Positions 1 through 64,000 of a DNA stretch of 64,000 nucleotides are shown one piece after another. Position 1 is the stretch's first letter. Each line of letters starts with the position of its first letter. The position numbers were made by a program, and so were the translations under genes. The notes under the pieces are model-generated. The model saw nothing but the letters and a program-made list of their open reading frames with translations. It had not been told where the DNA came from and did not search any database. This stretch comes from Actinorhabdospora filicis (GTDB lineage Bacteria; Actinomycetota; Actinomycetes; Mycobacteriales; Micromonosporaceae), in contig NZ_BSTX01000005.1 of assembly GCF_030269765.1 (NCBI RefSeq), positions 124,001 through 188,000 of the forward strand. Direction: 5' to 3'.

Positions 1-1
1 C

Positions 2-763
2 CTCTTCGGCTCCGCCGACGTGCTCATCGAGCGCTTCTACCCGCGCGTCCGGCACGTCGAGGTGCAGATCCTCGGCCTGCCCGACGGGCGCGTGCTGACC
101 CTCGGCGAGCGCGAGTGCTCCGTCCAGCGCCGCAACCAGAAGCTGGTGGAGGAGACGCCGAGCCCGGCGCTGACGCCGGAGCTGCGGGCGCGGTTCATGG
201 ACGCCGCGCGCAAGGCGGGCGAGGCGGTGGGCTACCGCAACGCGGGGACGGTGGAGTTCCTGCTGGACGTGGAGTCCGGCGACTTCTTCTTCCTGGAGAT
301 GAACACGCGCCTCCAGGTCGAGCACCCGATCACCGAGACCGTCTACGGGGTGGACCTGGTGGCGGCGCAGCTGGCGGTGGCCGAGGGACGCGATCCCGGC
401 ATCGAGGTCGGCGAGCCGTCCGGGCACGCGATCGAGTTCCGGGTCAACGCCGAGGATCCCAAGCGGTTCCTGCCGGGGCCGGGCGTCATCACCGAGTGGG
501 TGGAGCCGTCCGGCGAGGGCGTGCGGGTGGACTCCGGGTACGGCGACGGGAACACGGTGCCGCGCTTCTACGACTCGCTGATGGCGAAGCTCGTGGTGTC
601 GGGGCCGGACCGGGCGTCGGCGCTGGCGAAGGCGCGGGAGGCGCTGAAGGACTTCCGGATCGCCGGGCCGAAGCAGAACCTGCCGTTTTTCCTGGAGCTG
701 CTGGACAACGACGAGTTCACCTCGGGCGCCTATGACACCGGCATCGTCGGGAGGATGCGATGA
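2..763 (+). CDS. Biotin carboxylase subunit of an acyl-CoA carboxylase (5' end outside window)
   Basis: ATP-dependent carboxylation of biotin, the first half-reaction of an acyl-CoA carboxylase. The frame is open from base 2, so only the C-terminal 253 residues are visible: the end of the ATP-grasp domain, with the EMNTRLQVEHPITE metal/biotin loop encoded from about 295, then the biotin carboxylase C-terminal domain. The protein stops directly after that domain, with no AMKM-type biotinyl domain, so it is a stand-alone carboxylase that must use a carrier protein encoded elsewhere. The stop overlaps the next start (ATGA, 760-763), so it is translationally coupled to HMG-CoA lyase. That pairing points to methylcrotonyl-CoA carboxylation in leucine breakdown, but acetyl- or propionyl-CoA cannot be excluded. 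Confidence 0.9.
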   Translation, partial: LFGSADVLIERFYPRVRHVEVQILGLPDGRVLTLGERECSVQRRNQKLVEETPSPALTPELRARFMDAARKAGEAVGYRNAGTVEFLLDVESGDFFFLEMNTRLQVEHPITETVYGVDLVAAQLAVAEGRDPGIEVGEPSGHAIEFRVNAEDPKRFLPGPGVITEWVEPSGEGVRVDSGYGDGNTVPRFYDSLMAKLVVSGPDRASALAKAREALKDFRIAGPKQNLPFFLELLDNDEFTSGAYDTGIVGRMR

Positions 764-1689
764 ACTTCGAGAAGTTCCCCGCCGAGGTCTCCATCCGCGA
801 GGTGGGGCCCAGGGACGGCCTGCAGAACGAGGACCCGGTGCCCACCGACGACAAGGTGCGCCTCCTCAACGCCCTCTCGCGGACGGGGGTGAAGCGCATC
901 GAGGCGGTGAGCTTCGTGCACCCCAAGGCGATCCCGCAGATGGCCGACGCGGCCGAGGTGTGGGCGCGGGCGGAGAAGAACCCGGACGTGCGGTACTCGG
1001 CGCTGGTCCCCAACACCAAGGGCGCGCACCGGGCCCTGGAGGCGGGTTTCACCGAGATCGAGGTGGTCGTGTCGGCCTCGAACACCCACAACCTGCGGAA
1101 CGTGAACCGGTCCACCGAGGACAGCCTCGACGACATCACCGGCCTCATCTCCCTGCTGCACGATGAGGGCGCCAGCGCGGAGGTCATCATCTCCACCGCC
1201 TTCGGCTGCCCCTACGAGGGGGACGTGCCGCCGGAGCGGGTGGCGTCCATCGTGGACAGGGTGGTCGCCGACGGGGCCGACCGGGTGTCCTTCGGCGACA
1301 CCACGGGCATGTCGACCCCGGTGCGGGTGGCGCGGCTGCTGGACCTGGTGAAGGCGCGGCATCCCGATGTCCCGCTGCTGCTGCACTTCCACAACACGCG
1401 CGGGACGGCCCTCGCCGGGATCCTCACCGCGCTCGACTACGGCATCACCGAATTCGACGCCTCCGTCGGTGGACTCGGCGGCTGCCCGTACGCGCCGGGC
1501 GCGACCGGGAACGTGGCGACCGAGGAAGTCGTGCACATGCTCCAGGACATGGAAATAGCGACCGGCGTCAATTTGCCGGAACTGATCGAGGTGGCGAGGC
1601 TCGCTCAGGAAATAGTCGGGCGAGAGCTGCCGAGCGGAGTCCTGCGGGCCGGTCCGCGCCTGCCGCAGATTTCCCGGGAAAAAAACTAA
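760..1689 (+). CDS. hmgL: Hydroxymethylglutaryl-CoA lyase
   Basis: Cleaves HMG-CoA to acetoacetate and acetyl-CoA, the last step of leucine catabolism. The 309-residue protein is full length for the family and has the TIM-barrel landmarks: GPRDGLQ (R18, D19 catalytic/metal), HFHNTRG with metal ligands H209 and H211, and the HMG-CoA lyase signature GGLGGCPYAPGATGN containing catalytic C242. It overlaps the biotin carboxylase by four bases. No further gene follows in the operon. The carboxyltransferase and acyl-CoA dehydrogenase that would act before it lie 9 kb downstream at 10466-13170. Confidence 0.93.
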   Translation: MNFEKFPAEVSIREVGPRDGLQNEDPVPTDDKVRLLNALSRTGVKRIEAVSFVHPKAIPQMADAAEVWARAEKNPDVRYSALVPNTKGAHRALEAGFTEIEVVVSASNTHNLRNVNRSTEDSLDDITGLISLLHDEGASAEVIISTAFGCPYEGDVPPERVASIVDRVVADGADRVSFGDTTGMSTPVRVARLLDLVKARHPDVPLLLHFHNTRGTALAGILTALDYGITEFDASVGGLGGCPYAPGATGNVATEEVVHMLQDMEIATGVNLPELIEVARLAQEIVGRELPSGVLRAGPRLPQISREKN

Positions 1690-1792
1690 GCCAGGGCGTT
1701 ACCCATTCTGGGGCCCCTTCGTTGATAGGACAGAGAGTGCTCACCGGAGTTCTTCCGGTAGGCACTCGGCCGTCGATCACGAAGGGGTCACT

Positions 1793-3001
1793 GTGTCGGT
1801 TCGCGACCGTATGGGAGGCGACATTCGTCGCGCCCGCACGTCGCGCCGTCGTCCCCTGGCCGCGTTCGTTCGCGGCCTGCTGATCGCCGGTCTGGCCGGC
1901 ACGGCCTGGTGCCTCAGCGCCGCCGCCGCCCACGCCGCCGTCACCGACGACTTCTCGCCGGTCGACCTCGCACCCATGACGGCATCCTCGCTCGGCGAGG
2001 CCGTTGCAACGTCGGTGCAGGCCGCATATCCGACCCAGTCGAACCAGCTGGACGTCATCGGCTCGCCGCTCCTGGATGCCCCTGTCGAAGGTGCCGCCGG
2101 GACGTCGGTGCCGAGGTCGGCCGAGAGCTCGGTGGTGACATGCGGAAACGCCCGCGGAGAGGCTCTGCGAGTCTCAACGGACACCGAGGGCGGGCAAGGG
2201 AACACCTCCCGAGTAGAAGAAGACACCTGGCCCAAGGGCCAGTCCGGTTCCACGAGCGAGAGCGCCGTACCGACGAGTGACGCGCCGCTCGGTCTCGTGG
2301 AGGACGCCGTCGAGCCCATTGGCCTCGACGGTGTCGTCGCCGCACCATCCGCGCCGCTGTCGCCCATCGCCGGGCTGATGCGGCCGGTCAGCGCGCCATT
2401 GGCGAGTGCGGCCCGCCCGGTCATCGACCCGCTCACCGAGACGGTGTCGCCGATGACCGATGGCATGGGCGCCGTCACACAGCCCGTGGTCGGCGTGCTC
2501 AATCGCGTGACGACGCCTGTCGCCACAGTCGTCACACCGATGAGCGCCTCACTCGCGCAGGTCGCCCCGATCGTCCCGGACCTTCCCGGGGGAGTACTGG
2601 GGACCTTCGCGGAGCGGCCCGATGACGCGCACGACGCCGCGAACCGGCACCGTGTCACCCCCGCGCAGGCTCTGCTCCACACGGCCCGGTACTCCGCCGA
2701 GTACCGGCCCGGGGCCGAGCGCGGAAACTCGTCGCACGACGCCGCGGTCAGTTCGGGGATGACGGGTCGCCACCCGTTCGGTCCCCTGCCGCTGCGGCTC
2801 CCGACGACCCCTGACCTGGGGTTCGTCACCGGTGGTGCGCTCTCCGGCAGCGGTGCCGGGGCCACCATGCACGATGGTGGCGCCGCCACCGCCAGCAACA
2901 ACCTTCTGGCCGACGCCCGGTTGAACCGCGTCGCGCCGGCCACGGCCGCCTACGGTCCGCTGTCCATCTGGATCAGCGACCCGGCCGTCTCCCCCGATTA
3001 G
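1793..3001 (+). CDS. Secreted Ala/Pro/Thr-rich protein of unknown function
   Basis: Not recognised. GTG start, 402 residues. An Arg-rich N-terminus and a hydrophobic stretch (about 24-46) end in AHA-A, a convincing Sec signal peptide with cleavage near residue 48. The mature part is low-complexity, with many short Pro/Val/Thr repeats (for example VSPMTDG, VTTPVATVVTPM at about 220-260), no transmembrane segment and no sorting signal; it ends in -SPD. One VTCGN motif resembles the core of the chaplin domains next door but the rest of a chaplin unit is missing. It sits 280 bp upstream of the first chaplin gene on the same strand, which suggests a cell-surface role; this is inference from context. 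Confidence 0.7.
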   Translation: MSVRDRMGGDIRRARTSRRRPLAAFVRGLLIAGLAGTAWCLSAAAAHAAVTDDFSPVDLAPMTASSLGEAVATSVQAAYPTQSNQLDVIGSPLLDAPVEGAAGTSVPRSAESSVVTCGNARGEALRVSTDTEGGQGNTSRVEEDTWPKGQSGSTSESAVPTSDAPLGLVEDAVEPIGLDGVVAAPSAPLSPIAGLMRPVSAPLASAARPVIDPLTETVSPMTDGMGAVTQPVVGVLNRVTTPVATVVTPMSASLAQVAPIVPDLPGGVLGTFAERPDDAHDAANRHRVTPAQALLHTARYSAEYRPGAERGNSSHDAAVSSGMTGRHPFGPLPLRLPTTPDLGFVTGGALSGSGAGATMHDGGAATASNNLLADARLNRVAPATAAYGPLSIWISDPAVSPD

Positions 3002-3281
3002 TCTGACCCGCTCGGAAAGAGCGCTGGTCGACGCCTCCCTTTTGAGCGTTGGTGCCGGACGGCCCGACCGTTGCTCTTTCCCCGCGGAATGCCCGGGTTC
3101 CCCGATGAACCCCGCCAATAACGGGTAGCAGCAGAACTGATCGGGTCCACATCGATCCGGCACGCGGTCGATGCGCTGTATCAAATGAAAGTCGCCAAAG
3201 AAACACCCGGCCACGCCAGGACCGGCAAATAGTCCACGCAGTCACGCGCAATTCCAAGAAGTCAAGGAAGGCACGATTCTC

Positions 3282-4154
3282 ATGAAGAAGAGCCTCGCCC
3301 GCAAGGTCACTCGCACCGGTATCATCGCCGCCGGGTTCCTGCTGCTGGCGGGCGGCGCCGCTCAGGCCGCCGACCTGTCGACCTACGGCAACTACGGCGC
3401 CGGCAACGGCAACCAGGCCGTCGCGGCCTGGCAGTCGCCCATCGCGGTCTGCGGCAACTCCGCCGTGGCCGGTGGCGGCGGCAACGCCTGGTGCGACGGT
3501 GTGGTCTCCTCGCAGATCACCGGCGACCAGCTGAACAACCTGTGGACGTCGCAGAACTACGGTCTCGCCAACGGCAACCAGGCCGCGGGCACCGTGCAGA
3601 TCCCGGCCACCGGCTGCGGCAACGCCGTCGCGCTGGTCGCCAACACCGGTGCCGGCTGCACCGGCCGCGCCGACGCCGACCTCGGCAAGCGCAACATCGA
3701 GTCCGCCAAGGCCGAATCGGGTCGCAGCTACGACCTGGTCACCTGGGGCAACTACGGTCTCGGCAACGGCAACCAGGCCGCCGCGATCGGCCAGGCGCCC
3801 ATCGCGGTCTGCGGCAACGCCGCCGCCGGTCTCGGTGGCGCCAACGCCGGTTGCGACGGGACCGTCCACGCGGTCGCGAAGCCCGGCCTGACGCCGAACA
3901 TGTACACCAGCGACAACTACGGCGTGCTGAACGGCAACCAGGTCGGCGCGGGCGCGCAGGCCCCGGTCACCGTGTGCGGCAACGCCATCGGCGTCATCGC
4001 GACCTCGAACGCCGGCTGCAAGGGCGACGCCACCGCCCAGGCCGGTTCGAACCACGACGAGCCGAAGGCCGCCGTCAAGCCCGCCGCGCGTCCCGCGTCC
4101 ATGGCGAAGTCGGCCAAGTCGGCCGTCAGCTCCCTCGCGGGCGTCCTCGGCTAG
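3282..4154 (+). CDS. Four-domain chaplin-family surface protein
   Basis: Chaplins are secreted amphipathic proteins that coat aerial hyphae and spores. The 290-residue product has a signal peptide cut at about 29 (AQA-A) and four chaplin-like units near 36-71, 91-126, 156-191 and 211-246. Each has NYG-x2-NGNQ, a hydrophobic Pro-containing strand, (V/G)CGN and a terminal Cys. The two Cys of every unit are exactly 14 residues apart (57/71, 112/126, 177/191, 232/246), suggesting one disulphide per unit. The C-terminal tail (about 255-290) is Lys/Ala-rich and has no LPXTG-like sorting signal or membrane anchor. A GGAAGG ribosome site precedes the ATG. It is followed by a second chaplin gene on the same strand. 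Confidence 0.9.
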   Translation: MKKSLARKVTRTGIIAAGFLLLAGGAAQAADLSTYGNYGAGNGNQAVAAWQSPIAVCGNSAVAGGGGNAWCDGVVSSQITGDQLNNLWTSQNYGLANGNQAAGTVQIPATGCGNAVALVANTGAGCTGRADADLGKRNIESAKAESGRSYDLVTWGNYGLGNGNQAAAIGQAPIAVCGNAAAGLGGANAGCDGTVHAVAKPGLTPNMYTSDNYGVLNGNQVGAGAQAPVTVCGNAIGVIATSNAGCKGDATAQAGSNHDEPKAAVKPAARPASMAKSAKSAVSSLAGVLG

Positions 4155-4204
4155 TTCGCTAGCCGGATCGGCCCGTCACGGGGGCTGAAGCACTGAAGGT
4201 GTCA

Positions 4205-4243
4205 GGGCCGGATGGAGGCGAGAGCTCCGTCTCCACCCGGCCC
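4205..4243 (+). terminator. Imperfect hairpin between the two chaplin genes
   Basis: GGGCCGG...TGGAG pairs with CTCCA...CCGGCCC around a 13-base loop, with a one-base/two-base internal mismatch. There is no long T run, so it may attenuate rather than end transcription of the upstream chaplin gene. Confidence 0.45.
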
Positions 4244-4287
4244 CGGTCCTCTTCGGTAAACGACCATGTAGGAAGGATGTGGAGTCC

Positions 4288-5304
4288 ATGAAGAAGGCAT
4301 GGGCCCGCACGACCGTCCGGGCGGGTGTGATCGCGGCGGGGCTGCTGCTGATCGCGGGGAGCGGTGTCGCCAATGCCGCCCAGCTCATGTCCGGCGGGAA
4401 CAGCTTCGGCGCCAACGGGACCCAGGTCCTGTCGCCGATCCAGTCCACGGTGGACCTGTGCGGCACGCGGCTGGGCCTCGGCGGCCCTGCGAGCACCGCG
4501 TGCCTCGGCAATTCCGCCGCGGCCCTCATCGGGCCCGGCGGCATCGCCGACATGCACGCCCACGACAACGCCGGGATCCTCAACGGCACGCAACTCCAGC
4601 TGCCCACCCAGATCCCGGTCAACGCCTGCGGCGTGGCCGTCACCGTCCTCGGCGCCGCCAACGCGAGCTGCGTCGGCGGATCGAGCACGGCCGTCCTCGC
4701 CGGGCCCCAGGCGTCCATGCACACCATGGGCAACCACGGTGTCCTGAACGGCACGCAACTGCTGGCCCCGATCCAGATCCCCATCAACGTATGCGGTGTC
4801 TCGGTATCGGTGCTGGCGACGGCCAACGCCACCTGCGCCGGATCCGGCGCACTGGCCGCCGAGGGCGTCCCGTCCTCACGCACGGCCGTCAACAACGGAG
4901 CGGCGAACGGCAACCAGTTCGCCGTCCCCGTCCAGATCCCGATCAACGTCTGCGGCAACGCGATCGCCATCGTGTCCGCCGCCGACGCCACCTGCGGAGC
5001 CGGACCCACGATCCTGCCCGCGACCCGTGGAGCCTCCACCGGAACCGGAGTCCTCTCCGGCCTCCCCGGCGCCGGCCTCCTCCCCGCCGTGACCCCGGTG
5101 ACCAACCTGTCCAACGGAACCGTCACCACCGCCGGCGAAGACGACCTCGTGGCCGACCTGACCAGCCTCGGCAACGGCGTCCTCGGCAACGGCAACCAGC
5201 TCTGGGCCCCCGTCCAGGTCCCCGCGAACACGACCGGCAACGCGCTCGGTCTGGGCGCGGGCACCCACGCGGGCAGCCTCGGCGGAGCGGTCGCGGCGCA
5301 GTAG
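4288..5304 (+). CDS. Five-domain chaplin-family surface protein
   Basis: Second long chaplin-type protein, 338 residues. I chose ATG 4288 over the in-frame GTG 4279 because AGGAAGGA lies about 10 bases before the ATG but touches the GTG, and because MKKAWARTT then aligns with MKKSLARKV of the neighbour. The signal peptide ends near residue 30 (ANA-A). Units 1-4 have Cys pairs at 58/72, 114/128, 169/183 and 222/236, all 14 apart. A Gly/Thr-rich linker (240-290) leads to a fifth unit (about 294-332) that keeps VLGNGNQ and TGN but has Thr316 and Ser330 exactly where the two Cys should be. Units 1-3 use NGTQ where other chaplins here have NGNQ. No anchor or sorting motif. Confidence 0.88.
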   Translation: MKKAWARTTVRAGVIAAGLLLIAGSGVANAAQLMSGGNSFGANGTQVLSPIQSTVDLCGTRLGLGGPASTACLGNSAAALIGPGGIADMHAHDNAGILNGTQLQLPTQIPVNACGVAVTVLGAANASCVGGSSTAVLAGPQASMHTMGNHGVLNGTQLLAPIQIPINVCGVSVSVLATANATCAGSGALAAEGVPSSRTAVNNGAANGNQFAVPVQIPINVCGNAIAIVSAADATCGAGPTILPATRGASTGTGVLSGLPGAGLLPAVTPVTNLSNGTVTTAGEDDLVADLTSLGNGVLGNGNQLWAPVQVPANTTGNALGLGAGTHAGSLGGAVAAQ

Positions 5305-5320
5305 ACCTATATCGCACCAC

Positions 5321-5362
5321 CACCACCTGATCCCGGCGCCTTTGGGCGCCGGGATCGTGGTG
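5321..5362 (+). terminator. Strong hairpin terminator after chaplin 2
   Basis: A 12-bp perfect stem (GATCCCGGCGCC / GGCGCCGGGATC) closes a TTTG loop and is extended by CACCAC/GTGGTG across a small bulge. It separates the chaplin genes from the methyltransferase, which converges from the other strand. Confidence 0.85.
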
Positions 5363-5517
5363 TGTGCGCAACCCGATCTATATGACGGTCACCGCCGATT
5401 GGTCTGAGACCACGGCACTGGACGCAGGCGCGGAACCGCCCGGGCAGATCGGCGAGCCGCCGGTGATGACGGCCTCGGCCGCGGGCTGCATCTGGGCGGG
5501 TCGGGAACCACCCGGTT

Positions 5518-6780
5518 CTAGCTGATCGTCGAACGGTTCGTCTCGAAGAGCTGGTGGCGATCATGGTCGCGCTGTCCGAGAAATGCTTTGAAGTCCTCGA
5601 TCCGGTAGGCGAGCCCGGTCGTCTTCTGTTGTACCACCACCTCGAAGTCCTGCCTGATGTAACTGAGGCGGCGTTCAAGGGCGGCCTCATCCAGATTCAG
5701 CCGGGTTTCGCGGTTGATCTGCTGGAGAGTCAGGAACCGTTCGGTTTTGCGGAGAACCCGATAGACCGGGTCATGGACGACCTCGGTCGCCTCCAGTAGC
5801 TCCCGCTGCTCGCCCTCCTGCTTGAGCGCGCGCATGATCGATTGTCCGATCGCCGCGGCGACCGGAGGTGGGAACGCGTTGCCGATCTGTCGATACTTGG
5901 CCGTTTTGCGTCCGGTGAACTCCCATTGGAACCGATCGTCCGTGTTCCAGCCCTGCAGGCGGGCGACCATCTCACAGGTGAGCTTTGGCAAGAGGTCTTC
6001 GGACATGTCGGCGGAGGGCGCGGTGTCCCCGACCCCCCATCCATTGACACCCATGAGTTCCCAGGCTGCCTTCGCCCTGCTAGGGCCGAGGTCCGCGCCA
6101 CCGTGCTTTTTCGATCCACCGACGATCGTCGGAGCGATCCGGTCGGCTTTGGCGGCCCATGCCTCCGCGCCCGCCCACCCGTTGGCGCCCATGAGGTCTT
6201 TGAGGGTTTCGCCCACGGTCGGTGTAATTCCCTGCGGCTCCGGCCAGGAGAAGTACGGTGCGTACTCGCGGCGCAGAGCGACGAGCACGAATCGGGGTCG
6301 CAGCTGAGGGACCCCGTAGTCGGAGGCTTGGAGCAGTTTCCACTCAGAGATGTAGCCGAGCTCACCGAGGCGGTCGAGAACGTGCTGACGGTAGGCGGCG
6401 AACCGCTTGGCACTCAGGCCCCGGACATTCTCCAGCATCAAGGCGCGGGGTTCCATGACCGCGGTGAGTTCGATGGCCCAAGCGAAGAGGTCGCGCTCGT
6501 CCTTGGCCCCGAGCTGCTTGCCTGCGATGGTGAAGGGGGGGCACGGCACGCCACCGGCGAGGAGCGCCACCCCCTTGTGATCGGCTGGGTTCCACACGGA
6601 TGGATCCGCGGCATCGCCCTCCACCACCGCCCACCCAGGTCGATTCATGCGCAGGGTCGCACACGCGTCGGAGTCGAGTTCGATGGCCAGGCGATGTTCG
6701 AAGCCCGCGTGCTCAAGCCCAAGGGCCTGTCCTCCCGCCCCGGCACAGATCTCGACCACATCGAAAACGTTGGTGGGCAT
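5518..6780 (-). CDS. DNA (cytosine-5-)-methyltransferase, apparently orphan
   Basis: Transfers methyl from S-adenosylmethionine to C5 of cytosine in DNA. I start at ATG 6780 (GAGGAG about 9 bases upstream); the frame runs on to 7002 but the extra 74 codons look like read-through. Visible motifs in the 420-residue protein: I EICAGAGGQALGLEHAGF (10-27), IV GGVPCPPF with nucleophile C80, VI ENV (117-119), VIII QLRPR (159-163), X RQIGNAFPPPVAAAIG (298-312). The target-recognition region carries a repeated LMGxNGW motif (196-202, 242-248). About 95 residues follow motif X, an unusual helical C-terminal extension. The gene is visibly less G+C-biased than its neighbours, and no restriction endonuclease lies beside it, so it looks horizontally acquired. 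Confidence 0.92.
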   Translation of the reverse strand: MPTNVFDVVEICAGAGGQALGLEHAGFEHRLAIELDSDACATLRMNRPGWAVVEGDAADPSVWNPADHKGVALLAGGVPCPPFTIAGKQLGAKDERDLFAWAIELTAVMEPRALMLENVRGLSAKRFAAYRQHVLDRLGELGYISEWKLLQASDYGVPQLRPRFVLVALRREYAPYFSWPEPQGITPTVGETLKDLMGANGWAGAEAWAAKADRIAPTIVGGSKKHGGADLGPSRAKAAWELMGVNGWGVGDTAPSADMSEDLLPKLTCEMVARLQGWNTDDRFQWEFTGRKTAKYRQIGNAFPPPVAAAIGQSIMRALKQEGEQRELLEATEVVHDPVYRVLRKTERFLTLQQINRETRLNLDEAALERRLSYIRQDFEVVVQQKTTGLAYRIEDFKAFLGQRDHDRHQLFETNRSTIS

Positions 6781-7060
6781 CGGCACGACTCCTCGCACGT
6801 CAAGTGGGCACTGGCACCCGGGCAGAGGCAATCCTGCCTCAAACGCGACCGAGATACTCCCCCCGTCGGGCCGGGCGGGTTCATCTGCGTATCGCATGTA
6901 CTGCCGACCGCGAGATCGCGGGTGCCGGACGGACCGTCGTCGAGACCTGGGGCAGCTCACGTTCGACGGACCAGATGATCGTACGTGCGGATCCTTTACC
7001 ACCCGGATCTGGACAGGTGTACGAACAGGACGAATGATGCTGTGTGTGCGGAGCCGAGAG
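6781..7060. other. Gene-free spacer upstream of the methyltransferase
   Basis: Holds the methyltransferase ribosome site and presumably its promoter. No convincing gene or repeat seen; its composition is also lower in G+C than the genes beyond 7093. Confidence 0.5.
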
Positions 7061-7086
7061 GTTTGCCGGGTGTGAACCCGGCAAAC
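7061..7086 (-). terminator. Terminator of the NmrA/regulator/SDR operon
   Basis: Perfect 11-bp stem (GTTTGCCGGGT / ACCCGGCAAAC) with a GTGA loop, six bases beyond the stop codon of the minus-strand SDR gene. Confidence 0.75.
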
Positions 7087-7092
7087 GTCGTA

Positions 7093-7833
7093 CTACACCG
7101 CCACCCCCACCAACCCCCCGTCGATCACCACGTCCTGCGCGTTCACGTAGCTCCCGTCGCCCGACGCCAGGAACGCCACCACCCCCGCGACCTCCTCGCC
7201 CGTCCCGAAGCGCCCGGCGGCCACCTCGCGGGTCGCCGCCGCGCGGCCGGCGTCGTCGAGGGCCGCGTCGGACATGGGGGTCGTGATGTAGCCGGGGCTG
7301 ATCGAGTTGACGCGGATGCCGCGGGGCGCCAGTTCGGCGGCGAAGGTGCGGGCGAGGCTGCGGACGGCGGCCTTGGACGCGGAGTAGACGGGCGCGACGG
7401 CCAGTCCGCGCGACGCCGTCCAGGACGCGTTCAGCACGACCGACGCGCCGTCGGTGAGCAGCGGCAGGGCGGCCTGGACGGTGAAGAACAGGCCCTTGAG
7501 GTTCACGTCCATCACCCGGTCGTAGTCGGCTTCGGTGACCTCGGCGGCGGGCGCGAAGCCGGCGACTCCGGCGTTGGCGAAGAGGACGTCGAGGCGGCCG
7601 TGGGTCTCGGCGACGAAGGCCATCAGGCGGCCGACGTCGTCCAGGCGGGCGGTGTCGGCGGCGAGGCCGGAGGCGCCGGGGCCGAGGGAGGCGACGGCGG
7701 CGTCCACGCGGTCCTGCGAGCGGCCGGTGATGACGACCTGCGCGCCCTCGTCCAGGAGGCGGCGGGCGGTGTCGTAGCCCATGCCGCTGGTGCCGCCGGT
7801 GATGAGTGCGATGCGGTTCTCGAAACGAGTCAT
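7093..7833 (-). CDS. Classical short-chain dehydrogenase/reductase
   Basis: NAD(P)-dependent oxidoreductase, substrate unknown. The 246-residue protein is complete: cofactor loop TGGTSGMG (12-19), NAG (87-89), Asn111, Ser137 or 141, and YSASK with Tyr150 and Lys154. The C-terminal end V(I)DGGLVG is typical of the glucose-1-dehydrogenase/FabG-like SDRs. It is the last gene of a three-gene minus-strand operon with an MmyB-like regulator 43 bases upstream and an NmrA-like protein before that, so it is probably a target of that regulator. Confidence 0.88.
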   Translation of the reverse strand: MTRFENRIALITGGTSGMGYDTARRLLDEGAQVVITGRSQDRVDAAVASLGPGASGLAADTARLDDVGRLMAFVAETHGRLDVLFANAGVAGFAPAAEVTEADYDRVMDVNLKGLFFTVQAALPLLTDGASVVLNASWTASRGLAVAPVYSASKAAVRSLARTFAAELAPRGIRVNSISPGYITTPMSDAALDDAGRAAATREVAAGRFGTGEEVAGVVAFLASGDGSYVNAQDVVIDGGLVGVAV

Positions 7834-7876
7834 GTCACCAGCCTGCGGGCCGGGAGAGGCGGCCGGCTGACGCTCC

Positions 7877-8692
7877 TTATCCGGGGTCCGCGGCCACCAG
7901 GATGAGCCGGTCGAGGCGCTCGGCGTGCTCGGGGACGGGGTTGTACAGCATCAGGCGGTCGCCGGGGCGGGACGGGACGTCCAGGGTCACCGTCTCGAAC
8001 AGCAGGTCGCCGACGGCGGGGTGGTGGACGGCCTTCAGGCCCGGCTCGGGTGCGGCGACGTCGTGGGTGGCCCAGAGCGCGGCGAACTCCTCCGACACCG
8101 CCGAGAGGTCGTCGGCCATCTCGGCGAAGCGGGGGTCGCCGGGGAACAGCGCGGCCTCGGCGCGGAACAGGCCCACGAGCTGGCGGGCGTTGGCCGACCA
8201 CTCCGGCACCAGGACGCGCTGGCGCACGTCGGTGAAGAAGCTGTAGAGGCAGTTGCGGGAGTCCACGCCGTGCCCGAAGACGACCTCGGCGGCGCGGTTG
8301 AGCGCGAGGAAGTTCCAGTGCCGGTCGATGACGTAGGCCGGGCGCGGCAGCCAGCCGTCGATGAAGCGCTGGAGCGAGGCCTCCACGGGACGGTCCACGG
8401 GCTCGGCGGTGGGCGCGGGCAGTCCGGTGAGGACGTGCAGGTGCCGCCGCTCGGCCGGGTTGAGCCGCAGGGCGCGCGCGATGGCGTCCAGGACCTGCGG
8501 GGACGCCCCGATGTCGCGCCCCTGCTCCAGCCACGTGTACCAGGACACGCCGACGCCGGCGAGCACCGCGACCTCCTCGCGGCGCAGCCCGGGGGTGCGG
8601 CGCCGGGAGCCCGGCGGCAACCCCACGTCGTCGGGGTGCAGCCGGGCGCGGCGGGTGCGGAGGAACTCCGCGAGCTCGGGACGTCGGTTCAC
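7877..8692 (-). CDS. XRE-family regulator with MmyB-like ligand domain
   Basis: DNA-binding regulator of 271 residues. The N-terminal helix-turn-helix (about 5-85) has the conserved RRRTPGLRREEVAVLAGV...YTWLEQGRD pattern of this family; the rest (about 110-265) is the MmyB-like ligand-binding domain, which in related proteins binds a fatty acid. The GTG start at 8692 overlaps the upstream stop (GTGA, 8689-8692), giving translational coupling; the frame runs further upstream but that part is antisense-like shadow coding. One of three such regulators in the window, each beside an oxidoreductase or hydrolase. Confidence 0.88.
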   Translation of the reverse strand: MNRRPELAEFLRTRRARLHPDDVGLPPGSRRRTPGLRREEVAVLAGVGVSWYTWLEQGRDIGASPQVLDAIARALRLNPAERRHLHVLTGLPAPTAEPVDRPVEASLQRFIDGWLPRPAYVIDRHWNFLALNRAAEVVFGHGVDSRNCLYSFFTDVRQRVLVPEWSANARQLVGLFRAEAALFPGDPRFAEMADDLSAVSEEFAALWATHDVAAPEPGLKAVHHPAVGDLLFETVTLDVPSRPGDRLMLYNPVPEHAERLDRLILVAADPG

Positions 8693-9438
8693 GCCTCCGA
8701 GGCTAGCCACTCGGCGTAGGTGGGACCGGCGAGGCGGGCGCCGGGGCCGGGGAGGAGGCCGCCGTCCTCGTAGATCGCGCGGTCCTCCTCGGGGGCGGTG
8801 ACGGGGGTGATGGACAGCGTGTCGCCCGCGTAGAGCGCGGCCAGCTCGATGATGTCCTCGGCGCGGGGACCGGCGATCTCCAGGAACGGCATCCCGGCGG
8901 GGGCCGAGTCGAAGTCGAAGGCCACGTCGACGAGGGTCTCGGCGACGGTGCGGGCGGCCACGATCTGGGTGCGCATGCGCGGGACGTAGGCGGTGCCGCC
9001 CTGCGTCCCCCACGTCACCATCTGCCCGACGAGCTCGTGGAACTGGGCGGCGCGGACGATGCGGACCGGCAGCGGGCCGTCGAGGAGGGCGTCCTCGTGG
9101 GCGAGTTTGGCGGCGTTGTAGCCGGTGACGGTGTCGTCGATGCCGATGATGGACACCGACACGATCCGGTCGACGCCGGCCTTCCGGCCCGCCTCGTGCA
9201 GGTTCGCCGCGGAGGCGAGGAAGAAGGCGGTGGCGTCGTCCTTGTCGAAGGAGGGGGTGCTGGACACGTCGATGGCGACCTCCACGTCCACGAGCGCGGC
9301 GGCCAGGCCCGCGCCGGTGACGATGTCGACGCCGTTGGCGCGGGAGACGGCCACGACCTCGTGGCCGCGTTCGGTGAGGACGTCGGTGACGTGCCTGCCG
9401 ACGCGTCCGGTGGCTCCGATGACGGCGACCTTGGACAT
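8689..9438 (-). CDS. NmrA/atypical SDR NAD(P)-binding protein
   Basis: 249 residues with an N-terminal GATGRVG dinucleotide-binding loop (8-14) and no YxxxK pair in the usual place, as in NmrA-like and NAD(P)H-binding redox-sensor or quinone reductase-like proteins. Function unknown. It begins the operon (AAGGAG seven bases from the ATG) and its stop overlaps the start of the regulator. A palindrome 18 bases before the start is a likely operator for that regulator. Confidence 0.82.
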   Translation of the reverse strand: MSKVAVIGATGRVGRHVTDVLTERGHEVVAVSRANGVDIVTGAGLAAALVDVEVAIDVSSTPSFDKDDATAFFLASAANLHEAGRKAGVDRIVSVSIIGIDDTVTGYNAAKLAHEDALLDGPLPVRIVRAAQFHELVGQMVTWGTQGGTAYVPRMRTQIVAARTVAETLVDVAFDFDSAPAGMPFLEIAGPRAEDIIELAALYAGDTLSITPVTAPEEDRAIYEDGGLLPGPGARLAGPTYAEWLASEA

Positions 9439-9455
9439 GCGCTGCTCCTTCGTTC

Positions 9456-9470
9456 AACCCGGTCCGGGTT
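9456..9470. promoter_or_regulatory. Palindromic operator before the NmrA/MmyB/SDR operon
   Basis: AACCCGG-T-CCGGGTT is a perfect 7-bp inverted repeat just upstream of the first gene's ribosome site. Its position fits autoregulation by the MmyB-like protein at 7877-8692. Inference; a second regulator cannot be ruled out. Confidence 0.5.
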
Positions 9471-9879
9471 CTCGATCTCGTTCGTCTGAACACCTGACGG
9501 GCGGGCGCGAGAGAATGTGACGACGTTCGGAGGAGCGGCAGGTCGTACTTTCAGACGACATCGGCGGGACGCCTCAGGTGGGCCGCAGCTGCGGTTCGCC
9601 CCCGGCGTATCCAGGGCTTTCGATGTCCGGCCCGGAACTTCCTGGGACTTTTTCACGTCCCCTCGACTCGTTGATCGGCCGACGTCGATGCCTCAGGCGC
9701 GAGATTGATGCCCGTCCATACCCGAAAAGGTGAAGATCTTCGCGGATGAGCGTTTCCGTCCACCCCGGCGCTCGTTTCCCCATACGGTGGCATCACCGCG
9801 TGAGGCATTCCTCACGCGCAGTGGTGGTGCGGAGTCCCGGTCATCGGGCAGACGACGAAGACGAAAAGGGGAATCTTCC
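9471..9879. other. Intergenic region before chaplin 3
   Basis: About 400 bases with no credible gene. A reading frame extends upstream from the chaplin to 9730, but its codons lack a signal peptide and a ribosome site; the promoter of the chaplin must lie here. No recognisable sigma-WhiG-type promoter was seen. Confidence 0.5.
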
Positions 9880-10323
9880 ATGAACTCAAGCCTCGCGCGT
9901 ACCGGTGTCAAGGTCGGCATGCTGGCCGCCGGACTGGTCCTCCTCGCGGGTGGGACCGCGCAGGCCGGCGGAAACGCCACGACGGGTGGGAACTACGGCC
10001 TCGGGAACGGCAACCAGCTGCTCACCGGCATCCAGGTTCCGATCAGCGTCTGCGGGAACTCCCTGGCCGTCCTCGGCGCCTCGAACGCCGGATGCCACGG
10101 GAACTCCACCGCGACGACCAAGGACAGCCACGCGGGCAAGGGCCACGGTCACGGCCACAACATGACCACCGGCCACAACTACGGCGTTCTCAACGGCAAC
10201 CAGGCCAGCACCGACGTCCAGGTGCCGGTGACGGTGTGCGGCAACGCCATCGCCATCTTCGGCGTGGCCAACGCCGGTTGCCAGGGTGACGCGACCGCCA
10301 CCAGCGGCGCCACCCACAAGTAA
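9880..10323 (+). CDS. Two-domain chaplin with a His-rich linker
   Basis: 147-residue secreted chaplin. ATG 9880 follows AAAAGGGGA and begins a clean signal peptide cut near residue 29 (AQA-G); the longer frame from 9730 is not used. Two chaplin units have Cys at 58/72 and 120/134, the same 14-residue spacing as in the two long chaplins at 3282-5304. Between them lies HAGKGHGHGHNMTTGHN (84-100), a His-rich segment that could bind metal. It lacks a C-terminal sorting signal, so it resembles the short, non-anchored chaplin class in secretion but has two domains. Confidence 0.9.
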   Translation: MNSSLARTGVKVGMLAAGLVLLAGGTAQAGGNATTGGNYGLGNGNQLLTGIQVPISVCGNSLAVLGASNAGCHGNSTATTKDSHAGKGHGHGHNMTTGHNYGVLNGNQASTDVQVPVTVCGNAIAIFGVANAGCQGDATATSGATHK

Positions 10324-10341
10324 TCCCCGAGCACGGACCGG

Positions 10342-10371
10342 ACGGGAGCGGCGGACGCGCCGCTCCCGTTT
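10342..10371 (+). terminator. Terminator after chaplin 3
   Basis: ACGGGAGCGGC / GCCGCTCCCGT, an 11-bp perfect stem with a six-base loop followed by TTTCG, directly after the chaplin stop. Confidence 0.8.
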
Positions 10372-10423
10372 CGTGTGTACGGGGCCTGGGCCCCTGTGCG
10401 AACGACCTCAATCTCGGATAACC

Positions 10424-10435
10424 TAACGCTCGTTA
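10424..10435. promoter_or_regulatory. TAACG-CT-CGTTA operator before the carboxylase operon
   Basis: Inverted repeat with TAACG half-sites, about 30 bases upstream of the carboxyltransferase start. Such sites are typical of TetR-family regulators of fatty-acid and branched-chain acyl-CoA catabolism. No TetR gene lies nearby, so the regulator would act in trans. Confidence 0.5.
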
Positions 10436-10465
10436 AGGGACGTCTGAGCGCGATGAGGCGGCGGA

Positions 10466-12007
10466 ATGAACCAGGAACGAGACCTCGACGAGCTGACCAA
10501 GGCCGTCAAATCCGGCGGCGCGGAGAAATACCACGCCGCGAACCGGGCCAAGGGCAAGCTGTTCGCCCGGGAGCGCATCGCGCTGCTGGTCGACGAGGGG
10601 TCCTTCGTCGAGGACGGGCTCTTCGCCAACGCGCTGGCCACCGGCCCCGACGGTGAGCCCTCGCTGCCCGCCGACGGCGTGGTGACCGGCACGGCGACCG
10701 TGGACGGGCGGCCGATCTGCGTCGCGGCCAACGACTCCACCGTCAAGGCGGGCTCGTGGGGCGCGCGGACGGTGGAGAAGCTGCTGCGGATCACCGAGAA
10801 GGCCTACGACACGCAGGTCCCCATGATCTACCTCGTGGACTCGGCGGGCGCGCGCATCACCGACCAGGTCGAGCTGTTCCCCGGCCGCCGCGGCGCCGGG
10901 CGCATCTTCTACAACCAGGTCCGCGCCTCGGGTTCCATCCCGCAGGTCTGCGCCCTGTTCGGGCCCAGTGCGGCCGGCGGCGCCTACATTCCCGCCTTCT
11001 GCGACATCGTCGCGATGGTCGACGGGAACGCGTCCATGTACCTGGGCTCCGACCGCATGGTCGAGATGGTCACCGGCGAGAAGACCACCCTCGAAGCCAT
11101 GGGCGGCGCGAAGATGCACACCACCGAGTCGGGGGTGGGGCACTTCCTGTGCAAGACCGAGGCCGACGCGATCGAGGTCGTGCGCACTTACCTGTCCTAT
11201 CTGCCGTCCAACCACGCCGGGCAGCCCCCGGTGAGCGAGGCGCGCGCGCCCGAGGACGCCGACCTGTCCGCGCTGGTCCCGGCCAACGAGCGGCAGGCCT
11301 TCGACATCCGCAAGTTCATCAAGGGCGTCGTGGACGAGGGCAGCTTCTTCGAGATCCAGGCCCGATGGGCCAAGGAGCTCACCGTCGGCTTCGCGCGCCT
11401 GGACGGCAAGCCGATCGGCATCGTGGCCAACAACTCCATGTTCAAGGGCGGCGTCCTGTTCGTGGACTCCGCCGACAAGGCCGCGCGCTTCGTGCAGACC
11501 TGCGACGCGTTCAACGTGCCCCTGCTGTTCCTCGCCGACGTGCCAGGCTTCATGGTCGGCACCGCCGTGGAGAAGCAGGGCATCATCCGCCACGGCGCCA
11601 AGATGATCAGCGCGATCTCCGAGGCCACCGTCCCGAAGATGTGCGTCGTCGTCCGCAAGGCCTACGGCGCTGGCCTGTACGCGATGGCCGGACCCGGTTT
11701 CGGCCCGGACGCCACCATCGCGCTGCCCACCGCGAAGATCGCCGTCATGGGCGCCGAGGCCGCCGTGAACGCCGTCTACGCCAAGAAGATCGCCGGCCTT
11801 CCCGAGGAGGAGCGCGAGGGCTTCATCACCGCCAAGCGCGCCGAGTACGAGAAGGACATCGACATCACCCACCTGGCCGCCGAGCTGGTCGTCGACACGA
11901 TCATCGACGCCGAGCGCCTGCGTCCCGAGCTGATCGCCCGGTACGCCGCCGCGGCGACCAAGGACCGCACTTTCTCCCGCCGCCGCCACGGCATCACCCC
12001 CGTCTAG
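10466..12007 (+). CDS. accD: Acyl-CoA carboxylase carboxyltransferase (beta) subunit
   Basis: Transfers CO2 from carboxybiotin to an acyl-CoA. The 513-residue protein is the full two-domain crotonase-fold carboxyltransferase: N-half with DSAGARI (125-131) and GPSAAGGAYIP (166-176), C-half with the DVPGFMVG and ATIALPTAKIAVMG segments. The extended N-terminal part and linkage with acyl-CoA dehydrogenase favour a methylcrotonyl-CoA or related branched-chain substrate over acetyl/propionyl-CoA; the substrate is inferred. The stop is 14 bases before acyl-CoA dehydrogenase, so the two form an operon. The biotin carboxylase and HMG-CoA lyase of the same pathway lie at 2-1689. Confidence 0.9.
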   Translation: MNQERDLDELTKAVKSGGAEKYHAANRAKGKLFARERIALLVDEGSFVEDGLFANALATGPDGEPSLPADGVVTGTATVDGRPICVAANDSTVKAGSWGARTVEKLLRITEKAYDTQVPMIYLVDSAGARITDQVELFPGRRGAGRIFYNQVRASGSIPQVCALFGPSAAGGAYIPAFCDIVAMVDGNASMYLGSDRMVEMVTGEKTTLEAMGGAKMHTTESGVGHFLCKTEADAIEVVRTYLSYLPSNHAGQPPVSEARAPEDADLSALVPANERQAFDIRKFIKGVVDEGSFFEIQARWAKELTVGFARLDGKPIGIVANNSMFKGGVLFVDSADKAARFVQTCDAFNVPLLFLADVPGFMVGTAVEKQGIIRHGAKMISAISEATVPKMCVVVRKAYGAGLYAMAGPGFGPDATIALPTAKIAVMGAEAAVNAVYAKKIAGLPEEEREGFITAKRAEYEKDIDITHLAAELVVDTIIDAERLRPELIARYAAAATKDRTFSRRRHGITPV

Positions 12008-12021
12008 AGAGGGCGACCATC

Positions 12022-13170
12022 ATGCACTTCGGACTGTCCGAGGAGTACTCCCAGCTTCGGGAGACCGTGCGGGCCTTCGCCCAGGACAAGGTCGCCCCGG
12101 TCATCGGCGAGTACTACGAGAATCGCCAGTTCCCCTACGAGCTCATCAAGCAGATGGGCGACATGGGCCTGTTCGGGCTGCCGTTCTCCGAGGAGTACGG
12201 CGGCATGGGCGGCGACTACTTCGCGCTGTGCCTGGTGCTGGAGGAGCTGGCGCGCGTCGACTCCTCCGTCGCCATCACCCTGGAGGCCGCCGTCTCCCTG
12301 GGCGCGATGCCGATCTACCGCTTCGGAACCGAGGAGCAGAAGGCCACGTGGCTGCCGCGCCTCTGCCGGGGCGAGGCCCTGGCTGCCTTCGGGCTCACCG
12401 AGCCCGGCGGCGGCTCCGATGCCGGTGCCACCAAGACCAAGGCCGTCGTCGACGGTGACGAGTGGGTGATCAACGGGTCCAAGTGCTTCATCACCAACGC
12501 CGGCACCGACATCACCGACTTCGTGACCGTCACCGCCGTCACCGGCACCACCCCCAAGGGCGGACCGGAGATCTCCTCGATCATCGTCCCGCGCGGCACG
12601 CCCGGCTTCACCGTCGCCGAGGAGTACTCGAAGGTCGGCTGGCTGGCCTCCGACACCCGCGAGCTGTTCTTCGACGACGTGCGCGTCCCGCTGGCCAACC
12701 TCGTCGGTGAGCGCGGCCGGGGCTACGCGCAGTTCCTGCGGATCCTGGACGAGGGCCGCATTGCCATCGCGGCCCTGTCGGTCGGGTTGGCGCAGGGTTG
12801 CGTGGACGAGTCGGTCAAGTACTCCCGGCAGCGCGAGGCCTTCGGGCGTCCGATCGGTGAGAACCAGGCGATCCAGTTCATGATCGCCGACATGGAGACG
12901 CGTGCGCACATGTCGCGCCTGGGCTATTACGACGCGGCCAGGCGGATGCTGGCCGGTGAGCCGTTCAAGCGGCAGGCGGCGATCGCGAAGCTGTACGCGT
13001 CGGAATCGGCGGTGGACAACGCGCGTGCGGCCACGCAGATCCACGGCGGCTACGGATTCATGAACGAGACGCCGGTGGCCCGCATGTGGCGTGACTCGAA
13101 GATCCTGGAGATCGGTGAGGGAACGTCGGAAGTGCAGCGCATGATCATCGCGCGTGATCTGGGGTTCTAG
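12022..13170 (+). CDS. acdH: Acyl-CoA dehydrogenase, AcdH-like
   Basis: FAD-dependent alpha,beta-dehydrogenation of acyl-CoA, 382 residues. I start at ATG 12022 with AGAGGG upstream; a longer frame overlapping accD is an artefact. Visible: LAAFGLTEPGGGSDAG (flavin/substrate loop), NGSKCFITNAGTD, and the C-terminal EIGEGTSEVQRM with Glu366 at the E-G-T position used as catalytic base by most acyl-CoA dehydrogenases. Isovaleryl-CoA dehydrogenases usually lack this Glu and use one in another helix, so a general branched/short-chain enzyme like Streptomyces AcdH is the better label. Ends the operon; a terminator follows. Confidence 0.9.
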   Translation: MHFGLSEEYSQLRETVRAFAQDKVAPVIGEYYENRQFPYELIKQMGDMGLFGLPFSEEYGGMGGDYFALCLVLEELARVDSSVAITLEAAVSLGAMPIYRFGTEEQKATWLPRLCRGEALAAFGLTEPGGGSDAGATKTKAVVDGDEWVINGSKCFITNAGTDITDFVTVTAVTGTTPKGGPEISSIIVPRGTPGFTVAEEYSKVGWLASDTRELFFDDVRVPLANLVGERGRGYAQFLRILDEGRIAIAALSVGLAQGCVDESVKYSRQREAFGRPIGENQAIQFMIADMETRAHMSRLGYYDAARRMLAGEPFKRQAAIAKLYASESAVDNARAATQIHGGYGFMNETPVARMWRDSKILEIGEGTSEVQRMIIARDLGF

Positions 13171-13196
13171 GTCGGGTTGCCGGGATTAACGATCTC

Positions 13197-13225
13197 CGGG
13201 CCGCGGGGTTACGCGGCCCGGTTTT
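13197..13225 (+). terminator. Rho-independent terminator after acdH
   Basis: CGGGCCGCG / CGCGGCCCG perfect 9-bp stem, six-base loop, then GTTTT. It lies between acdH and the converging MmyB regulator and may serve both. Confidence 0.88.
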
Positions 13226-13231
13226 CGCCCT

Positions 13232-13987
13232 TCAGTCCTCGGCCGGCTGGTAGATGACCAGCCGGTCGCCCCCTCCGGGGAGGGTGAGCGACTGGGAGAC
13301 CAGGCGCAGCTCACCGTCCTCGGGGTGGTGGAAGGTCTTCACGCGGCTGTTCCAGGCGCGGACCTCGTAGCGCCGCCAGAGCTCGGCGAACTCGGTGACC
13401 TCGGACAGTTCGGCGACCAGGGCGGCGACGTCCGGCGCCTGCGGCTCCTGGGTGCGCAGGTGGGCGACATTGTCGGCGGCCGAGTGCGCCCAGTCGGCCA
13501 GGACCTCGCGGGCGGCGGGGTGGGTGAAGATCCAGCGCACGGAGTTCCAGCGTTCGCGCGGCCAGTCGTCCAGACCGCGCATGAGGCGCAGGCCCTCGGG
13601 GTTGACCGCGAGGACGTCGGCGACCCGGTTCAGGACGTAAGCGGGGTTGGGGCGGACGGTCTCGACCAGGCGCACGACGGTGTCGGGCACGCCCTCGCGG
13701 GCCTCTGGCGCGGCCAGCGGCGGGCGGGCGAGGGCGTCGAGGTGCGCGGCCGACTCGGCGTCCATCTGGAGCGCGGTGGCCAGGGCGCGCAGGACCTGTG
13801 GGGAGGGCCCGGTCTCGCGGCCCTGCTCCAGGCGCGTGTAGTAGTCGACGCTCACTCCGGCGAGGGCGGCGAGTTCCTCGCGGCGCAGCCCGGGCGTCCG
13901 GCGGCGGGTGCCCCTGGGCAGGCCGACGTCGGCGGGGGACAGGGCGGCGCGTCGCGCGCGCAGGAACGTCCCGAGTGCGTTGCTCAC
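13232..13987 (-). CDS. XRE-family regulator with MmyB-like domain
   Basis: 251-residue regulator of the same family as the one at 7877: N-terminal helix-turn-helix with RRRTPGLRREELAALAGVSVDYYTRLEQGRE, then a ligand-binding domain (about 100-245). GTG start. It is divergent from the SDR-like gene at 14051 with a 63-base gap, the usual arrangement of regulator and target. Confidence 0.88.
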   Translation of the reverse strand: MSNALGTFLRARRAALSPADVGLPRGTRRRTPGLRREELAALAGVSVDYYTRLEQGRETGPSPQVLRALATALQMDAESAAHLDALARPPLAAPEAREGVPDTVVRLVETVRPNPAYVLNRVADVLAVNPEGLRLMRGLDDWPRERWNSVRWIFTHPAAREVLADWAHSAADNVAHLRTQEPQAPDVAALVAELSEVTEFAELWRRYEVRAWNSRVKTFHHPEDGELRLVSQSLTLPGGGDRLVIYQPAED

Positions 13988-14023
13988 CCGTCCCAGCCTA
14001 GGTGCGGCGCGGCCTGGTTAACG

Positions 14024-14038
14024 GCGGCGATCGGCCGC
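14024..14038. promoter_or_regulatory. Inverted repeat in the MmyB/SDR divergent promoter
   Basis: GCGGC-GATCG-GCCGC, 5-bp arms, in the short gap between the regulator and the SDR-like gene. A short G+C-rich palindrome, so only a weak candidate operator. Confidence 0.3.
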
Positions 14039-14050
14039 AGGATCGTGGGC

Positions 14051-14725
14051 ATGACCACCTTGATCATCGGCGGGACCACCGGCATCGGCCGGGCTCTCGC
14101 ATCGGCGCTGCTCGCCGAGGGCTCGCCCGTCATCGCGGCGAGCCGCGACCCCCGCGAACTGCCCGGGGCGCGCCTGGAATCCTTCGACGTAACCTCGGCG
14201 GATTCCGTTCGTTCTATGTTCGACAGGATCGGGACGGTTTCGCACATCGTCACCACCGCCGTACGCGTGGACGGGGCCTACGCGCCAGTGGCCGCGGTGA
14301 CTCCGGACGACGTCGAGCGCGCGTTCGGGCCGAAGGTGCTGGGACCGTTGCTGTTGGCGCGGTACGCGCCGCCCGGGCTGGAATCCATGACCATCACCGG
14401 TGGTTTCAACGCGCGGCGGCCCGCACCCGGCGGGTCCGTCATCGCCGCCGCGAACGGGGCGATCGAGGCGCTGGTGCGCGCACTGGCGATCGAGCTGGCG
14501 CCCGTCCGGGTCAACTGCCTGTCGCCCGGCTGGGTCGACACCGACATCTGGGACAGCCTGGCGGGGGACGCCCGGGGCGAGCGTCTGGACGCGATGGGCG
14601 CGCGGCTGCCCGTCGGGCGGGTGGCCTCGGCGTCGGATCTGGCCCCGGCCTACCTGACGCTGATGCGCAACCCGCACATCACCGGCACCACACTCTTCGC
14701 CGATGGAGGGCAGCGATTGGTCTAA
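14051..14725 (+). CDS. SDR-fold protein lacking the catalytic tetrad
   Basis: 224 residues with an intact cofactor loop GGTTGIG (7-13) and the SDR C-terminal half (VRVNCLSPGWVDT, then TLFADGGQ). The catalytic positions are replaced: the NAG motif reads TTA (68-70), the Ser strand reads TITGG, and YxxxK is IAAAN (Ile131, Asn135). It may bind a nucleotide without classical SDR chemistry; similar divergent SDRs exist in actinomycetes. ATG 14051 is preferred over GTG 14045. Four-base convergent overlap with the rhomboid gene; divergent from its likely regulator. Confidence 0.8.
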   Translation: MTTLIIGGTTGIGRALASALLAEGSPVIAASRDPRELPGARLESFDVTSADSVRSMFDRIGTVSHIVTTAVRVDGAYAPVAAVTPDDVERAFGPKVLGPLLLARYAPPGLESMTITGGFNARRPAPGGSVIAAANGAIEALVRALAIELAPVRVNCLSPGWVDTDIWDSLAGDARGERLDAMGARLPVGRVASASDLAPAYLTLMRNPHITGTTLFADGGQRLV

Positions 14726-15645
14726 CCGAACAGCTCCGGATGTATCTCCAGATAGTTCGTGCGCATCACGACCAGGACGGCGAGTACCGCCAGGACCAGC
14801 ACGAACGTGCCCACCTGCACCGGGATCCGGTACTTGCGCGGGGCGTAGGCGATGCCGAGGGCCAGCAGCGCGCCGGTCACCAGCCCGCCCAGGTGCCCGG
14901 CGATGCTGATCCCGGACACGCTGAAACTGAAGATCACGTTGATGGCGATGATGGCGATGACGCCCTGCAACTCGCGGCCGAGCCTGCGGTTGACGAAGAC
15001 CAGGGCGCCGAACAGGCCGAAGATCGCGCCGGACGCGCCGACGGTGACGCTGCGCGGGTCGCTGAACAGGTACACCGCGACCGCGCCGCCCAGGCCGGAC
15101 ACGAGGTACAGCGCGGCGAAGCGCACGTGCCCGATCGTCCGTTCCATGCCACGCCCGACGAACCAGAGCGCGAACATGTTCATGAGGAGGTGCAGCACGC
15201 CGTAGTGCACGAAACCCGAGGTCAGCAGCCGGTACCAGCCGCCGTCCATGACGCCGGTGTAGAGCTGCCCGTCCTGGGTGAAGCTCGGGGCGATGACTCC
15301 GCCCCACAACTGCGCCGGCGAGTAACCCGACCCGCCGCCGATGCCGAACCCGCCCAGCGAGCGGCCCTTGGTGAGCACCGCGTCCAGCAGGAACACGGCC
15401 ACGTTGATCGCGACGAGCGCGTAGGTGACGTACTCACGGCGTCCGACGACACCGCCACCGAAGTGGCCCTTCGTCTGCCGGACCGTCCGCCTGCCTTCGG
15501 CCACGCACTCCGGGCACTGGAACCCGACGGCGGCCTCATGCATGCAATTAGGGCAGATCGGGCGCCCGCAGCGCGTGCAGCGGACATACGTCTCACGTTG
15601 CGGGTGGCGATAACAGGTCGCCGCCCCGATCTGCCCTGCGTCCAT
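14722..15645 (-). CDS. Rhomboid-family intramembrane serine protease with zinc-finger N-terminus
   Basis: Cleaves transmembrane proteins inside the bilayer. The 307-residue protein starts with a B-box-like zinc finger (Cys11, 23, 26, 31, 34, 44, 47 and His14), then about seven membrane helices. Catalytic residues are visible: HxxxN (His152, Asn156), GASG with Ser205, and His251 in the SIAGHLGG helix. The start overlaps the cyclophilin stop (TAATG), so the two are coupled. Cyclophilin followed by rhomboid is a conserved near-origin arrangement in actinobacteria. Confidence 0.93.
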   Translation of the reverse strand: MDAGQIGAATCYRHPQRETYVRCTRCGRPICPNCMHEAAVGFQCPECVAEGRRTVRQTKGHFGGGVVGRREYVTYALVAINVAVFLLDAVLTKGRSLGGFGIGGGSGYSPAQLWGGVIAPSFTQDGQLYTGVMDGGWYRLLTSGFVHYGVLHLLMNMFALWFVGRGMERTIGHVRFAALYLVSGLGGAVAVYLFSDPRSVTVGASGAIFGLFGALVFVNRRLGRELQGVIAIIAINVIFSFSVSGISIAGHLGGLVTGALLALGIAYAPRKYRIPVQVGTFVLVLAVLAVLVVMRTNYLEIHPELFG

Positions 15646-16172
15646 TAACGCTTGATGGTAACGCGCTCGATCACGATGTCGGTGCCTGGACGATCGCCGG
15701 GGCCCGTCTGCGTGGTCGCGATCTTGTCGACGACGGCCTTCGACTCCTCGTCGGCGACCTCGCCGAAGATGGTGTGCTTGCCGTTCAGCCAGTTCGGGGC
15801 CGTCACCGTGATGAAGAACTGGGACCCGTTGGTGCCCTGGCCCATCTGGATGCCCGCGTTGGCCATGGCCAGCTGGTACTTCTTGGTGAACTGGAGCTCC
15901 GGGTGGATCTCGTCGTTGAACGTGTAACCCGGGCCGCCCCGCCCGGTGCCCGTCGGGTCGCCGCCCTGGATCATGAAACCGTCGATGACCCGGTGGAAGA
16001 TGACGCCGTCGTAGTACGGGCCCTCGCCCTTCTCGCCCGTCCGCGGGTCGATGTACTCACGGGTGCCCTCGGCGAGCTCCACGAAGTTCTTCACCGTCTT
16101 CGGCGCGTGGTTGTCGAAGAGGCTCAGGTTGATGTCGCCGACGTTCGTGTGCAGTGTCGCGGTGGTGGTCAT
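15645..16172 (-). CDS. ppiA: Cyclophilin-type peptidyl-prolyl isomerase
   Basis: Catalyses proline cis-trans isomerisation; cytoplasmic, as no signal peptide is present. The 175-residue protein has IFHRVIDGFMIQGGDPTGTG (Arg61, Phe66, Gln69) and NGSQFFI. I use ATG 16172 (MTTTATLHTN), the family start; the frame continues 99 codons upstream but those codons are Arg/Pro/Ala-rich without domain similarity. No clear ribosome site precedes the ATG. First gene of the pair with the rhomboid protease. Confidence 0.93.
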   Translation of the reverse strand: MTTTATLHTNVGDINLSLFDNHAPKTVKNFVELAEGTREYIDPRTGEKGEGPYYDGVIFHRVIDGFMIQGGDPTGTGRGGPGYTFNDEIHPELQFTKKYQLAMANAGIQMGQGTNGSQFFITVTAPNWLNGKHTIFGEVADEESKAVVDKIATTQTGPGDRPGTDIVIERVTIKR

Positions 16173-17280
16173 GCGGCCATTTTGCCATGGGGACCGAAAA
16201 GAGGTCCGGCGACGAGAGGTGGGACACCCGGATCCCCGGGCCCGGCGTGGCATTCGACGGGCTGCTCGGGCGGCATTTCGGCGGGCCACCGAGCGGGGAT
16301 TTTGCAGATGGGCTCGATAGGGCACTCGCTGAGAAGCTCGCCAGGGCGCGGCCGGCGCGATGCGGGCCGACACGCTCGCTGGGCGGCGCACGGATGGCGA
16401 TGGGCGCGCGGGCTCCGGCCGGTGCCGTGCCTCGTCCTCACTGCCGTGCGTCGCCGGACGTCCGCCCACAGGTTCCGCCGGACGGCCGCCGCCATCTCGC
16501 GGTGGCGCGCCGTCCTGGCCACGGCGCGTCCTTCGCTGCCGCGGGCGACTTTCGTCCCGCAGGATCGGCCGCCATCATCCCGCGGAGGCACGCCGCCCTC
16601 TCCGCTGCTCGTCGTCCGGTGCCGCGGGCGACCTTTCGGGTCCCGTCGGCTCGGCCGCCGCCGTCCAGGCGAAGCAGGCGGCGCGTACGTCCGGGGCGAG
16701 CGCGCGACCCGCGCTGCCGCGTCCCCCAGGGCGCTCGGTCCTCACCGCTGTGTGCCGCGAGGCGTCTGGCCGGGTCCCACCGGCCCCATTTACCCGACGC
16801 GGCAGCTTTTGTCTCTCGTCCCGCGTATCGCCGACTGTCCGGCTTCCCGTTCACGGCCCCGGACTCCACACCCGCCCGGCAAGACTCGCCGCCAAGACCG
16901 TGCGTCGTGCCGGTCACGCGGCGGCCCGTCCTCGCCGCCGTCTCTTCCATCCGCTTCGTGCCACCGGGCTGACCCGGCCCGGGCGTCGCCTGGTCCGCCC
17001 GGCCGTTTCGCGTGCTGGACCTCCGTCCACCGCCTCATCTTTCGAGCCCCGGCCGCCCGCCTCGCAGGCCGTCCACACCGCCCGGGCCTCGGCCGACCGC
17101 ATCCACACGCGTGCCGTCACACGTCCGTGACCTCGGTGTTCACCACTCCGCCCGGCCGCCATCGGCTCACTCCGCCGGGGGCCTTCCCGCGTCCACGCGC
17201 GTGCCCCACCGGGCGAATCGGGCAACGCGGCCGGGCAAAAGGTGCATGATGAGCAGGGCAGCTGGGTAAGGATGGGTCTA
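16173..17280. other. 1.1-kb gene-free region next to ppiA
   Basis: Very G+C-rich, with open frames in almost every phase but none with a ribosome site, a recognisable domain or normal codon use; I call it non-coding. It contains imperfect copies of a roughly 80-96 base unit starting near 16441, 16537 and 16620 (each opens with TGCCG[C/T]G and carries a (G)TCCG/TCCCG then CGGCCGCC core), so part of it looks like a decayed tandem repeat. Confidence 0.5.
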
Positions 17281-17294
17281 GGAGGTGGACAGCG

Positions 17295-17807
17295 GTGCCT
17301 TTTGGTAGAAATTCAGTGAAGAACCGTACACAGATCGTCCGCGACGAACTCGGCCAGAGCTTCGGACATTTCCGTACCGCGGCGACGCACGCCGCGCAGG
17401 GAGCCGCCGAGAAGATCGCCCCCCGCGTCGACAGCGCGATGGTCGCCGTCGGCCTGCGGCAGCGTCCCAAGCGCCGCCTCTGGCCTTGGATCGCCGGAGC
17501 CGTCGGCCTCGGCGCCGTCGCGGGCGTCACGGTCATCGCCCTGGTGAAACGCCGCCAGGGCCAGTGGGAGGACTACACGGCCACCGACGCCGTCGATGAC
17601 CTCCAGGAAGCCGGATCCGACGCCGTCGACAAGGTCAAGGACGTCGCCGCCGACGCCAAGGACAAGGTCAAGGACCACGCCGCCAAAGCGCAGGACAAGG
17701 CCGCCGAACTCGCGAACAAGACCCGCGACAAGGCAGCCGACCTCGCCGACCGCGCGGCCGACAAGGTCCGCTCAGCCACACCCAGCGGCTACAACAGCAC
17801 GCACTGA
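17295..17807 (+). CDS. DUF5324-like membrane protein with Lys/Ala helical tail
   Basis: 170 residues, GTG start preceded by AGGAGG. One membrane helix (about 64-84, WPWIAGAVGLGAVAGVTVI) divides a short N-terminal domain from a C-terminal stretch (100-160) of repeated D/A-K-V/A-K/A-D heptads (KVKD, DKVKDHAAKAQDKA), a probable long amphipathic helix as in LEA-like or apolipophorin-like tails. Similar proteins lie beside cyclophilin near the origin in Streptomyces; function unknown. Confidence 0.78.
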   Translation: MPFGRNSVKNRTQIVRDELGQSFGHFRTAATHAAQGAAEKIAPRVDSAMVAVGLRQRPKRRLWPWIAGAVGLGAVAGVTVIALVKRRQGQWEDYTATDAVDDLQEAGSDAVDKVKDVAADAKDKVKDHAAKAQDKAAELANKTRDKAADLADRAADKVRSATPSGYNSTH

Positions 17808-17824
17808 CCACGCGTGACGACACC

Positions 17825-17860
17825 CCCGCGCCCCGGCCACGCCGGGGCGCGGGCTCTTTT
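17825..17860 (+). terminator. Strong terminator after the DUF5324-like gene
   Basis: Perfect 13-bp stem (CCCGCGCCCCGGC / GCCGGGGCGCGGG), three-base loop, then CTCTTTT. Confidence 0.9.
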
Positions 17861-18250
17861 GCACGGGGATCTCGCGGGGATGACCGGCGCTCATGTCTCG
17901 CCCGGTCCATGCTGACGAGCTGGAAGAGATCCCGTTCCGCGCTCGCCTCTGCGCGCAGGGAGCACCCCAACCGGGCCCGAGGTCGTCCGGAAATGAGGGT
18001 CCGTCGACGTACTCGTCACCGCAGGTGGCCCACCCTCGTGGCCTCGGTACGTCCACCCGGCGCTCGCGCTCCACCCCGGTCGGCCGCGACCCATCAGTCC
18101 GTCGCCCGGGCACCCTGCGGTGACCCGGATCCTGCATGCCACATCCGGATTCCACCGGCGACATCGTGGCCATCGCGTCGAGAATCATCCGGGGACCGTG
18201 TCGAAACCGCCGCCCCCGCGCCGACGTCTCACCCGAAGCGCGAACCGAGC
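17861..18250. other. Spacer before the YCII gene
   Basis: About 390 bases without a supported gene; overlapping open frames here look like G+C noise. It should hold the promoter of the YCII-like gene, but none was recognised. Confidence 0.4.
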
Positions 18251-18262
18251 AGGAGGAACCCC

Positions 18263-18652
18263 GTGAAGTACATGCTGCTGATGCAGGCCACCCGCGAGGA
18301 GATCGAGTCGATGTCGGAGTGGCCCGCCACGGCCGTCCGGGCCCACGTCGACTTCATGACGGCGCTGCCGAAGGTCCTCTTCCGCGACGGCGAGATCGTC
18401 GACATGCAAGGCCTCGGCGGCCCCGGCGAAACGTTCGTCGTGCGCGCCTCCCCGACCGGCGAACCCATCGTCACCGACGGGCCGTTCCCCGAGACGAAGG
18501 AGTTCCTCGCCGGCTACTGGCTCGTCGACGTGGAGAGCACCGACCGCGTCCGGGAGATCGCCGCGTTCATCTCGGCCGCGCCCGGACCCGACGGGAAGCC
18601 CATGAACTTCCCGCTGCACGTCCAGCCGATCGGCCAGGCGCCGGAGGTCTGA
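18263..18652 (+). CDS. YCII-related (DGPF) protein
   Basis: Small 129-residue protein with the ferredoxin-like YCII fold; TDGPFPETKE holds the DGPF motif (72-75). I choose GTG 18263 because AGGAGGA lies ten bases before it; the frame continues upstream without support. In many actinomycetes such proteins sit beside ECF sigma factors and may be accessory or sensory subunits, but here no sigma gene is adjacent. Function unknown. Confidence 0.85.
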   Translation: MKYMLLMQATREEIESMSEWPATAVRAHVDFMTALPKVLFRDGEIVDMQGLGGPGETFVVRASPTGEPIVTDGPFPETKEFLAGYWLVDVESTDRVREIAAFISAAPGPDGKPMNFPLHVQPIGQAPEV

Positions 18653-18774
18653 GGTCCGCTCAGAAGCATGGGCGGATGGTCGTGGTGGACGTCCGGGGCC
18701 GGTGGGCGAATCGCGGCCGCACCTGACCTGGGCCGCCGTCGTCCGACGCCGATGCCGACGCCGACGTCACCCGC

Positions 18775-18823
18775 CACCGGCACCCGGAGGGGTCGGCTCC
18801 CACCGGCTCCCGGAGGGGTCGGC
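18775..18823. repeat. Two tandem 23-bp units
   Basis: CACCGGC(A/T)CCCGGAGGGGTCGGC occurs at 18775-18797 and 18801-18823 with one difference. Lies in the non-coding gap after the YCII gene; role unknown. Confidence 0.6.
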
Positions 18824-18947
18824 CGGGTCGGGTCGGTGCACTTCGACGTGACGGTGAGTCTTCTCTTCCTTTCCCCTATGCCCGCCCGCCGCCACCACCT
18901 CCAAAAAACCATCCACATGCGGTCACGTGGCACGACCGCGTGAGGCA

Positions 18948-19778
18948 TCACCGCCGGATGAACTCGCCCACGACGTCGGCGAACTCCTCCGGGCGCTCGA
19001 AGAACATCACGTGCCCGGCGTCCAGCTCGGCGTACTCGCTGCCCGCGATGGCCTCGTGCAGCGCGCGGCTGTGCTGGACCGGGACCGTGAAGTCCTGCGT
19101 CGCGCCGATCACCAGGGTCGGCGCGGCGACCAGCGGCAGGTCCTCGCGGATGTCGACCGACAGGTCCGCCTCCACGTGCCGCAGCGTCCCCTCGGTCGGC
19201 GGGAGGTTCGGCACCAGGGCCTCCACGCCGTCCCGGCCGATGGAGTTCAGGAAGCCGCCGCTGAACCCGGTGATCGTGATCAGCCGCCCGAACGCGTCCT
19301 CCTGGCCGGGAGTCCGCCCCAGTGACCGCCACAGGCCGAAACCGTTCCGCAGGTACTCGTCGCCCTCGGTGTGGGCCCACCCGGCGACCACGATCAGGCG
19401 GCGGACCAGGTCGGGCCGCAGGGCCGCGACCTTCACCACGACCGTCGCGCCCAACGAGAAACCGAGCAGGTCCACCGGACCCCGCGCGGCCGCCTCGATC
19501 ACCGCGATCACCTGCAGCGCCAGGACCTCCACGGACAGCACGCCACCGTCGTCGGCGGTCTTGTCGGTGCCCGACAGGTCCGGCAGGACCACCGGACGGT
19601 CACCCGCGAACAACGGGGCGGTCTGGCCCCAGTTCACCGCGGCCCCCGCCGAGCCGGTGCCGTGCACCATCACCAGCGCCGGACTCGCCGCACCCTCCTT
19701 CCCGGCGCCCTCGACCGCGCCGCTCGCTCCGACGACCTCGTAGTGGACCTTCGCCGCCCCAACCGGCACGTACGCCAT
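18948..19778 (-). CDS. Alpha/beta hydrolase
   Basis: 276-residue hydrolase, substrate unknown. HGTGSAG (oxyanion, about 39-45), nucleophile elbow GFSLGA with Ser108, Asp229 (GATQD) and His256 (AGHVMFF) form the triad. I start at ATG 19778, which has GGAG six bases upstream, rather than at 19811 or 19886. Divergent from an MmyB-like regulator, with a long palindrome between the two genes. Confidence 0.88.
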   Translation of the reverse strand: MAYVPVGAAKVHYEVVGASGAVEGAGKEGAASPALVMVHGTGSAGAAVNWGQTAPLFAGDRPVVLPDLSGTDKTADDGGVLSVEVLALQVIAVIEAAARGPVDLLGFSLGATVVVKVAALRPDLVRRLIVVAGWAHTEGDEYLRNGFGLWRSLGRTPGQEDAFGRLITITGFSGGFLNSIGRDGVEALVPNLPPTEGTLRHVEADLSVDIREDLPLVAAPTLVIGATQDFTVPVQHSRALHEAIAGSEYAELDAGHVMFFERPEEFADVVGEFIRR

Positions 19779-19883
19779 GACCCGCTCCACATCGCTCACG
19801 CCGACCGGCATCTCCGGTCGCCGTGGACGACACTGCCGCCCCGCCGGGACGGCCACAATCGGAGCGCTTCGCCCCGGATCGGC

Positions 19884-19910
19884 CAACCAGGGATCGCCGA
19901 TCCCTGGTTG
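19884..19910. promoter_or_regulatory. 12-bp-arm palindrome in the hydrolase/MmyB divergent promoter
   Basis: CAACCAGGGATC-GCC-GATCCCTGGTTG is perfect over 12 base pairs per arm, 31 bases before the regulator's start. Almost certainly an operator, most simply for the adjacent MmyB-like regulator. Its AACC/GGTT ends recall the AACCCGG palindrome before the other regulator operon at 9456. Confidence 0.7.
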
Positions 19911-19940
19911 ACCGGCGGTGACGCGGGCATGATCGTCGCC

Positions 19941-20786
19941 ATGAGCATGGACCGCCGCGAACTCGCCGACTTCCTCCGCCGCTCGCGCGAGCGCCTGGTG
20001 CCCGCCGAGGTCGGACTCACGGCCGGGCCCCGCCGCCGGACGCCCGGGCTGCGCCGCGAAGAGGTCGCCCAGCTCGCCGGCATGTCCGCCGACTACTACG
20101 TGCGGCTGGAGCAGGCTCGCAGCCCGCAGCCCTCCACGCAGATGCTGGCCGCCCTGGCCCGGGCCCTACGACTCGGCGATGACGAACGTGACCACCTGTA
20201 CCTCCTCTCCGGACACCGGCCGCCCGCCGGGCGGCTCGCCGGGGAGCACGTGCGCCCCGGCCTGCTCTACCTGCTCGACCGGCTCGCCGAGACCCCCGCG
20301 CAGATCCTGAGTGACCTCGGCGACGTCCTCGCCCAGAACGCCATGGCCCGCAGCCTGCTCGGCGGGGTGTGCACCGTCTCCGAGTACGGCCGCAACGTGG
20401 TGTGGCGCTGGTTCACCGACCTCGACCAGCGGCACGCCTACCCCGAGGAGGAGCACGAGCACCTCGGCCGCGTGCACGTCGCCGACCTGCGGGCCGCCGT
20501 CGCGCGCCGGGGCAACGACGCCGCCTCCGCGCGGCTCGTCTCCCGTCTCCACGAGGCCAGCCCCGAGTTCACCCGCCTGTGGGAACTCCACGAGGTCGGT
20601 GTGCGCCGCCACAGCCGGATGCGGGTGCGGCACGAGTCCGTCGGTCTCCTCGAACTCGACTGCGAAGTGCTGTTCGCGCCCGAAGAGGACCAGCGGATCA
20701 TCATGTTCACCGCGCCGCCCGGCAGCCCCGACCTCGACCGGCTCGCGCTGCTGCGCGTCGTCGGCGACGAGGTCTTCACGGGCTGA
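19941..20786 (+). CDS. XRE-family regulator with MmyB-like domain
   Basis: Third member of this regulator family, about 281 residues. The HTH region carries RRRTPGLRREEVAQLAGMSADYYVRLEQAR; the MmyB-like domain follows (about 105-275). ATG 19941 chosen (MSMDRREL); 19929 and 19947 are alternatives. Its 3' end overlaps the converging HTH gene by 11 bases. The divergent hydrolase is the likely target. Confidence 0.88.
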   Translation: MSMDRRELADFLRRSRERLVPAEVGLTAGPRRRTPGLRREEVAQLAGMSADYYVRLEQARSPQPSTQMLAALARALRLGDDERDHLYLLSGHRPPAGRLAGEHVRPGLLYLLDRLAETPAQILSDLGDVLAQNAMARSLLGGVCTVSEYGRNVVWRWFTDLDQRHAYPEEEHEHLGRVHVADLRAAVARRGNDAASARLVSRLHEASPEFTRLWELHEVGVRRHSRMRVRHESVGLLELDCEVLFAPEEDQRIIMFTAPPGSPDLDRLALLRVVGDEVFTG

Positions 20787-21267
20787 CGTACATCGCGCCC
20801 ACCCCCTCCAGGGGCATCAGGCCCTCGGCGGCCAGCCCCGCCGAGCCCAGGCGGGAGCGGATCGCGTCCGGACGCCGCCCGAACGCCCTGGCCAGCTCGC
20901 CGATCGTCTGGCCGCCCCGGACCCGCGCGAACAGTTCGGCCTCCTCTTCGAGCGTCCACGACGCTCCCTCGACGGGATAGAGCACCTGCTCGGTCGCCGC
21001 CTCGCGCGTCTCCTCGGCCAGGGCCGACAGGACCTCGCGCAGCATCCGGGTCAGGAACGAGCCCACCGACGCCAGGTCGGCCGCCGCGACCTCGCCGGTC
21101 ACGCGCGTGCCGGGTGGCTCGCCGGGCGTCATGCCGTTGAGTTCGATCGTGTAGCGGCCGGGCGCGGTGCGCCGGGCGGCGAAGTCCAGGACGCGCTGAC
21201 CGACGTGGATCTGGCGGCAGACGGTGCCGCGCGATCGGCGGACGGGAGCACAGGTCGACCCGGTCAT
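20776..21267 (-). CDS. Small HTH protein, paralogue of the divergent gene
   Basis: Not assigned to a named family. 163 residues; ATG 21267 has AAGGAGG six bases upstream. The N-terminal half (20-95) looks like a small alpha/beta domain followed by a helix. The C-terminal part (102-144), GASWTLEEEAELFARV then ELARAFGRRPDAIRSRL, resembles a Myb/SANT-type or sigma-like helix-turn-helix. The divergently transcribed protein at 21529 has the same architecture, so the two are paralogues. Their shared promoter region contains a symmetrical DnaA-box array. Confidence 0.75.
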   Translation of the reverse strand: MTGSTCAPVRRSRGTVCRQIHVGQRVLDFAARRTAPGRYTIELNGMTPGEPPGTRVTGEVAAADLASVGSFLTRMLREVLSALAEETREAATEQVLYPVEGASWTLEEEAELFARVRGGQTIGELARAFGRRPDAIRSRLGSAGLAAEGLMPLEGVGAMYVSP

Positions 21268-21349
21268 TTCGGCCTCCTTGGGGCGAATGCGAGTTGGTGA
21301 CGTGAGCCAACCATGAGACCGGGATGGGTGCAAACAGGTGCTTTGGGGG

Positions 21350-21441
21350 CCTGTGGATTACTGGTCGGTTGTGGATAACTTTTGGACGACTTAGGCGTGA
21401 AGCTCCAAAAAGTTATCCACAACCGGTGAGTTATCCACAGG
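21350..21441. promoter_or_regulatory. Symmetrical array of four DnaA boxes
   Basis: Two arms of 37-38 bases (21350-21386 and 21404-21441) are inverted copies with four mismatches and a one-base indel around a 17-base spacer. Each arm has two DnaA-box-like 9-mers with starts 18 bases apart: 21352-21360 (reverse, TAATCCACA), 21370-21378 (reverse, TTATCCACA), 21413-21421 and 21431-21439 (forward, TTATCCACA). The array is 82 bases from the minus-strand start and 87 from the plus-strand start, so it is centred in the divergent promoter. Confidence 0.8.
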
Positions 21442-21528
21442 TGTACCGACATGTCGTTTGTGTTTTCGGGCGAACCGGTGTCTTCTGGACCACCGGCCGC
21501 GATCGGCGGCCCACCGGAAGGAGCCGAC

Positions 21529-22089
21529 ATGTCGTCCACCTCGTTCACACCCCTGCTGGAGAAGCCGCCGCAGATCTCCTTCACCGCCGACCGGGCGCCC
21601 GAGGAGGCCCTCGCCTACCAGGAGACCGTCGCGATCGGCCCGAACACCTACGACCTCACCGCCACCGCCACCGGAGACGTCTACGAACTCGACGTGAACG
21701 GCTGCGACAAGGACGGCATGGTCGTGGCCCGGGTGACCGGCCGGATCCCCGCCGCCGAGCTCACCCGCGTCACCAGGGCGCTCAACCGGCTCGCCGCCGA
21801 CATACGGGAGAGACGGGAGAACGCCGGAATGCGCGCCGACTGGCTCCAGTACCCCAACAAGGGCGCGCCCTGGACCGTCGAGGACGAACGCGAGCTCACC
21901 GACCGCTTCCGCGCCGGGGAGGAGATCGACCACATCGCCGGCGACCTCGGACGCTCGCCCGGCTCCCTGAGAGCCCGGCTGCTCCTGCTCGGCGTGGTGC
22001 CCAAGAACTTCTGGGAGTCGCGCTACCGCTGGAGCTCCACGGGGGTGCCGGGGGAGCGGGCGGACAGAGGCGCGGCCAGGGCTCCGTGA
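21529..22089 (+). CDS. Small HTH protein, paralogue of the divergent gene
   Basis: 186 residues; ATG 21529 follows GGAAGGAG, whereas the in-frame ATG 21451 has no ribosome site. A variable N-terminal tail, an alpha/beta region (25-75), a helix (76-98) and a C-terminal HTH (113-155: GAPWTVEDERELTDRF, then IAGDLGRSPGSLRARL). The W-T-x-E-[DE]-E core, the Gly before the second helix and the GR-x-P-x-[SA]-[LI]-R-[SA]-R recognition helix match the divergent 20776-21267 product. Probably DNA binding; function unknown. Confidence 0.75.
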   Translation: MSSTSFTPLLEKPPQISFTADRAPEEALAYQETVAIGPNTYDLTATATGDVYELDVNGCDKDGMVVARVTGRIPAAELTRVTRALNRLAADIRERRENAGMRADWLQYPNKGAPWTVEDERELTDRFRAGEEIDHIAGDLGRSPGSLRARLLLLGVVPKNFWESRYRWSSTGVPGERADRGAARAP

Positions 22090-22491
22090 CGGACGGGCCC
22101 CGGGCGTGAGCGGGCCGACGGCGCGCGCTCGCCGGTGAACCTCACGCCGCCCCCGGCGTCCGGACCGCGGGTCGCGGGCCGCACGCGGGCATAAAAGTGG
22201 CGCCGGGTGGAAAGTCGGCACGTCGCGGGGGGAGTCGACGTACCAGTCCACCCGGCGCCACATGGGGGGGCGGGGGGTTGGTCTGTGGACGGTTTCGACA
22301 ACCTCGGTTGCGCCGGGTCGTCGTGTGCCATCGGAAGCGATTGTTAACCGCGGCACCTCGGCTTCGGAATGGGTAATCCCTGGCGGACAACCGCCATGGC
22401 GCATATACGACACCGAGTGTGCACGGCCTGCTCAGTGAACGGGTACTAACCGTTAAGGCCGGCCCGTCTTTCGGCCGTCCGCAGTGGACGG
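22090..22491. other. Gene-free gap between converging genes
   Basis: 400 bases with no supported gene. It holds the large inverted repeat at 22197-22261 and a small CCGTCC/GGACGG hairpin near 22474-22490 that may end the aminotransferase transcript on the minus strand. Confidence 0.5.
22197..22261. repeat. Large inverted repeat with nested stem
   Basis: GTGGCGCCGGGTGGA (22197-22211) is perfectly complementary to 22247-22261. Inside the 35-base loop a second stem ACGTCG/CGACGT (22220-22225, 22236-22241) can form. Too large-looped for an ordinary terminator; could be a structured RNA, a protein-binding site or a small mobile-element remnant. Confidence 0.65.
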
Positions 22492-23592
22492 TCAACGCAG
22501 AGAGTGCACCGCTTCGGCGAGGCGGCGGACCCCTTCGTCGATGTCCTCTGCCCGGACGGCCGAGTAGGCCAGGCGCAGCGAACCCTGCCCGCCTTCGAGG
22601 AGGAAGTCGGTGCCCTTGACCACGGCGACGTGGCGTGCCGCGGCGGCGTGCAGGAGGGCGTCGACGTCGATGTCCTCACCCAGCTCGACCCACAGGAAGT
22701 AGCCGCCGTCGGGGACGGTGAACTTCGCCTCCGGCAGATGCTTGCGCAGCGCGGCGGCGAGGGCGTCGGCGCGCTCGTTCAGGGCGTGCCGGACGGTCTT
22801 CACCGAGTTCTCCAGGGCGCCGGAGACGGCGAACTGGTGCACGATCGCCTGGGCGACCATGTTCGGCGCGATGTAGGTGTTCGTCGCGGCCTTGCAGATC
22901 TGCGAGATCAGGCCGGACGGGCCCACGAGGTAGCCGACGCGGACGCCGGGGCACACCGTCTTGGAGAAGGAGGACGCGTAGACGACATTGCCCTTGCCGC
23001 CGTCCATGTCCAGCAGGCGCGGCATCGACTCGCCGCGGAAGCGGACATCGTGGTACGGGTCGTCCTCGAAGATGATGAAGCCGTACTGCTCGGCCAGCGC
23101 GAGCAGCTCCTGGCGCTTCGGCATCGACAGGGTGACCCCGGCCGGGTTCTGGAAGTTCGGGATGATGTGCGCGATCGCGGGCCGGACGCCCGACTCCAGC
23201 AGGGCGCGCAGCTCGGCGACGTCCAGGCCGTCCTCGTCGAGGGTGATCGGGTGCAGCTGACCGCGCCGCTCCCGCAGGCCCAGGAGGGTCCGGTCGTAGG
23301 TGGGCCGCTCCACGATGACGGGCGTGTCGGCCTTCACGAGCTGGTCGAACAGGAACGCGTCGGCCTGCATCGAGCCGTTGGTGACCATGACCTGGTCGAC
23401 GTGCACGCCGTGCTTCTTGGCGATCCACTCGCGCAGCGGGACATAGCCCACCGAGGTGCCGTAGCCGGTGACGCCGGCCGGGTCGCTGTCGAAGGCGGCG
23501 AGCGCGGCGGCCTTCAGGCCCTCGACGTCGACGATGTCGAGGGAGGGCGCGCCGCGGGCGAAGGAGACGGGTTTGGTGTCGGCAACTGACAT
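22492..23592 (-). CDS. PLP-dependent aminotransferase (MocR/LysN-like fold type I)
   Basis: 366-residue aminotransferase without an N-terminal DNA-binding domain, close in appearance to 2-aminoadipate/valine-pyruvate transaminases. Visible: NPAG (149-152) with Asn149, EDDPY with Asp178 for the pyridine nitrogen, and the PLP lysine Lys211 in SSFSKTVCPGVRVGY. Substrate cannot be told from sequence. ATG 23592 lies six bases after TACGAT, a good -10, so the mRNA may be leaderless. Divergent from a serine hydrolase. Confidence 0.9.
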   Translation of the reverse strand: MSVADTKPVSFARGAPSLDIVDVEGLKAAALAAFDSDPAGVTGYGTSVGYVPLREWIAKKHGVHVDQVMVTNGSMQADAFLFDQLVKADTPVIVERPTYDRTLLGLRERRGQLHPITLDEDGLDVAELRALLESGVRPAIAHIIPNFQNPAGVTLSMPKRQELLALAEQYGFIIFEDDPYHDVRFRGESMPRLLDMDGGKGNVVYASSFSKTVCPGVRVGYLVGPSGLISQICKAATNTYIAPNMVAQAIVHQFAVSGALENSVKTVRHALNERADALAAALRKHLPEAKFTVPDGGYFLWVELGEDIDVDALLHAAAARHVAVVKGTDFLLEGGQGSLRLAYSAVRAEDIDEGVRRLAEAVHSLR

Positions 23593-23598
23593 GGGCAA

Positions 23599-23639
23599 AT
23601 CGTACGGCCATCGTCGCAGGCCACCGCCGGTCGTACGCT
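23599..23639. promoter_or_regulatory. Divergent -10 elements of a predicted leaderless gene pair
   Basis: TACGAT (minus strand, complement of 23599-23604) is six bases before ATG 23592, and TACGCT (23634-23639) is six bases before GTG 23646. Both genes lack a ribosome site. The geometry puts transcription starts at or near the start codons. The -35 regions are not convincing. Confidence 0.5.
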
Positions 23640-23645
23640 GTTCGG

Positions 23646-24692
23646 GTGAGCCAGGACGCGAGTGGACTTCCGCAGGTCATCGAGGGTGCGGTACCGGAGG
23701 TTGCGGCGGCCGCGGTGGCCATCGTCTCCCTGGGCGGCGAGATCGTTTCCCAGGTGGTGAGAGGAGAGCTGGTCCGTTACGCCGATGAGCTGGGCGGACT
23801 CGCCCCCGAGCGGCCCGCGGTGACCGCCGATTCGCTGTTCGATCTGGCGTCGCTGACCAAGCTGTACATGACCGTCCTGGCGCTGTCGCTGGTCGATGAG
23901 GGCCGTCTTACGCTGGACGAGCCGGTCGAGGCGTGGCTGCCCGAGTACGGGGACGGCGAGTGGGTGACGCTGCGGCAGTTGCTCACCCACACGTCCGGCC
24001 TGCCCGCCACCTACGAGCCGCGCGGCGCCGATCTCGCCGCGCGCTGGCGCTCGGTGATGTCGGTGGGGTTGCTGGACGCGCCGGGCACCGTCCACCGGTA
24101 CTCGTGCGTGGGCTTCCAGATCGCCGGGCGCGTGGTCGAGGAGGCCGGTGGCGCCGGCCTGCCGACGCTGCTGCGCGACCGCGTCACCGGGCCGCTGGGC
24201 CTGTCCCGCACCGGCTACCTCCCCGGGGAGCCGGAGGTCACCGCCGCCACCGAGATCGGCACGCCCCTGGGCGTCGTCCACGACGAGGCGGCACGCGCGC
24301 TGGGCGGTGTCGCGGGCAACGCCGGGATCTTCGCGCCCGCCGGTGAGGTCCGGCGCTTCGCCGAGGCGCTGCGCGCCGGTGAGCTGCTCTCGCCGGAGTC
24401 GGCGCGGCTGATGCGCACCCCGCAGACGCTCGCCCCCGTCGAGGACGGCTGGGGGCAGGCCCTCGGCTGCCGGATCGGCGATCCCGGCTTCTGCGGTCCG
24501 CTCACCGAAGCATTCGGCCATACCGGCTTCACCGGAACGTCGATCTTGGTCGACGAGGAGCGTGAGGCCACCGCCGTTCTGCTGACCAATCGCGTCCATC
24601 CGGTGCGGACACGCTCGGAAGCGCGGGCGGTACGGTGTGCCGTGGCCCAAGTCATCGAAGCAATGTGGAGGGAAAGGCGCGATGGACCTTAA
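23646..24692 (+). CDS. Serine hydrolase of the class C beta-lactamase fold
   Basis: 348 residues, no signal peptide, so probably cytoplasmic esterase or peptidase rather than a lactamase. SLTK gives Ser69 and Lys72; the second motif reads YSCVG instead of the usual YSN; HTGFTG near residue 298 stands for the KTG box. GTG start without a ribosome site. It overlaps the downstream PEBP gene by 11 bases, so the two are cotranscribed. Confidence 0.85.
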   Translation: MSQDASGLPQVIEGAVPEVAAAAVAIVSLGGEIVSQVVRGELVRYADELGGLAPERPAVTADSLFDLASLTKLYMTVLALSLVDEGRLTLDEPVEAWLPEYGDGEWVTLRQLLTHTSGLPATYEPRGADLAARWRSVMSVGLLDAPGTVHRYSCVGFQIAGRVVEEAGGAGLPTLLRDRVTGPLGLSRTGYLPGEPEVTAATEIGTPLGVVHDEAARALGGVAGNAGIFAPAGEVRRFAEALRAGELLSPESARLMRTPQTLAPVEDGWGQALGCRIGDPGFCGPLTEAFGHTGFTGTSILVDEEREATAVLLTNRVHPVRTRSEARAVRCAVAQVIEAMWRERRDGP

Positions 24693-25218
24693 GCGCACGC
24701 GCGCACCGTGGCCGTACGACTTCCTGCCCCCGGTCGGGGCGTTCACCGTGACCTCGGCGGACGTGCGGGACGGCGAGATGCTCGCCGAGGAGTTCGCCTT
24801 CGGCGAGGGCTGCGGGAACCGGTCGCCACAGTTGTCCTGGAAGGGCTTCCCGAAGGAGACCAAGGGCTTCGCGGTCACCTGCTTCGACCCCGACGCCCCC
24901 ACCGGGTCCGGCTGGTGGCACTGGGTTCTGCTCGGCATCCCCGCCGACGTGACCTCGCTCCCGCGCGGCGCGGGCAGCGAGGGCGGCGAGCTGCCGTCCG
25001 GCGCGTACCACGTCCGTAGCGACTACGGGAGCGACGAGTACGGCGGCGCGGCCCCGCCCGCCGGTGACCACCCGCACCGCTACCTGTTCGCGGTGCACGC
25101 GCTGGACACCGACGACCTCGGCCTCGCCGACGGCGACTACCCGCCCGCCGTGGCCGGGTTCAACCTGACCGCGCACACGATCGCCCGCGCGGTGATCACC
25201 CCGGTCTACCAGCGCTGA
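24682..25218 (+). CDS. YbhB/YbcL-type phosphatidylethanolamine-binding protein
   Basis: 178-residue PEBP/Raf-kinase-inhibitor-like protein. Landmarks: DPDAPTGSGWWHWVLLGIP (the anion-binding strand) and HRYLFAVHAL. ATG 24682 follows GAGGGAAAGG and lies inside the end of the serine-hydrolase gene. The bacterial family binds phosphorylated ligands, but its physiological role is unclear. Confidence 0.9.
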   Translation: MDLKRTRAPWPYDFLPPVGAFTVTSADVRDGEMLAEEFAFGEGCGNRSPQLSWKGFPKETKGFAVTCFDPDAPTGSGWWHWVLLGIPADVTSLPRGAGSEGGELPSGAYHVRSDYGSDEYGGAAPPAGDHPHRYLFAVHALDTDDLGLADGDYPPAVAGFNLTAHTIARAVITPVYQR

Positions 25219-25237
25219 GCCGCGGTACCCACCAGAA

Positions 25238-25270
25238 CGCCCCGGCCGCCCGCAGCGGCCGGGGCGGTTT
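25238..25270 (+). terminator. Terminator after the PEBP gene
   Basis: CGCCCCGGCCGC / GCGGCCGGGGCG, 12-bp perfect stem, five-base loop, then GTTTC. The converging DJ-1 gene ends just beyond. Confidence 0.88.
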
Positions 25271-25294
25271 CGTGTGCGCCGCCGGGAACCTCGC

Positions 25295-25969
25295 TCAGGC
25301 CGCCGGGCCGGTCAGGGCCGCCACGAGGGCTTCGGCGACGCCGGCCGCGGAGGCGGGGTTCTGGCCGGTGATCAGGCGGCCGTCGATCACCGTGTGCGGG
25401 GTGAAGGGCGGGGCCGGGACGTGGGTGGCTCCGCGGGCCGTGAGGGCGTCGGCGAGGAGGAACGGGACGACGCCGGTCAGGGCGACGGCGGACTCCTCGT
25501 CGTTGGTGAAGGCGGCGAGGCGCTTGCCGGCCACCAGGCGGGTGCCGTCCGAGAGGGTCACGCCGACGAGGGCGGCGGGGCCGTGGCAGACGGCGGCGAC
25601 GTGGCCGCCGCGCTCCCAGATCTCGCGGGCGACGCGGGAGATGGCGGGGGCTTCGGGGAAGTCCCACATGGTGCCGTGGCCTCCGGCGAAGAAGACGGCG
25701 TCGTAGCCGGACGCGTCGACCTCCGACAGCGCCGGGGTGGCGGCCAGGCGGGCGGCCTCGGCTTCGAGGAAGCGGCGCTGGACCGGGTCGTCCGGGTCCT
25801 CGCCGTCGCGCGGGGGTTCGCCTCCGGCGACGCTGGCGAGATCGACCTCGACGCCCGCGCCGGTCAGCGCGGCCCAGGGCTCGGCGGCCTCCGAGACGTA
25901 GAAGCCGGTCCGGCGGCCGGTGCCGCCCAGGTCGGCGTGGCTGGTGAGAACGATCAGAGCGCGTGTCAT
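25295..25969 (-). CDS. DJ-1/PfpI-family protein (Hsp31-like)
   Basis: 224-residue type 1 glutamine-amidotransferase-like protein. Catalytic Cys128 is in AAVCHGPAAL, the nucleophile elbow; the preceding DAVFFAGGHGTMWDF is typical of the Hsp31/glyoxalase III branch, suggesting a chaperone, deglycase or glyoxalase role in carbonyl stress (inference). I start at ATG 25969; upstream codons read into the divergent promoter. Divergent from a LysR regulator with a clean operator between them. Confidence 0.87.
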   Translation of the reverse strand: MTRALIVLTSHADLGGTGRRTGFYVSEAAEPWAALTGAGVEVDLASVAGGEPPRDGEDPDDPVQRRFLEAEAARLAATPALSEVDASGYDAVFFAGGHGTMWDFPEAPAISRVAREIWERGGHVAAVCHGPAALVGVTLSDGTRLVAGKRLAAFTNDEESAVALTGVVPFLLADALTARGATHVPAPPFTPHTVIDGRLITGQNPASAAGVAEALVAALTGPAA

Positions 25970-25994
25970 GCCGACGATCATCGACCCGCGAAGG

Positions 25995-26009
25995 TATTGG
26001 CGACCAATA
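25995..26009. promoter_or_regulatory. LysR-type operator between DJ-1 and LysR genes
   Basis: TATTGG-CGA-CCAATA, perfect 6-bp arms, centred in the 70-base divergent gap and matching the T-N11-A LysR box. Confidence 0.7.
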
Positions 26010-26039
26010 GAACAGGGCAGACCTGGTATCAAGAAACCG

Positions 26040-26864
26040 ATGTCTCTCCCACTCGATCTCCTGCGCACCTTCCTCGCCGTGCACCGCTCGGGTTCGGCGA
26101 CCCACGCCGCCGGGCCGCTCGGGCTCTCCCAGCCCGCGGTCACCGCGCAGATCAAGGCGCTCGAAACCCGGATCGGGCGGCCGCTGTTCACGCGCGGGCC
26201 GCGCGGGATGATCCCCACGCCCGCCGCCGATGACCTCGCGGCACGGATCGCCGGGCCCATCGACGCACTGGAGGCCGTCGCCGAACCCGGCGCGCCCGTC
26301 GTCCACATCGGCGGCCCCGCCGAGCTCATGTGCGAGCGGGTGCTCCCGGCGCTGGCGCCCCTCGTGCGCGACGGACTGCGCGTCCGCGCGGTCTTCGGGC
26401 TGCCCGACGACCTCATCGCGCGGCTCACCGGCGGGGCCCTCGACCTGGCCATCGCCACCGTGCGCCCCCGGCGGATCCCGGCCGAACCCCTCTTCGACGA
26501 GGAGTTCGTCCTCGTCGGAGCGCCCGGGCACACCGCCGCCGACATCGACACCGCGCCGCTCATCGCCTACGCCGAGAACCAGCCGATCCTGCGCCGCTAC
26601 TGGCGCAGCGTCTTCGACACCCGCCTCAACCGCCCGCCCGCCGTCGTCGTCCCCGACCTGCGCGGAGTCCTCGCCGCCACCGTCGCCGGCGCCGGGATCA
26701 CCGTCCTCCCCCGGTACCTCTGCCTCGCCGAACTCGCCGACGGGCGCCTCCACGCCCTCCTCGAACCCGCGATACCGCCCCTGAACACCGTCTTCATCGC
26801 CGCCCGCCCCGGCCGCGCCGACCCCGTCCGGGGCCACCTGCGCGCCGCCGCGCGATCATGGTGA
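26040..26864 (+). CDS. LysR-family transcriptional regulator
   Basis: 274 residues. N-terminal winged HTH (LLRTFLAVHRSGSATHAAGPLGLSQPAVTAQIKALE split over 8-43) and a substrate-binding domain (about 88-270). ATG 26040 with no strong ribosome site. Divergent from the DJ-1 gene and probably controls it through the palindrome at 25995-26009. Confidence 0.9.
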   Translation: MSLPLDLLRTFLAVHRSGSATHAAGPLGLSQPAVTAQIKALETRIGRPLFTRGPRGMIPTPAADDLAARIAGPIDALEAVAEPGAPVVHIGGPAELMCERVLPALAPLVRDGLRVRAVFGLPDDLIARLTGGALDLAIATVRPRRIPAEPLFDEEFVLVGAPGHTAADIDTAPLIAYAENQPILRRYWRSVFDTRLNRPPAVVVPDLRGVLAATVAGAGITVLPRYLCLAELADGRLHALLEPAIPPLNTVFIAARPGRADPVRGHLRAAARSW

Positions 26865-26882
26865 AACATCATGGCGCGCTCC

Positions 26883-26923
26883 GGTCACATCGACCGGACC
26901 CCATCCGTCAGAACCATGACGGA
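26883..26923 (+). promoter_or_regulatory. ECF41-type promoter with overlapping palindrome
   Basis: GGTCACA (26883-26889), 16 bases, CGTC (26906-26909), one base off the published ECF41 motif TGTCACA/CGTC. CGTC lies inside TCCGTCA-GAACCA-TGACGGA (26904-26923), a 7-bp inverted repeat. Directly upstream of the sigma gene, so autoregulation is likely. Confidence 0.7.
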
Positions 26924-26946
26924 CCCGGCCGGAGGAATGTGACGCG

Positions 26947-27798
26947 ATGAAGGACCCCGCCCTCTTCGAACAGACCCGCCAGCACCTGCTCGCCGTGTGC
27001 TACCGCATGCTCGGCTCGCTCGCCGAAGCCGAGGACGCCGTGCAGGAGACCTGGCTGCGCTACGACCGCACCGACACCACCGACGTGGCCAACATCCCCG
27101 GCTGGCTCACCACCGTCGCCGGACGCGTGTGCCTCGACATGCTGCGGTCGCGCACGTCCCGCCGCGAGGACGCCCTCGACGACACCGCCCGCGAACGCCG
27201 CGGCGAGGACCACGACCCGGCCGCCGAGGCCGAGCTCGCCGAGTCCGTCGGGCTGGCCATGATGGTCGTCCTGGACGCCCTCGCGCCCGCCGAGCGCCTC
27301 GCGTTCGTCCTGCACGACATGTTCGCCGTGCCCTTCGACGACATCGCCCCCATCGTCGACCGCAACCCCGCCGCCACCCGCCAGCTCGCCTCCCGCGCCC
27401 GCCGCCGCGTGCAGGGCGCGCCCCTCCAGCCCGCGCCCGAGGCCGCCCGCAAACGCGAAGTCGTCGACGCGTTCCTCACCGCCGCCCGCGAAGGGCAGTT
27501 CGAGCGGCTCCTGGAGATCCTCGACCCCGACGTCGTGTGCCGCGGCGACGCCCTCGCGAGCCTGCGCGGCGGCCCCGACACCATCGGCCGCCGGGCCGTC
27601 GCCGAACGCTTCAACGGCACCGCCCAGGCCGCCCGCTCGCTGCTCGTGGACGGCGAGTTCCACGCCGTCGTCGCCCCGTACGGCCGGATGCTGCTCGTGC
27701 TCCGCTTCACCGTGGTCGACGGACTCGTCACCGAGATCGAGGCGGTCATGGACCCCGAGTCGCTGGCGCGGATGGAGTTCGCGGCGGGCACCGCGTGA
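26947..27798 (+). CDS. ECF41/SigJ-like RNA polymerase sigma factor
   Basis: 283-residue ECF sigma factor with fused SnoaL-like C-terminal domain. Sigma-2 (about 5-70: CYRMLGSLAEAEDAVQETWLR), sigma-4 (about 105-155: FDDIAPIVDRNPAATRQLASRARRR), then an NTF2-fold domain (165-283). The ECF41 hallmarks DGGGK and NPDKL are weak: RGDALASL and DPESL stand in their place. ECF41 proteins have no anti-sigma factor; the extension itself controls activity. GGAGGAATG ribosome region. The upstream promoter matches its own class. Confidence 0.9.
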   Translation: MKDPALFEQTRQHLLAVCYRMLGSLAEAEDAVQETWLRYDRTDTTDVANIPGWLTTVAGRVCLDMLRSRTSRREDALDDTARERRGEDHDPAAEAELAESVGLAMMVVLDALAPAERLAFVLHDMFAVPFDDIAPIVDRNPAATRQLASRARRRVQGAPLQPAPEAARKREVVDAFLTAAREGQFERLLEILDPDVVCRGDALASLRGGPDTIGRRAVAERFNGTAQAARSLLVDGEFHAVVAPYGRMLLVLRFTVVDGLVTEIEAVMDPESLARMEFAAGTA

Positions 27799-27991
27799 AA
27801 TACCAGGACGCCAGGCACACCAACTGACCCGGTGCGCATGGGCTCGCGCGGTGAGCACGGGTCGAGCGGTACTGAGGGCCGTCCGGCGGGGACGGGCGGC
27901 CCGGCCGATGGGCCGGCTGTGGACGCGCAGAACTCGTCCGGAGTGATGCGGCAGACGTCCTACGGCTGCGTGGTGCGGGTCGCGAGCGGCA

Positions 27992-28402
27992 CTAATGCCC
28001 CGTCCGCGCCGAGCGCAGCTCGTCGGCCACGTCCGAGGGGTCCGCGCCGATCTCGTAGCGGCTGAACAAGTAGATCGTGGTGCCGGTGTCGATCTCCAGG
28101 AGGTTGGAGCGGCCGGCGAGCCTGCGGCGGGAGTCGATGCGGATGCGCTCGATCTGGCTCCAGAGGAGCTTGCGCTGGCCGAAGAAGCCGCGGCGGACGA
28201 TGACGCCGTCGGCGGTGGTGGCCAGGGTCACGGGGGAGGCGAGGTCGCGGACGGCGTAGGCGCCCAGGAGCAGGGCGGCGAGGGCGGCGACCACGAGGCG
28301 GCTCGGGTCGTGCGAGAACCACAGTGCGACCAGCGCGAACGCCGCGGTGCCGGCCAGCTTCGCGGCGATCACGGGCCGGGGCACGCGCCAGGTGCGAGAC
28401 AT
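27992..28402 (-). CDS. PH-domain membrane protein
   Basis: 136 residues. Two hydrophobic helices (about 15-52) precede a bacterial pleckstrin-homology-like domain (VTLATTADGVIVRRGFFGQRKLLWSQIERI, cut at 58-87). ATG 28402 has GGAGGAAAGC just upstream; a much longer frame continues into the old yellow enzyme gene and is not real. Function unknown; placed 30 bases after the OYE gene on the same strand. Confidence 0.82.
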   Translation of the reverse strand: MSRTWRVPRPVIAAKLAGTAAFALVALWFSHDPSRLVVAALAALLLGAYAVRDLASPVTLATTADGVIVRRGFFGQRKLLWSQIERIRIDSRRRLAGRSNLLEIDTGTTIYLFSRYEIGADPSDVADELRSARTGH

Positions 28403-28431
28403 GCTTTCCTCCACGATCACCAAGTGTGACA

Positions 28432-29460
28432 TCAATAGGCGCGCGCGTACTGGGGCGGGACGCCTTCGCCACCCCGGGCGCGGCGGGGCCAGTAGGGATC
28501 GCGGAGGAGTTCGCGGCCGAGCAGGACGGCGTCGGCCGCGCCGGAGGCGAGGATCCGCGAGGCCTGCGGCGGGGTGGTGATCATGCCGACGGCCGCCACG
28601 GGCAGGCCGGTCCCGGCGCGGACGCGGGCGGCGAACTCCACCTGGTAGCCGGGACCGACGGGGATGCGGGCGCCGGGCGCGTTGCCGCCGGTGGACACGT
28701 CCATCAGGTCCACGCCCACGTCGGCGAGGCGGCGGGTGAGGGCCACGGCGTCGGACGCCTCGAAGCCGCCGGGGACCCAGTCGGTGGCCGACACGCGGAA
28801 GAACACCGGCTTGCCCGCCGGCCACTCCGCGCGGACCGCCGAGGCGACCTCCACGGCGAGGAGGGCGCGGTCGCGGCCGTAGGCGTCGGTGCGGTGGTTG
28901 GCCAGCGGCGACAGGAAGGCGCTGATCAGGTAGCCGTGCGCGCCGTGCACCTCCACCACGTCGAACCCGGCCTCGCGGGCACGGCGGGCCGCGGCGGCGA
29001 AGCCGGCCACGATCTCGGCGATCTCGGGCGCGGTGAGCTCGTGCGGCACCGGCCAGCCCTCGGCGAAGGCCACCGGGGAGGGACCCACCACGCGCCAGCC
29101 GAGGTCCAGGCGCCCGCCGCCCTCCCAGGGGCGGCCCGTGGACGCCTTGCGCCCCGCGTGGGACAACTGGACGCCGATCGCGGTCCCGGACGCCTGCACG
29201 CGCTCCACGAGCCCGCGCAGGGCGTCGCGCTGCCCGTCGTTCCAGAGCCCGAGGTCCCAGGGGCTGATGCGGCCCTCGGAGGCGACCGCGGTCGCCTCCG
29301 TCAGGATCAGCCCGGCGCCACCGACCGCGCGGGACGTGTAATGCGTCATGTGCCAGTCCGTCGGCAGCCCGTCGGGGCCGCACGAGTACTGGCACATGGG
29401 CGCCATCCACACGCGGTTGGGGATCACGAGGTCCCGCAGCTTCAGCGGCTCGAACAGCAT
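28432..29460 (-). CDS. Old yellow enzyme (YqjM/NADH:flavin oxidoreductase family)
   Basis: 342-residue FMN ene-reductase. Class signature Cys23 in PMCQYSC (the redox-modulating Cys of YqjM), His101 in SHAGRKA, and the substrate-binding pair His172/His175 in EVHGAHGY; YqjM-type enzymes reduce activated C=C bonds of enones and xenobiotics using NAD(P)H. First gene of a likely operon with the PH-domain protein. Confidence 0.92.
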   Translation of the reverse strand: MLFEPLKLRDLVIPNRVWMAPMCQYSCGPDGLPTDWHMTHYTSRAVGGAGLILTEATAVASEGRISPWDLGLWNDGQRDALRGLVERVQASGTAIGVQLSHAGRKASTGRPWEGGGRLDLGWRVVGPSPVAFAEGWPVPHELTAPEIAEIVAGFAAAARRAREAGFDVVEVHGAHGYLISAFLSPLANHRTDAYGRDRALLAVEVASAVRAEWPAGKPVFFRVSATDWVPGGFEASDAVALTRRLADVGVDLMDVSTGGNAPGARIPVGPGYQVEFAARVRAGTGLPVAAVGMITTPPQASRILASGAADAVLLGRELLRDPYWPRRARGGEGVPPQYARAY

Positions 29461-29470
29461 GCGCTGAAAG

Positions 29471-30130
29471 CTACCCGGCGGCCCTGGTCAGCCGGTCGAT
29501 GCGCTCGGCCAGGGTGGGCTGGCGCTCGCCCAGGAACACCACCGCGAGGTGGGTGTAGGCGCGCATCAGCGGAGGCGTCGCCAGCCACCAGGCGGTCAGG
29601 TACGCCAGCCCGGCGGGGATGCCGTAGAGGAACGCGGTGGGCGTGTCGGAGACGGTGTAGAAGAGGCTGGTGTACTCGGCGCCCTCGGGCATCAGGTGCC
29701 ACCACAGGCCCATGCTGATGGACCCGAGCCCGGCCGCGAACAGCGCGATCACGGTCACCAGGAACGCCAGCCCGAGGACCATGTTCACCCACAGCCACGC
29801 CTGGTCGCGCCAGGTCTGCGGGTCGGTCACCAGGCCCTGGAAGCGCTTCCAGAACCCGATGAAGCCGGGCTCGTCGGGCAGGTCGCGGTAGGGGCGGTCG
29901 ATGGCGACGCCGAACCGGGAGGCGAGCCAGTAGCGGTGCAGATCGGCGAAGTGCCGGGTGAACAGGACCATCGCGAAGACCATCGGGACGCCGACCCCGA
30001 TGGAGATGAGGGACACGCCGGTGACGGTGATGATGGTGACCGCGAGGCCGATGAAGACGAGGGGGAGCAGGAAGACCGCGGAGGCGGTCATCTCCATCCG
30101 CCCGCCGGTGGAGAAGCGCCGTGATGTCAT
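29471..30130 (-). CDS. Sensor-domain membrane protein
   Basis: 219 residues with about four membrane helices (18-62, 110-140, 165-190) in a pattern like the 'Sensor' domain found at the N-terminus of some actinomycete histidine kinases, but with no kinase part. Function unknown; it precedes the OYE gene by ten bases and so heads this operon. Confidence 0.75.
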   Translation of the reverse strand: MTSRRFSTGGRMEMTASAVFLLPLVFIGLAVTIITVTGVSLISIGVGVPMVFAMVLFTRHFADLHRYWLASRFGVAIDRPYRDLPDEPGFIGFWKRFQGLVTDPQTWRDQAWLWVNMVLGLAFLVTVIALFAAGLGSISMGLWWHLMPEGAEYTSLFYTVSDTPTAFLYGIPAGLAYLTAWWLATPPLMRAYTHLAVVFLGERQPTLAERIDRLTRAAG

Positions 30131-30206
30131 GCCTTCATGTTTCGCCGGTAACCGGCCGGTGTCAGTGGGGTTAGGTCCCCCCTGGGGGAGAGCCGAGATC
30201 TACTCT

Positions 30207-30234
30207 TTGACCGGGGGTTACCGGCGAGTAGGCT
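30207..30234 (+). promoter_or_regulatory. Promoter of a predicted leaderless thiolase mRNA
   Basis: TTGACC (30207-30212), 16-base spacer, TAGGCT (30229-30234). The expected start of transcription is 30241, the A of the ATG; no ribosome site is present. Confidence 0.55.
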
Positions 30235-30240
30235 CGACTC

Positions 30241-31404
30241 ATGCGTGATGCGGTAATCGTTGGAGCGGTACGTAGCCCGGTCGGACGTCGCAACGGCGGC
30301 CTGTCCGGCGTCCACCCCGCCGACCTCGCGGCCGAGGTGCTGTCGGCGCTCGCCGAGCGGGCCGGGCTCGATCCGGTCCACGTCGACGACGTGATCATGG
30401 GTTGTGTGAGCCAGGTCGGTGAGCAGTCCTGGAACATCGCCCGCAACGCGGTGCTGGCCGCCGGCTGGCCCGAGAGCGTCCCCGGGACGTCCATCGACCG
30501 CCAGTGCGGCTCCAGCCAGCAGGCCCTGCACTTCGCCGCCGCCGCGGTGATCTCCGGGCAGGCCGACGTGGTCGTCGCCGCCGGTGTCGAGGGCATGAGC
30601 CGGGTGCCGATGGGCTCCTCGGTGAGCCAGGGCGTGGGCGCGCCCTATGGCGACAAGGTGCGCGAGCGCTACGCCGGTGTCGAGGGCGTGGCGACCGAGC
30701 TGCCGATCCCGTTCAACCAGGGCGTGGGCGCCGAGATGCTCGCCGCGCGCTGGGGCCTGGATCGCACCACCCTGGACACCTTCGCACTGGAGAGCCACCT
30801 GAAGGCCGCCGCCGCGATCGACGCGGGCGCCTTCACCGCCGAGATCACCCCGATCGCCGGGATCAAGACCGACGAGGGCGTGCGCCGCGACTCCACCGTC
30901 GAGAAGCTGGCGGGCCTGAAGACCCCGTTCAAGGCGGACGGCGTGATCAGCGCGGGCAACGCCTCGCAGATCTCCGACGGCTCGGCGGCGCTGCTGGTCA
31001 CCACCTCGGAGAAGGCGCGCGAGCTGGGCCTGACGCCGCTGGCGCGCGTCCACACCGCCGTCGTGGTCGGCTCGGACCCCGTGGTCATGCTGGACGGCCC
31101 GATCGCGGCCACGCAGAAGGTGCTGGCCCGCTCGGGCCTGTCGCTGGCCGACATCGGCGCCTACGAGGTCAACGAGGCCTTCGCGCCCGTCCCGCTGGGC
31201 TGGCTGAAGGAGACCGGCGCGGACCCGGCGCGGATGAACCCGCTCGGCGGCGCCATCGCCCTGGGCCACCCGCTCGGCGCCTCCGGCGCGCGCCTGGCGA
31301 CCACGCTCATCCACCACATGCGCGCCAACGGCATCCGCTACGGCCTGCAGACCATGTGCGAGGGCGGCGGGATGGCCAACGCGACCATCCTCGAAGCCCT
31401 CTGA
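30241..31404 (+). CDS. Acetyl-CoA acetyltransferase (thiolase)
   Basis: 387 residues, biosynthetic or degradative thiolase. Acyl-enzyme Cys89 in DRQCGSSQQ, His343 in GHPLGASGA and Cys373 in CEGGGMANA are all present, with NEAFAPV. It carries the two-domain thiolase fold; acyl-chain specificity is uncertain. Stands alone on the plus strand, ended by a strong hairpin. Confidence 0.92.
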   Translation: MRDAVIVGAVRSPVGRRNGGLSGVHPADLAAEVLSALAERAGLDPVHVDDVIMGCVSQVGEQSWNIARNAVLAAGWPESVPGTSIDRQCGSSQQALHFAAAAVISGQADVVVAAGVEGMSRVPMGSSVSQGVGAPYGDKVRERYAGVEGVATELPIPFNQGVGAEMLAARWGLDRTTLDTFALESHLKAAAAIDAGAFTAEITPIAGIKTDEGVRRDSTVEKLAGLKTPFKADGVISAGNASQISDGSAALLVTTSEKARELGLTPLARVHTAVVVGSDPVVMLDGPIAATQKVLARSGLSLADIGAYEVNEAFAPVPLGWLKETGADPARMNPLGGAIALGHPLGASGARLATTLIHHMRANGIRYGLQTMCEGGGMANATILEAL

Positions 31405-31427
31405 GACCCTTTCGTAAAACACGTGTG

Positions 31428-31463
31428 ACGGCCCGGTTTCCCCAGGTGGGGAGACCGGGCCGT
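31428..31463 (+). terminator. Terminator after the thiolase gene
   Basis: ACGGCCCGGT / ACCGGGCCGT, a perfect 10-bp stem; the loop can fold again as CCCC-AGGT-GGGG. A few T residues follow. Confidence 0.85.
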
Positions 31464-31490
31464 TCAAGATCAGTTATTACATCGGTGTGA

Positions 31491-31523
31491 TTATCAACAG
31501 GCTTGTCCACAGCCTGTGGATAA
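31491..31523. promoter_or_regulatory. Cluster of three DnaA-box-like sites
   Basis: TTATCAACA (31491-31499, a one-mismatch variant), TTGTCCACA (31503-31511, the streptomycete consensus) and, inverted, TGTGGATAA (31515-31523), the last two only three bases apart. It lies between the thiolase terminator and the end of crgA. Confidence 0.7.
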
Positions 31524-31531
31524 CCCCTGAC

Positions 31532-31795
31532 TCAGCGCCAGCGGGACAGAACGAGCAAGCTGGCGACGAGCGCGCCGAAGCCGACCGCGATGTTCCAGTA
31601 ACCCCACGACGCCACCGGGAACTCCTGGCGGGACAGGTAGAAGGTCACCAGCCAGGCGATGCCCACGACGATCAGGACGACGGCGAGCACCGGCACCCAG
31701 GTCGGGCTCGGCTGCTTCGCCGCCTCGGCCGAGGTGGGACGCATGTCCGCCGGGGTCGTGTAGACCTTCTTCTTACGTACGCGCGACTTAGGCAC
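31532..31795 (-). CDS. crgA: Cell division protein CrgA
   Basis: 87-residue two-TM division protein. MPKSRVRKKKVYTTP, a membrane helix (about 33-53), short loop with PVASWG, second helix (about 65-84), ending in RW(R). In actinobacteria it coordinates FtsZ-ring placement and PBP recruitment. GTG start with GAGGAG. In this conserved block it stands near the sortase, trpG and pknB. Confidence 0.95.
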   Translation of the reverse strand: MPKSRVRKKKVYTTPADMRPTSAEAAKQPSPTWVPVLAVVLIVVGIAWLVTFYLSRQEFPVASWGYWNIAVGFGALVASLLVLSRWR

Positions 31796-31807
31796 TGGTA
31801 TCTCCTC

Positions 31808-31825
31808 GCTGACCTTCGGGTCAGC
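31808..31825 (-). promoter_or_regulatory. Tetraloop hairpin in the crgA leader
   Basis: GCTGACC-TTCG-GGTCAGC on the plus strand (CGAA loop in the crgA mRNA), a few bases upstream of the crgA ribosome site. Could affect translation or RNA stability. Confidence 0.4.
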
Positions 31826-31950
31826 TTAACCGGGGTCGAGAGGTGTTCGGGGTGGCCGGGGGCCCCGGCTGCATCCCTCAGCTTAGCGGGACAGGGTATC
31901 GCGGGTGGGTAACAATCCGCCGGGTTGTGATCGAATTGTCGCTGCCCGCT

Positions 31951-31966
31951 GAACACTGAAGTGTTC
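31951..31966. promoter_or_regulatory. 7-bp inverted repeat upstream of crgA
   Basis: GAACACT-GA-AGTGTTC. It lies between the end of the 32003-32995 gene and crgA; operator or weak terminator. Confidence 0.4.
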
Positions 31967-32002
31967 TCGCCTCAGACGTCGCCGACCTCCCCTCCGGTTC
32001 CG

Positions 32003-32995
32003 TCACATGTACTCCAGCACCATTTCCAGGCGTGCCTTGAGGCGTTTGCCGGTGACCTCGCCGACGAGTTGCCGGACGGTGCCCTTGGCCTTCTTCTTGT
32101 AGTAGAGGACTTCGGCGGCGGCGTTGGCCAGTTTCTCGCCGCGCCGGGGGCGGGTGGCGTCGACGGCGCGGATGATGTCGGCGAGGAGCGCGGTGAGTCC
32201 CGGCTGCCGCAGCTCGGGCGACAGGTCCTTCTTCGGCAGCTCCAGCTCCAGCATGATCAGCCCGCGCAGGACGTCCTCGCCGTGGCTGAACCCGCCGTGC
32301 TCGGCGAGGTGCCCGGGGACGGCCATGAGCAGCAGCCGGATGGCGTCGTGCAGCCCGTCGGCCGCGCGGCGCAGGTTGTCGCGCCGCCAGTAGGGCAGCC
32401 GTTCCGGCTTGGTGACCGCGCAGCGGCTGAGCAGCTCCATGATCGGCAGGTGCCGCATCTCCGGGATGCGGTCCAGCAGCCTCGGGTCGAGCACGTCGTC
32501 GGGGCGTGGCCGCCCGGCGATGTCCTTCTCGATCGCGTCGAGCCGCGCGTGGACGCCCGGGTCGCCGGTGAGCTCGCGCAGCCCGGCGACGGTCGCGGCC
32601 AGCACGGGCCGGTCCTCAGGAGGGACCGACTCGACGGCGGCGAGGATCAGGTGAACGGTTTCGGGTTGCGCGGGCGTGTACTGGATGACCCACATGGCGT
32701 CCACGCGTCCCCAGGAGCAGCCCTCGACGATCTCGGGGGCGAACATGGGCAGCGAGCCGGGTTGCCGCAGGAGGGCGCGCAGGAGCGCCCACAGGACCAT
32801 CTGCTGCCGCCCGTCCCACGGCTCGCGGGCCAGCGCGTGGGCGACGGAGGCGGGCCCGTAGCCGCTCTCGTCGCGGGTGGCGTCGAGTTTCTCGCCGAGC
32901 CGCACGAAGCCCGGCTGGAGTCCCGGGAACCAGCCGGGCGCCTTCGCGGCGCCGAAGAGGTGGATGTAGTCCTCGGGAGGGATGAAGTCGGACAT
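32003..32995 (-). CDS. Hypothetical cytoplasmic protein
   Basis: Not recognised. 330 residues, no signal peptide or membrane helix, largely alpha-helical composition, with Arg/Leu-rich stretches near 60-85 and 190-230 and a very basic C-terminal region (YYKKKAKGTVRQ). I start at ATG 32995 (GGGGGAG upstream) rather than at 33013. Divergent from DUF881; no domain recognised. Confidence 0.75.
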   Translation of the reverse strand: MSDFIPPEDYIHLFGAAKAPGWFPGLQPGFVRLGEKLDATRDESGYGPASVAHALAREPWDGRQQMVLWALLRALLRQPGSLPMFAPEIVEGCSWGRVDAMWVIQYTPAQPETVHLILAAVESVPPEDRPVLAATVAGLRELTGDPGVHARLDAIEKDIAGRPRPDDVLDPRLLDRIPEMRHLPIMELLSRCAVTKPERLPYWRRDNLRRAADGLHDAIRLLLMAVPGHLAEHGGFSHGEDVLRGLIMLELELPKKDLSPELRQPGLTALLADIIRAVDATRPRRGEKLANAAAEVLYYKKKAKGTVRQLVGEVTGKRLKARLEMVLEYM

Positions 32996-33099
32996 CCGGC
33001 GAGTCTCCCCCATCCGTATGTCAACCCCGGGGCCGCCGGGTCGCGTCTGGAGGGGCGTAATCGTTAGCCTGGTAGACCGAGAGACGGGGCGAGGGATCG

Positions 33100-33939
33100 A
33101 TGAGCGAGTACACCGGGGGGCCCAGACGGCGTGATCGCCGTGAACTGGGCTGGGCGGCGACGCTGCGCATAGCCGTGCGCCGCGCCGGGCGCGCCATCAG
33201 GCCGCGCCGGGGCGGACGGCGGACGGCGTGGGGCCCGGCGGTGCCGGTCGTCATGATCGCCGCCGGTTTCCTCTTCGCGGCCACCGCGACCGCCGCGCGC
33301 GGCACCGACCTGCGCGTGGACGACTCCGTCGAGCTGCGCGAGCTCATCGCCCAGCGCGCCGACGAGATCGCCGCCGAGGACGCCCGGGCCCGCGAGCTGC
33401 GCGAGGAGAACGAGTCCCTCACCGGCGGCCTGGCCGCCGGGGACTCCGAGATCTCCGCCGAGCGCGACCGCGCCGCCGCCGAGGCCGCCGGGGCTGGCTT
33501 CACCGCCGTCCACGGACCGGCGCTCGTGGTCGGCCTGGACGACGCCCCGCGCGTGGGCGGCGGGCTCCCGGCGGGCGCGACCGTCGACGACGTGGTCGTC
33601 CACCAGCAGGACGTGCAGGCCGTGGTCAACGCGCTGTGGGCCGGTGGGGCCGAAGCCATGACGATCATGGACATCCGGGTGATCAGCACCAGCGCGGTAC
33701 GGTGTGTGGGCAATACCCTTCTTCTCCACGGCCAGGTGTACTCGCCGCCCTTCGTGATCGCCGCCATCGGCCCGGTGGACCGGATGCGCGCCGCGCTGGA
33801 CGCCTCCCCGGGTGTGGGGGCCTACCGCAGGGCGGCCGAGGACTTCGGTCTCGGCTACGACGTGCGGCAGGAGACCGACCGCGAGATGCCGGCCTACGAC
33901 GGCTCCCACGAACTCACCGGCGCGAAGCCGGTTCGATGA
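33100..33939 (+). CDS. DUF881 family protein
   Basis: 279 residues. Basic N-terminus, one membrane helix (about 47-66), a coiled-coil (75-115, ELREENESL), then the DUF881 domain (about 125-260). Homologues lie near the sortase and division genes in many actinobacteria and are thought to act at the cell envelope or septum; no biochemical role is known. GAGGGA precedes the ATG. Shares the strand and short spacing with the sortase and trpG genes. Confidence 0.85.
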   Translation: MSEYTGGPRRRDRRELGWAATLRIAVRRAGRAIRPRRGGRRTAWGPAVPVVMIAAGFLFAATATAARGTDLRVDDSVELRELIAQRADEIAAEDARARELREENESLTGGLAAGDSEISAERDRAAAEAAGAGFTAVHGPALVVGLDDAPRVGGGLPAGATVDDVVVHQQDVQAVVNALWAGGAEAMTIMDIRVISTSAVRCVGNTLLLHGQVYSPPFVIAAIGPVDRMRAALDASPGVGAYRRAAEDFGLGYDVRQETDREMPAYDGSHELTGAKPVR

Positions 33940-33967
33940 TGTACCGCACCGACGCTAAGGGGCGCCA

Positions 33968-34798
33968 GTGACCGCGCAGGACCCGAAGCGGCCCCGCAGG
34001 GGAGCCGCCGACCTCGTGCCGATGGGCGACGAGACCACCCTTCTCCCGCAGATCTCCGACGAGGAGCCCGAGCCCCCCGCCGAGGGGAAGAAGCGGCGCG
34101 CCGTCCGCCGCCACCGCGACGCCACCGGAGGCGGCCGCCGCACCGCCGGGGACTGGATCCGCGCGGTCGTGCGCGGCTTCGGCGAACTGTTCATCACCTT
34201 CGGCCTGATCATCCTGCTGTTCGCCGCCTACGAGATCTGGGGCAAGACCGCCGAGATCAACGCGCACCAGGACCAGCTGGGCACCAAGCTGGAGCAGCAG
34301 TGGGAGGCGAACCCGAAGTCCGACCCGCTGCCCGGTGAGGCCATGGCCCGCCTGTACATCCCGAAGGTGAAGGACAAGCCCTTCATCGTCGTGGAGGGCA
34401 CCAACTGGGACGACATCCGCGACGCCCCGGGCCACTACAAGGAGAGCCAGGACCCCGGCGAGAAGGGTAACTTCGCCGTCGCCGGCCACAACGTCCCGGC
34501 GATGTTCCGCGAGACCTACGAGCTGAAGCCCGGCGACAAGATCGTGGTGGAGACCGCCGAGAACTTCTACATCTACGAGGTCAGCGAGACCCTCATCGTC
34601 GATCCCTACGCCCGCGAGGTGATCGCCCCGATCCCCGGCGAGCTCGGCTCGAAGGTGAAGGACGCCAAGGAGGCCTACATCACCCTCACCACCTGCTGGC
34701 CCTGGTACGACAACACCAGCCGCTGGATCGTGCACGGCAAGCTCATCGACACCAAGCCCCGTAGCGAGGGCATTCCGCCCGAGGCCCTGGAGAAGTAG
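33968..34798 (+). CDS. Class E sortase
   Basis: Transpeptidase that anchors proteins with an LAxTG-like signal to peptidoglycan. 276 residues, an N-terminal cytoplasmic segment, one membrane helix (about 71-91), then the sortase fold with His174 (VAGHNVP), Cys243 (TTCWPW) and Arg252 (TSRWIVHG). GTG start at 33968. Four bases separate the stop from the next gene. None of the chaplins in this window carries a sortase signal, so its substrates are elsewhere. Confidence 0.93.
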   Translation: MTAQDPKRPRRGAADLVPMGDETTLLPQISDEEPEPPAEGKKRRAVRRHRDATGGGRRTAGDWIRAVVRGFGELFITFGLIILLFAAYEIWGKTAEINAHQDQLGTKLEQQWEANPKSDPLPGEAMARLYIPKVKDKPFIVVEGTNWDDIRDAPGHYKESQDPGEKGNFAVAGHNVPAMFRETYELKPGDKIVVETAENFYIYEVSETLIVDPYAREVIAPIPGELGSKVKDAKEAYITLTTCWPWYDNTSRWIVHGKLIDTKPRSEGIPPEALEK

Positions 34799-34802
34799 CG
34801 GC

Positions 34803-35063
34803 ATGTACGGATTCATCTGGCGCAAGTTTCCCGGTCCCTGGCCCGTGAAGCTGGTCGGCATGCTGGTGCTCTTCGGCGGCCTGGGCGCGCTCCTGTGGTT
34901 CTTCGCGTTCCCGAAGCTGGAGCCGCTGCTGCCCTTCGACGACTCGCAGATCGTGCCCGAGCAGAGCACCGACCCGAACTTCGTGCCGCACGACGAGCCC
35001 TCCGACCCGCCGCTGCCCAGTGGCGACCCGGAGAACTCCGGGACGATCCTGCCGGGCAACTGA
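34803..35063 (+). CDS. Small membrane protein between sortase and trpG
   Basis: 86 residues: one membrane helix (about 16-35) and a Pro/Asp/Ser-rich C-terminal tail. Conserved in this position in other actinobacteria, function unknown. TGA overlaps the trpG start (TGATG). Confidence 0.82.
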   Translation: MYGFIWRKFPGPWPVKLVGMLVLFGGLGALLWFFAFPKLEPLLPFDDSQIVPEQSTDPNFVPHDEPSDPPLPSGDPENSGTILPGN

Positions 35064-35626
35064 TGCCGCGCGTCCTGGTCGTGGACAACCGCGACTCGTT
35101 CGTCTACACGATCGTGGACTACCTGCGGTCGCTGGGCGCCGAGTGCGTCGTGCGCCGCCCGGAGGCCGGGCCGGACGCCGGGGGCTTCGACGGCGTCCTG
35201 CTGTCCCCGGGGCCGGGACGCCCGGCCGAGGCGGTCACGTGCCACGAGGTCATCGCCCGCCACGCGGGCGGCACGCCGATCCTCGGGGTGTGCCTGGGCC
35301 ACCAGGTCATCGCCGAGGCCTACGGCGCGAGCGTGGTCCGCGCGCCCGAGCCGGTGCACGGGGAGACGGCCGTCCTGCGCAATGACGGGACGGGCGTCTT
35401 CGCGGGCCTGCCGGGAGAGTTCACGGTGACCCGCTACCACTCCCTGACCGTCGACCCGGACACCGTGGCCGCGCCGCTGGTGGTCACCGCGACCACCGGC
35501 GACGGCGTGGTGATGGGCCTGCGGCACGAGGGGCTGGACGTCGAGGGCGTCCAGTTCCACCCGGAGGCGGTGCTGAGCGAGCACGGGCACCGGCTGCTCG
35601 GCAACTGGCTGGCGCGCCTGTCCTGA
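35063..35626 (+). CDS. trpG: Anthranilate/aminodeoxychorismate synthase glutaminase subunit
   Basis: Releases ammonia from glutamine for chorismate amination (tryptophan or folate). 187 residues; catalytic Cys77 in GVCLGHQ, His166 and Glu168 in FHPEAV. ATG 35063 overlaps the preceding stop. The near-origin copy is conserved in actinobacteria; its synthase partner is elsewhere, so TrpG and PabA cannot be distinguished. Confidence 0.92.
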   Translation: MPRVLVVDNRDSFVYTIVDYLRSLGAECVVRRPEAGPDAGGFDGVLLSPGPGRPAEAVTCHEVIARHAGGTPILGVCLGHQVIAEAYGASVVRAPEPVHGETAVLRNDGTGVFAGLPGEFTVTRYHSLTVDPDTVAAPLVVTATTGDGVVMGLRHEGLDVEGVQFHPEAVLSEHGHRLLGNWLARLS

Positions 35627-35639
35627 TCCACCGATGCGA

Positions 35640-35677
35640 CGAAAGAGGGCGGCCCCCGAAGGAGCCGCCCTCTTTCG
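35640..35677. terminator. Bidirectional terminator between trpG and pknB
   Basis: CGAAAGAGGGCGGC / GCCGCCCTCTTTCG, a perfect 14-bp stem with a ten-base loop. It ends both the trpG transcript and the converging kinase operon. Confidence 0.92.
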
Positions 35678-35681
35678 CGTC

Positions 35682-37397
35682 CTACGCGCCGCCGGGCGGC
35701 GAGCTTCCGCCGCTGGAGGAGCTGGTGTCGGGCTGCTTCTGGATGGTCAGGGTGATCCGGGTGTCGGTCGTGTACGACTTGTTCGGGCCCGGGTCCTGGG
35801 CGGTGACCGTCCCGGGGGCGGCACCGGCCTTGCTGCCGTCCTGGAAGCCCACGTTGTTGAAGCCGGCCTCGGACAGCTTGGCGACCGCGTCGTCCTTGGA
35901 CATGGTGGTCACGTCCGGCAGGTTCTTCATGTTGCCCTTGGAGATCTTGAGGGTGACCTCGCTGCCCTCACTGACCGACTGGCCGGGCTTGGGATCGGTG
36001 TCGACCACCGTCTCGGCGGGCTTGTCGCTGTCCACCGTGACGAACTTGGGCTTGAGGCCCAGGGCGATCAGCACCGAGCTGGCGTCGGTCTGGGTCTTGC
36101 CGACGATGGTCGCCGGGATCGTCACCATGTTCGGTCCCGCGCCCACCGAGATCGTCACCGTCGAACCCTCGTCGGCCTTCTTGCCGCCGTCGGGGTCCTG
36201 CTTGACGACGTTGCCCTTGTCCTTGGGATCGGAGGCCACCTGCTGGACGGCGGTCTTGAACTTCTTCGTCGTCAGCGCCTCCGTGGCCTGCTTCTGCGTC
36301 ATCCCGACCACCGCCGGGACCGCGACCTGGTCCGGCCCGCGGTTCTGGAGGTAGAGACCCAGTGCCAGCGCGAGAGCCGCCGCCACACCGAAGCAGACCA
36401 GGGTCCACACCAGCGCGTTCGACTTCTTCTTCTGCGGCTGCGCCACCCGCGCGGCCGGGGCCACCCGGGTCGCCTCGGACGGCAGGGCCGCCGCGCCGAT
36501 GATGGCGGTCCGGTCGGCGTCGGCCGAGACCGGCGGGGCCAGGACGGGCCGCCCGGCCGCCGCGCGCTGGAGGTCGGCGCGCATCTCGCCGGCCGACTGG
36601 TAGCGGTTGACCGGGTTCTTCGACAGCGCCTTCATGACGATGGCGTCTATCGCCGGGGGGACGTCCGGGTTGTGCTCGCTGGGCAGCCGGGGCTGCTCGC
36701 GCACGTGCTGGTAGGCCACCGACACCGGGTTGTCGCCGGTGAACGGCGGGTTCCCGGTCAGCAGCTCGTACAGGACGCAGCCGGTGGCGTACACGTCGGA
36801 GCGGGCGTCGACGGTCTCGCCGCGCGCCTGCTCCGGCGACAGGTACTGGGCGGTGCCGATGACCGCCGAGGTCTGCGTCATCGTCGCCTGGCTGGACGCC
36901 ATGGCGCGCGCGATGCCGAAGTCCATCACCTTGACGTCGCCGCTGGGGGTCATCATCACGTTCCCGGGCTTGATGTCCCGGTGGATGATCTGGTGCTTGT
37001 GGCTGAAGTCGAGGGCCGCGCAGATGTCGGCGACGATCTCGCACGACTGCCGGGGCGGCACCGGGCCCTCGGCGACGATCAGTTCCTTGAGGGTGCGGCC
37101 GGGCACGTACTCCATCACGATGTACGGGACCGGCGTGACCGCGCCGGGCTCCAGCTGCTCGCCGGTGTCGTACACGGCCACGATCGCGGGGTGGTTCAGG
37201 GACGCGGCGTTCTGCGCCTCGCGCCGGAACCTGGTCTGGAACGTGACGTCCCGGGCCAGGTCCGTGCGGAGCATCTTGACCGCGACGTCACGGCCTAGGC
37301 GGGTGTCGAGCCCCCGGTGCACCTCGGCCATGCCCCCGTATCCGAGGATCTCGCCGATCTCATACCTGCCGCCCAAAAGGCGGGCCTGCGCCGTCAT
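35682..37397 (-). CDS. pknB: Serine/threonine protein kinase with PASTA repeats
   Basis: 571-residue membrane kinase controlling growth and division. Kinase domain with Lys41, HRDIKPGN (Asp141) and DFG (159-161), a basic juxtamembrane segment, membrane helix 328-350, then three extracellular PASTA repeats (about 359-425, 426-495, 495-560) that sense peptidoglycan fragments. I start at ATG 37397 (MTAQARLL). The stretch after the last repeat is Ser/Gly/Pro-rich. 17 bases downstream of pknA in the operon; ends with a bidirectional terminator. Confidence 0.94.
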   Translation of the reverse strand: MTAQARLLGGRYEIGEILGYGGMAEVHRGLDTRLGRDVAVKMLRTDLARDVTFQTRFRREAQNAASLNHPAIVAVYDTGEQLEPGAVTPVPYIVMEYVPGRTLKELIVAEGPVPPRQSCEIVADICAALDFSHKHQIIHRDIKPGNVMMTPSGDVKVMDFGIARAMASSQATMTQTSAVIGTAQYLSPEQARGETVDARSDVYATGCVLYELLTGNPPFTGDNPVSVAYQHVREQPRLPSEHNPDVPPAIDAIVMKALSKNPVNRYQSAGEMRADLQRAAAGRPVLAPPVSADADRTAIIGAAALPSEATRVAPAARVAQPQKKKSNALVWTLVCFGVAAALALALGLYLQNRGPDQVAVPAVVGMTQKQATEALTTKKFKTAVQQVASDPKDKGNVVKQDPDGGKKADEGSTVTISVGAGPNMVTIPATIVGKTQTDASSVLIALGLKPKFVTVDSDKPAETVVDTDPKPGQSVSEGSEVTLKISKGNMKNLPDVTTMSKDDAVAKLSEAGFNNVGFQDGSKAGAAPGTVTAQDPGPNKSYTTDTRITLTIQKQPDTSSSSGGSSPPGGA

Positions 37398-37414
37398 GTC
37401 GAAAGATTCCTTGC

Positions 37415-38827
37415 CTAATTGGCGTCGCTTAGGTGGTTCTTGGGGCAGAGAAGGCCCGTGCACTTCCCGGGCGAGGTCCCCTGGCTGGGGTTGCCGCCGC
37501 CATCGGGTTTCTTCAGGCTCAGTGTGAGGATGATCTGCTGGGTTTTCGGGATGTTCCCACCACTCGGATTGATTTCAGACACCCACTGGCCGCTGCCCTG
37601 CGTCACGATGTTCGTGAAGCCCCGGCCTCGCAATGTGTCCTCCACCTCCTTGCGCTTCTTCCCGATGAATTCGTCCCGGTTGATGGGCGCGGTGTCCCCA
37701 TTGTTCCCCGACGAAGTGCTCTGTGTGGGCTGGTTGCCGTCACCTCCCGCGGAGGGCGTGTCGCTCCCCCCGCCGTTGGCCACGGCGAAGATGATCCCGC
37801 CCACGATCAGCACCAGCGCCAGGGCGCCGGCACCGATCATCGCGTACAAACCAACACGTTTCGACGACGCCTTCGGTGGCGGCAGGGGCATGCCGATCTT
37901 CGTGGCGTCGTGGTCGAGGCCGCGTCCGGGCGGGGCCGAGACGGTGGCCGCGTACGCTCCGCCGCTCACCGGGGACGCCGGGACGGGCGAGGTCGCCTGG
38001 TCCCCGGCGGCCGCGCGGGCCGCGGCGGCGAATTCGGCGGCGTCGCCGAAGCGCCTGGACGGGTCCTTCTCCATCGCCCGGTGCACGACGGCCAGCACGT
38101 TCGCCGGGACGTCGTCGGGCAGCGGGGGAGGCGTGTCGCGCGCGTGCCGCATCGCCAGTTCGAGCGGGTTGTCGCTGTCCCAGGGCCGCCGTCCGGCCAG
38201 GCACTGGTAGGCGACCACGCCGAGCGAGTACTGGTCGGACAGGGGCGTGGCGGGCAGCCCGTTGGCCTGCTCGGGGGAGATGTAGGCGGCGGTGCCCAGC
38301 ACCGAGCCGGCCATGGTCAGGTTCGTCGACTGCGCGCTGCGGGCGATGCCGAAGTCGGTGAGCAGGACGGTGCCATTGGGCTTGACCATGAGGTTGCCCG
38401 GCTTGACGTCCCGGTGGATGATCCCGGCCTGGTGCGCCTCGTGCAGGGCCTCGGCGGCCTGCGCGAGCAGCACCATCGTCTGCGTGGGCGACAGGCGTCC
38501 CTGGTCCTGGAGGACGCGGGAGAGCGCCTGGCCCTCGATGAACTCCATGACCAGGTAGGCGGCGTGGCCGCCGCCTTCGAGCGGGGACTCGCCGTAGTCG
38601 TAGACCCGGACGACGTTGTGGTGGGACAGGGTGGCGACGACGCGCGCCTCGCCCCGGAACCGCTCGGCGAAGCCGGGGTCCTCCATGAGCGACGGAAGCA
38701 GGATCTTGACCGCGACGGTGCGGCCCAGCACGGAGTCGGTGGCCTTCCACACGTCACCCATGCCGCCCGACGCGATCCGCGAATCGAGCCGGTACCGGCC
38801 ACCGAGCGTGGTGCCCGGACTCAACAT
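37415..38827 (-). CDS. pknA: Serine/threonine kinase PknA with one PASTA-like domain
   Basis: 470 residues. Kinase domain with Lys41, HRDVKPGN (Asp140) and DFG (158-160), a membrane helix around 325-350, and then one PASTA-like domain (about 385-445, with the paired KKRKEVEDTLRGRGFTNI and INPSGGNIP patterns). Mycobacterial PknA has no PASTA domain, so this differs. Order pknA-pknB-with PASTA is kept. The 105-base gap to pbpA suggests one transcript. Confidence 0.92.
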   Translation of the reverse strand: MLSPGTTLGGRYRLDSRIASGGMGDVWKATDSVLGRTVAVKILLPSLMEDPGFAERFRGEARVVATLSHHNVVRVYDYGESPLEGGGHAAYLVMEFIEGQALSRVLQDQGRLSPTQTMVLLAQAAEALHEAHQAGIIHRDVKPGNLMVKPNGTVLLTDFGIARSAQSTNLTMAGSVLGTAAYISPEQANGLPATPLSDQYSLGVVAYQCLAGRRPWDSDNPLELAMRHARDTPPPLPDDVPANVLAVVHRAMEKDPSRRFGDAAEFAAAARAAAGDQATSPVPASPVSGGAYAATVSAPPGRGLDHDATKIGMPLPPPKASSKRVGLYAMIGAGALALVLIVGGIIFAVANGGGSDTPSAGGDGNQPTQSTSSGNNGDTAPINRDEFIGKKRKEVEDTLRGRGFTNIVTQGSGQWVSEINPSGGNIPKTQQIILTLSLKKPDGGGNPSQGTSPGKCTGLLCPKNHLSDAN

Positions 38828-38932
38828 TTCGTTCCTCCCCTGGGCGGTGTCATCTTCGATGTGCGGGACGGGCGGATCTCGCCCGCTCCACGTCGTGCGC
38901 GCCGGTGGCGCGCGTCCCCGTCGTCATGGTCG

Positions 38933-40378
38933 TCACTTACCCAGCTGGGCCTTCATGACCTCACCGGCGATCCTGGTGGCCTCGCTGGAGCCACCCTCAC
39001 CGGGGGAGTCCAGGAACACCGCGACGGCGATGGCGGGCTTGCCGTCCGAACCCATCGCGTATCCAGTGAACCACCCGTGCTCGGGCACGCCCGGGCCGTG
39101 CTCGGCGGTGCCGGTCTTGCCACCCACCGTCACGCCCTGGATCTGGGCCTTCTTGCCGGTGCCGTTGGCGCCGTTGACCACCTCGAACATCATCTTCTGC
39201 AGCTCGGTGGCGGTGCTGGAGCTGATCGACTGGTTCAGCTTGCTGGCGGTGGTGCGCTCCAGCGTGGTCTGGTCGGGTGCCTGGAGCTCCTTGATCAGGT
39301 GCGGCTCCATGCGCGCCCCGCCGTTGGCGATGGTCGCCGAGACCATCGCCATCTCGAAGGGTGTCGCGGCCACCTCGTTCTGGCCGATGCAGGACTGCGC
39401 CAGCGTGGGCGGGTCGGGCATCTCGCCGGTCTTGGACGCGATCACGTTCAGCGGCGTCGTGTAGGTCTCGCCGAAGCCGAACTTGGCGGCGGTCTCCTTG
39501 AGCTGGTTCGCGCCGATCTTGTCCACGCACAGGCGCGCGAAGGTGGTGTTGCAGGAGCGGGCCAGCGCCTCCTTGAGCGGCAGCTCCGCCTCGGGGCACT
39601 GGTTATTGGAGTTCTTGATGACGTGCGAGGTCTGCGGGGGCGTGTAGGAGTTGCCCGCCGGGACCATCGTGTCGGCGGTGTAGCCGCCCATCTCCAGCAG
39701 CGCCGCCGAGACGACGACCTTGAAGGTCGAGCCGGGCGGGTAGAAGTCCTGCGCGGCGTGGTCCAGCATCGGGTTGCCCGGCGTGTCCTTGTACTCGGTG
39801 ATCTTCGCGGTGACCTCGGTGGTGTCGTGCGAGGCCAGCGGGTTGGGATCGTAGGACGGCGAGCTGTACTGCCCCAGGATCGCCCCGGTCTGCGGGTCGA
39901 AGGCCACCGCGGCGCCCTTCTTCCCGTTGATCCCCTTGGCCATGGCCTCCTGGACCTTCGGGTTGACCGAGAGGATCACGTTGCCGCCCGACTGCTCCTT
40001 GCCGGAGAAGATGTCGGTGAGCCGGTTGACGAACAGGCGGTCGTCGGTGCCGGCCAGGATCTCGTTCTCGGCGGCCTCGATGCCCGAGGCGCCGTAGTCG
40101 AGGGACTTGTAGCCGGTCAGGTTCGCGTACAGCGGGCCGTTGGCGTAGGTGCGCAGGTACTTCAGCTCGCCGTCGGTGGCCACGCTGGTGGCGATCGCCT
40201 CGCGGTCGGCGAGGATCGCGCCGCGCTGGCTGGAGTACTCCGCGATCCGGGTGCGCGTGTTCCTGGGGTGGTTGGTGTAGAAGTCGTTCTGGAAGAACTG
40301 GAGCCAGGTCAGGTTCCCGATGAGCAGGACGAACAGTCCGATCGAGACCATGAGGACGTGCCGCATGGGGGCGTTCAC
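38933..40378 (-). CDS. pbpA: Penicillin-binding protein PbpA
   Basis: Class B transpeptidase of 481 residues that crosslinks peptidoglycan. One N-terminal membrane anchor (about 8-28), a dimerisation domain, then the transpeptidase domain: SxxK Ser217-Lys220, SCN (275-277) and KTG (421-423). GTG 40378 overlaps the RodA stop (GTGA), so it is coupled to RodA; the long frame reading into rodA is not its start. Conserved partner of RodA in elongation and septation. Confidence 0.95.
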   Translation of the reverse strand: MNAPMRHVLMVSIGLFVLLIGNLTWLQFFQNDFYTNHPRNTRTRIAEYSSQRGAILADREAIATSVATDGELKYLRTYANGPLYANLTGYKSLDYGASGIEAAENEILAGTDDRLFVNRLTDIFSGKEQSGGNVILSVNPKVQEAMAKGINGKKGAAVAFDPQTGAILGQYSSPSYDPNPLASHDTTEVTAKITEYKDTPGNPMLDHAAQDFYPPGSTFKVVVSAALLEMGGYTADTMVPAGNSYTPPQTSHVIKNSNNQCPEAELPLKEALARSCNTTFARLCVDKIGANQLKETAAKFGFGETYTTPLNVIASKTGEMPDPPTLAQSCIGQNEVAATPFEMAMVSATIANGGARMEPHLIKELQAPDQTTLERTTASKLNQSISSSTATELQKMMFEVVNGANGTGKKAQIQGVTVGGKTGTAEHGPGVPEHGWFTGYAMGSDGKPAIAVAVFLDSPGEGGSSEATRIAGEVMKAQLGK

Positions 40379-41859
40379 AGCTTGATCACCTCCGTCGGCG
40401 CGTGGTCGAGTCGATCCGGCTTGGCGGGTCCGCCGCCGGTGCCGGGCGCGGTCACCCCGGGGGGCGGGGGCCTGCGGGACGTGTCCGAGATCCGGATGAG
40501 GAGCGCGATCACGATCCAGTTGGCGACCAGCGAGGATCCACCGTACGAGAGGAACGGCGTCGTCAGACCCGTCAGTGGGATCAGCTTGGTCACACCACCC
40601 ACGATGACGAACACCTGCAACCCCATCGTGAACGCGGCTCCGGCGGCCAGCAGCTTGCCGAAGGCGTCCCGGACGGTCAGCCCGACCTTGAGGCCGCGCG
40701 CGATGATGACCAGGTAGACCAGCAGCATCGCGGTGAGGCCGACCAGGCCGATCTCCTCGCCGAACCCGGCGATGATGAAGTCGGAGGAGGCGTAGGGGAC
40801 CTTCTCGGGCTGGCCCTGGCCGGGTCCGGCGCCGAAGAGGCCGCCGGTGCCCATGCCCAGCAGGCCCTGGACGAGCTGGTAGCTCTCGTTCTCGGCGTAG
40901 GGCCACGGGTCGGACCAGATCATCACGCGCAGCTGGAGGTTGCTGAACAGCGTGTGCGCCAGCACGGCCGCCCCGGCGAACAGGCTCAGGCCGATGAGGA
41001 TCCAGCTGGTGCGCTGGGTGGCGATGTAGAGCATCGACACGAACAGGCCGAAGTACATCAGCGAGGTGCCCAGGTCGCGTTCGAAGACCAGGATCAGGAT
41101 CGCCGCGCCCCACACCACGAGCACGGGGATGAGGTCGCGTCCGCGCGGGAAGACCATGCCGAAGATCCGGCGGCCCTCCAGGGACAGCACCTCCCGCTTG
41201 CGCACGAGGTAGTAGGAGAAGAAGCAGAGCAGCAGGAGCTTGGCGAACTCCGAGGGCTGGATGGAGAAGGCGCCCAGCCGGATCCACAGCTTCGAGCCGT
41301 TCACCTCGGAGATGGAGGCCGGCAGGATCGCGGGCAGCGCGACCAGCACCAGCCCGGCCAGGCCGAGGGTGTAGGCGTAGCGGGACAGGATCCGGTGGTC
41401 CTTCAGCAGCGCCAGCACCAGCCCGAACAGCACCAGCGCGCCCAGGACGTAGAAGTACTGGCGGATGCCCTGACCGGCGAACAGCGGGAAGTCGATGCGC
41501 CCGGCGGCGGTGGTCAGCTCCGGCTCGTCGATCCCGTTGTACGGGTCGGGGACCAGGTCCAGCCGCCGCAGGAACACCACGCCCATGCCGGTGAGCAGCG
41601 CGGCGGCCGGCAGGAGGACCGGGTCGGCGTAGGGCGCCCACGCCCGCACCGCCACGTGCGCGGCGAGGAACGGGATGGCCAGCAGCAGCGGCAGCGTGAA
41701 CACCGAGCTGGTGACCTGCTTGGTCAGCGCGATGTCGGCGGCCGCGTAGAAGCCCATGATGATGACCAGGCCCAGCAGCAGGAGCATCAGCTCCGTGTTG
41801 CGTCTGGTGCGTCCCCTCGGCTGCGCGGTCGCGGACGGGACGGACGCCGTGGCGCTCAT
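40375..41859 (-). CDS. rodA: FtsW/RodA/SpoVE family peptidoglycan glycosyltransferase
   Basis: Polymerises lipid II; 494 residues with about ten membrane helices. The conserved loop with GDLGTSLMYF-type ERDLGTSLMYF and the LSYGGSS element near the C-terminus are present. ATG 41859 follows GTGGGGGAG; 41877 is also in frame. Its stop overlaps the pbpA start. Cognate transpeptidase is PbpA. Confidence 0.94.
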   Translation of the reverse strand: MSATASVPSATAQPRGRTRRNTELMLLLLGLVIIMGFYAAADIALTKQVTSSVFTLPLLLAIPFLAAHVAVRAWAPYADPVLLPAAALLTGMGVVFLRRLDLVPDPYNGIDEPELTTAAGRIDFPLFAGQGIRQYFYVLGALVLFGLVLALLKDHRILSRYAYTLGLAGLVLVALPAILPASISEVNGSKLWIRLGAFSIQPSEFAKLLLLCFFSYYLVRKREVLSLEGRRIFGMVFPRGRDLIPVLVVWGAAILILVFERDLGTSLMYFGLFVSMLYIATQRTSWILIGLSLFAGAAVLAHTLFSNLQLRVMIWSDPWPYAENESYQLVQGLLGMGTGGLFGAGPGQGQPEKVPYASSDFIIAGFGEEIGLVGLTAMLLVYLVIIARGLKVGLTVRDAFGKLLAAGAAFTMGLQVFVIVGGVTKLIPLTGLTTPFLSYGGSSLVANWIVIALLIRISDTSRRPPPPGVTAPGTGGGPAKPDRLDHAPTEVIKL

Positions 41860-41985
41860 CGGGCTCCCCCACTCCATATGGCGCGTCGCCGGGCGTGTCC
41901 GCCCGGCGACCGAGGGTGATGACGGTTGCGGCCGCCGTCCCGTGGCACGCGGAACCCACCGGGGTCCAGGCCCGGGACGACGGAA

Positions 41986-43308
41986 CTAATCACCGTGTCG
42001 GCAGTTCTCTTGCGTGGGCGGCGGGGCCGAGGCCGACGGGTCCGGCGAGGGCGACGACGTTCCCGAGGAGGGCGAGGACGTCGGGCACAGCGGGAGCAGG
42101 TTGGTGTTGCTCGGGTCGGTCGAGGTGAGCTCGGCCAGGATCTCCCGCGCCTTGGTCAGGCTGTCGGCGCTGATGCCCTTCTCCACGTTGGCGCGCGCGA
42201 CCTCGTTGAGGTCGGCGACGCGGGTGGCGCTCTCCATTTCGAGCTTGGAGAAGGACAGGCCCGCGATCGTGCCGGGGACGCCCCGGAAGATCGCCACGTG
42301 CCCGGAGGGGGCCGCGCCCACGTAGTACTGGGACTGCACGTACAGGTAGCCGCCGGTGGCCAGGACGCCCAGGGCGAGCACGACGACGAGCGTCCACAGC
42401 AGAGTGCGCCGCTTGGAGCGCCGGGGCGGCTCGTTGTCGTCGTCCTCCACGGCGGCCTCGTCGCGGGGGCCGCCGGTGGCGGCGCGCGCGGCGGCCGCGC
42501 GGGCGGCGGGCGAGGACGGGTCGGCGGAGGTGACGCTTCCGCGGTCGCGCGCGGCGGCGCCGCCCACGATGGGGCGTCCCTCGACGATGTCGGCGTCGGT
42601 GACGTCGGCGACGATCACGGTGATGTTGTCGGGGCCGCCGCCGCGCAGCGCGAGCTGCACGAGCCGTTCGGTGGCCTCGCCGGGGTCGGCGAACTCGCGG
42701 AGGGTCTGCGCGATCGTCTCGTCGCTGACCACGCCGGAGAGCCCGTCGGAGCACAGGAGGTAGCGGTCGCCGGGGTGCGGGTCGAAGGTCTCGGCGACGG
42801 GGTCCAGTTCGCCGGTGCCGAGCGCGCGCATGATCAGCGAGCGCTGCGGGTGGACCGACGCCTCCTCCGGGGTGATGCGGCCTTCGTCCACGAGCATCTG
42901 GACGTAGGTGTCGTCACGCGTGATCTGGGTGAGGATCCCGCCGCGGTAGCGGTAGGCTCGGGAGTCCCCGATGTTGATCATGCCGATGGTGGAGCCGCCG
43001 AACAGGAAGGCGACCAGGGTCGTGCCCATGCCCTCCATGTGCGGGTTCTCGTCGACGGTCGCGCGGATGCGGTCGTTGGCCTCAAGCGCGGCGTCGGAGA
43101 GCGCGTCGGCGAGATTGCCTCGCGGCACGTCCTCGTCCAGGGTGGACAGAGTGGCGATGGCGATGTTGCTGGCGACGTCACCGGCGGCCATGCCGCCCAT
43201 GCCGTCGGCGACGGCCAACAGCCTCGGTCCGGCGTACACCGAGTCCTGGTTGCCGTCGCGAATCAGGCCGCGATCGGATTTCGCGGCGTATCGCAGAGTC
43301 AATGTCAT
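41986..43308 (-). CDS. pstP: PP2C-type protein phosphatase PstP
   Basis: Dephosphorylates PknA/PknB and their substrates. 440 residues: PP2C domain (1-235) with metal Asp in GNQDS and VADGMGG and the GGPDNITVIV core, a membrane helix (about 308-330), then an extracellular Ser/Pro-rich tail. The start overlaps the end of fhaB by four bases. Part of the fhaA-fhaB-pstP-rodA-pbpA-pknA-pknB set. Confidence 0.94.
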   Translation of the reverse strand: MTLTLRYAAKSDRGLIRDGNQDSVYAGPRLLAVADGMGGMAAGDVASNIAIATLSTLDEDVPRGNLADALSDAALEANDRIRATVDENPHMEGMGTTLVAFLFGGSTIGMINIGDSRAYRYRGGILTQITRDDTYVQMLVDEGRITPEEASVHPQRSLIMRALGTGELDPVAETFDPHPGDRYLLCSDGLSGVVSDETIAQTLREFADPGEATERLVQLALRGGGPDNITVIVADVTDADIVEGRPIVGGAAARDRGSVTSADPSSPAARAAAARAATGGPRDEAAVEDDDNEPPRRSKRRTLLWTLVVVLALGVLATGGYLYVQSQYYVGAAPSGHVAIFRGVPGTIAGLSFSKLEMESATRVADLNEVARANVEKGISADSLTKAREILAELTSTDPSNTNLLPLCPTSSPSSGTSSPSPDPSASAPPPTQENCRHGD

Positions 43309-43772
43309 GGGCGCAGCTCGAAACTGGTGCGGCCGATCCGGATCGGAACACCGAGGGGAACGGGAGTTGGTCCGCTGACCTTAGCGCGATCCAGGTATGT
43401 GCCGTTGGTCGAGTTGAGGTCCTCCAGGTACCACTCGCCCTCCCGCGGCACCAGGCGCGCGTGGCGGCTGGACGCGTAGTCATCGGTGATGACCAGAGTG
43501 GAGTCGGGCGCGCGGCCCATGGTGATGGGCGCGCCTTCGAGGAGGATGGATCGTCCCTTCAGCTCGCCGCCGGTCACCACGAGGTGGCGCGCGACGCGAG
43601 GCGCCCGCCGCCCGCCGGGCGGTGACCCGACCGACGGGGGCGCGGCCACGACCTTCCCCGCGCGGCTGGCCGCGTAGGCGTCGTTGCGGATCGTGCGCAC
43701 GACGGCGAAGACGAAGACCCACAGGAGCAACAGGAAGCCGAAACGGGTGACCGTGAAGACGATCTCGGGCAC
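43305..43772 (-). CDS. fhaB: FHA-domain protein FhaB (FipA)
   Basis: 155 residues. N-terminal membrane helix (about 8-28) then an FHA domain (70-150) with the GR, SSRHA and NSTNGTY signature that binds phosphothreonine. In mycobacteria it links PknA/PknB signalling to FtsZ-FtsQ. Four-base overlap with pstP. Confidence 0.93.
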   Translation of the reverse strand: MPEIVFTVTRFGFLLLLWVFVFAVVRTIRNDAYAASRAGKVVAAPPSVGSPPGGRRAPRVARHLVVTGGELKGRSILLEGAPITMGRAPDSTLVITDDYASSRHARLVPREGEWYLEDLNSTNGTYLDRAKVSGPTPVPLGVPIRIGRTSFELRP

Positions 43773-43787
43773 GTCCTGGTCTCCGCT

Positions 43788-44519
43788 CTACTGATCCAGG
43801 TGAAGGGTCAGGGAGGTGGTGCCGAGCTGGATCACGTCGCCGAGCCGGATGGCCACGGTCGTGATCCGCTGCCCGTTGACGAGGGTGCCGTTGGTGGAGC
43901 CGAGGTCGGTGACCAGAACCTGGTTGCCGTCGTAGTCGACGCGCGCGTGCCGGCGGCTTATTCCGACGTCGGGGAGCCGGATCTGCGCCTGCTCGCCGCG
44001 CCCGATGGTGGTCTGGCCCATGGCGATCGCGTACTGGCGTCCGTCACCGGAGATCAGCTTCGCGCCGGCCGGGGTCCCCATCGGCATGCCGGGCTGCTGC
44101 CCGTAGCCCTGGTCGGGGCCGTACCCGGGGGGCGGAGGCGGTCCGTCCCCGGTGGACACCTCGGCGGTCACCCGGAACATGCCCGTGTCGAGCCCGCCGC
44201 CGCGCTCCACCTCGACGATGACGTCGCCGTAGACGGTCCACCCGTGCTCACCGATGTACTCGGCCTGCGACTGCGCCAGCTCCTGCGCCAGCGCTGCGGC
44301 GTAGGGCGCGAGCCGGTCGTGGTCGGCCGGGGACAGGTCGATCACGTAGCGGTTGGGAACCAGGGTGCGTCCCCCGGCGAGGATCGCCTTGTGCGCCTCG
44401 GCCTCGCGCTGCATGGCGCTGGCCACCTCGACCGGGTGAACAACGCCTTTGAACATCTTGGCGAAGGCACCCTCGAACATGCCCTCCAACCGCTTCTCAA
44501 AGCGTTGCAGAACGCTCAC
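43788..44519 (-). CDS. fhaA: FhaA: DUF3662 plus FHA domain
   Basis: 243 residues. DUF3662 domain (about 3-125), a short Pro/Gly-rich linker, then an FHA domain (165-240) with IGR, SRRHA and GSTNGT. Binds phosphorylated kinase and integral-membrane partners controlling cell-wall synthesis. GTG start at 44519 just after the short FhaA promoter region. First gene of the minus-strand operon. Confidence 0.94.
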   Translation of the reverse strand: MSVLQRFEKRLEGMFEGAFAKMFKGVVHPVEVASAMQREAEAHKAILAGGRTLVPNRYVIDLSPADHDRLAPYAAALAQELAQSQAEYIGEHGWTVYGDVIVEVERGGGLDTGMFRVTAEVSTGDGPPPPPGYGPDQGYGQQPGMPMGTPAGAKLISGDGRQYAIAMGQTTIGRGEQAQIRLPDVGISRRHARVDYDGNQVLVTDLGSTNGTLVNGQRITTVAIRLGDVIQLGTTSLTLHLDQ

Positions 44520-44829
44520 CGGCTCCTCCTGTCGTGTCCTAGGCCTTGATGGTATCGGGCGCTGTCACACGGGGCGGGGGCAAGCGTACGGTTCGTGCTA
44601 CTCTTTCGCGGCTTTTACGCAGGTGGCGCGCATTGTGTCGGGTCTGCCCTCGGGACCGCCTCGCTGGCCAGGTTAGACTTCCGGCGGCCGGGCCCGGTCG
44701 CCGGGACGGCCCTGTTTTTCGCGCCCCGATCTTGGTAGCGGCCCCTGACCGGATACCCGGTTGGAGCCGCCCCGGGGAGGCTGTTAGAGTTCATCTCGCT
44801 TCACCGCCAAGGCGGGGAAGTCCACTTCT
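44520..44829. other. Divergent spacer between fhaA and tRNA-Leu
   Basis: 310 bases without a gene. It must hold the fhaA operon promoter on the minus strand and the tRNA promoter on the plus strand; only the tRNA promoter was recognised. Confidence 0.5.
44761..44790 (+). promoter_or_regulatory. Promoter of tRNA-Leu
   Basis: TTGGAG (44761-44766), 18-base spacer, TAGAGT (44785-44790), 39 bases upstream of the mature tRNA. Confidence 0.55.
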
Positions 44830-44915
44830 GGGGAAGTGGCGGAATGGCAGACGCGCACGGTTCAGGTCCGTGTGTCCGAAAGGACGTGGGGGTTCAACTC
44901 CCCCCTTCCCCACCA
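44830..44915 (+). tRNA. tRNA-Leu (anticodon CAG)
   Basis: 86 bases including encoded CCA. Acceptor GGGGAAG / CTTCCCC, D arm with GGCGGAATGGCAGAC, anticodon loop TTCAGGT on a CACGG/CCGTG stem, long variable arm GTCC-GAAA-GGAC as in class II tRNAs, and T arm GGGGG-TTCAACT-CCCCC. Reads CUG codons, the main leucine codon in G+C-rich genomes. The conserved neighbour of fhaA in actinobacteria. Confidence 0.97.
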
Positions 44916-44918
44916 TCG

Positions 44919-44947
44919 CCCGCCGGTCTTAGGACCGGCGGGTTTTT
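44919..44947 (+). terminator. Terminator after tRNA-Leu
   Basis: CCCGCCGGTC / GACCGGCGGG, perfect 10-bp stem, TTAG loop, then five T residues. Confidence 0.95.
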
Positions 44948-45325
44948 GCTTGCCCGCGTTCTGTGTCTCGCAGTGCCGTTTCCGGCAGTCCGCGCCCGCC
45001 CGTCACGGTCTTGAGAACGGAGTGTGGCGCTCGTCATGCCGGGGGATCGAAGCCCGCTCGCGGTGCGAGGGGCTGGTGCCACGCGGGGGGAAGAGAGGCG
45101 CGTGGGGACGGGGCAAGGCCGCGCCCGTCGCGCCGGGCGGGTCGAGGTCCGCTCACGATGCGGGGGTGCCACGCGGGGAGCAGGGCCGTGCCCGTCGCGC
45201 CGGGCGGGTCGAACTCGTGGTGCCGGGGCGGGGAAGAGAGGCGGGCGAGCAGGGTCTCCCGCGAGCCTCGACCGTCGCGCGTGGCCGAGGCCGCTTCGGC
45301 CCTGCGGCCCTAGAGCCCTGGGACC
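44948..45325. repeat. Gene-free region with interleaved short repeats
   Basis: No supported gene. CCCGTCGCGCCGGGCGGGTCGA-type 22-mers lie at 45124-45145 and 45191-45212; GGTGCCACGCGGGG at 45075-45088 and 45165-45178; GGGGAAGAGAGGCG at 45087-45100 and 45230-45243. They look like a decayed mosaic of short repeats after the tRNA gene. Confidence 0.55.
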
Positions 45326-45937
45326 CTAGGGCCCCAGTACTCCTTTCTCCATGGCCGCCATCACCGCCGCCGTGCGGTCCTTGACGCCGAGCTTGGCGAA
45401 GACACTGGTCAGGTGGCTCTTCACGGTGGCCTCGCCGATGAACAGCTCGCGGCCGATCTCCGGGTTGGACAGTCCCCGCGCCACCGCGCGCAGGACCTCC
45501 AGCTCGCGCGGCGAGAGGCCGCGGGCCCGCACGTGCGCCACCAGGCGGGCCGCCACGCCCTCGGCCAGCACCGTCTCGCCCCGGGCGGCGGCCGCGACCG
45601 CGTCGGCCAGGGCGCGGCGGGGCGTGTCCTTGAGCAGGTAGCCGGTGGCTCCCGCGGCCACCGCGCGGGCGACGTCGGCGTCGGTGTCGTAGGTGGTCAG
45701 GATCAGCACGGTGGCCCAGGCCCCGGCGGTGATGCGGGCGGTCGCCTCCACACCGTCCATGCCGGGCATGCGCAGGTCCATCAGCACCACCGAGGGCCGC
45801 AGCGCCTCGGCCAGCCGGACGGCCTCCCCGCCGTCCCCGGCCTCGCCGAGGACCTCGACGCCCTCGGCCTCCAGGACCGCGCGCAGCCCCTCGCGGACGA
45901 TCGGATGGTCGTCGGCGATGACCACGGTCACGGTCAC
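45326..45937 (-). CDS. LuxR/NarL-type response regulator
   Basis: 203 residues. Receiver domain with Asp9/Asp10, phospho-acceptor Asp54 (VLMDLRMPG) and Lys103; LuxR-type helix-turn-helix (138-200, LSPRELEVLRAVARGLSNPEIG cut at 138-160). The GTG start at 45937 overlaps the histidine kinase stop. Two-component system for an unknown signal. Confidence 0.93.
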   Translation of the reverse strand: MTVTVVIADDHPIVREGLRAVLEAEGVEVLGEAGDGGEAVRLAEALRPSVVLMDLRMPGMDGVEATARITAGAWATVLILTTYDTDADVARAVAAGATGYLLKDTPRRALADAVAAAARGETVLAEGVAARLVAHVRARGLSPRELEVLRAVARGLSNPEIGRELFIGEATVKSHLTSVFAKLGVKDRTAAVMAAMEKGVLGP

Positions 45938-47073
45938 AGCGGCAGCTCTCCCCGCACGACCGTGCCGTGGCCGGGCGCCGACTCCACCGACAGGGACCCG
46001 GCCAGCTCGGCGAAGCGCTCGCGCATCCCCCACAGCCCGTTGCCCTGGGGCGCGTCGCGGGTGAAGCCGCAGCCGTCGTCGCGGACGACCAGCCGCACGA
46101 CGGCCTCGCCGTACTCCAGCTCGACGCGCGTCCGGGTGGCGCCGGCGTGGCGGGCGGCGTTGGCCAGGGCCTCCTGCGTGGTCCGCAGGATCGCGACCTC
46201 GGCGTGCGTCTCCAGGGGCCGCGCCTCCCCGGTCACCGCGAGGCTCGCGTGCTCGTGCCGGGCCAGGACCAGCCGCAGCGCCTCCCCGAGGGAGTCGCGC
46301 AGGTCCGGCGGGCGCAGGGCGGCGACGAGGGCGCGCGCCTCGGCGAGGTTCTCGGCGGCGGTGCGGTGCGCGCGGCGGATGCGCTCGACGGCGGCGTCGG
46401 GGCGTTCGCGGACGTCGTCGGCGGCCACGTCCAGCAGCATGATGATCGCGGCGAGCCCCTGGGCGACGGTGTCGTGGATGTCGCGGGCCAGGCGCTGCCG
46501 CTCGGCGAGGACGCCCGTCTCGCGCGCGGCCTCGGCCAGGCGGGTGCGGGCGGTGTCGAGCTCGGCGATGAGGCGGGCGCGTTCCTCGCTCTGCCGGACG
46601 ATGCGGTTGATCCAGGTACCCAGCAGCCACGCGCTGAACAGGGAGGCCAGGCCGATGCCGGTGGCGGCCCACAGGTCGGCGCCGCTCTGCCGGATGAGCG
46701 TGGCGGCGGTCCCGGAGGCCGCCAGCGCCGAGGCGATGAGCGCCCGGCGGGTGGGCAGCAGCGCCCAGATGTGCGGGTACAGCAGGAAGAAGAGGATGGA
46801 GCCGATGCTGGTGAGCGCGAACAGCCCGACGGTCAGCGGCAGCGCCAGCGCGATGTAGGCCAGTCCGCGCGCGGCGTCGTCCCTGCCGAGGGCACGGGAG
46901 CCGAGGGCGAGGTAGGCGGCGGCGATCGCGGCGAGCACGCCCAGCGCGATCGCCTTGCGGAGTGACCCGGCGTCCGGGTCGAAGACGATGAGGACGGCGG
47001 TCAGGGCGGCGAGCGCGGTGAAGACCAGGTGCCAGCCGCCGATGCCGCGATGCCAGGCGTTCGCCTCGGACAT
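45934..47073 (-). CDS. Sensor histidine kinase (HisKA_3 type)
   Basis: 379 residues. About six membrane helices (15-155) with no recognisable extracellular sensor, a dimerisation domain with phospho-acceptor His200 in RQRLARDIHDTVAQG, and an HATPase domain with DDGCGF and GLWGMRER. ATG 47073; the frame continues upstream with an Arg-rich stretch that is not part of the protein. Coupled to the response regulator by the GTGA overlap. Confidence 0.92.
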   Translation of the reverse strand: MSEANAWHRGIGGWHLVFTALAALTAVLIVFDPDAGSLRKAIALGVLAAIAAAYLALGSRALGRDDAARGLAYIALALPLTVGLFALTSIGSILFFLLYPHIWALLPTRRALIASALAASGTAATLIRQSGADLWAATGIGLASLFSAWLLGTWINRIVRQSEERARLIAELDTARTRLAEAARETGVLAERQRLARDIHDTVAQGLAAIIMLLDVAADDVRERPDAAVERIRRAHRTAAENLAEARALVAALRPPDLRDSLGEALRLVLARHEHASLAVTGEARPLETHAEVAILRTTQEALANAARHAGATRTRVELEYGEAVVRLVVRDDGCGFTRDAPQGNGLWGMRERFAELAGSLSVESAPGHGTVVRGELPL

Positions 47074-47183
47074 GGCGACAGTATCGCCGCGCCGGGCCGC
47101 GCGCGCCATCCGCCGACAGTCGCACCCGGGAATCCGTCCACGGTGGACTACCAGGCGGGCGGCGACCGGCGGAGCCTGGCGGT

Positions 47184-47360
47184 ATGGACCGTAAGACCTC
47201 CGGCAAGATCCTCGTCGCCCTGTCCATCGTCTACGGCGTGAGCGTGGCCGCGCTGGCCTATTTCGACGTGACCTGGATGGGCGGCTTCGCCGTCGTCGGC
47301 GCGCTCGCGATGGGCGCGCTGTGGGCGCTGTGGGGCGTTTTCGTGCGCCCCAGGGATTGA
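47184..47360 (+). CDS. Small two-helix membrane protein
   Basis: 58 residues from ATG 47184, with two hydrophobic segments (about 9-27 and 32-52) separated by a short DVTWMGG loop; basic first residues (MDRKTSGK). Divergent from the histidine kinase gene. No family recognised; the short length and lack of a clear ribosome site lower confidence, though the composition is that of a real membrane protein. Confidence 0.6.
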   Translation: MDRKTSGKILVALSIVYGVSVAALAYFDVTWMGGFAVVGALAMGALWALWGVFVRPRD

Positions 47361-47398
47361 GGACTCGATCCGTCCGCAATCCTCGTTAGCGTGAGCGC

Positions 47399-48448
47399 AT
47401 GGCCTTGACCGACCGCGTGCTCACCCGCGCCACCCTCCACCGGCAGTTGCTCACCGGCCGCGCCCCCATGGGCGCGGTCGCGGCGATCGGGCACCTGGCC
47501 GGTCTCCAGGGGCAGGAACCCAACTCGCCCTACCTGGCGCTGTGGGCGCGGCTGCGCGGCTTCTCCCGCGACGAGCTGACCGGCGCGCTGCACGAGCGCT
47601 CGGTGGTGCGGGGGACGCTGTTCCGCGGCACGCAGCACCTGGTCACCGGTGACGACTACGCGTGGATGCGGCCGCTGATCGGCGGTTCCCTCGGCGGGCG
47701 GTTCACCAGGGACCTGGCCGCGATCGGCAAGGACGAGCTGGCGGAGGCCGTCCGCGAGATCCTCGCCGGGCGCAGCCTGACCCGTCCGCAGCTGCGGGAC
47801 GCGCTGCTGGAGCGCTGGCCCGGGACGGACCGGATCGCCATGGCCTACGCCGCGCAGTTCCTGGTGGCGCTGCTGCACCCGCCGCCCTCGGGCGTGTGGA
47901 ACTCCGGGCGGGCCGTCCCGATGGTCCTCGCCGAGGAGTGGCTGGGGCGTCCCCTCACGACCGCGCCGGTGGCCGACCTCGTCCGCCGCTACCTGGCCGC
48001 CTTCGGGCCCGCCACGGTCAAGGACGTGCAGGCCTGGTCGGGGCTGACGCGCCTGAGCGAGGTCCTGCCGGTCATGGGCTTGCGCACCTATGCGGCGAGT
48101 GACGGGCGCGTCCTCTACGACCTGCCCGAGCTGGACCTGCCGGACGCCGACCTGCCGCTGCCGGTGCGGATCCTGCCCGACTTCGACCAGCTCATGGTCT
48201 CCTTCGCCGACCGGCGCCGGGTCATGGACGACGACGTGCGCGCCAAGGTGTGCGTGGGCGCGGTCATCGCCCCCACGATCCTGGTGGACGGCCGGGTCGC
48301 GGCGATGTGGCGGCTGAGCGGCAAGCGCGTCTTCGAGGTGATCTCCCTGCGGCACCTGCCCGCCGGGACCCGCGCCGACATCGAGGCCGAGGCCACCGCC
48401 CTGCTGTCCTTCATGGACGTCGAGGACGGCGAGGTCCGCTTCACCTGA
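47399..48448 (+). CDS. AlkZ-like DNA glycosylase family protein (HTH_42)
   Basis: 349 residues of winged-helix HTH_42 superfamily. Streptomyces AlkZ, which unhooks azinomycin interstrand crosslinks, uses a Q-x-Q motif at positions 37 and 39; here HLAGLQGQE gives Gln37-Gly38-Gln39. The middle residue is Gly, not the aliphatic of AlkZ. The family is common next to biosynthetic clusters and in genome defence against alkylation. Its C-terminus overlaps the converging LysR gene by eight bases. Substrate unproven. Confidence 0.8.
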   Translation: MALTDRVLTRATLHRQLLTGRAPMGAVAAIGHLAGLQGQEPNSPYLALWARLRGFSRDELTGALHERSVVRGTLFRGTQHLVTGDDYAWMRPLIGGSLGGRFTRDLAAIGKDELAEAVREILAGRSLTRPQLRDALLERWPGTDRIAMAYAAQFLVALLHPPPSGVWNSGRAVPMVLAEEWLGRPLTTAPVADLVRRYLAAFGPATVKDVQAWSGLTRLSEVLPVMGLRTYAASDGRVLYDLPELDLPDADLPLPVRILPDFDQLMVSFADRRRVMDDDVRAKVCVGAVIAPTILVDGRVAAMWRLSGKRVFEVISLRHLPAGTRADIEAEATALLSFMDVEDGEVRFT

Positions 48449-49319
48449 CCGCGCGCAGCTCCCGGATCAGCGCCCGCACGCCCGCCGTGGCCGCCGCGCC
48501 CGGCGTCGTCACGTACCCCACCCGCCGGGTCGGGCCGTCGGCGCCGAGATCGCGGGCCACCAGGCCCGCGGGCGCGCCCGGCATCGACAGCTCCGGGACC
48601 ACCGCCATGCCCATCCCCGCCGCCACCATCGACAGCACGACCCCGTCGTCCTCGGCGGTCACCGTGGCGCGGGGCAGCCAGTCCTGCCGCGACCACCAGT
48701 CGCGGGTGTAGGACGAGCAGTTCTCCGGCCAGTCGATCAGCCGCAGCTCGCGCGGCTCGGCGCCGCGCGGGTGGACCAGCACGTACCGCTCCTCCAGGAT
48801 CGTCCCGGTCAGCAGACCCTTCGGCAGGTCGTGGTTACCCTCGTTCAAGGTGGCGATGCCCAGGTCGGCGCGACCGGCGGCGACCTCACCGGCGGTGCCC
48901 GCGCCCAGCTCGGGCACGATGGCCACCTGCGCGGCCAGGTCCGGGTACCGCGAGCGCAGCCGCTCCAGGACCCCGGGCAGGACCTGCGCGGCGGCGCTGC
49001 GGAACGAGGCGATCCGCAGGGTGCCGGTCACCTCGCCGGAGACGGCCGCGCGGACCTCGCCGGGCATGCCGTCCAGCAGCCGCAGGATCTGCCGGGCCTG
49101 CGCGACGGCGCGCTCGCCGGGTTCGGTGGGCGTCGCGCCGTGGCGTCCCCGGTCGAACAGGACCGCGCCGAGTTTGCGCTCGGCGGTGCGCACGGAGTGG
49201 GAGACGGCGGACTGGGTCAGGCCGAGGCGCTGCCCGGCCGCGCCGAAGCCCCTGGCGTCGGCCACGGTGACCAGGACGCGAAGCTCATTGAAGTGCAGTC
49301 CGTTCGGGGCGAGGCTCAC
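48441..49319 (-). CDS. LysR-family transcriptional regulator
   Basis: 292 residues with winged HTH (FNELRVLVTVADARGFGAAG then GLTQSAVSHSVRTAERKLG, 10-50) and a substrate-binding domain. GTG 49319. Divergent from the oxidoreductase at 49423 across 103 bases, so probably its regulator. Confidence 0.9.
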   Translation of the reverse strand: MSLAPNGLHFNELRVLVTVADARGFGAAGQRLGLTQSAVSHSVRTAERKLGAVLFDRGRHGATPTEPGERAVAQARQILRLLDGMPGEVRAAVSGEVTGTLRIASFRSAAAQVLPGVLERLRSRYPDLAAQVAIVPELGAGTAGEVAAGRADLGIATLNEGNHDLPKGLLTGTILEERYVLVHPRGAEPRELRLIDWPENCSSYTRDWWSRQDWLPRATVTAEDDGVVLSMVAAGMGMAVVPELSMPGAPAGLVARDLGADGPTRRVGYVTTPGAAATAGVRALIRELRAVR

Positions 49320-49422
49320 CCGGCCAATCTAGCTCGCACCATGAGCGCGATTCATGCAAGCGCCGGTTCCATCGACGCCGATGTCTGTATGGGGAGGCGC
49401 TCGCGGACGTAGGAATACGTCC

Positions 49423-50418
49423 ATGACGACCGCGATCACCGTGCACCAGGTCCGCCGCCCCGCCCCCGGACTGCCCTCTCCCGACGACTTCGCCCTTGTG
49501 TCCGGCCCGCTCCCCGAGACCACCGAGGGCACCGCCCTCGTGGAGAACCTGTACCTCTCCGTCGACCCCTACCACCGGGAGGTCATGGAGGAGGACCCGC
49601 TGCACCAGCCGCTGGAGGGACGCGCGCTCGGCCGCGTGGTGTCCTCCCGCCTGGACGGCCTCCACCCCGGTGACCTGGTCTTCCACCGGCACGGCTGGCG
49701 CACCCACGCCCTGGTGAGCGAGGGCGAGTACAGCCTCCTGCCGGGCTGGGAGGGCGTCCCCCTGCGCACCCGCCTGAGCCTGCTGGGCGGGACCGGGCTG
49801 TCCGCCTACGTCGGCCTGACCCGCATCGCCAAGATCCAGCCCGGCGAGACCGTGTTCGTCTCGGCCGCCGCCGGTGGCGTCGGCACCGCCGTCGGCGTCC
49901 TCGCCAGGCTCATGGGCGCCGGGCGCGTCATCGGCAGCACCGGCTCCCCCGAGAAGGCCCGCCGCCTGGTCGAGGACTTCGGCTTCGACGCCGCCTTCGA
50001 CTACCACGACGGCGTCACCGAGCGGCTGCGCGAGGCCGCCCCCGAGGGCATCGACGTCTTCTTCGACAACGTCGGCGGCGACCATCTCGCCGCGGCCATC
50101 GACGTCCTCAAGCCCCACGGGCGCGTGGCCTGGTGCGGCGCGATCGCCCAGTACAACGACCCCGCCAACCCGCCCGCCGCCCCCTACAACCTCTACGACA
50201 TCGTCGGCAAGTCCATCCGCCTGGAGGGCTTCCTGGTCCGCGACTACCGTCACGTGCAGGAGGAGCTGGAGGAGTTCCTCGTCCCGCACCTGCGCTCCGG
50301 CGCCGCCGTGCCCGCCGAGACCGTCGTCGAGGGCATCGAGAACATCGTCGAGGCGTTCATCGGGGTCCTGTCGGGTAAGAACATCGGCAAGATGATCGTC
50401 GGCACCGGCCGCGAGTAG
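49423..50418 (+). CDS. Zinc-free MDR-family NADP-dependent oxidoreductase
   Basis: 331 residues, like prostaglandin reductase/YncB-type enzymes that reduce alpha,beta-unsaturated ketones. VSAAAGGVGTAVG (about 146-158) is the nucleotide loop; no zinc-ligand Cys cluster. Start ATG 49423 with AGGA nearby; the frame begins earlier without a ribosome site. Possibly regulated by the divergent LysR protein. Confidence 0.88.
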   Translation: MTTAITVHQVRRPAPGLPSPDDFALVSGPLPETTEGTALVENLYLSVDPYHREVMEEDPLHQPLEGRALGRVVSSRLDGLHPGDLVFHRHGWRTHALVSEGEYSLLPGWEGVPLRTRLSLLGGTGLSAYVGLTRIAKIQPGETVFVSAAAGGVGTAVGVLARLMGAGRVIGSTGSPEKARRLVEDFGFDAAFDYHDGVTERLREAAPEGIDVFFDNVGGDHLAAAIDVLKPHGRVAWCGAIAQYNDPANPPAAPYNLYDIVGKSIRLEGFLVRDYRHVQEELEEFLVPHLRSGAAVPAETVVEGIENIVEAFIGVLSGKNIGKMIVGTGRE

Positions 50419-50437
50419 CCGCGATCACACCCGGCGA

Positions 50438-50464
50438 TGTCACAGCCGGTCCGCCCCGATCGTC
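50438..50464 (+). promoter_or_regulatory. ECF41 promoter of the sigJ-like gene
   Basis: TGTCACA (50438-50444), exactly 16 bases, CGTC (50461-50464). A perfect match to the published ECF41 promoter motif. CGTC also sits in an ATCGT-N7-ACGAT inverted repeat (50459-50475). Points to self-activation of the sigma gene at 50503. Confidence 0.8.
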
Positions 50465-50502
50465 TCGGGAACGATGGCGCGGACCGGCACCGAGGAGCGG
50501 CG

Positions 50503-51444
50503 ATGAGCGAACAGACCGGGAACTTTGCGGCGGAGACCTTCGAGAGCCTCCGCCCGCTCCTCTTCTCCATCGCCTACCGCATCCTCGGCAGCGTCACCGA
50601 GGCCGAGGACGCCGTGCAGGAGACCTGGCTGCGCTACGAGACCACCGAGACCCGCCCGGACTCACCGAAGGCGTTCCTCTCGGCCGTCGTCACGCGCGTG
50701 TCCATCGACGTCCTGCGCTCGGCGCGCGTCCGCCGCGAGGAGTACGTCGGCCCCTGGTTCCCCGAACCGCTGCTCACCGACCCCTACCAGGACCCCGAGC
50801 GCTCCGCCGAACTCGCCGACTCGGTGTCCATGGCGGCGCTGGTCCTGCTGGAGCGGCTGAGCCCGCTGGAGCGCGCGGTGTTCGTGCTGCGCGAGGTCTT
50901 CGGCTTCGGCTTCGCCGAGATCGCCCGGACCGTCGAGCGATCCGAGGCCGCCTGCCGCCAGCTCGCCGTCCGCGCCCGCCGCCACATGGACGAGGGCCGC
51001 CCCCGCTTCGAACCCGACCGGCGCGAGCGCGACGAGCTCGCCGTGCGCTTCTTCGAGGCCTTCCGCGCCGGTGACGTGGGCGCGCTCCGCGAGCTGCTGG
51101 CCGCCGAGGTGCAGATGGTCGGCGACGGCGGCGGCAAGGCCCCGAACCTGGCCAACCCGGTCCGCGGCGCCGACAAGGTCGCGCGCGTGCTGGCCGCGTT
51201 CGGGCCGCAGGCCACCAGCGTGGACGTGGTCTTGGAGGAGACCGTGGTCAACGGGCAGCCGGGCGTGATCTTCCGCGCGCCCGGCGGGCTGATCGCCGGC
51301 ACGCTGGTGCTCGACATCTACGACGGGCGCGTCCAGGCCGTGCGCAGCGTGGTCAACCCCGACAAGCTCGGCCACCTCGGCGAGCCCGCCGACACCTGGG
51401 CCCTCAAGGACGAGGCGTTCCGCAAGCGGCGGCTAGACGGGTAG
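50503..51444 (+). CDS. ECF41 RNA polymerase sigma factor (SigJ-like)
   Basis: 313 residues and the most typical of the three ECF41 proteins here: sigma-2 (15-75), the WLPEP-like linker motif WFPEP (85-89), sigma-4 (115-165), then the SnoaL-like C-terminal extension with DGGGK (208-212) and NPDKL (285-289). In ECF41 the extension replaces an anti-sigma factor and modulates activity. GAGGAG before ATG 50503. Converges with and overlaps the MarR gene by 12 bases. Confidence 0.93.
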   Translation: MSEQTGNFAAETFESLRPLLFSIAYRILGSVTEAEDAVQETWLRYETTETRPDSPKAFLSAVVTRVSIDVLRSARVRREEYVGPWFPEPLLTDPYQDPERSAELADSVSMAALVLLERLSPLERAVFVLREVFGFGFAEIARTVERSEAACRQLAVRARRHMDEGRPRFEPDRRERDELAVRFFEAFRAGDVGALRELLAAEVQMVGDGGGKAPNLANPVRGADKVARVLAAFGPQATSVDVVLEETVVNGQPGVIFRAPGGLIAGTLVLDIYDGRVQAVRSVVNPDKLGHLGEPADTWALKDEAFRKRRLDG

Positions 51445-51876
51445 GCCCATCCCGGCGGCGATCTGGCGCAGGCCCGCGCGGAAGGCCTCGGGGTCGGCGA
51501 CGTCCTTGAGCAGCTCCTCGTCCATGGCCTTCGCGGCGGCGGCGCACGTGCCGTAGAGCTCGCGCCCGGCCTCGGTGAGGACCACGATCTGGCGGCGGCG
51601 GTCGTGCTCGTCGCGTTCGCGGCGGACGGCGCCCATGTCCTGGAGCTCGTCCAGCAGCCCGACCAGCAGGCTGGGCGCGACGCCCATCTTGCGCGCCAGG
51701 TCCTGCTGCGACATGCCCTCGAACAGCGACAGCACCAGCAGGATGCCCGCCTGCTTGGGCTTCAAGGGGGCGATCGCCCGCGTGTACCGGTCGGTGGTGA
51801 TCGCGCCGACGGTCCCGAGCTGGAAGGCGGCGGTGGCGGAGAGCGCTCCGGCGGCAACATCATTCACGAGCTTCAT
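51433..51876 (-). CDS. MarR-family transcriptional regulator
   Basis: 147 residues with the winged helix of MarR proteins (QQDLARKMGVAPSLLVGLLDELQDMG at 57-82, wing RRERDEHDRRRQIVVLTEAG split over 84-103). Divergent from a small membrane-protein gene at 51956 with a palindrome in the 79-base gap. Regulates probably itself and that gene. Confidence 0.9.
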   Translation of the reverse strand: MKLVNDVAAGALSATAAFQLGTVGAITTDRYTRAIAPLKPKQAGILLVLSLFEGMSQQDLARKMGVAPSLLVGLLDELQDMGAVRRERDEHDRRRQIVVLTEAGRELYGTCAAAAKAMDEELLKDVADPEAFRAGLRQIAAGMGLPV

Positions 51877-51885
51877 CCTACAGGC

Positions 51886-51910
51886 TTGACATCATTCAGG
51901 CTATGAATCA
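51886..51910. promoter_or_regulatory. MarR operator and -35 element
   Basis: TTGACA (51886-51891) on the plus strand lies beside ATTCA-GGCTA-TGAAT (51894-51908), a perfect 5-bp inverted repeat extended imperfectly on each side. Fits repression of the divergent membrane protein and of the MarR gene itself. The -10 element is weak. Confidence 0.55.
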
Positions 51911-51955
51911 TTCTGTGTGAGAACGATTCACCGCCACGAGTGATGGAGCCCCGCC

Positions 51956-52369
51956 ATGCAGTCCGCAACCCCCGCTGCCACCGACCGCGTCGACGCCCTC
52001 CCCACCGCCGCCCGCCGCACCGTGATCGGCCTCAACCTCCTGGGCGCGGCCACCGCCACCATCTCCGCCGTCCTGGGCCTGGTGAACCCCGGCGTCTTCG
52101 GCGCCGACCAGATCACCGACTGGGTGACCTTCTACGCCGGGGCCTACGCCGCCCGCGCGATCCCCCTCGGCATCGTCATGTGGGTGGTCCTGCTGACCCC
52201 GGCCCTGCGCACCCGCAAGACCGTCACCGTGCTGGCCGTCGTCGCCGGAGCCGCCCAGCTCGGCGACATCGTCGTCGGCGCCACCCACGGCATCCCCGGC
52301 ATGATGGCCGGCGCCGCCCTCGGCGCGGCCATGCACTTCGTCTCCCTCATCTGGCTGCGCCGCCGCTGA
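51956..52369 (+). CDS. Four-helix membrane protein under MarR control
   Basis: 137 residues, four hydrophobic helices (about 22-44, 60-82, 90-108, 112-132). It resembles the small DUF4267/DUF4345-type membrane proteins, but no family can be named with confidence. Its position opposite the MarR gene suggests it answers the same ligand. Followed by a strong terminator. Confidence 0.7.
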   Translation: MQSATPAATDRVDALPTAARRTVIGLNLLGAATATISAVLGLVNPGVFGADQITDWVTFYAGAYAARAIPLGIVMWVVLLTPALRTRKTVTVLAVVAGAAQLGDIVVGATHGIPGMMAGAALGAAMHFVSLIWLRRR

Positions 52370-52383
52370 GGCCACGGACACCG

Positions 52384-52412
52384 ACGGGCGCGGCCGTGAA
52401 GGCCGCGCCCGT
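52384..52412. terminator. Bidirectional terminator
   Basis: ACGGGCGCGGCC / GGCCGCGCCCGT, 12-bp perfect stem with a GTGAA loop, between the converging membrane-protein and serine-hydrolase genes. Confidence 0.9.
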
Positions 52413-52420
52413 AAGTCGTG

Positions 52421-53404
52421 TCAGTTCCCGTTGTACGGGCGGAACGGCCGCGACGCCGTCCGCGCGGCCGGATTGGCCACCCGCTCCCGGGCGTAGCGGT
52501 CGAATAGGACCCGGCCCAGCAGCGCGTGCGCCCGCACCGCCGGGTGCGTGCCGCCGTAGTTCTCCGCGTCGGCCTCCATGCCGTCGGCGAAGAAGCCGTA
52601 GACCGCCGCCGGGGCGCCGGTGGCGTCGAACATGATCCCCGCCTCGTGCCGGGCGTCGTCGAAGGCGCCGTGCTTGGTGGCCACCCGGTCGCGCTCATCG
52701 GAGGACATGTCCCGCCGCACGCCGTCGTGGTAGCCGCTGCCGCCGCGCAGGATCCCCAGCATGAACTCGCAGGACGCCGGCGACAGCAGCGTCTTGTTCG
52801 CCAGCCGCGCCAGCAGATCGGTCATCTCATGCGGCGTGGTGGTGCCCAGGAAGAACCGGTTCGGCGTCGAACCCGGCTCCACCCGCGTGTGCGTGAAGCC
52901 CTTCGCCGCCAGGATCTCGTTGATCTCGGCCGTCGGCACCAGCGCACCGCACAGCCGCACCGCCGTGTTGTCCGAGACCAGCAGCATCGCGGTCAGGAAA
53001 CCCGCCACGGTGATCTGGTCGCCCCACACCGTCTGGTGGAAGTAGAGGCCCGAGCCGTCCAGGACCGTCCCGGCGTCCAGCGTCACCTTCTGCGACAGCG
53101 ACAGCAGGCCCCGGTCGACCTTGTCCAGCACCGTGGCGGCCACCGCCAGCTTCTGCACCGAGGCGCCGTAGACGATGTCGTGCTGCCGCAGCGACAGCAC
53201 CGGCGCGAACCCGCCCGCCCCGTCGGCCCGCAGGACCTTCACGTACCACGTGCCACCGGCGCGCGAGGTCTGCGCGGCGAACGCGTCCTGGACCGAGGCG
53301 GGGGCGGAGTCGGCGGAGGCCGCAGCGGGAGCGGCGGTCCCGAGCACGGCCGCCGCCGCACCGCCGAGACCGAGAGCGAGGGCACTTCTTCTGTTGACGG
53401 GCAT
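52421..53404 (-). CDS. Exported class A beta-lactamase-fold serine hydrolase
   Basis: 327 residues. The signal region is Tat-like: NRRSALALGLGG then a cleavage zone around AAPAAA (24-29). Active-site motifs: SVQK (Ser82-Lys85), SDN (144-146), and KHG (244-246) in place of KTG. The glutamate of the omega loop was not assigned, so lactamase activity is uncertain; related actinomycete proteins are lactamase-like hydrolases of unknown substrate. ATG 53404 chosen; the frame has an earlier non-ATG start. Confidence 0.86.
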   Translation of the reverse strand: MPVNRRSALALGLGGAAAAVLGTAAPAAASADSAPASVQDAFAAQTSRAGGTWYVKVLRADGAGGFAPVLSLRQHDIVYGASVQKLAVAATVLDKVDRGLLSLSQKVTLDAGTVLDGSGLYFHQTVWGDQITVAGFLTAMLLVSDNTAVRLCGALVPTAEINEILAAKGFTHTRVEPGSTPNRFFLGTTTPHEMTDLLARLANKTLLSPASCEFMLGILRGGSGYHDGVRRDMSSDERDRVATKHGAFDDARHEAGIMFDATGAPAAVYGFFADGMEADAENYGGTHPAVRAHALLGRVLFDRYARERVANPAARTASRPFRPYNGN

Positions 53405-53526
53405 GGGAAGCAAGGTAGGGACACGGCGATCGTCCACCAAGGATGGAGATCACCGGAATCCATGCGAACCTTTCGGATCCCCGCATCCGTAAGAGTGTCC
53501 CGCGCAACTCGTCTAGGCTCCAGCCC

Positions 53527-54258
53527 ATGACCGACTTGCAGCCCATGCCCGAGGACTGGACCCGCGCGCTGGCCATCGTGGCGCACCCCGACGACATGGA
53601 GTACGGCGCGGGCGGCGCCGTGGCGGCCTGGACCGCGCAGGGCAAAGAGGTCGCCTACGTGATGGTCTCGCGCGGCGAGGCCGGGATCGACGGCATGTCG
53701 CCCGAGGAGTGCGCGCCGGTCCGCGAGGCCGAGCAGATCGCCAGCGCCGCCGCCGTCGGCGTGTCCACGGTGGAGTTCCTCGACCACAAGGACGGCCTCA
53801 TCCAGGCCGGGATCGAGCTGCGCCGCGACCTCACCCGCGTCATCCGCCGCCACAAGCCCGAGCTGATCATCACCCTGAACCGCCGCGACCACTGGCAGCC
53901 CGGCAGCTGGAACAGCGCCGACCACCGGGCCGTCGGCGACTCCGTCCTCGACGCCGCCTTCGACTCCGGCAACCGCTGGATCCACACCGAGCTCATCGAC
54001 GAGGGCCACCAGCCGTGGCAGGGCGTGCGCTGGGTCGCGCTGGCCAACTCCCCGCAGTCCACGCACGCCGTCGACATCACCGGCACGCTGGAGCGGGCCA
54101 TCGCCTCCCTCGCCGAGCACAAGGCCTACATCGGCGCCCTGTCCGACCAGGCGCCCGAGGCCTACGCCCGCCAGTTCCTGACCATGGTCGGGAAGGGCGG
54201 CGGCGAGCGCTTCGGCTGCGAACTCGCCACCCCCTTCGAACTGATCTCCCTGGGTTAG
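53527..54258 (+). CDS. PIG-L family N-acetylglucosaminyl deacetylase
   Basis: 243 residues. Zinc site AHPDD with His20, Asp22 and Asp23, followed by a His/Asp-rich second motif. Members include MshB (mycothiol biosynthesis) and related de-N-acetylases; this is shorter than MshB and its substrate is unknown. ATG 53527; the long frame upstream lacks a ribosome site. Overlaps the converging GNAT gene by four bases. Confidence 0.87.
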   Translation: MTDLQPMPEDWTRALAIVAHPDDMEYGAGGAVAAWTAQGKEVAYVMVSRGEAGIDGMSPEECAPVREAEQIASAAAVGVSTVEFLDHKDGLIQAGIELRRDLTRVIRRHKPELIITLNRRDHWQPGSWNSADHRAVGDSVLDAAFDSGNRWIHTELIDEGHQPWQGVRWVALANSPQSTHAVDITGTLERAIASLAEHKAYIGALSDQAPEAYARQFLTMVGKGGGERFGCELATPFELISLG

Positions 54259-55136
54259 AGCCTGCGCAGGTAGGCCCGCTGCTCGAAGTGCGGCCGGTAG
54301 CCCAGGCCGACGTTCACCGCGAGCATCGGCGCGTTCGTCGCGTCGTTGTTCGTGAACGCCGTGGTGGCGCCGGACGCCTTCGCGCGGTTCAGCGCGACGA
54401 GCTTGGCCAGGCGTCCCAGGCCGCGCCCGCGCGCGTCCGGGTGGACGGCGGTGTAGCCCGACCACACGCGCACGTCGCCGCGGTCGAGGTAGGCCAGCGC
54501 GATGGCGCGACCGTCCTCGACCAGCAGGATCGAGGCGTCCTTGTCGAAGCGCGGCTCGTCGAAGTCCTTCACCCACTCCTCGAAGGGCGGGACCTTCCAC
54601 GGGTCGTCGCCGGGGACGTCGTTGACCGTGGCGAGTTCCATCTCGTAGGCCAGCCGCAGGTCGATCTCGTTGATCGACTGGACGGTGACGCCCTCGGGCA
54701 GTTCCGGCGTCTGTGGCAGCCCGGCGAGGTCGAGGCGGGAGATCCGCTCGGTGCGGGTGTGGGCGAAGCCGGTCTTCTCGGCGAAGGCGAAGCCGTGCTC
54801 CCAGATGCTGCGGACGGAGACCTGCGCGGCCCCGACCTCGCGCAGGTGGGCGTCGATGGTCTCCTGGAACGCCGTCCCGATGCCCTTCTTCTGGTGGGCG
54901 GGGGCGACCAGGATGAACTGGTACCAGGCGTCCGGGGTGGAGATGTGGGTGTCGAGACCGGCGCCGCCGGTGGCCAGGATCTCGCCGTCCTCCTCCCAGA
55001 CGAGCCGGTACAGGCGGCGTCCGGGAGCGTCGCGGGCGGCGAGGGACTCGGGCGTGGTGATCAGGTGCGGGTAGACCTCGGTCCAGATCTCCGCCATCGC
55101 GGGGAGGTCTGCGGGGGTGGATTCACGAAGCGCCAT
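54255..55136 (-). CDS. Double GNAT acetyltransferase
   Basis: 293 residues with two GNAT-like halves. The first holds VAPAHQKKGIGTAF (acetyl-CoA loop), the second AVHPDARGRGLGRLAK. This tandem architecture occurs in MshD (mycothiol synthase) and other actinomycete acetyltransferases, but residues specific to mycothiol synthase cannot be checked here. Converges with the PIG-L gene. Confidence 0.85.
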   Translation of the reverse strand: MALRESTPADLPAMAEIWTEVYPHLITTPESLAARDAPGRRLYRLVWEEDGEILATGGAGLDTHISTPDAWYQFILVAPAHQKKGIGTAFQETIDAHLREVGAAQVSVRSIWEHGFAFAEKTGFAHTRTERISRLDLAGLPQTPELPEGVTVQSINEIDLRLAYEMELATVNDVPGDDPWKVPPFEEWVKDFDEPRFDKDASILLVEDGRAIALAYLDRGDVRVWSGYTAVHPDARGRGLGRLAKLVALNRAKASGATTAFTNNDATNAPMLAVNVGLGYRPHFEQRAYLRRL

Positions 55137-55176
55137 GGGCGCATCGTCGCAGGCCGGACCCCGTGTCCGCCTCTCG

Positions 55177-56304
55177 TTATTCCTTGGGCCTGCGGGTGCG
55201 CTTCGTCGGCACGCTCTTTGTGGAATCGGTCTTGAGTTCGCTGACCCAGCTCTCGGTCTCGTCGGAGGGCGGCATCGGCGGCGGCGCCGGGACGTCCTCG
55301 CCCTCGCGGGCGGGCTGCGGCTCGTCCTTGGGCGCGAAGGACGAGTCGACCTCGTCGAGCGCCTTCGTGTAGTCGTCGATGTAGGGATCGGGCGGCGTCG
55401 AGGGGGAGGGGATGCGCTCGTAGACGGTGTCCTCGGCGTCCCGGCGGGGCAGCGGGTATTCCTTGTCGTCGGTGGGCACGGGCTCGCTCTTCTCTTTGCG
55501 CAGGGCCGAGACGGTGAGGGAACCGATGAGCCCGGCGAGGGCGGCGTAGGGGCCGATCAGGAACGCCGACATGGAGTCGACCGTGGAACCCGTGCCGGGC
55601 CCGGCGACCATGTACGCCACCGTCACCAGCAGCGGACCGGCCACGCCCGAGGCGGCCGCGACCCGGTGCCCGCGCCCACCGGCGCTGGCGATCCAGGCGA
55701 CGATGACGCCGATGAGCAGCGAGCCGATGATCAGCGGCGGCGCCAGCGCGAGCCCGCGCTTGCCGAGCGCGCCGGTCACCCCGGCCCACGTGCCCCACAC
55801 GCCGAGCTGCCCGGAGGGCACCGAGCGGTCCCCGATCGGCGCGAACGCCGACAGCAGCGCCAGCAGCCACACCAGCCCGGTGGACGCCATGAGGCTCCAC
55901 GCGACCGGCCGCGCGGCCATCGCGATCAGCGCCAGCGCCATGCCGGTGGCGACGCCGATGCCGACGGCGAGGAACGGCGTGCCCGGCAGCCCGTGCGCGC
56001 CGGGTTCCCGCGCGGGCAGCGCCATGAGCGGCCCGATGACGGACGCGCCGACGCCCGCGGCGAGCACGGCGGCGATCCGGGTGGCGATGGACTCGCCGGT
56101 GCGGGCCCCGGCGAGGGCCCCGGCGATCGCCGAGATGGCGGCGAGCCAGGTGGTCCAGGCCATGTTGGCCGACCACAGTCCGGCGGTGTCCTGGCGCCAG
56201 TCCACGATGGTGAGCCCGTAGGCGGCGCCGAGCTGGGCGAGCCCGATCACGGCGGCGGTGCCGAAGGCGGTGAGGAGCGTGCGTCCCCAGGCGTATCTGG
56301 CCAT
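55177..56304 (-). CDS. Polytopic membrane protein with charged C-terminal tail
   Basis: Not recognised. 375 residues with eight or nine membrane helices in residues 1-270, then an acidic and Pro-rich cytoplasmic tail (about 280-375) rich in Asp, Glu, Ser and Lys. No transporter motif seen. ATG 56304. Divergent from the short protein at 56426. Confidence 0.75.
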   Translation of the reverse strand: MARYAWGRTLLTAFGTAAVIGLAQLGAAYGLTIVDWRQDTAGLWSANMAWTTWLAAISAIAGALAGARTGESIATRIAAVLAAGVGASVIGPLMALPAREPGAHGLPGTPFLAVGIGVATGMALALIAMAARPVAWSLMASTGLVWLLALLSAFAPIGDRSVPSGQLGVWGTWAGVTGALGKRGLALAPPLIIGSLLIGVIVAWIASAGGRGHRVAAASGVAGPLLVTVAYMVAGPGTGSTVDSMSAFLIGPYAALAGLIGSLTVSALRKEKSEPVPTDDKEYPLPRRDAEDTVYERIPSPSTPPDPYIDDYTKALDEVDSSFAPKDEPQPAREGEDVPAPPPMPPSDETESWVSELKTDSTKSVPTKRTRRPKE

Positions 56305-56425
56305 GGCCGCAGGGTATTGGGACGGACGTGGCGCGCGCCACCCTGCTTAAAGGAAGCATAGGGTTGGCCGTCGGTTTTGCGACACACATCCGAATTGCTC
56401 GTTATTACCCTCCGCGTCCGGCACC

Positions 56426-56779
56426 ATGGTAAAGGTGAACAGAGTTCCGGAGAACGCACAGTCGGTGACGCACGACGGTCCACAGGGGATGGACGGCGAC
56501 CAGCTGCTCGGCCTCATGCCGCCCGACCCGCGCCGTCCCCGCGACCCGCGCGACTTCCGGGAGCGCTACGAGCCGGCGTCCCATCAGCAGTCCGCCTATC
56601 CGATGCAGCAAGACCAGTGGGACGAGCCGATGGCGGCCCACCCGCTCTTCCGGGGCCTGCTCACCGAGCTGCCCCCGCGCAGCGACCCGCCCTCGCAGGA
56701 CTTCCTGGAGACGTGGATCCAGACGGCGCGCTCGATCCTGGAGCTGCTCTACCGACCGGGGAGCCCGCCCCGGCACTGA
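56426..56779 (+). CDS. Short hypothetical protein
   Basis: 117 residues, hydrophilic, no signal peptide or membrane segment, with a Pro/Arg-rich middle (PDPRRPRDPRDFRERYEP) and a possible C-terminal helix (LETWIQTARSILELLY). Nothing recognised. Start ATG 56426 is uncertain. Confidence 0.55.
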   Translation: MVKVNRVPENAQSVTHDGPQGMDGDQLLGLMPPDPRRPRDPRDFRERYEPASHQQSAYPMQQDQWDEPMAAHPLFRGLLTELPPRSDPPSQDFLETWIQTARSILELLYRPGSPPRH

Positions 56780-56829
56780 GTCCGCGAGGGATCGGAGCCC
56801 CGATGTGATCTCCCGGTGGATCCGGAGGC

Positions 56830-56885
56830 TTGCCGAAACGGACTGTGGTCCGTATATTTGCGGGAGTCATCCGGACCATGGTCCG
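56830..56885 (+). promoter_or_regulatory. Promoter with two operator palindromes before the FMN reductase gene
   Basis: TTGCCG (56830-56835), 17-base spacer, TATATT (56853-56858). CGGAC-TGTG-GTCCG (56839-56852) fills the spacer and CGGAC-CATG-GTCCG (56872-56885) lies downstream; the two palindromes start 33 bases apart, three helical turns. A TetR, MarR or HxlR protein acting in trans probably represses it. Confidence 0.7.
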
Positions 56886-56904
56886 CCTACTCCCCGGGAG
56901 AGTC

Positions 56905-57531
56905 ATGTCCAAGCTCCTGCACATCTCCGGTTCCCCACGCGGCACTGACGCCGAGTCCCTGCGCGTCGCCGAGGTCTTCCTCGACGCCTACCGCGACGCC
57001 CACCCCGGCGACACGATCGAGCACTGGGACCTCTGGGACGGTTCCCTGCCCGGCTTCGCCGTCGGCGCGAAGGCCAAGATGACCGTCTTCTCGGGCGCCG
57101 AACCGCAGGGCGAGGAGGGCGAGGCGTGGAACGCGGCCCGCCGCGTCTTCGAGCGCTTCGACGCCGCCGACCGGCTCCTGTTCAGCCTGCCGATGTGGAA
57201 CCACTCGGTGCCCTACGTCGTGAAGCAGTTCATAGACGTGGTCAGCCAGCCCGGGTGGGTCTTCGGCTTCGACGCCGAGAAGGGCTACACCGGCCTGCTC
57301 GCCGGACGCGGCAAGAAGGCCGCCGTGCTGTCCACCAGCGCGGTCTGGGCGCCGGGACTGCCGCCATCGTTCGGGACGAACTTCATGTCGCCCTACTTCA
57401 CCGACTGGCTGCACTGGACCGGCATCGACGACGTCACCGAGATCGGCTTCCACCCCACCGTCACCGGCGACTGGGACGCCGCCCGCGCCGACGTCGACGC
57501 CCGCGCCCGCGAACTGGCCAAGGGCTTCTAG
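56905..57531 (+). CDS. FMN-dependent NADH-azoreductase / flavodoxin-fold reductase
   Basis: 208 residues of the flavodoxin-like AzoR/NADPH-FMN reductase family: ISGSPRGTDAESLRVAEVFL phosphate loop (8-27), PMWNHSVPYVVKQFID (about 98-113). Reduces quinones, azo or nitroaromatic compounds in related enzymes. ATG 56905 follows GGGAGAGTC. Inducible through the twin palindromes upstream. Confidence 0.88.
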   Translation: MSKLLHISGSPRGTDAESLRVAEVFLDAYRDAHPGDTIEHWDLWDGSLPGFAVGAKAKMTVFSGAEPQGEEGEAWNAARRVFERFDAADRLLFSLPMWNHSVPYVVKQFIDVVSQPGWVFGFDAEKGYTGLLAGRGKKAAVLSTSAVWAPGLPPSFGTNFMSPYFTDWLHWTGIDDVTEIGFHPTVTGDWDAARADVDARARELAKGF

Positions 57532-57537
57532 AGCCCT

Positions 57538-57552
57538 GTCCCGGCACGGGAC
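57538..57552. terminator. Short hairpin between converging genes
   Basis: GTCCCG-GCA-CGGGAC, 6-bp stem just after the reductase stop and at the end of the ArfB gene; a weak terminator at best. Confidence 0.4.
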
Positions 57553-58010
57553 TACTCGTCGCCCCGCCGTCCCCGCTTCACGTCACCGCGCCGCTTCTTC
57601 GCCGCCAGCCGCCGCTCCACCGAGCCCCGGCTCGGCTTCGTCGGGCGCCGTTTGCGCGGCGGTGGTGCCACGGCCTCGCGCAGGGCCTGCGCCAGGCGCA
57701 TCGCGGCGGCCTCGCGGTTGCGCAGCTGCGCGCGGTGCTCGGAGGCGGCGATGGTCAGGACGCCGTCGACCAGCTTCGCGGCCAGCCGCTCCAGCGCGCG
57801 TTCCTTGAGCAGTGGCGGGAACAGCGTCGAGCCGGCCAGGTCGAAGCTGAGCTCGACGCGGCTGTCGGCGGTGTTGACGCCCTGGCCGCCGGGTCCCGAG
57901 GACCGCGAGAAGCGCCAGCGCAGATCCCCCTCGGGGATCACGATGGCGTCGGTGACGCGGACTGCGGACAGCACGGCGGGCTCCTGAACGTGGGGACGAT
58001 TCATCCCCAT
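57552..58010 (-). CDS. arfB: ArfB-like alternative ribosome-rescue factor
   Basis: 152 residues, peptidyl-tRNA hydrolase that frees stalled ribosomes. SSGPGGQGVN gives the GGQ motif (41-43); the basic C-terminal tail (KKRRGDVKRGRRGD) is the mRNA-entry-channel probe of ArfB. Start ATG 58010 or 58004; no ribosome site decides. Common in actinobacteria. Confidence 0.9.
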   Translation of the reverse strand: MGMNRPHVQEPAVLSAVRVTDAIVIPEGDLRWRFSRSSGPGGQGVNTADSRVELSFDLAGSTLFPPLLKERALERLAAKLVDGVLTIAASEHRAQLRNREAAAMRLAQALREAVAPPPRKRRPTKPSRGSVERRLAAKKRRGDVKRGRRGDE

Positions 58011-58059
58011 CGTACGAAGAGCCCGCCGCGCGGTCATCGGATTAAGCGGTGGCTCCGGG

Positions 58060-59562
58060 TCAAGCCGCGGCGTCCCACTGGTGCACCGGAGCCTGGGTCG
58101 CGGCGTTGCGGACGTACTGCTTCAGCATCCCGCGCAGCGCCTCGGTCCGGTTGTGGGAGCGCTTCTCCTCCAGGTGCCGGACGGTGGCGACCTGCCAGGC
58201 CGCGCCGTTGACGCGGGTGCGGCAGCGCGCCTCGATGACGCCGAGGAGCCGGTCGCGCTCGGCCGGGTCGACGCCGAAGCGGTCGAGCCCGTCGTGCGCC
58301 AGCGGCAGCAGGACCTCGTCGACGAGCCGGACGCCGTCCACCTCGCCGAGACCGGGCCACCACTGCCGCGCGGCGATCCCGTCGCGGGCGGCGGCCTGGA
58401 GGTTCTGCTCGGCCACGCCGAACGGCATCCGCGTCCACACCGGATGGTCGCTCTCGGCCAGGACCCGCACCGCTCCCATGTAGAAGGCCATGTTGGCCAG
58501 CACGTCGATGACGGTGGGACCGGCCGGGAGCACCCGGTTCTCCACCCGCAGGTGCGGCAGCCCGTTGGCGCCGACGTCGTAGACGGGCCGGTTCCAGCGG
58601 TAGACGGTCCCGTTGTGCAGGCGCAGTTCGGTGAGCTTCGGGACGCCTCCCGCGCGCCAGACGTCGAATGGGTCCTCCGCGTGCGACTCGGGCAGCAGTG
58701 GTGGGAAGTAGCGGAGGTTCTCCTCGAACAGGTCGAGGACGGAGTGCGCCCACCGCTCGCCGAACCAGACGCGCGGGCGGACGCCCTGCGCCTTCAATTC
58801 GCGGCTGCGGGTGTCGGTGGCCTGCTCGAACAGCGCGATGCGGGTCTCGGCCCACAGCCGCGTGTCGAACAGGTAGGGCGCGTTGGCCCCGACCACCAGT
58901 TGCGCGCCGGCCAGCGCCTGCGAGGCGTTGTAGTAGGCGGCGAACTGGGACGGCGGGGTCTGGATGTGGAACTGCACGGAGGTGTTGGCCGCCTCCGGCG
59001 CGATCGAGTCGGTGTACACGCGCAACCGCTCGACGCCCTGGATGTCGAGTTCGATGTCATCGCCCCGGGCGGCGATGATCGAGTCATTGAGCATCCGGTA
59101 CCGCAGGTTCGTGGACAGGCTGTCCTCGGTCGCGTCGGCGTGCCGCAGCGTTGGCAGCGTGCCGACCAGGACGAGCGTGGAGCCGGTCTTGCGGGCCCGT
59201 TCGTCCACCTCGTGGAGCATGAACCGCAGGTCCTGCTCGTAGGCGGAGAAGCCGTTCCCGGCGATGGAGCGCGGGTCGAGGTTCAGTTCCAGGTTGAACT
59301 GGCCGAGCTCGGGCTGGACGGCCACTTCGCTGTAGGCGTCCGACTCGGCGAGATAGGCCAGGACCTCCGCGTTCTTCAGGGACGCTCTTCCGGCGTCGTC
59401 GACGAGGTTGATCTCCAGCTCGACGCCGGTTAACAGCTCACCGTCGTCGAATCGTCCACTGTCGAGCATGAGGCCCAAAGTGGACAGGCACCTGCGCAGT
59501 TTCGATCGGTAACTGCGCAGATCCGCGTGCGTGTACGTCCGCTGACGCACTTGATCGCCCAT
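58060..59562 (-). CDS. Glutamate-cysteine ligase family protein (GCS2-like)
   Basis: 500 residues of the GCS2/carboxylate-amine ligase superfamily. TGVELEINLVDD (about 45-56) and NLELNLDP carry the metal/glutamate-binding acidic residues, with QFHIQTP further on. Mycothiol, not glutathione, is the usual actinomycete thiol, so the product may be a gamma-glutamyl compound (EgtA makes gamma-glutamylcysteine for ergothioneine; this protein is longer than typical EgtA). ATG 59562 follows GGGGAGGG; the frame continues upstream. No egtB-E genes adjoin it. Confidence 0.78.
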   Translation of the reverse strand: MGDQVRQRTYTHADLRSYRSKLRRCLSTLGLMLDSGRFDDGELLTGVELEINLVDDAGRASLKNAEVLAYLAESDAYSEVAVQPELGQFNLELNLDPRSIAGNGFSAYEQDLRFMLHEVDERARKTGSTLVLVGTLPTLRHADATEDSLSTNLRYRMLNDSIIAARGDDIELDIQGVERLRVYTDSIAPEAANTSVQFHIQTPPSQFAAYYNASQALAGAQLVVGANAPYLFDTRLWAETRIALFEQATDTRSRELKAQGVRPRVWFGERWAHSVLDLFEENLRYFPPLLPESHAEDPFDVWRAGGVPKLTELRLHNGTVYRWNRPVYDVGANGLPHLRVENRVLPAGPTVIDVLANMAFYMGAVRVLAESDHPVWTRMPFGVAEQNLQAAARDGIAARQWWPGLGEVDGVRLVDEVLLPLAHDGLDRFGVDPAERDRLLGVIEARCRTRVNGAAWQVATVRHLEEKRSHNRTEALRGMLKQYVRNAATQAPVHQWDAAA

Positions 59563-59710
59563 CTGCCCTCCCCAGCGTGCGGCGCATCGGGAAACAACCG
59601 CTCCAGCGGTTGTTACATCATGGCTACCGCACGCTAGGCGGGTGGACACCCTCAGAACTGTCCGCTGTCAAAATATAGACGGATGTCTATACAGGGCGTC
59701 ACATTCGTGC

Positions 59711-60121
59711 TCAGTGCATGGGTTGTGTCACGTTCGGGTTGGCCGTGATCGCGTGTGACCACACCCTCACGATGTCGCGCACCGAGAGCACTCCCGCCGG
59801 CTCGTCGCCGTCGATGATGATCAGGTGGCGGAAGCCGCCCCGGACCATCGCCGAGGCCGCCTCGTGCAGCGTCCACGACGGTGGGGCGAACACCAGGTCC
59901 CGCGTCAGGTGCGAGGCGGTGCGCTCCACATCGGGATCCAGTCCCGCGCCGATCGCGTTGAGAATGTCCCGTTCGGTCAGAATGCCTATACCCGCCGAGT
60001 CGGGATCGATAACGACCGCCGCGCCGACCCGCCGCTGCGCCATGAGCGCCGCCGCCTGCCTCAGCGTGTGGTCGGGCCCGATCGACAGGACCTTGGTGCT
60101 CATCGCGTTGCGGACCTGCAT
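59711..60121 (-). CDS. Tandem CBS-domain protein
   Basis: 136 residues consisting of two CBS motifs (about 3-60, 65-125) only; a Bateman module that binds adenine nucleotides. Possibly regulates a partner in trans. ATG 60121 has GGAGGTGG upstream; 60136 is an alternative. Located between the ligase and the CDP-alcohol operon. Confidence 0.9.
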   Translation of the reverse strand: MQVRNAMSTKVLSIGPDHTLRQAAALMAQRRVGAAVVIDPDSAGIGILTERDILNAIGAGLDPDVERTASHLTRDLVFAPPSWTLHEAASAMVRGGFRHLIIIDGDEPAGVLSVRDIVRVWSHAITANPNVTQPMH

Positions 60122-60332
60122 GACGGCCACCTCCATGGGTAGGTGTCAACGGTGCTCGCACCACGGCGAACACCAGGCATCACCGGTGCTCGTACCGAGC
60201 ACTATGGTCATAGTGGCGCAAAACGAACCGCCCCATCAAGGCCTTGACCGGCTCCGTTGGTGTTTTCGTCATCTTGAGTACGCTGTGTGCGCCCTCACGC
60301 GGAACCACCGGTTCAAAGGAGCACGAACGCGC

Positions 60333-61073
60333 ATGACGACTCCTCTCACCAAGCCACGCGCCGCCGACTTCCTGGCCGTCAACCGGCGCGGCGGGCTGTT
60401 CACGCAGTTCGTGAACCAGCGGATCGGCTCGGTCTGCGCCGTCGTCGCGCACCGCCTCGGCCTGGCGCCCTCGGCGGTCACCCTCATCAACCTCGTGTGC
60501 GGGCTGGCCATGTCGGCCGCGCTCATCGCGCTGGCCCCGGTGATGGCCGACGGACGGGTTCCGGCGGCGCTCATGGGCCTGCTCGCGCTGGCGGTGTGGC
60601 AGTTCGCCTACTCCCTGGACTGCGCCGACGGCATGCTCGCCCGCGTCACCGGGCGCTCCTCTCCGGCCGGCGCGCGCCTGGACATCCTCGCCGACATCGC
60701 CCAGCAGACCGCGGTGACCGCCGCGACCGCCTCGGTGGCCGTGGCCTACACCGACTGGACGCCGACCTGGCTGGTGGCCGCCTTCGCCGGGCTGTGGATG
60801 ACCAACCTGGTCACCTCCGTCATGGGCAAGAGCGGCGACGGCGACTCGCTCATCGCGAGTGAGTCCCTCATCGTCGGGCTCGTCAAGCTGATCCGCGACT
60901 ACGGCGCCGTCGTCACCGCGATCACCCTGGTCATCGCGTTCGTCCCGAATCTGACCGTCTGGGTGGTGGTGTTCTTCACCGCCGTCAACGGGCTGTTCCT
61001 GGCCGCGCTGATCGCCAAGACCACCCTGGATAGTCTGAAGGCTCCCGAGATCAAGTCCGAGGAGGACGCATGA
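60333..61073 (+). CDS. CDP-alcohol phosphatidyltransferase family protein
   Basis: Transfers an alcohol-phosphate from CDP-alcohol to an acceptor, forming phospholipid or phosphoinositol-type products. 246 residues with the full motif: Asp96, Asp99-Gly100, Ala103-Arg104, Gly113, Asp117, Asp121 (DCADGMLARVTGRSSPAG). About six membrane helices. Acceptor unknown. ATG 60333 follows AAAGGAG. Its stop overlaps the galE start (ATGA), so it heads a coupled operon. Confidence 0.9.
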   Translation: MTTPLTKPRAADFLAVNRRGGLFTQFVNQRIGSVCAVVAHRLGLAPSAVTLINLVCGLAMSAALIALAPVMADGRVPAALMGLLALAVWQFAYSLDCADGMLARVTGRSSPAGARLDILADIAQQTAVTAATASVAVAYTDWTPTWLVAAFAGLWMTNLVTSVMGKSGDGDSLIASESLIVGLVKLIRDYGAVVTAITLVIAFVPNLTVWVVVFFTAVNGLFLAALIAKTTLDSLKAPEIKSEEDA

Positions 61074-62032
61074 CCTGGCTGGTCACAGGTGGGGCGGGGT
61101 ACATCGGCGCGCACGCGGTCAAGCGGCTGCACGCCAAGGGCACCAACGTCGTCGTCTTCGACGACCTGAGCACCGGGCTGGTCTCCCGCGTGCCCGAGGG
61201 CGTCCCGCTGGTCGTGGGCGACGTCAAGGACCAGGCCGCGGTCGTCGCGGCGATCAAGGAGCACGGCGTCACCGGCGTCCTGCACTTCGCCGCCCGCAAG
61301 TCGGTCCCGGAGTCGATGAAGATCCCGGTCGAGTACTACCGCGACAACGTCGGCGGACTGGTGTCCATCGTGGGCGCGATCGCCGAGACCGGCGTCGAGC
61401 GCGTCGTCTTCTCCTCCACCGCCGCCCTCTACGGACTGGCGCCCGAGGAGTTCCTCGTCGAGGACCTCGTGGTCGACCCGATCTCGGTCTACGGCGAGAC
61501 GAAGCTGATCGGCGAGCGGCTCCTGCGCTTCACGTCCAAGACCCACGGGTTCTCCTGGATCGCCCTGCGCTACTTCAACGTCGTCGGCGCCGACTCGCCC
61601 GAGCTGCGCGACACCTCCGTCGGAAACCTCATCCCGATCGTGTTCCGCGCCATCGACCGCGGCGAGACCGTCCAGGTCACCGGCGGCGACTTCCCGACGC
61701 CCGACGGCTCGGGCATCCGCGACTACATCCACATCGCCGACCTCGCCGACGCGCACGTGGTCGCCGTGGACCACCTGGACGCCGTCGCGGCGGGCAGCGT
61801 GGGCGAGGTCTACAACGTGGGGACGGGCAAGGGTTCCTCGGTGCTGGAGGTGCTCGGCGCCGTCCGCGAGGTCACCGGCCTGCCGGTGCCGCACGAGGTC
61901 GTCGACCGCCGTCCCGGCGACCCGGCGCGCGGTGTCGCCGGCGTGGACAAGATCCGCCGCGACCTGGGCTGGACCGCCCGCCACGACCTGCGCGAGATGG
62001 TCGCCGACGCGTGGGCGGCCTGGCGGGCGTGA
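61070..62032 (+). CDS. galE: UDP-glucose 4-epimerase
   Basis: 320-residue extended SDR: TGGAGYIG (6-13), Thr/Ser116-117, and YGETK with Tyr141 and Lys145. Interconverts UDP-glucose and UDP-galactose, giving galactosyl donor. Overlaps the upstream gene by four bases and the next by four (GTGA, 62029-62032). Its placement between a CDP-alcohol phosphotransferase and an FGE gene is unusual. Confidence 0.92.
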   Translation: MTWLVTGGAGYIGAHAVKRLHAKGTNVVVFDDLSTGLVSRVPEGVPLVVGDVKDQAAVVAAIKEHGVTGVLHFAARKSVPESMKIPVEYYRDNVGGLVSIVGAIAETGVERVVFSSTAALYGLAPEEFLVEDLVVDPISVYGETKLIGERLLRFTSKTHGFSWIALRYFNVVGADSPELRDTSVGNLIPIVFRAIDRGETVQVTGGDFPTPDGSGIRDYIHIADLADAHVVAVDHLDAVAAGSVGEVYNVGTGKGSSVLEVLGAVREVTGLPVPHEVVDRRPGDPARGVAGVDKIRRDLGWTARHDLREMVADAWAAWRA

Positions 62033-62901
62033 ACTGCTGCGCGCCGTCCGGCTCGGGCGCCGGGGACGAGATCTCCTTCCCCGCGCGCGAACCGGACCTG
62101 AAGGGCATGGTCGCCGTGCCCGCCGGGGAGTACCTCCTCGGCGGGGACGGCGGTTACCCCGCCGACGCCGAGGGACCCGTGCGCGCGGTCGCGCTGGACG
62201 GCTTCCACCTGGACGCCACCGCCGTCACCGTGGCCAAGTTCGCCACCTTCGCCAAGGCCACCGGTTACCTCACCACGGCCGAGACCGAGGGCTGGTCGTA
62301 CGTGTTCCACCTGCTGGTCCACCACGAGGCCGAGGTGCTGGACGCCCGCGTGCCCGAGACGCCGTGGTGGTTCCCGGTGCGCGGGGCGTCCTGGCGGCAC
62401 CCCGGCGGCCCGGCCAGTCAGGCCGTGGCCAACCATCCGGTGACGCACGTGTCCTGGTTCGACGCCGCCGCCTACGCGTCCTGGGCGGGCAAGCGCCTGC
62501 CCACCGAGACCGAGTGGGAGGCGGCGGCCCGCGGCGGACTCGTCGGCGCGCGCTACCCCTGGGGCGACGAGCTCACCCCGCGCGGGCGGCACCGCGCCAA
62601 CATCTGGCAGGGCCGCTTCCCGCGCCTCAACACCCGCGAGGACGGCTTCCTCGGCACCGCGCCGGTGAAGACCTTCCCGCCCAACGGGTACGGGCTCTAC
62701 CAGATGGCGGGCAACGTCTGGGAATGGTGCGCCGACACCTGGACCGCCGCCGGGACCGCCGATCGCGGCGACTCGCGGGTGGTGCGCGGCGGGTCCTACC
62801 TGTGCCACGAGTCGTACTGCGACCGCTACCGGGTGGCCGCGAGGACCTCGAACACGCCGGATTCCTCCAGCGGCAACACGGGATTCCGCTGCGCCGTTTA
62901 G
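62029..62901 (+). CDS. Formylglycine-generating enzyme family protein
   Basis: Oxidises a Cys in sulfatase-type CxPxR motifs to formylglycine. I start at GTG 62029 (overlap with galE); the frame begins at 62011. 290 residues: FGE-sulfatase domain with WEAAARGG, NVWEWCADTW, and the catalytic pair Cys259/Cys264 in SYLCHESYC, at the same spacing as the active cysteines of S. coelicolor FGE. No sulfatase is visible in this window. EgtB, a relative, has a DinB part and lacks this Cys pair, so FGE is preferred. Confidence 0.87.
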   Translation: MNCCAPSGSGAGDEISFPAREPDLKGMVAVPAGEYLLGGDGGYPADAEGPVRAVALDGFHLDATAVTVAKFATFAKATGYLTTAETEGWSYVFHLLVHHEAEVLDARVPETPWWFPVRGASWRHPGGPASQAVANHPVTHVSWFDAAAYASWAGKRLPTETEWEAAARGGLVGARYPWGDELTPRGRHRANIWQGRFPRLNTREDGFLGTAPVKTFPPNGYGLYQMAGNVWEWCADTWTAAGTADRGDSRVVRGGSYLCHESYCDRYRVAARTSNTPDSSSGNTGFRCAV

Positions 62902-63716
62902 GCGAGCCCGCGCAGCCGCGCCGGATTGACGATCGAGTCGATGCGCGTGATCCGTCCACTCTCGACGGTGTAGGTCACGGTCGCCAGCGGCCGCCCGTCG
63001 AGGGTCCAGGCCACCAGGCCGGGCACGCCGTCCACCAGCGCCGGCCAGACCACGAAGGCCATGCGGGCCCCGCGCACCGCCCGCGCGGCGATCTCGGTCG
63101 CGCCCAGCTTCACCACGACACCGCGCGGCATGTGCTCGTGCAGGACGACATCGGGGTCCAGCAGCCGCAGCAGTCCCTCGAAGTCGCCCTCGCGGGAGGC
63201 GGCCAGGAACGCGTCGACCACCTCGCGGTGCTCAACCCTCTCCTGTGGACGGTCGAGTTCGCGGACCTTCCGCCGCGCCCGGCTGGTCAGCATCTTCGTC
63301 GCCGCCGTGGACTTTCCGACGATGTGCCCGACCTCCTCGAAGGGCACCGCGAACATGTCGTGCAGGACGAAGGCCATCCGCTCGGTGGGCGCCAGCGCGT
63401 CCAGGACCACGCCCATGGCCAGCCCCACCGACTCGGCGCGCACCGCGTCGTCCTCGACGGCCTCGCCGGTGGCCGCGTCCACGCCCTCCAGGGGAGCGGC
63501 CGGGTGCGAGGCCCGCGAGCGCAGCGCGTCCAGGCACACCCGCCCGACGACGGTGGTCAGCCACGCGGGCAGGTTCCCGATGGCGGAGGCGTCCTGCCGG
63601 GCCAGCCGCAGCCAGGTCTCCTGCACGGCGTCCTCGGCGTCGGCGCGCGTGCCGAGCATCCGGAGCGCGATCGCGGTCAGGCGGTCGCGTTGCTGCTCGA
63701 AGACCTCGGCCGACAT
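62898..63716 (-). CDS. ECF41/SigJ-like sigma factor
   Basis: 272 residues. Sigma-2 (AIALRMLGTRADAEDAVQETWLR) and sigma-4 (FEEVGHIVGKSTAATKMLTSRAR) flank a short linker; SnoaL-like extension at about 160-272, ending IDSIVNPARL, close to the ECF41 NPDKL signature but without the Asp-Lys; DGGGK is not evident. Converges with the FGE gene (four-base overlap). Divergent from a DoxX-like gene whose promoter resembles an ECF41 target. Confidence 0.9.
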   Translation of the reverse strand: MSAEVFEQQRDRLTAIALRMLGTRADAEDAVQETWLRLARQDASAIGNLPAWLTTVVGRVCLDALRSRASHPAAPLEGVDAATGEAVEDDAVRAESVGLAMGVVLDALAPTERMAFVLHDMFAVPFEEVGHIVGKSTAATKMLTSRARRKVRELDRPQERVEHREVVDAFLAASREGDFEGLLRLLDPDVVLHEHMPRGVVVKLGATEIAARAVRGARMAFVVWPALVDGVPGLVAWTLDGRPLATVTYTVESGRITRIDSIVNPARLRGLA

Positions 63717-63719
63717 CGT

Positions 63720-63759
63720 TGTTACCTTCTCCGCGCCCGTTCCGTCATGGGGGTGACGG
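63720..63759 (+). promoter_or_regulatory. ECF41-like promoter and CCGTCA palindrome before the DoxX gene
   Basis: TGTTACC (63720-63726), 16 bases, CGTC (63743-63746), reading toward the DoxX-like gene; five of seven -35 bases match TGTCACA. The CGTC is inside CCGTCA-TGGGGG-TGACGG (63742-63759), the same palindrome as upstream of the sigma gene at 26947. Suggests the DoxX gene is a target of the adjacent sigma factor. Confidence 0.6.
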
Positions 63760-63793
63760 GCCGAAACGGCCCGCGCAACCCGTGGAGGATCGC

Positions 63794-64000
63794 GTGAACA
63801 CTACTCCCTTGATCAATACGGCCATCTGGGTCGTGACCGCCCTGGTCGCCGCCGCGTTCCTGTTCTCGGGGGCGCTCAAGCTGGTCTCGTCGCGTCAGAA
63901 GCTGATGGCCAAGCCCGGCGCGGGCTGGGCCGGGGACTTCCCGGCGTGGTTCATCAAGGTCCTGGGGACGGCCGAGGTCCTCGGGAGCCTCGGCCTGGTG
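63794..64000 (+). CDS. DoxX-family membrane protein (3' end outside window)
   Basis: GTG 63794 preceded by GGAGGA; 69 codons visible and still open at the window end. First hydrophobic helix (about 10-27, TAIWVVTALVAAAFLFSG), then ALKLVSSRQKLM and a second helix beginning near 53. The pattern is that of DoxX-like membrane proteins, often controlled by ECF41 sigma factors. Divergent from such a sigma gene. Confidence 0.8.
   Translation, partial: MNTTPLINTAIWVVTALVAAAFLFSGALKLVSSRQKLMAKPGAGWAGDFPAWFIKVLGTAEVLGSLGLV

Follow-up and report, generated by a model that had tools for sequence, protein, structure and literature searches.

An inverted array of box pairs between two divergent HTH genes

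The window, by which we mean the whole 64,000-nucleotide stretch of Actinorhabdospora filicis DNA that was analysed, contains two divergent genes for paralogous HTH proteins, and between them lie four DnaA-box-like 9-mers that form two inverted arms (Table 1). Each arm holds two boxes on the same strand with starts 18 bases apart, namely TAATCCACA and TTATCCACA on the minus strand and two copies of TTATCCACA on the plus strand. Judged against the DnaA-box consensus, three of the four are exact matches to TTATCCACA and the fourth has one mismatch. The earlier note had described this layout, and every box was recovered where it had been placed. Its arm length of 37-38 bases is reached when one gap is allowed; without a gap, a repeat search aligns 34 nt in each arm (21350-21383 and 21408-21441) at 88% complementarity, with 24 nt between them. 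The near-central placement that it reported also holds, as 82 and 87 bases separate the array from the start codons (21267 on the minus strand and 21529 on the plus strand), which we chose for their good ribosome-binding sites.

Boxes are more numerous in the window than expected by chance. Eight matches with at most one mismatch were counted, four of them within the 88 bases of the array, against a mean of 1.73 and a maximum of 6 in 100 shuffles. A second cluster at 31491-31523 comprises TTATCAACA, TTGTCCACA and an inverted TTATCCACA at 12-base steps. It sits behind what we read as a thiolase-like gene, and resembles a normal DnaA-box cluster or one part of a hairpin.

The array itself was rejected as oriC or an origin-like cluster, because it is flanked by the HTH pair and because dnaA (assigned with Pfam) and the box cluster behind it are found on contig C5 at about 61.7-63.9 kb, roughly 81 kb away. 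This agrees with the earlier view that the array is not oriC and yet is located near the origin.

Table 1. Positions of the array, its boxes, the putative promoter elements and the flanking genes in the window
Feature	Position	Strand	Basis
Whole array, two inverted operator arms (putative)	21350..21441	.	Inverted-repeat alignment
Right arm box 1, TTATCCACA	21413..21421	+	Box search
Right arm box 2, TTATCCACA, then GG	21431..21439	+	Box search and genome-wide pair search
Right -35-like GTTTG, starts 16 bases after box 2	21456..21460	+	Promoter-offset scan
Right weak -10-like hexamer TCTTCT, 41 bases after box 2	21481..21486	+	Inferred; not exact TANNNT
Right HTH gene, 186 aa	21529..22089	+	ORF, start by ribosome-binding site
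Left arm box 1, TTATCCACA	21370..21378	-	Box search
Left arm box 2, TAATCCACA, then GG	21352..21360	-	Box search and genome-wide pair search
Left -35-like GTTTG, offset 16 after box 2	21331..21335	-	Promoter-offset scan
Left weak -10-like hexamer TTGGCT, 41 bases after box 2	21305..21310	-	Inferred; not exact TANNNT
Left HTH gene, 163 aa, paralog of right HTH gene	20776..21267	-	ORF; 33% identity

The same box pair precedes competence genes in this genome

When up to three mismatches were allowed anywhere, the pattern TTATCCACA-N9-TTATCCACA was found 33 times in the genome and its reversed version not at all. The TCCACA core is intact in both boxes of all 33 pairs, and variation is confined to box positions 1-3. 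A search with the core fixed returned the same 33 places without mismatch, and allowing one mismatch added only 4 places versus 7 in the reversed control, such that only the 33 pairs stand out. Twenty-four of these belong to copies of a repeated element and nine are promoter sites of protein genes, two of which are the array arms. TAATCCACA serves as box 2 in 4 of the 9.

The seven further promoter sites precede comEA-comEC, yraN-comM-dprA, an M23 peptidase gene, a paralog of the SSB family, comF, a Tad-pilus locus and a DUF4192 gene. The Tad-pilus locus has a ParA/CpaE-like gene at its head and encodes Pfam T2SSE, T2SSF, TadE and Tad domains, and the product of the comF site is a phosphoribosyltransferase of the ComF type. 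These assignments are supported by Pfam, although ComF, YraN (Pfam UPF0102) and CpaE-like are names given by our own reading. A common site precedes DNA-uptake genes, and with the exception of DUF4192, a domain without known function, the predicted target set is close to the textbook competence set. Because the same module also fronts competence genes and 24 repeated elements, the proposal that the array is a special switch for the HTH gene pair is not supported.

Promoter-like words occur at set distances from the boxes. A GTTTG-like word starts 15-17 bases after box 2 in 32 of the 33 sites (16 in both arms), and a TANNNT hexamer is present at offset 42-44 in 23 of the 24 repeats. At offsets 30-55 after box 2, an exact TANNNT is missing from all nine protein-gene sites, so that their -10 elements are weak or different. 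Both arms carry a T-NNNN-T hexamer at offset 41, which we infer to be the -10 element.

Box pairs at comEA promoters

Upstream regions of comEA were chosen without reference to the boxes. Orthologs were obtained by protein search in 43 of 46 family genomes, and 30 loci were examined. A same-strand TCCACA pair is located upstream in 26 of the 30, with a spacing of 17-21 (most frequently 19). No pair was found on the opposite strand (0/30) or in the downstream control, and none of 1500 regions simulated with a first-order Markov model contained one.

In the class, 186 of 197 genomes have a ComEA match. Among the matches listed, 40 were hand-picked for family spread, and the analysis covered 65 regions from 26 other families; L267-L269, which belong to the family itself, and L292, which has hardly any sequence upstream, were excluded. 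Among these listed matches, pairs 12-36 apart are present upstream of comEA in 22 of the 65 regions (11 of the 26 families) and absent from 43, compared with 1 of 65 on the opposite strand and 2 of 3250 Markov-simulated regions. Two of the 22 paired regions, L304 and L306, resemble tandem repeats of local origin. The commonest spacings are 29 (8), 17 (5), 31 (4) and 27 (3) in the 66 regions from the matches listed, where one region contributes several pairs to the counts for 17 and 31; the additional region, L308 (133 bases), was dropped from the 65-region counts. TCCACA itself occurs 96 times on the gene strand versus 16 times on the other, again among the matches listed. Flanks are shortened at L209 and possibly at other loci on short contigs, and gene offsets there are rough.

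When family and other-family promoters with a pair are considered together, TANNNT starts 39-42 bases after box 2 in 36 of 48 and at 30-31 in three. The A. filicis comEA promoter is among the 12 that have no TANNNT at 39-42.

Named comEA loci were examined as the best 80 of at least 243, and 37 of these 80 have a pair, spaced 18 or 19 in 29 cases, while 43 have none. Controls for the same 80 gave no pair on the opposite strand and 1 in 4000 simulated regions. TANNNT offsets in this best-80 set are 38-41 in 27 loci, 50 in four and 30-31 in two. Within it, paired promoters occur in Micromonospora, Salinispora, Actinoplanes, Rhodococcus and some Streptomyces and Mycobacterium species, and pairs are absent from several Streptomyces, Aeromicrobium and Mycolicibacter species and from Chloroflexi, Anaerolineae and Acidimicrobiia genomes. 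The pair counts should not be read as probabilities, since some species belong to both the family and the named set, and related species are not independent observations.

Over the comEA sets (the named part again being the best 80 of at least 243), operator spacing peaks at 18/19 and at 29, and values of 17, 20, 21 and 25-33 also occur. A definition of exactly 18 bases proved too narrow, given the spacings of 17-21 and about 29 at comEA promoters. In all seven Streptomyces-like comEA regions that were aligned, box 2 reads TCCACG, TCCCCG or TCCACC.

The 18-base pattern in relatives and in the class

The exact 18-base pair is present in 33 of 61 family genomes (A. filicis included) and absent from 28, and the reversed control gave one match in all. 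In the relatives we collected 92 sites at 89 loci in 32 genomes, a set that leaves out a few places (e.g. G004 at 4.19 Mb and the G020:C31 copy). Genes were counted within about 1.2 kb downstream on the box strand. Thirty sites in 13 genomes have a reference gene type there, 9 more precede recA, and 53 precede neither; at none of the 92 is a reference gene type located solely on the other side of the box pair. Ordinary SSB genes may be caught by the SSB reference as well, and the Tad reading rests on the TadZ reference and the Pfam domains of the A. filicis locus.

The pairs directly upstream of recA come from nine family genomes (L093, L099, L100, L107, L108, L111, L112, L156 and L172), and recA was checked with Pfam at L099. 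Some of the 53 remaining sites are other repeated elements of two genera, and a few precede AbiEi/DUF559-like or XRE-type genes. At L157 and L168, the box pair precedes genes whose products have AbiEi-antitoxin-like N-termini and weak restriction-endonuclease-like C-termini according to Pfam. The genes at L101, L150 and L173 resemble these by likeness only, and Pfam gave nothing for L101 and L150.

Across the class, the 18-base pattern was found in 25 of 158 genomes, with a single match in the reversed control. Eight of the 28 class sites collected outside A. filicis precede genes for SSB (4), ComF (3) or M23 (1) proteins, and 20 precede none of these.

DUF4192 genes proved weak as a second unselected test set. 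Only 4 of 30 upstream regions have an 18-base direct pair, and at other spacings the set yielded 5 opposite-strand pairs and 1 control pair. About a dozen of the 30 (e.g. L239, L243, L245 and L248) carry two boxes in inverted orientation (CTGTGGATAAC...GTGTCGTCCACAGG), and some of the remaining relatives have one box.

A repeated element behind the box pair

The repeated element in A. filicis is about 115 bases long and consists of the box pair, a promoter and a predicted transcript start with a G/C-rich hairpin (21 copies aligned and 24 scored; e.g. L001 and L003-L011). A profile model built from the 21 aligned copies and using sequence only was run over the genome and returned 24 strong copies (at least 69.7 bits) and 6 weak matches. 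Both array arms are among these weak matches, as are the sites at comEA, yraN and the Tad locus and a single place that has no pair. A crude ORF reading of 18 copies of the element put most of them in intergenic positions, several between convergent genes. None of the 24 is located on contigs C2 and C3, though these make up about 36% of the genome.

The element resembles a small-RNA gene in its organization. A known RNA family was rejected as an explanation, as Rfam searches of 14 repeat loci gave two weak sub-threshold matches, neither of them on the element. Two other genera (L114-L126 in G041 and L134-L146 in G004) have their own, different small-RNA-like repeats behind box pairs, and although the sequences differ, they align around the -10 region and the G-rich start. 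Such repeats may encode small RNAs that are induced in competence, or they may be mobile repeats that acquired the operator.

The two HTH proteins

The left and right HTH proteins are 33% identical in alignment. Neither has a family above the Pfam cut-off or in NCBIfam or PADLOC, and weak matches were to phage proteins; no named relatives were found. A C-terminal HTH-like stretch is indicated by weak matches and by a low-confidence structural model of the right protein (mean pLDDT 59.5, pTM 0.33), in which four strands and a long helix are followed by a three-helix HTH-like part. The best fold matches of this model are PUR repeats (E 0.06), which we treat as a lead only. PUR repeats are single-strand DNA binders, and it is a matter of speculation from this model that the HTH proteins might act on incoming DNA.

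A proposed operator and its rivals

We propose that each arm is an activator operator of a natural-competence regulon, and that the array represents two such operators placed back to back between divergent regulon genes. Based on the sequence comparisons, we assign this reading a probability of about 0.8. The activator would bind two same-strand boxes, whose spacing is 18 bases here, 17-21 in the family and about 29 in several further families of actinobacteria. The downstream box lies about 40 bases ahead of the -10 hexamer, and from there the activator would recruit RNA polymerase to a weak promoter, so that each arm would drive the gene on its own strand. Because the comEA pairs and the TANNNT offset are conserved, an arm is most likely an activator site that drives its own HTH gene. 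The boxes, their spacing, promoter geometry, target genes, conservation and strand bias can be read from the genomes directly, and from them we infer that the effect is activation and that the regulon is induced in competence.

It is appropriate to ask whether the boxes serve DnaA without regard to the genes beside them. The array, like the 24 repeats, might soak up DnaA near the origin for titration or timing, and any effect on genes would be incidental. The match of the boxes to oriC words, the distance of about 81 kb from oriC, the box pairs in all 24 repeat copies and the absence of these copies from C2 and C3 would fit such a role. Against it, the boxes have a set strand, spacing and promoter offset, and other genera have them in front of genes from the same functional set. 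Furthermore, steps of 10-12 are the commonest at the A. filicis oriC (6 of 13) and account for 3 of 6 at the dnaB promoter, whereas steps of 17-19 are absent from oriC and from the dnaA and dnaB promoters; one 18-base step at the dnaA locus falls inside the dnaA coding region. Since the position relative to promoters is fixed, we favour a transcriptional role and consider titration improbable. We give even less credence to the idea that the array is the leftover of an inverted duplication, in which a gene and its promoter were copied and the boxes have no function here. Both arms and both genes are indeed alike, but the boxes and the GTTTG offset have been retained in both arms, and the same module precedes comEA in 26 of 30 family genomes. 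Among the relatives searched for HTH homologs, none turned up in which boxes and HTH pair have stayed together despite drift of the surrounding intergenic sequence. This is the least probable of the explanations that we weighed.

The remaining rival is autoregulation, wherein the HTH proteins happen to recognize a DnaA-like sequence and govern the regulon as a whole. Their HTH-like C-termini and the position of the array between their genes would be expected if so, and the earlier note had suggested that the array might be the proteins' own site. Their distribution argues otherwise. At a cut-off of 1e-5, which very diverged homologs could escape, 5 of 41 genomes (A. filicis included) gave a homolog. 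The box pair, in comparison, is present in 33 of the 61 family genomes and also in other families of actinobacteria, and 10 of 12 relatives with a box pair that were searched for both have no HTH match. Within 1500 bases upstream of the relatives' HTH homologs, no same-strand TCCACA was found (0/4). This result also weighs against the competence-operator reading, as it gives no sign that the array is conserved together with the HTH genes. We regard autoregulation as very improbable, though marginally less so than a duplication leftover, and a role of the HTH proteins as a general regulator as unlikely. Under the competence-operator reading, they are probably outputs of the regulon and most likely lineage-specific members of it.

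Which protein binds the operator is a separate question. The array boxes match words at the A. filicis oriC (picked with the pattern YYNTCCACA), and control by DnaA thus stays possible. This is the part of the earlier DnaA-responsive switch that survives, whereas its restriction to this gene pair does not. The spacing, the presence of TAATCCACA as box 2 in 4 of the 9 protein-gene sites and the Streptomyces-like second boxes that lack the core speak against DnaA. A different competence regulator with DnaA-like specificity has, in our estimate, an even chance of being the binder, and the chance that it is DnaA falls slightly short of even. Separately, five DnaA-type boxes lie upstream of dnaB (Pfam DnaB) at L174 4597-4652, with steps of 11, 21, 12 and 11.

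A broader proposal, which we advance tentatively and would not yet bet on, is that DnaA acts as a competence activator across Actinomycetes through promoter-fixed box pairs, and that several genera have added amplified small-RNA genes under the same switch. If true, paired DnaA boxes would tie DNA uptake to the replication initiator.

Relation to known systems

According to PMC12849477, what switches on competence in Actinomycetota is an open question. For Micrococcus luteus, sections of PMC12849477 and PMC8467076 report that the comEA/EC operon promoter is regulated, and the former states that upstream signals or a regulatory cascade remain to be identified. The comEA/EC genes are a target here also, and none of the genomes that we examined was identified as Micrococcus. 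The relevant passages of both papers name no operator, and the word DnaA is absent from both main texts. A literature search without preprints and most subscription journals found neither a prior report of the operator, which is not proof of novelty, nor a report linking DnaA to actinobacterial com genes. An operator with a set promoter geometry would offer a direct bait for the missing competence regulator, and would predict which genes are members of the DNA-uptake programme. A single protein might also turn out to serve both replication control and DNA uptake. The recurrence of the operator before DNA-uptake genes in many actinobacteria provides a testable handle on the competence switch.

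With respect to DnaA, the 9-mer of the array is the same as words at the A. filicis oriC and as high-affinity boxes in the relevant part of PMC4285127, which gives TTATCCACA, and TTGTCCACA for Streptomyces coelicolor and Mycobacterium tuberculosis. That part of the paper also indicates that origin boxes tolerate a shift of one helical turn relative to each other, and the 18/29 spacing of the operator seems likewise to tolerate one helical turn. In contrast to DnaA arrays, for which the A. filicis oriC has a commonest step of 10-12, the operator has a spacing of 17-21 or about 29. It differs further from DnaA boxes in that Streptomyces-like second boxes lack the core and that its targets are a competence gene set.

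A further parallel may be found outside the phylum. In Bacillus subtilis, the ComK K-boxes are paired short boxes with discrete helical-turn spacings that control com and DNA-processing genes. The operator proposed here resembles them, as it also consists of paired short boxes at com and DNA-processing genes, and its spacing peaks at 18/19 and 29 may likewise differ by about a helical turn. Unlike K-boxes, the boxes of the array have a TCCACA core and the same orientation, and they come from a different phylum.
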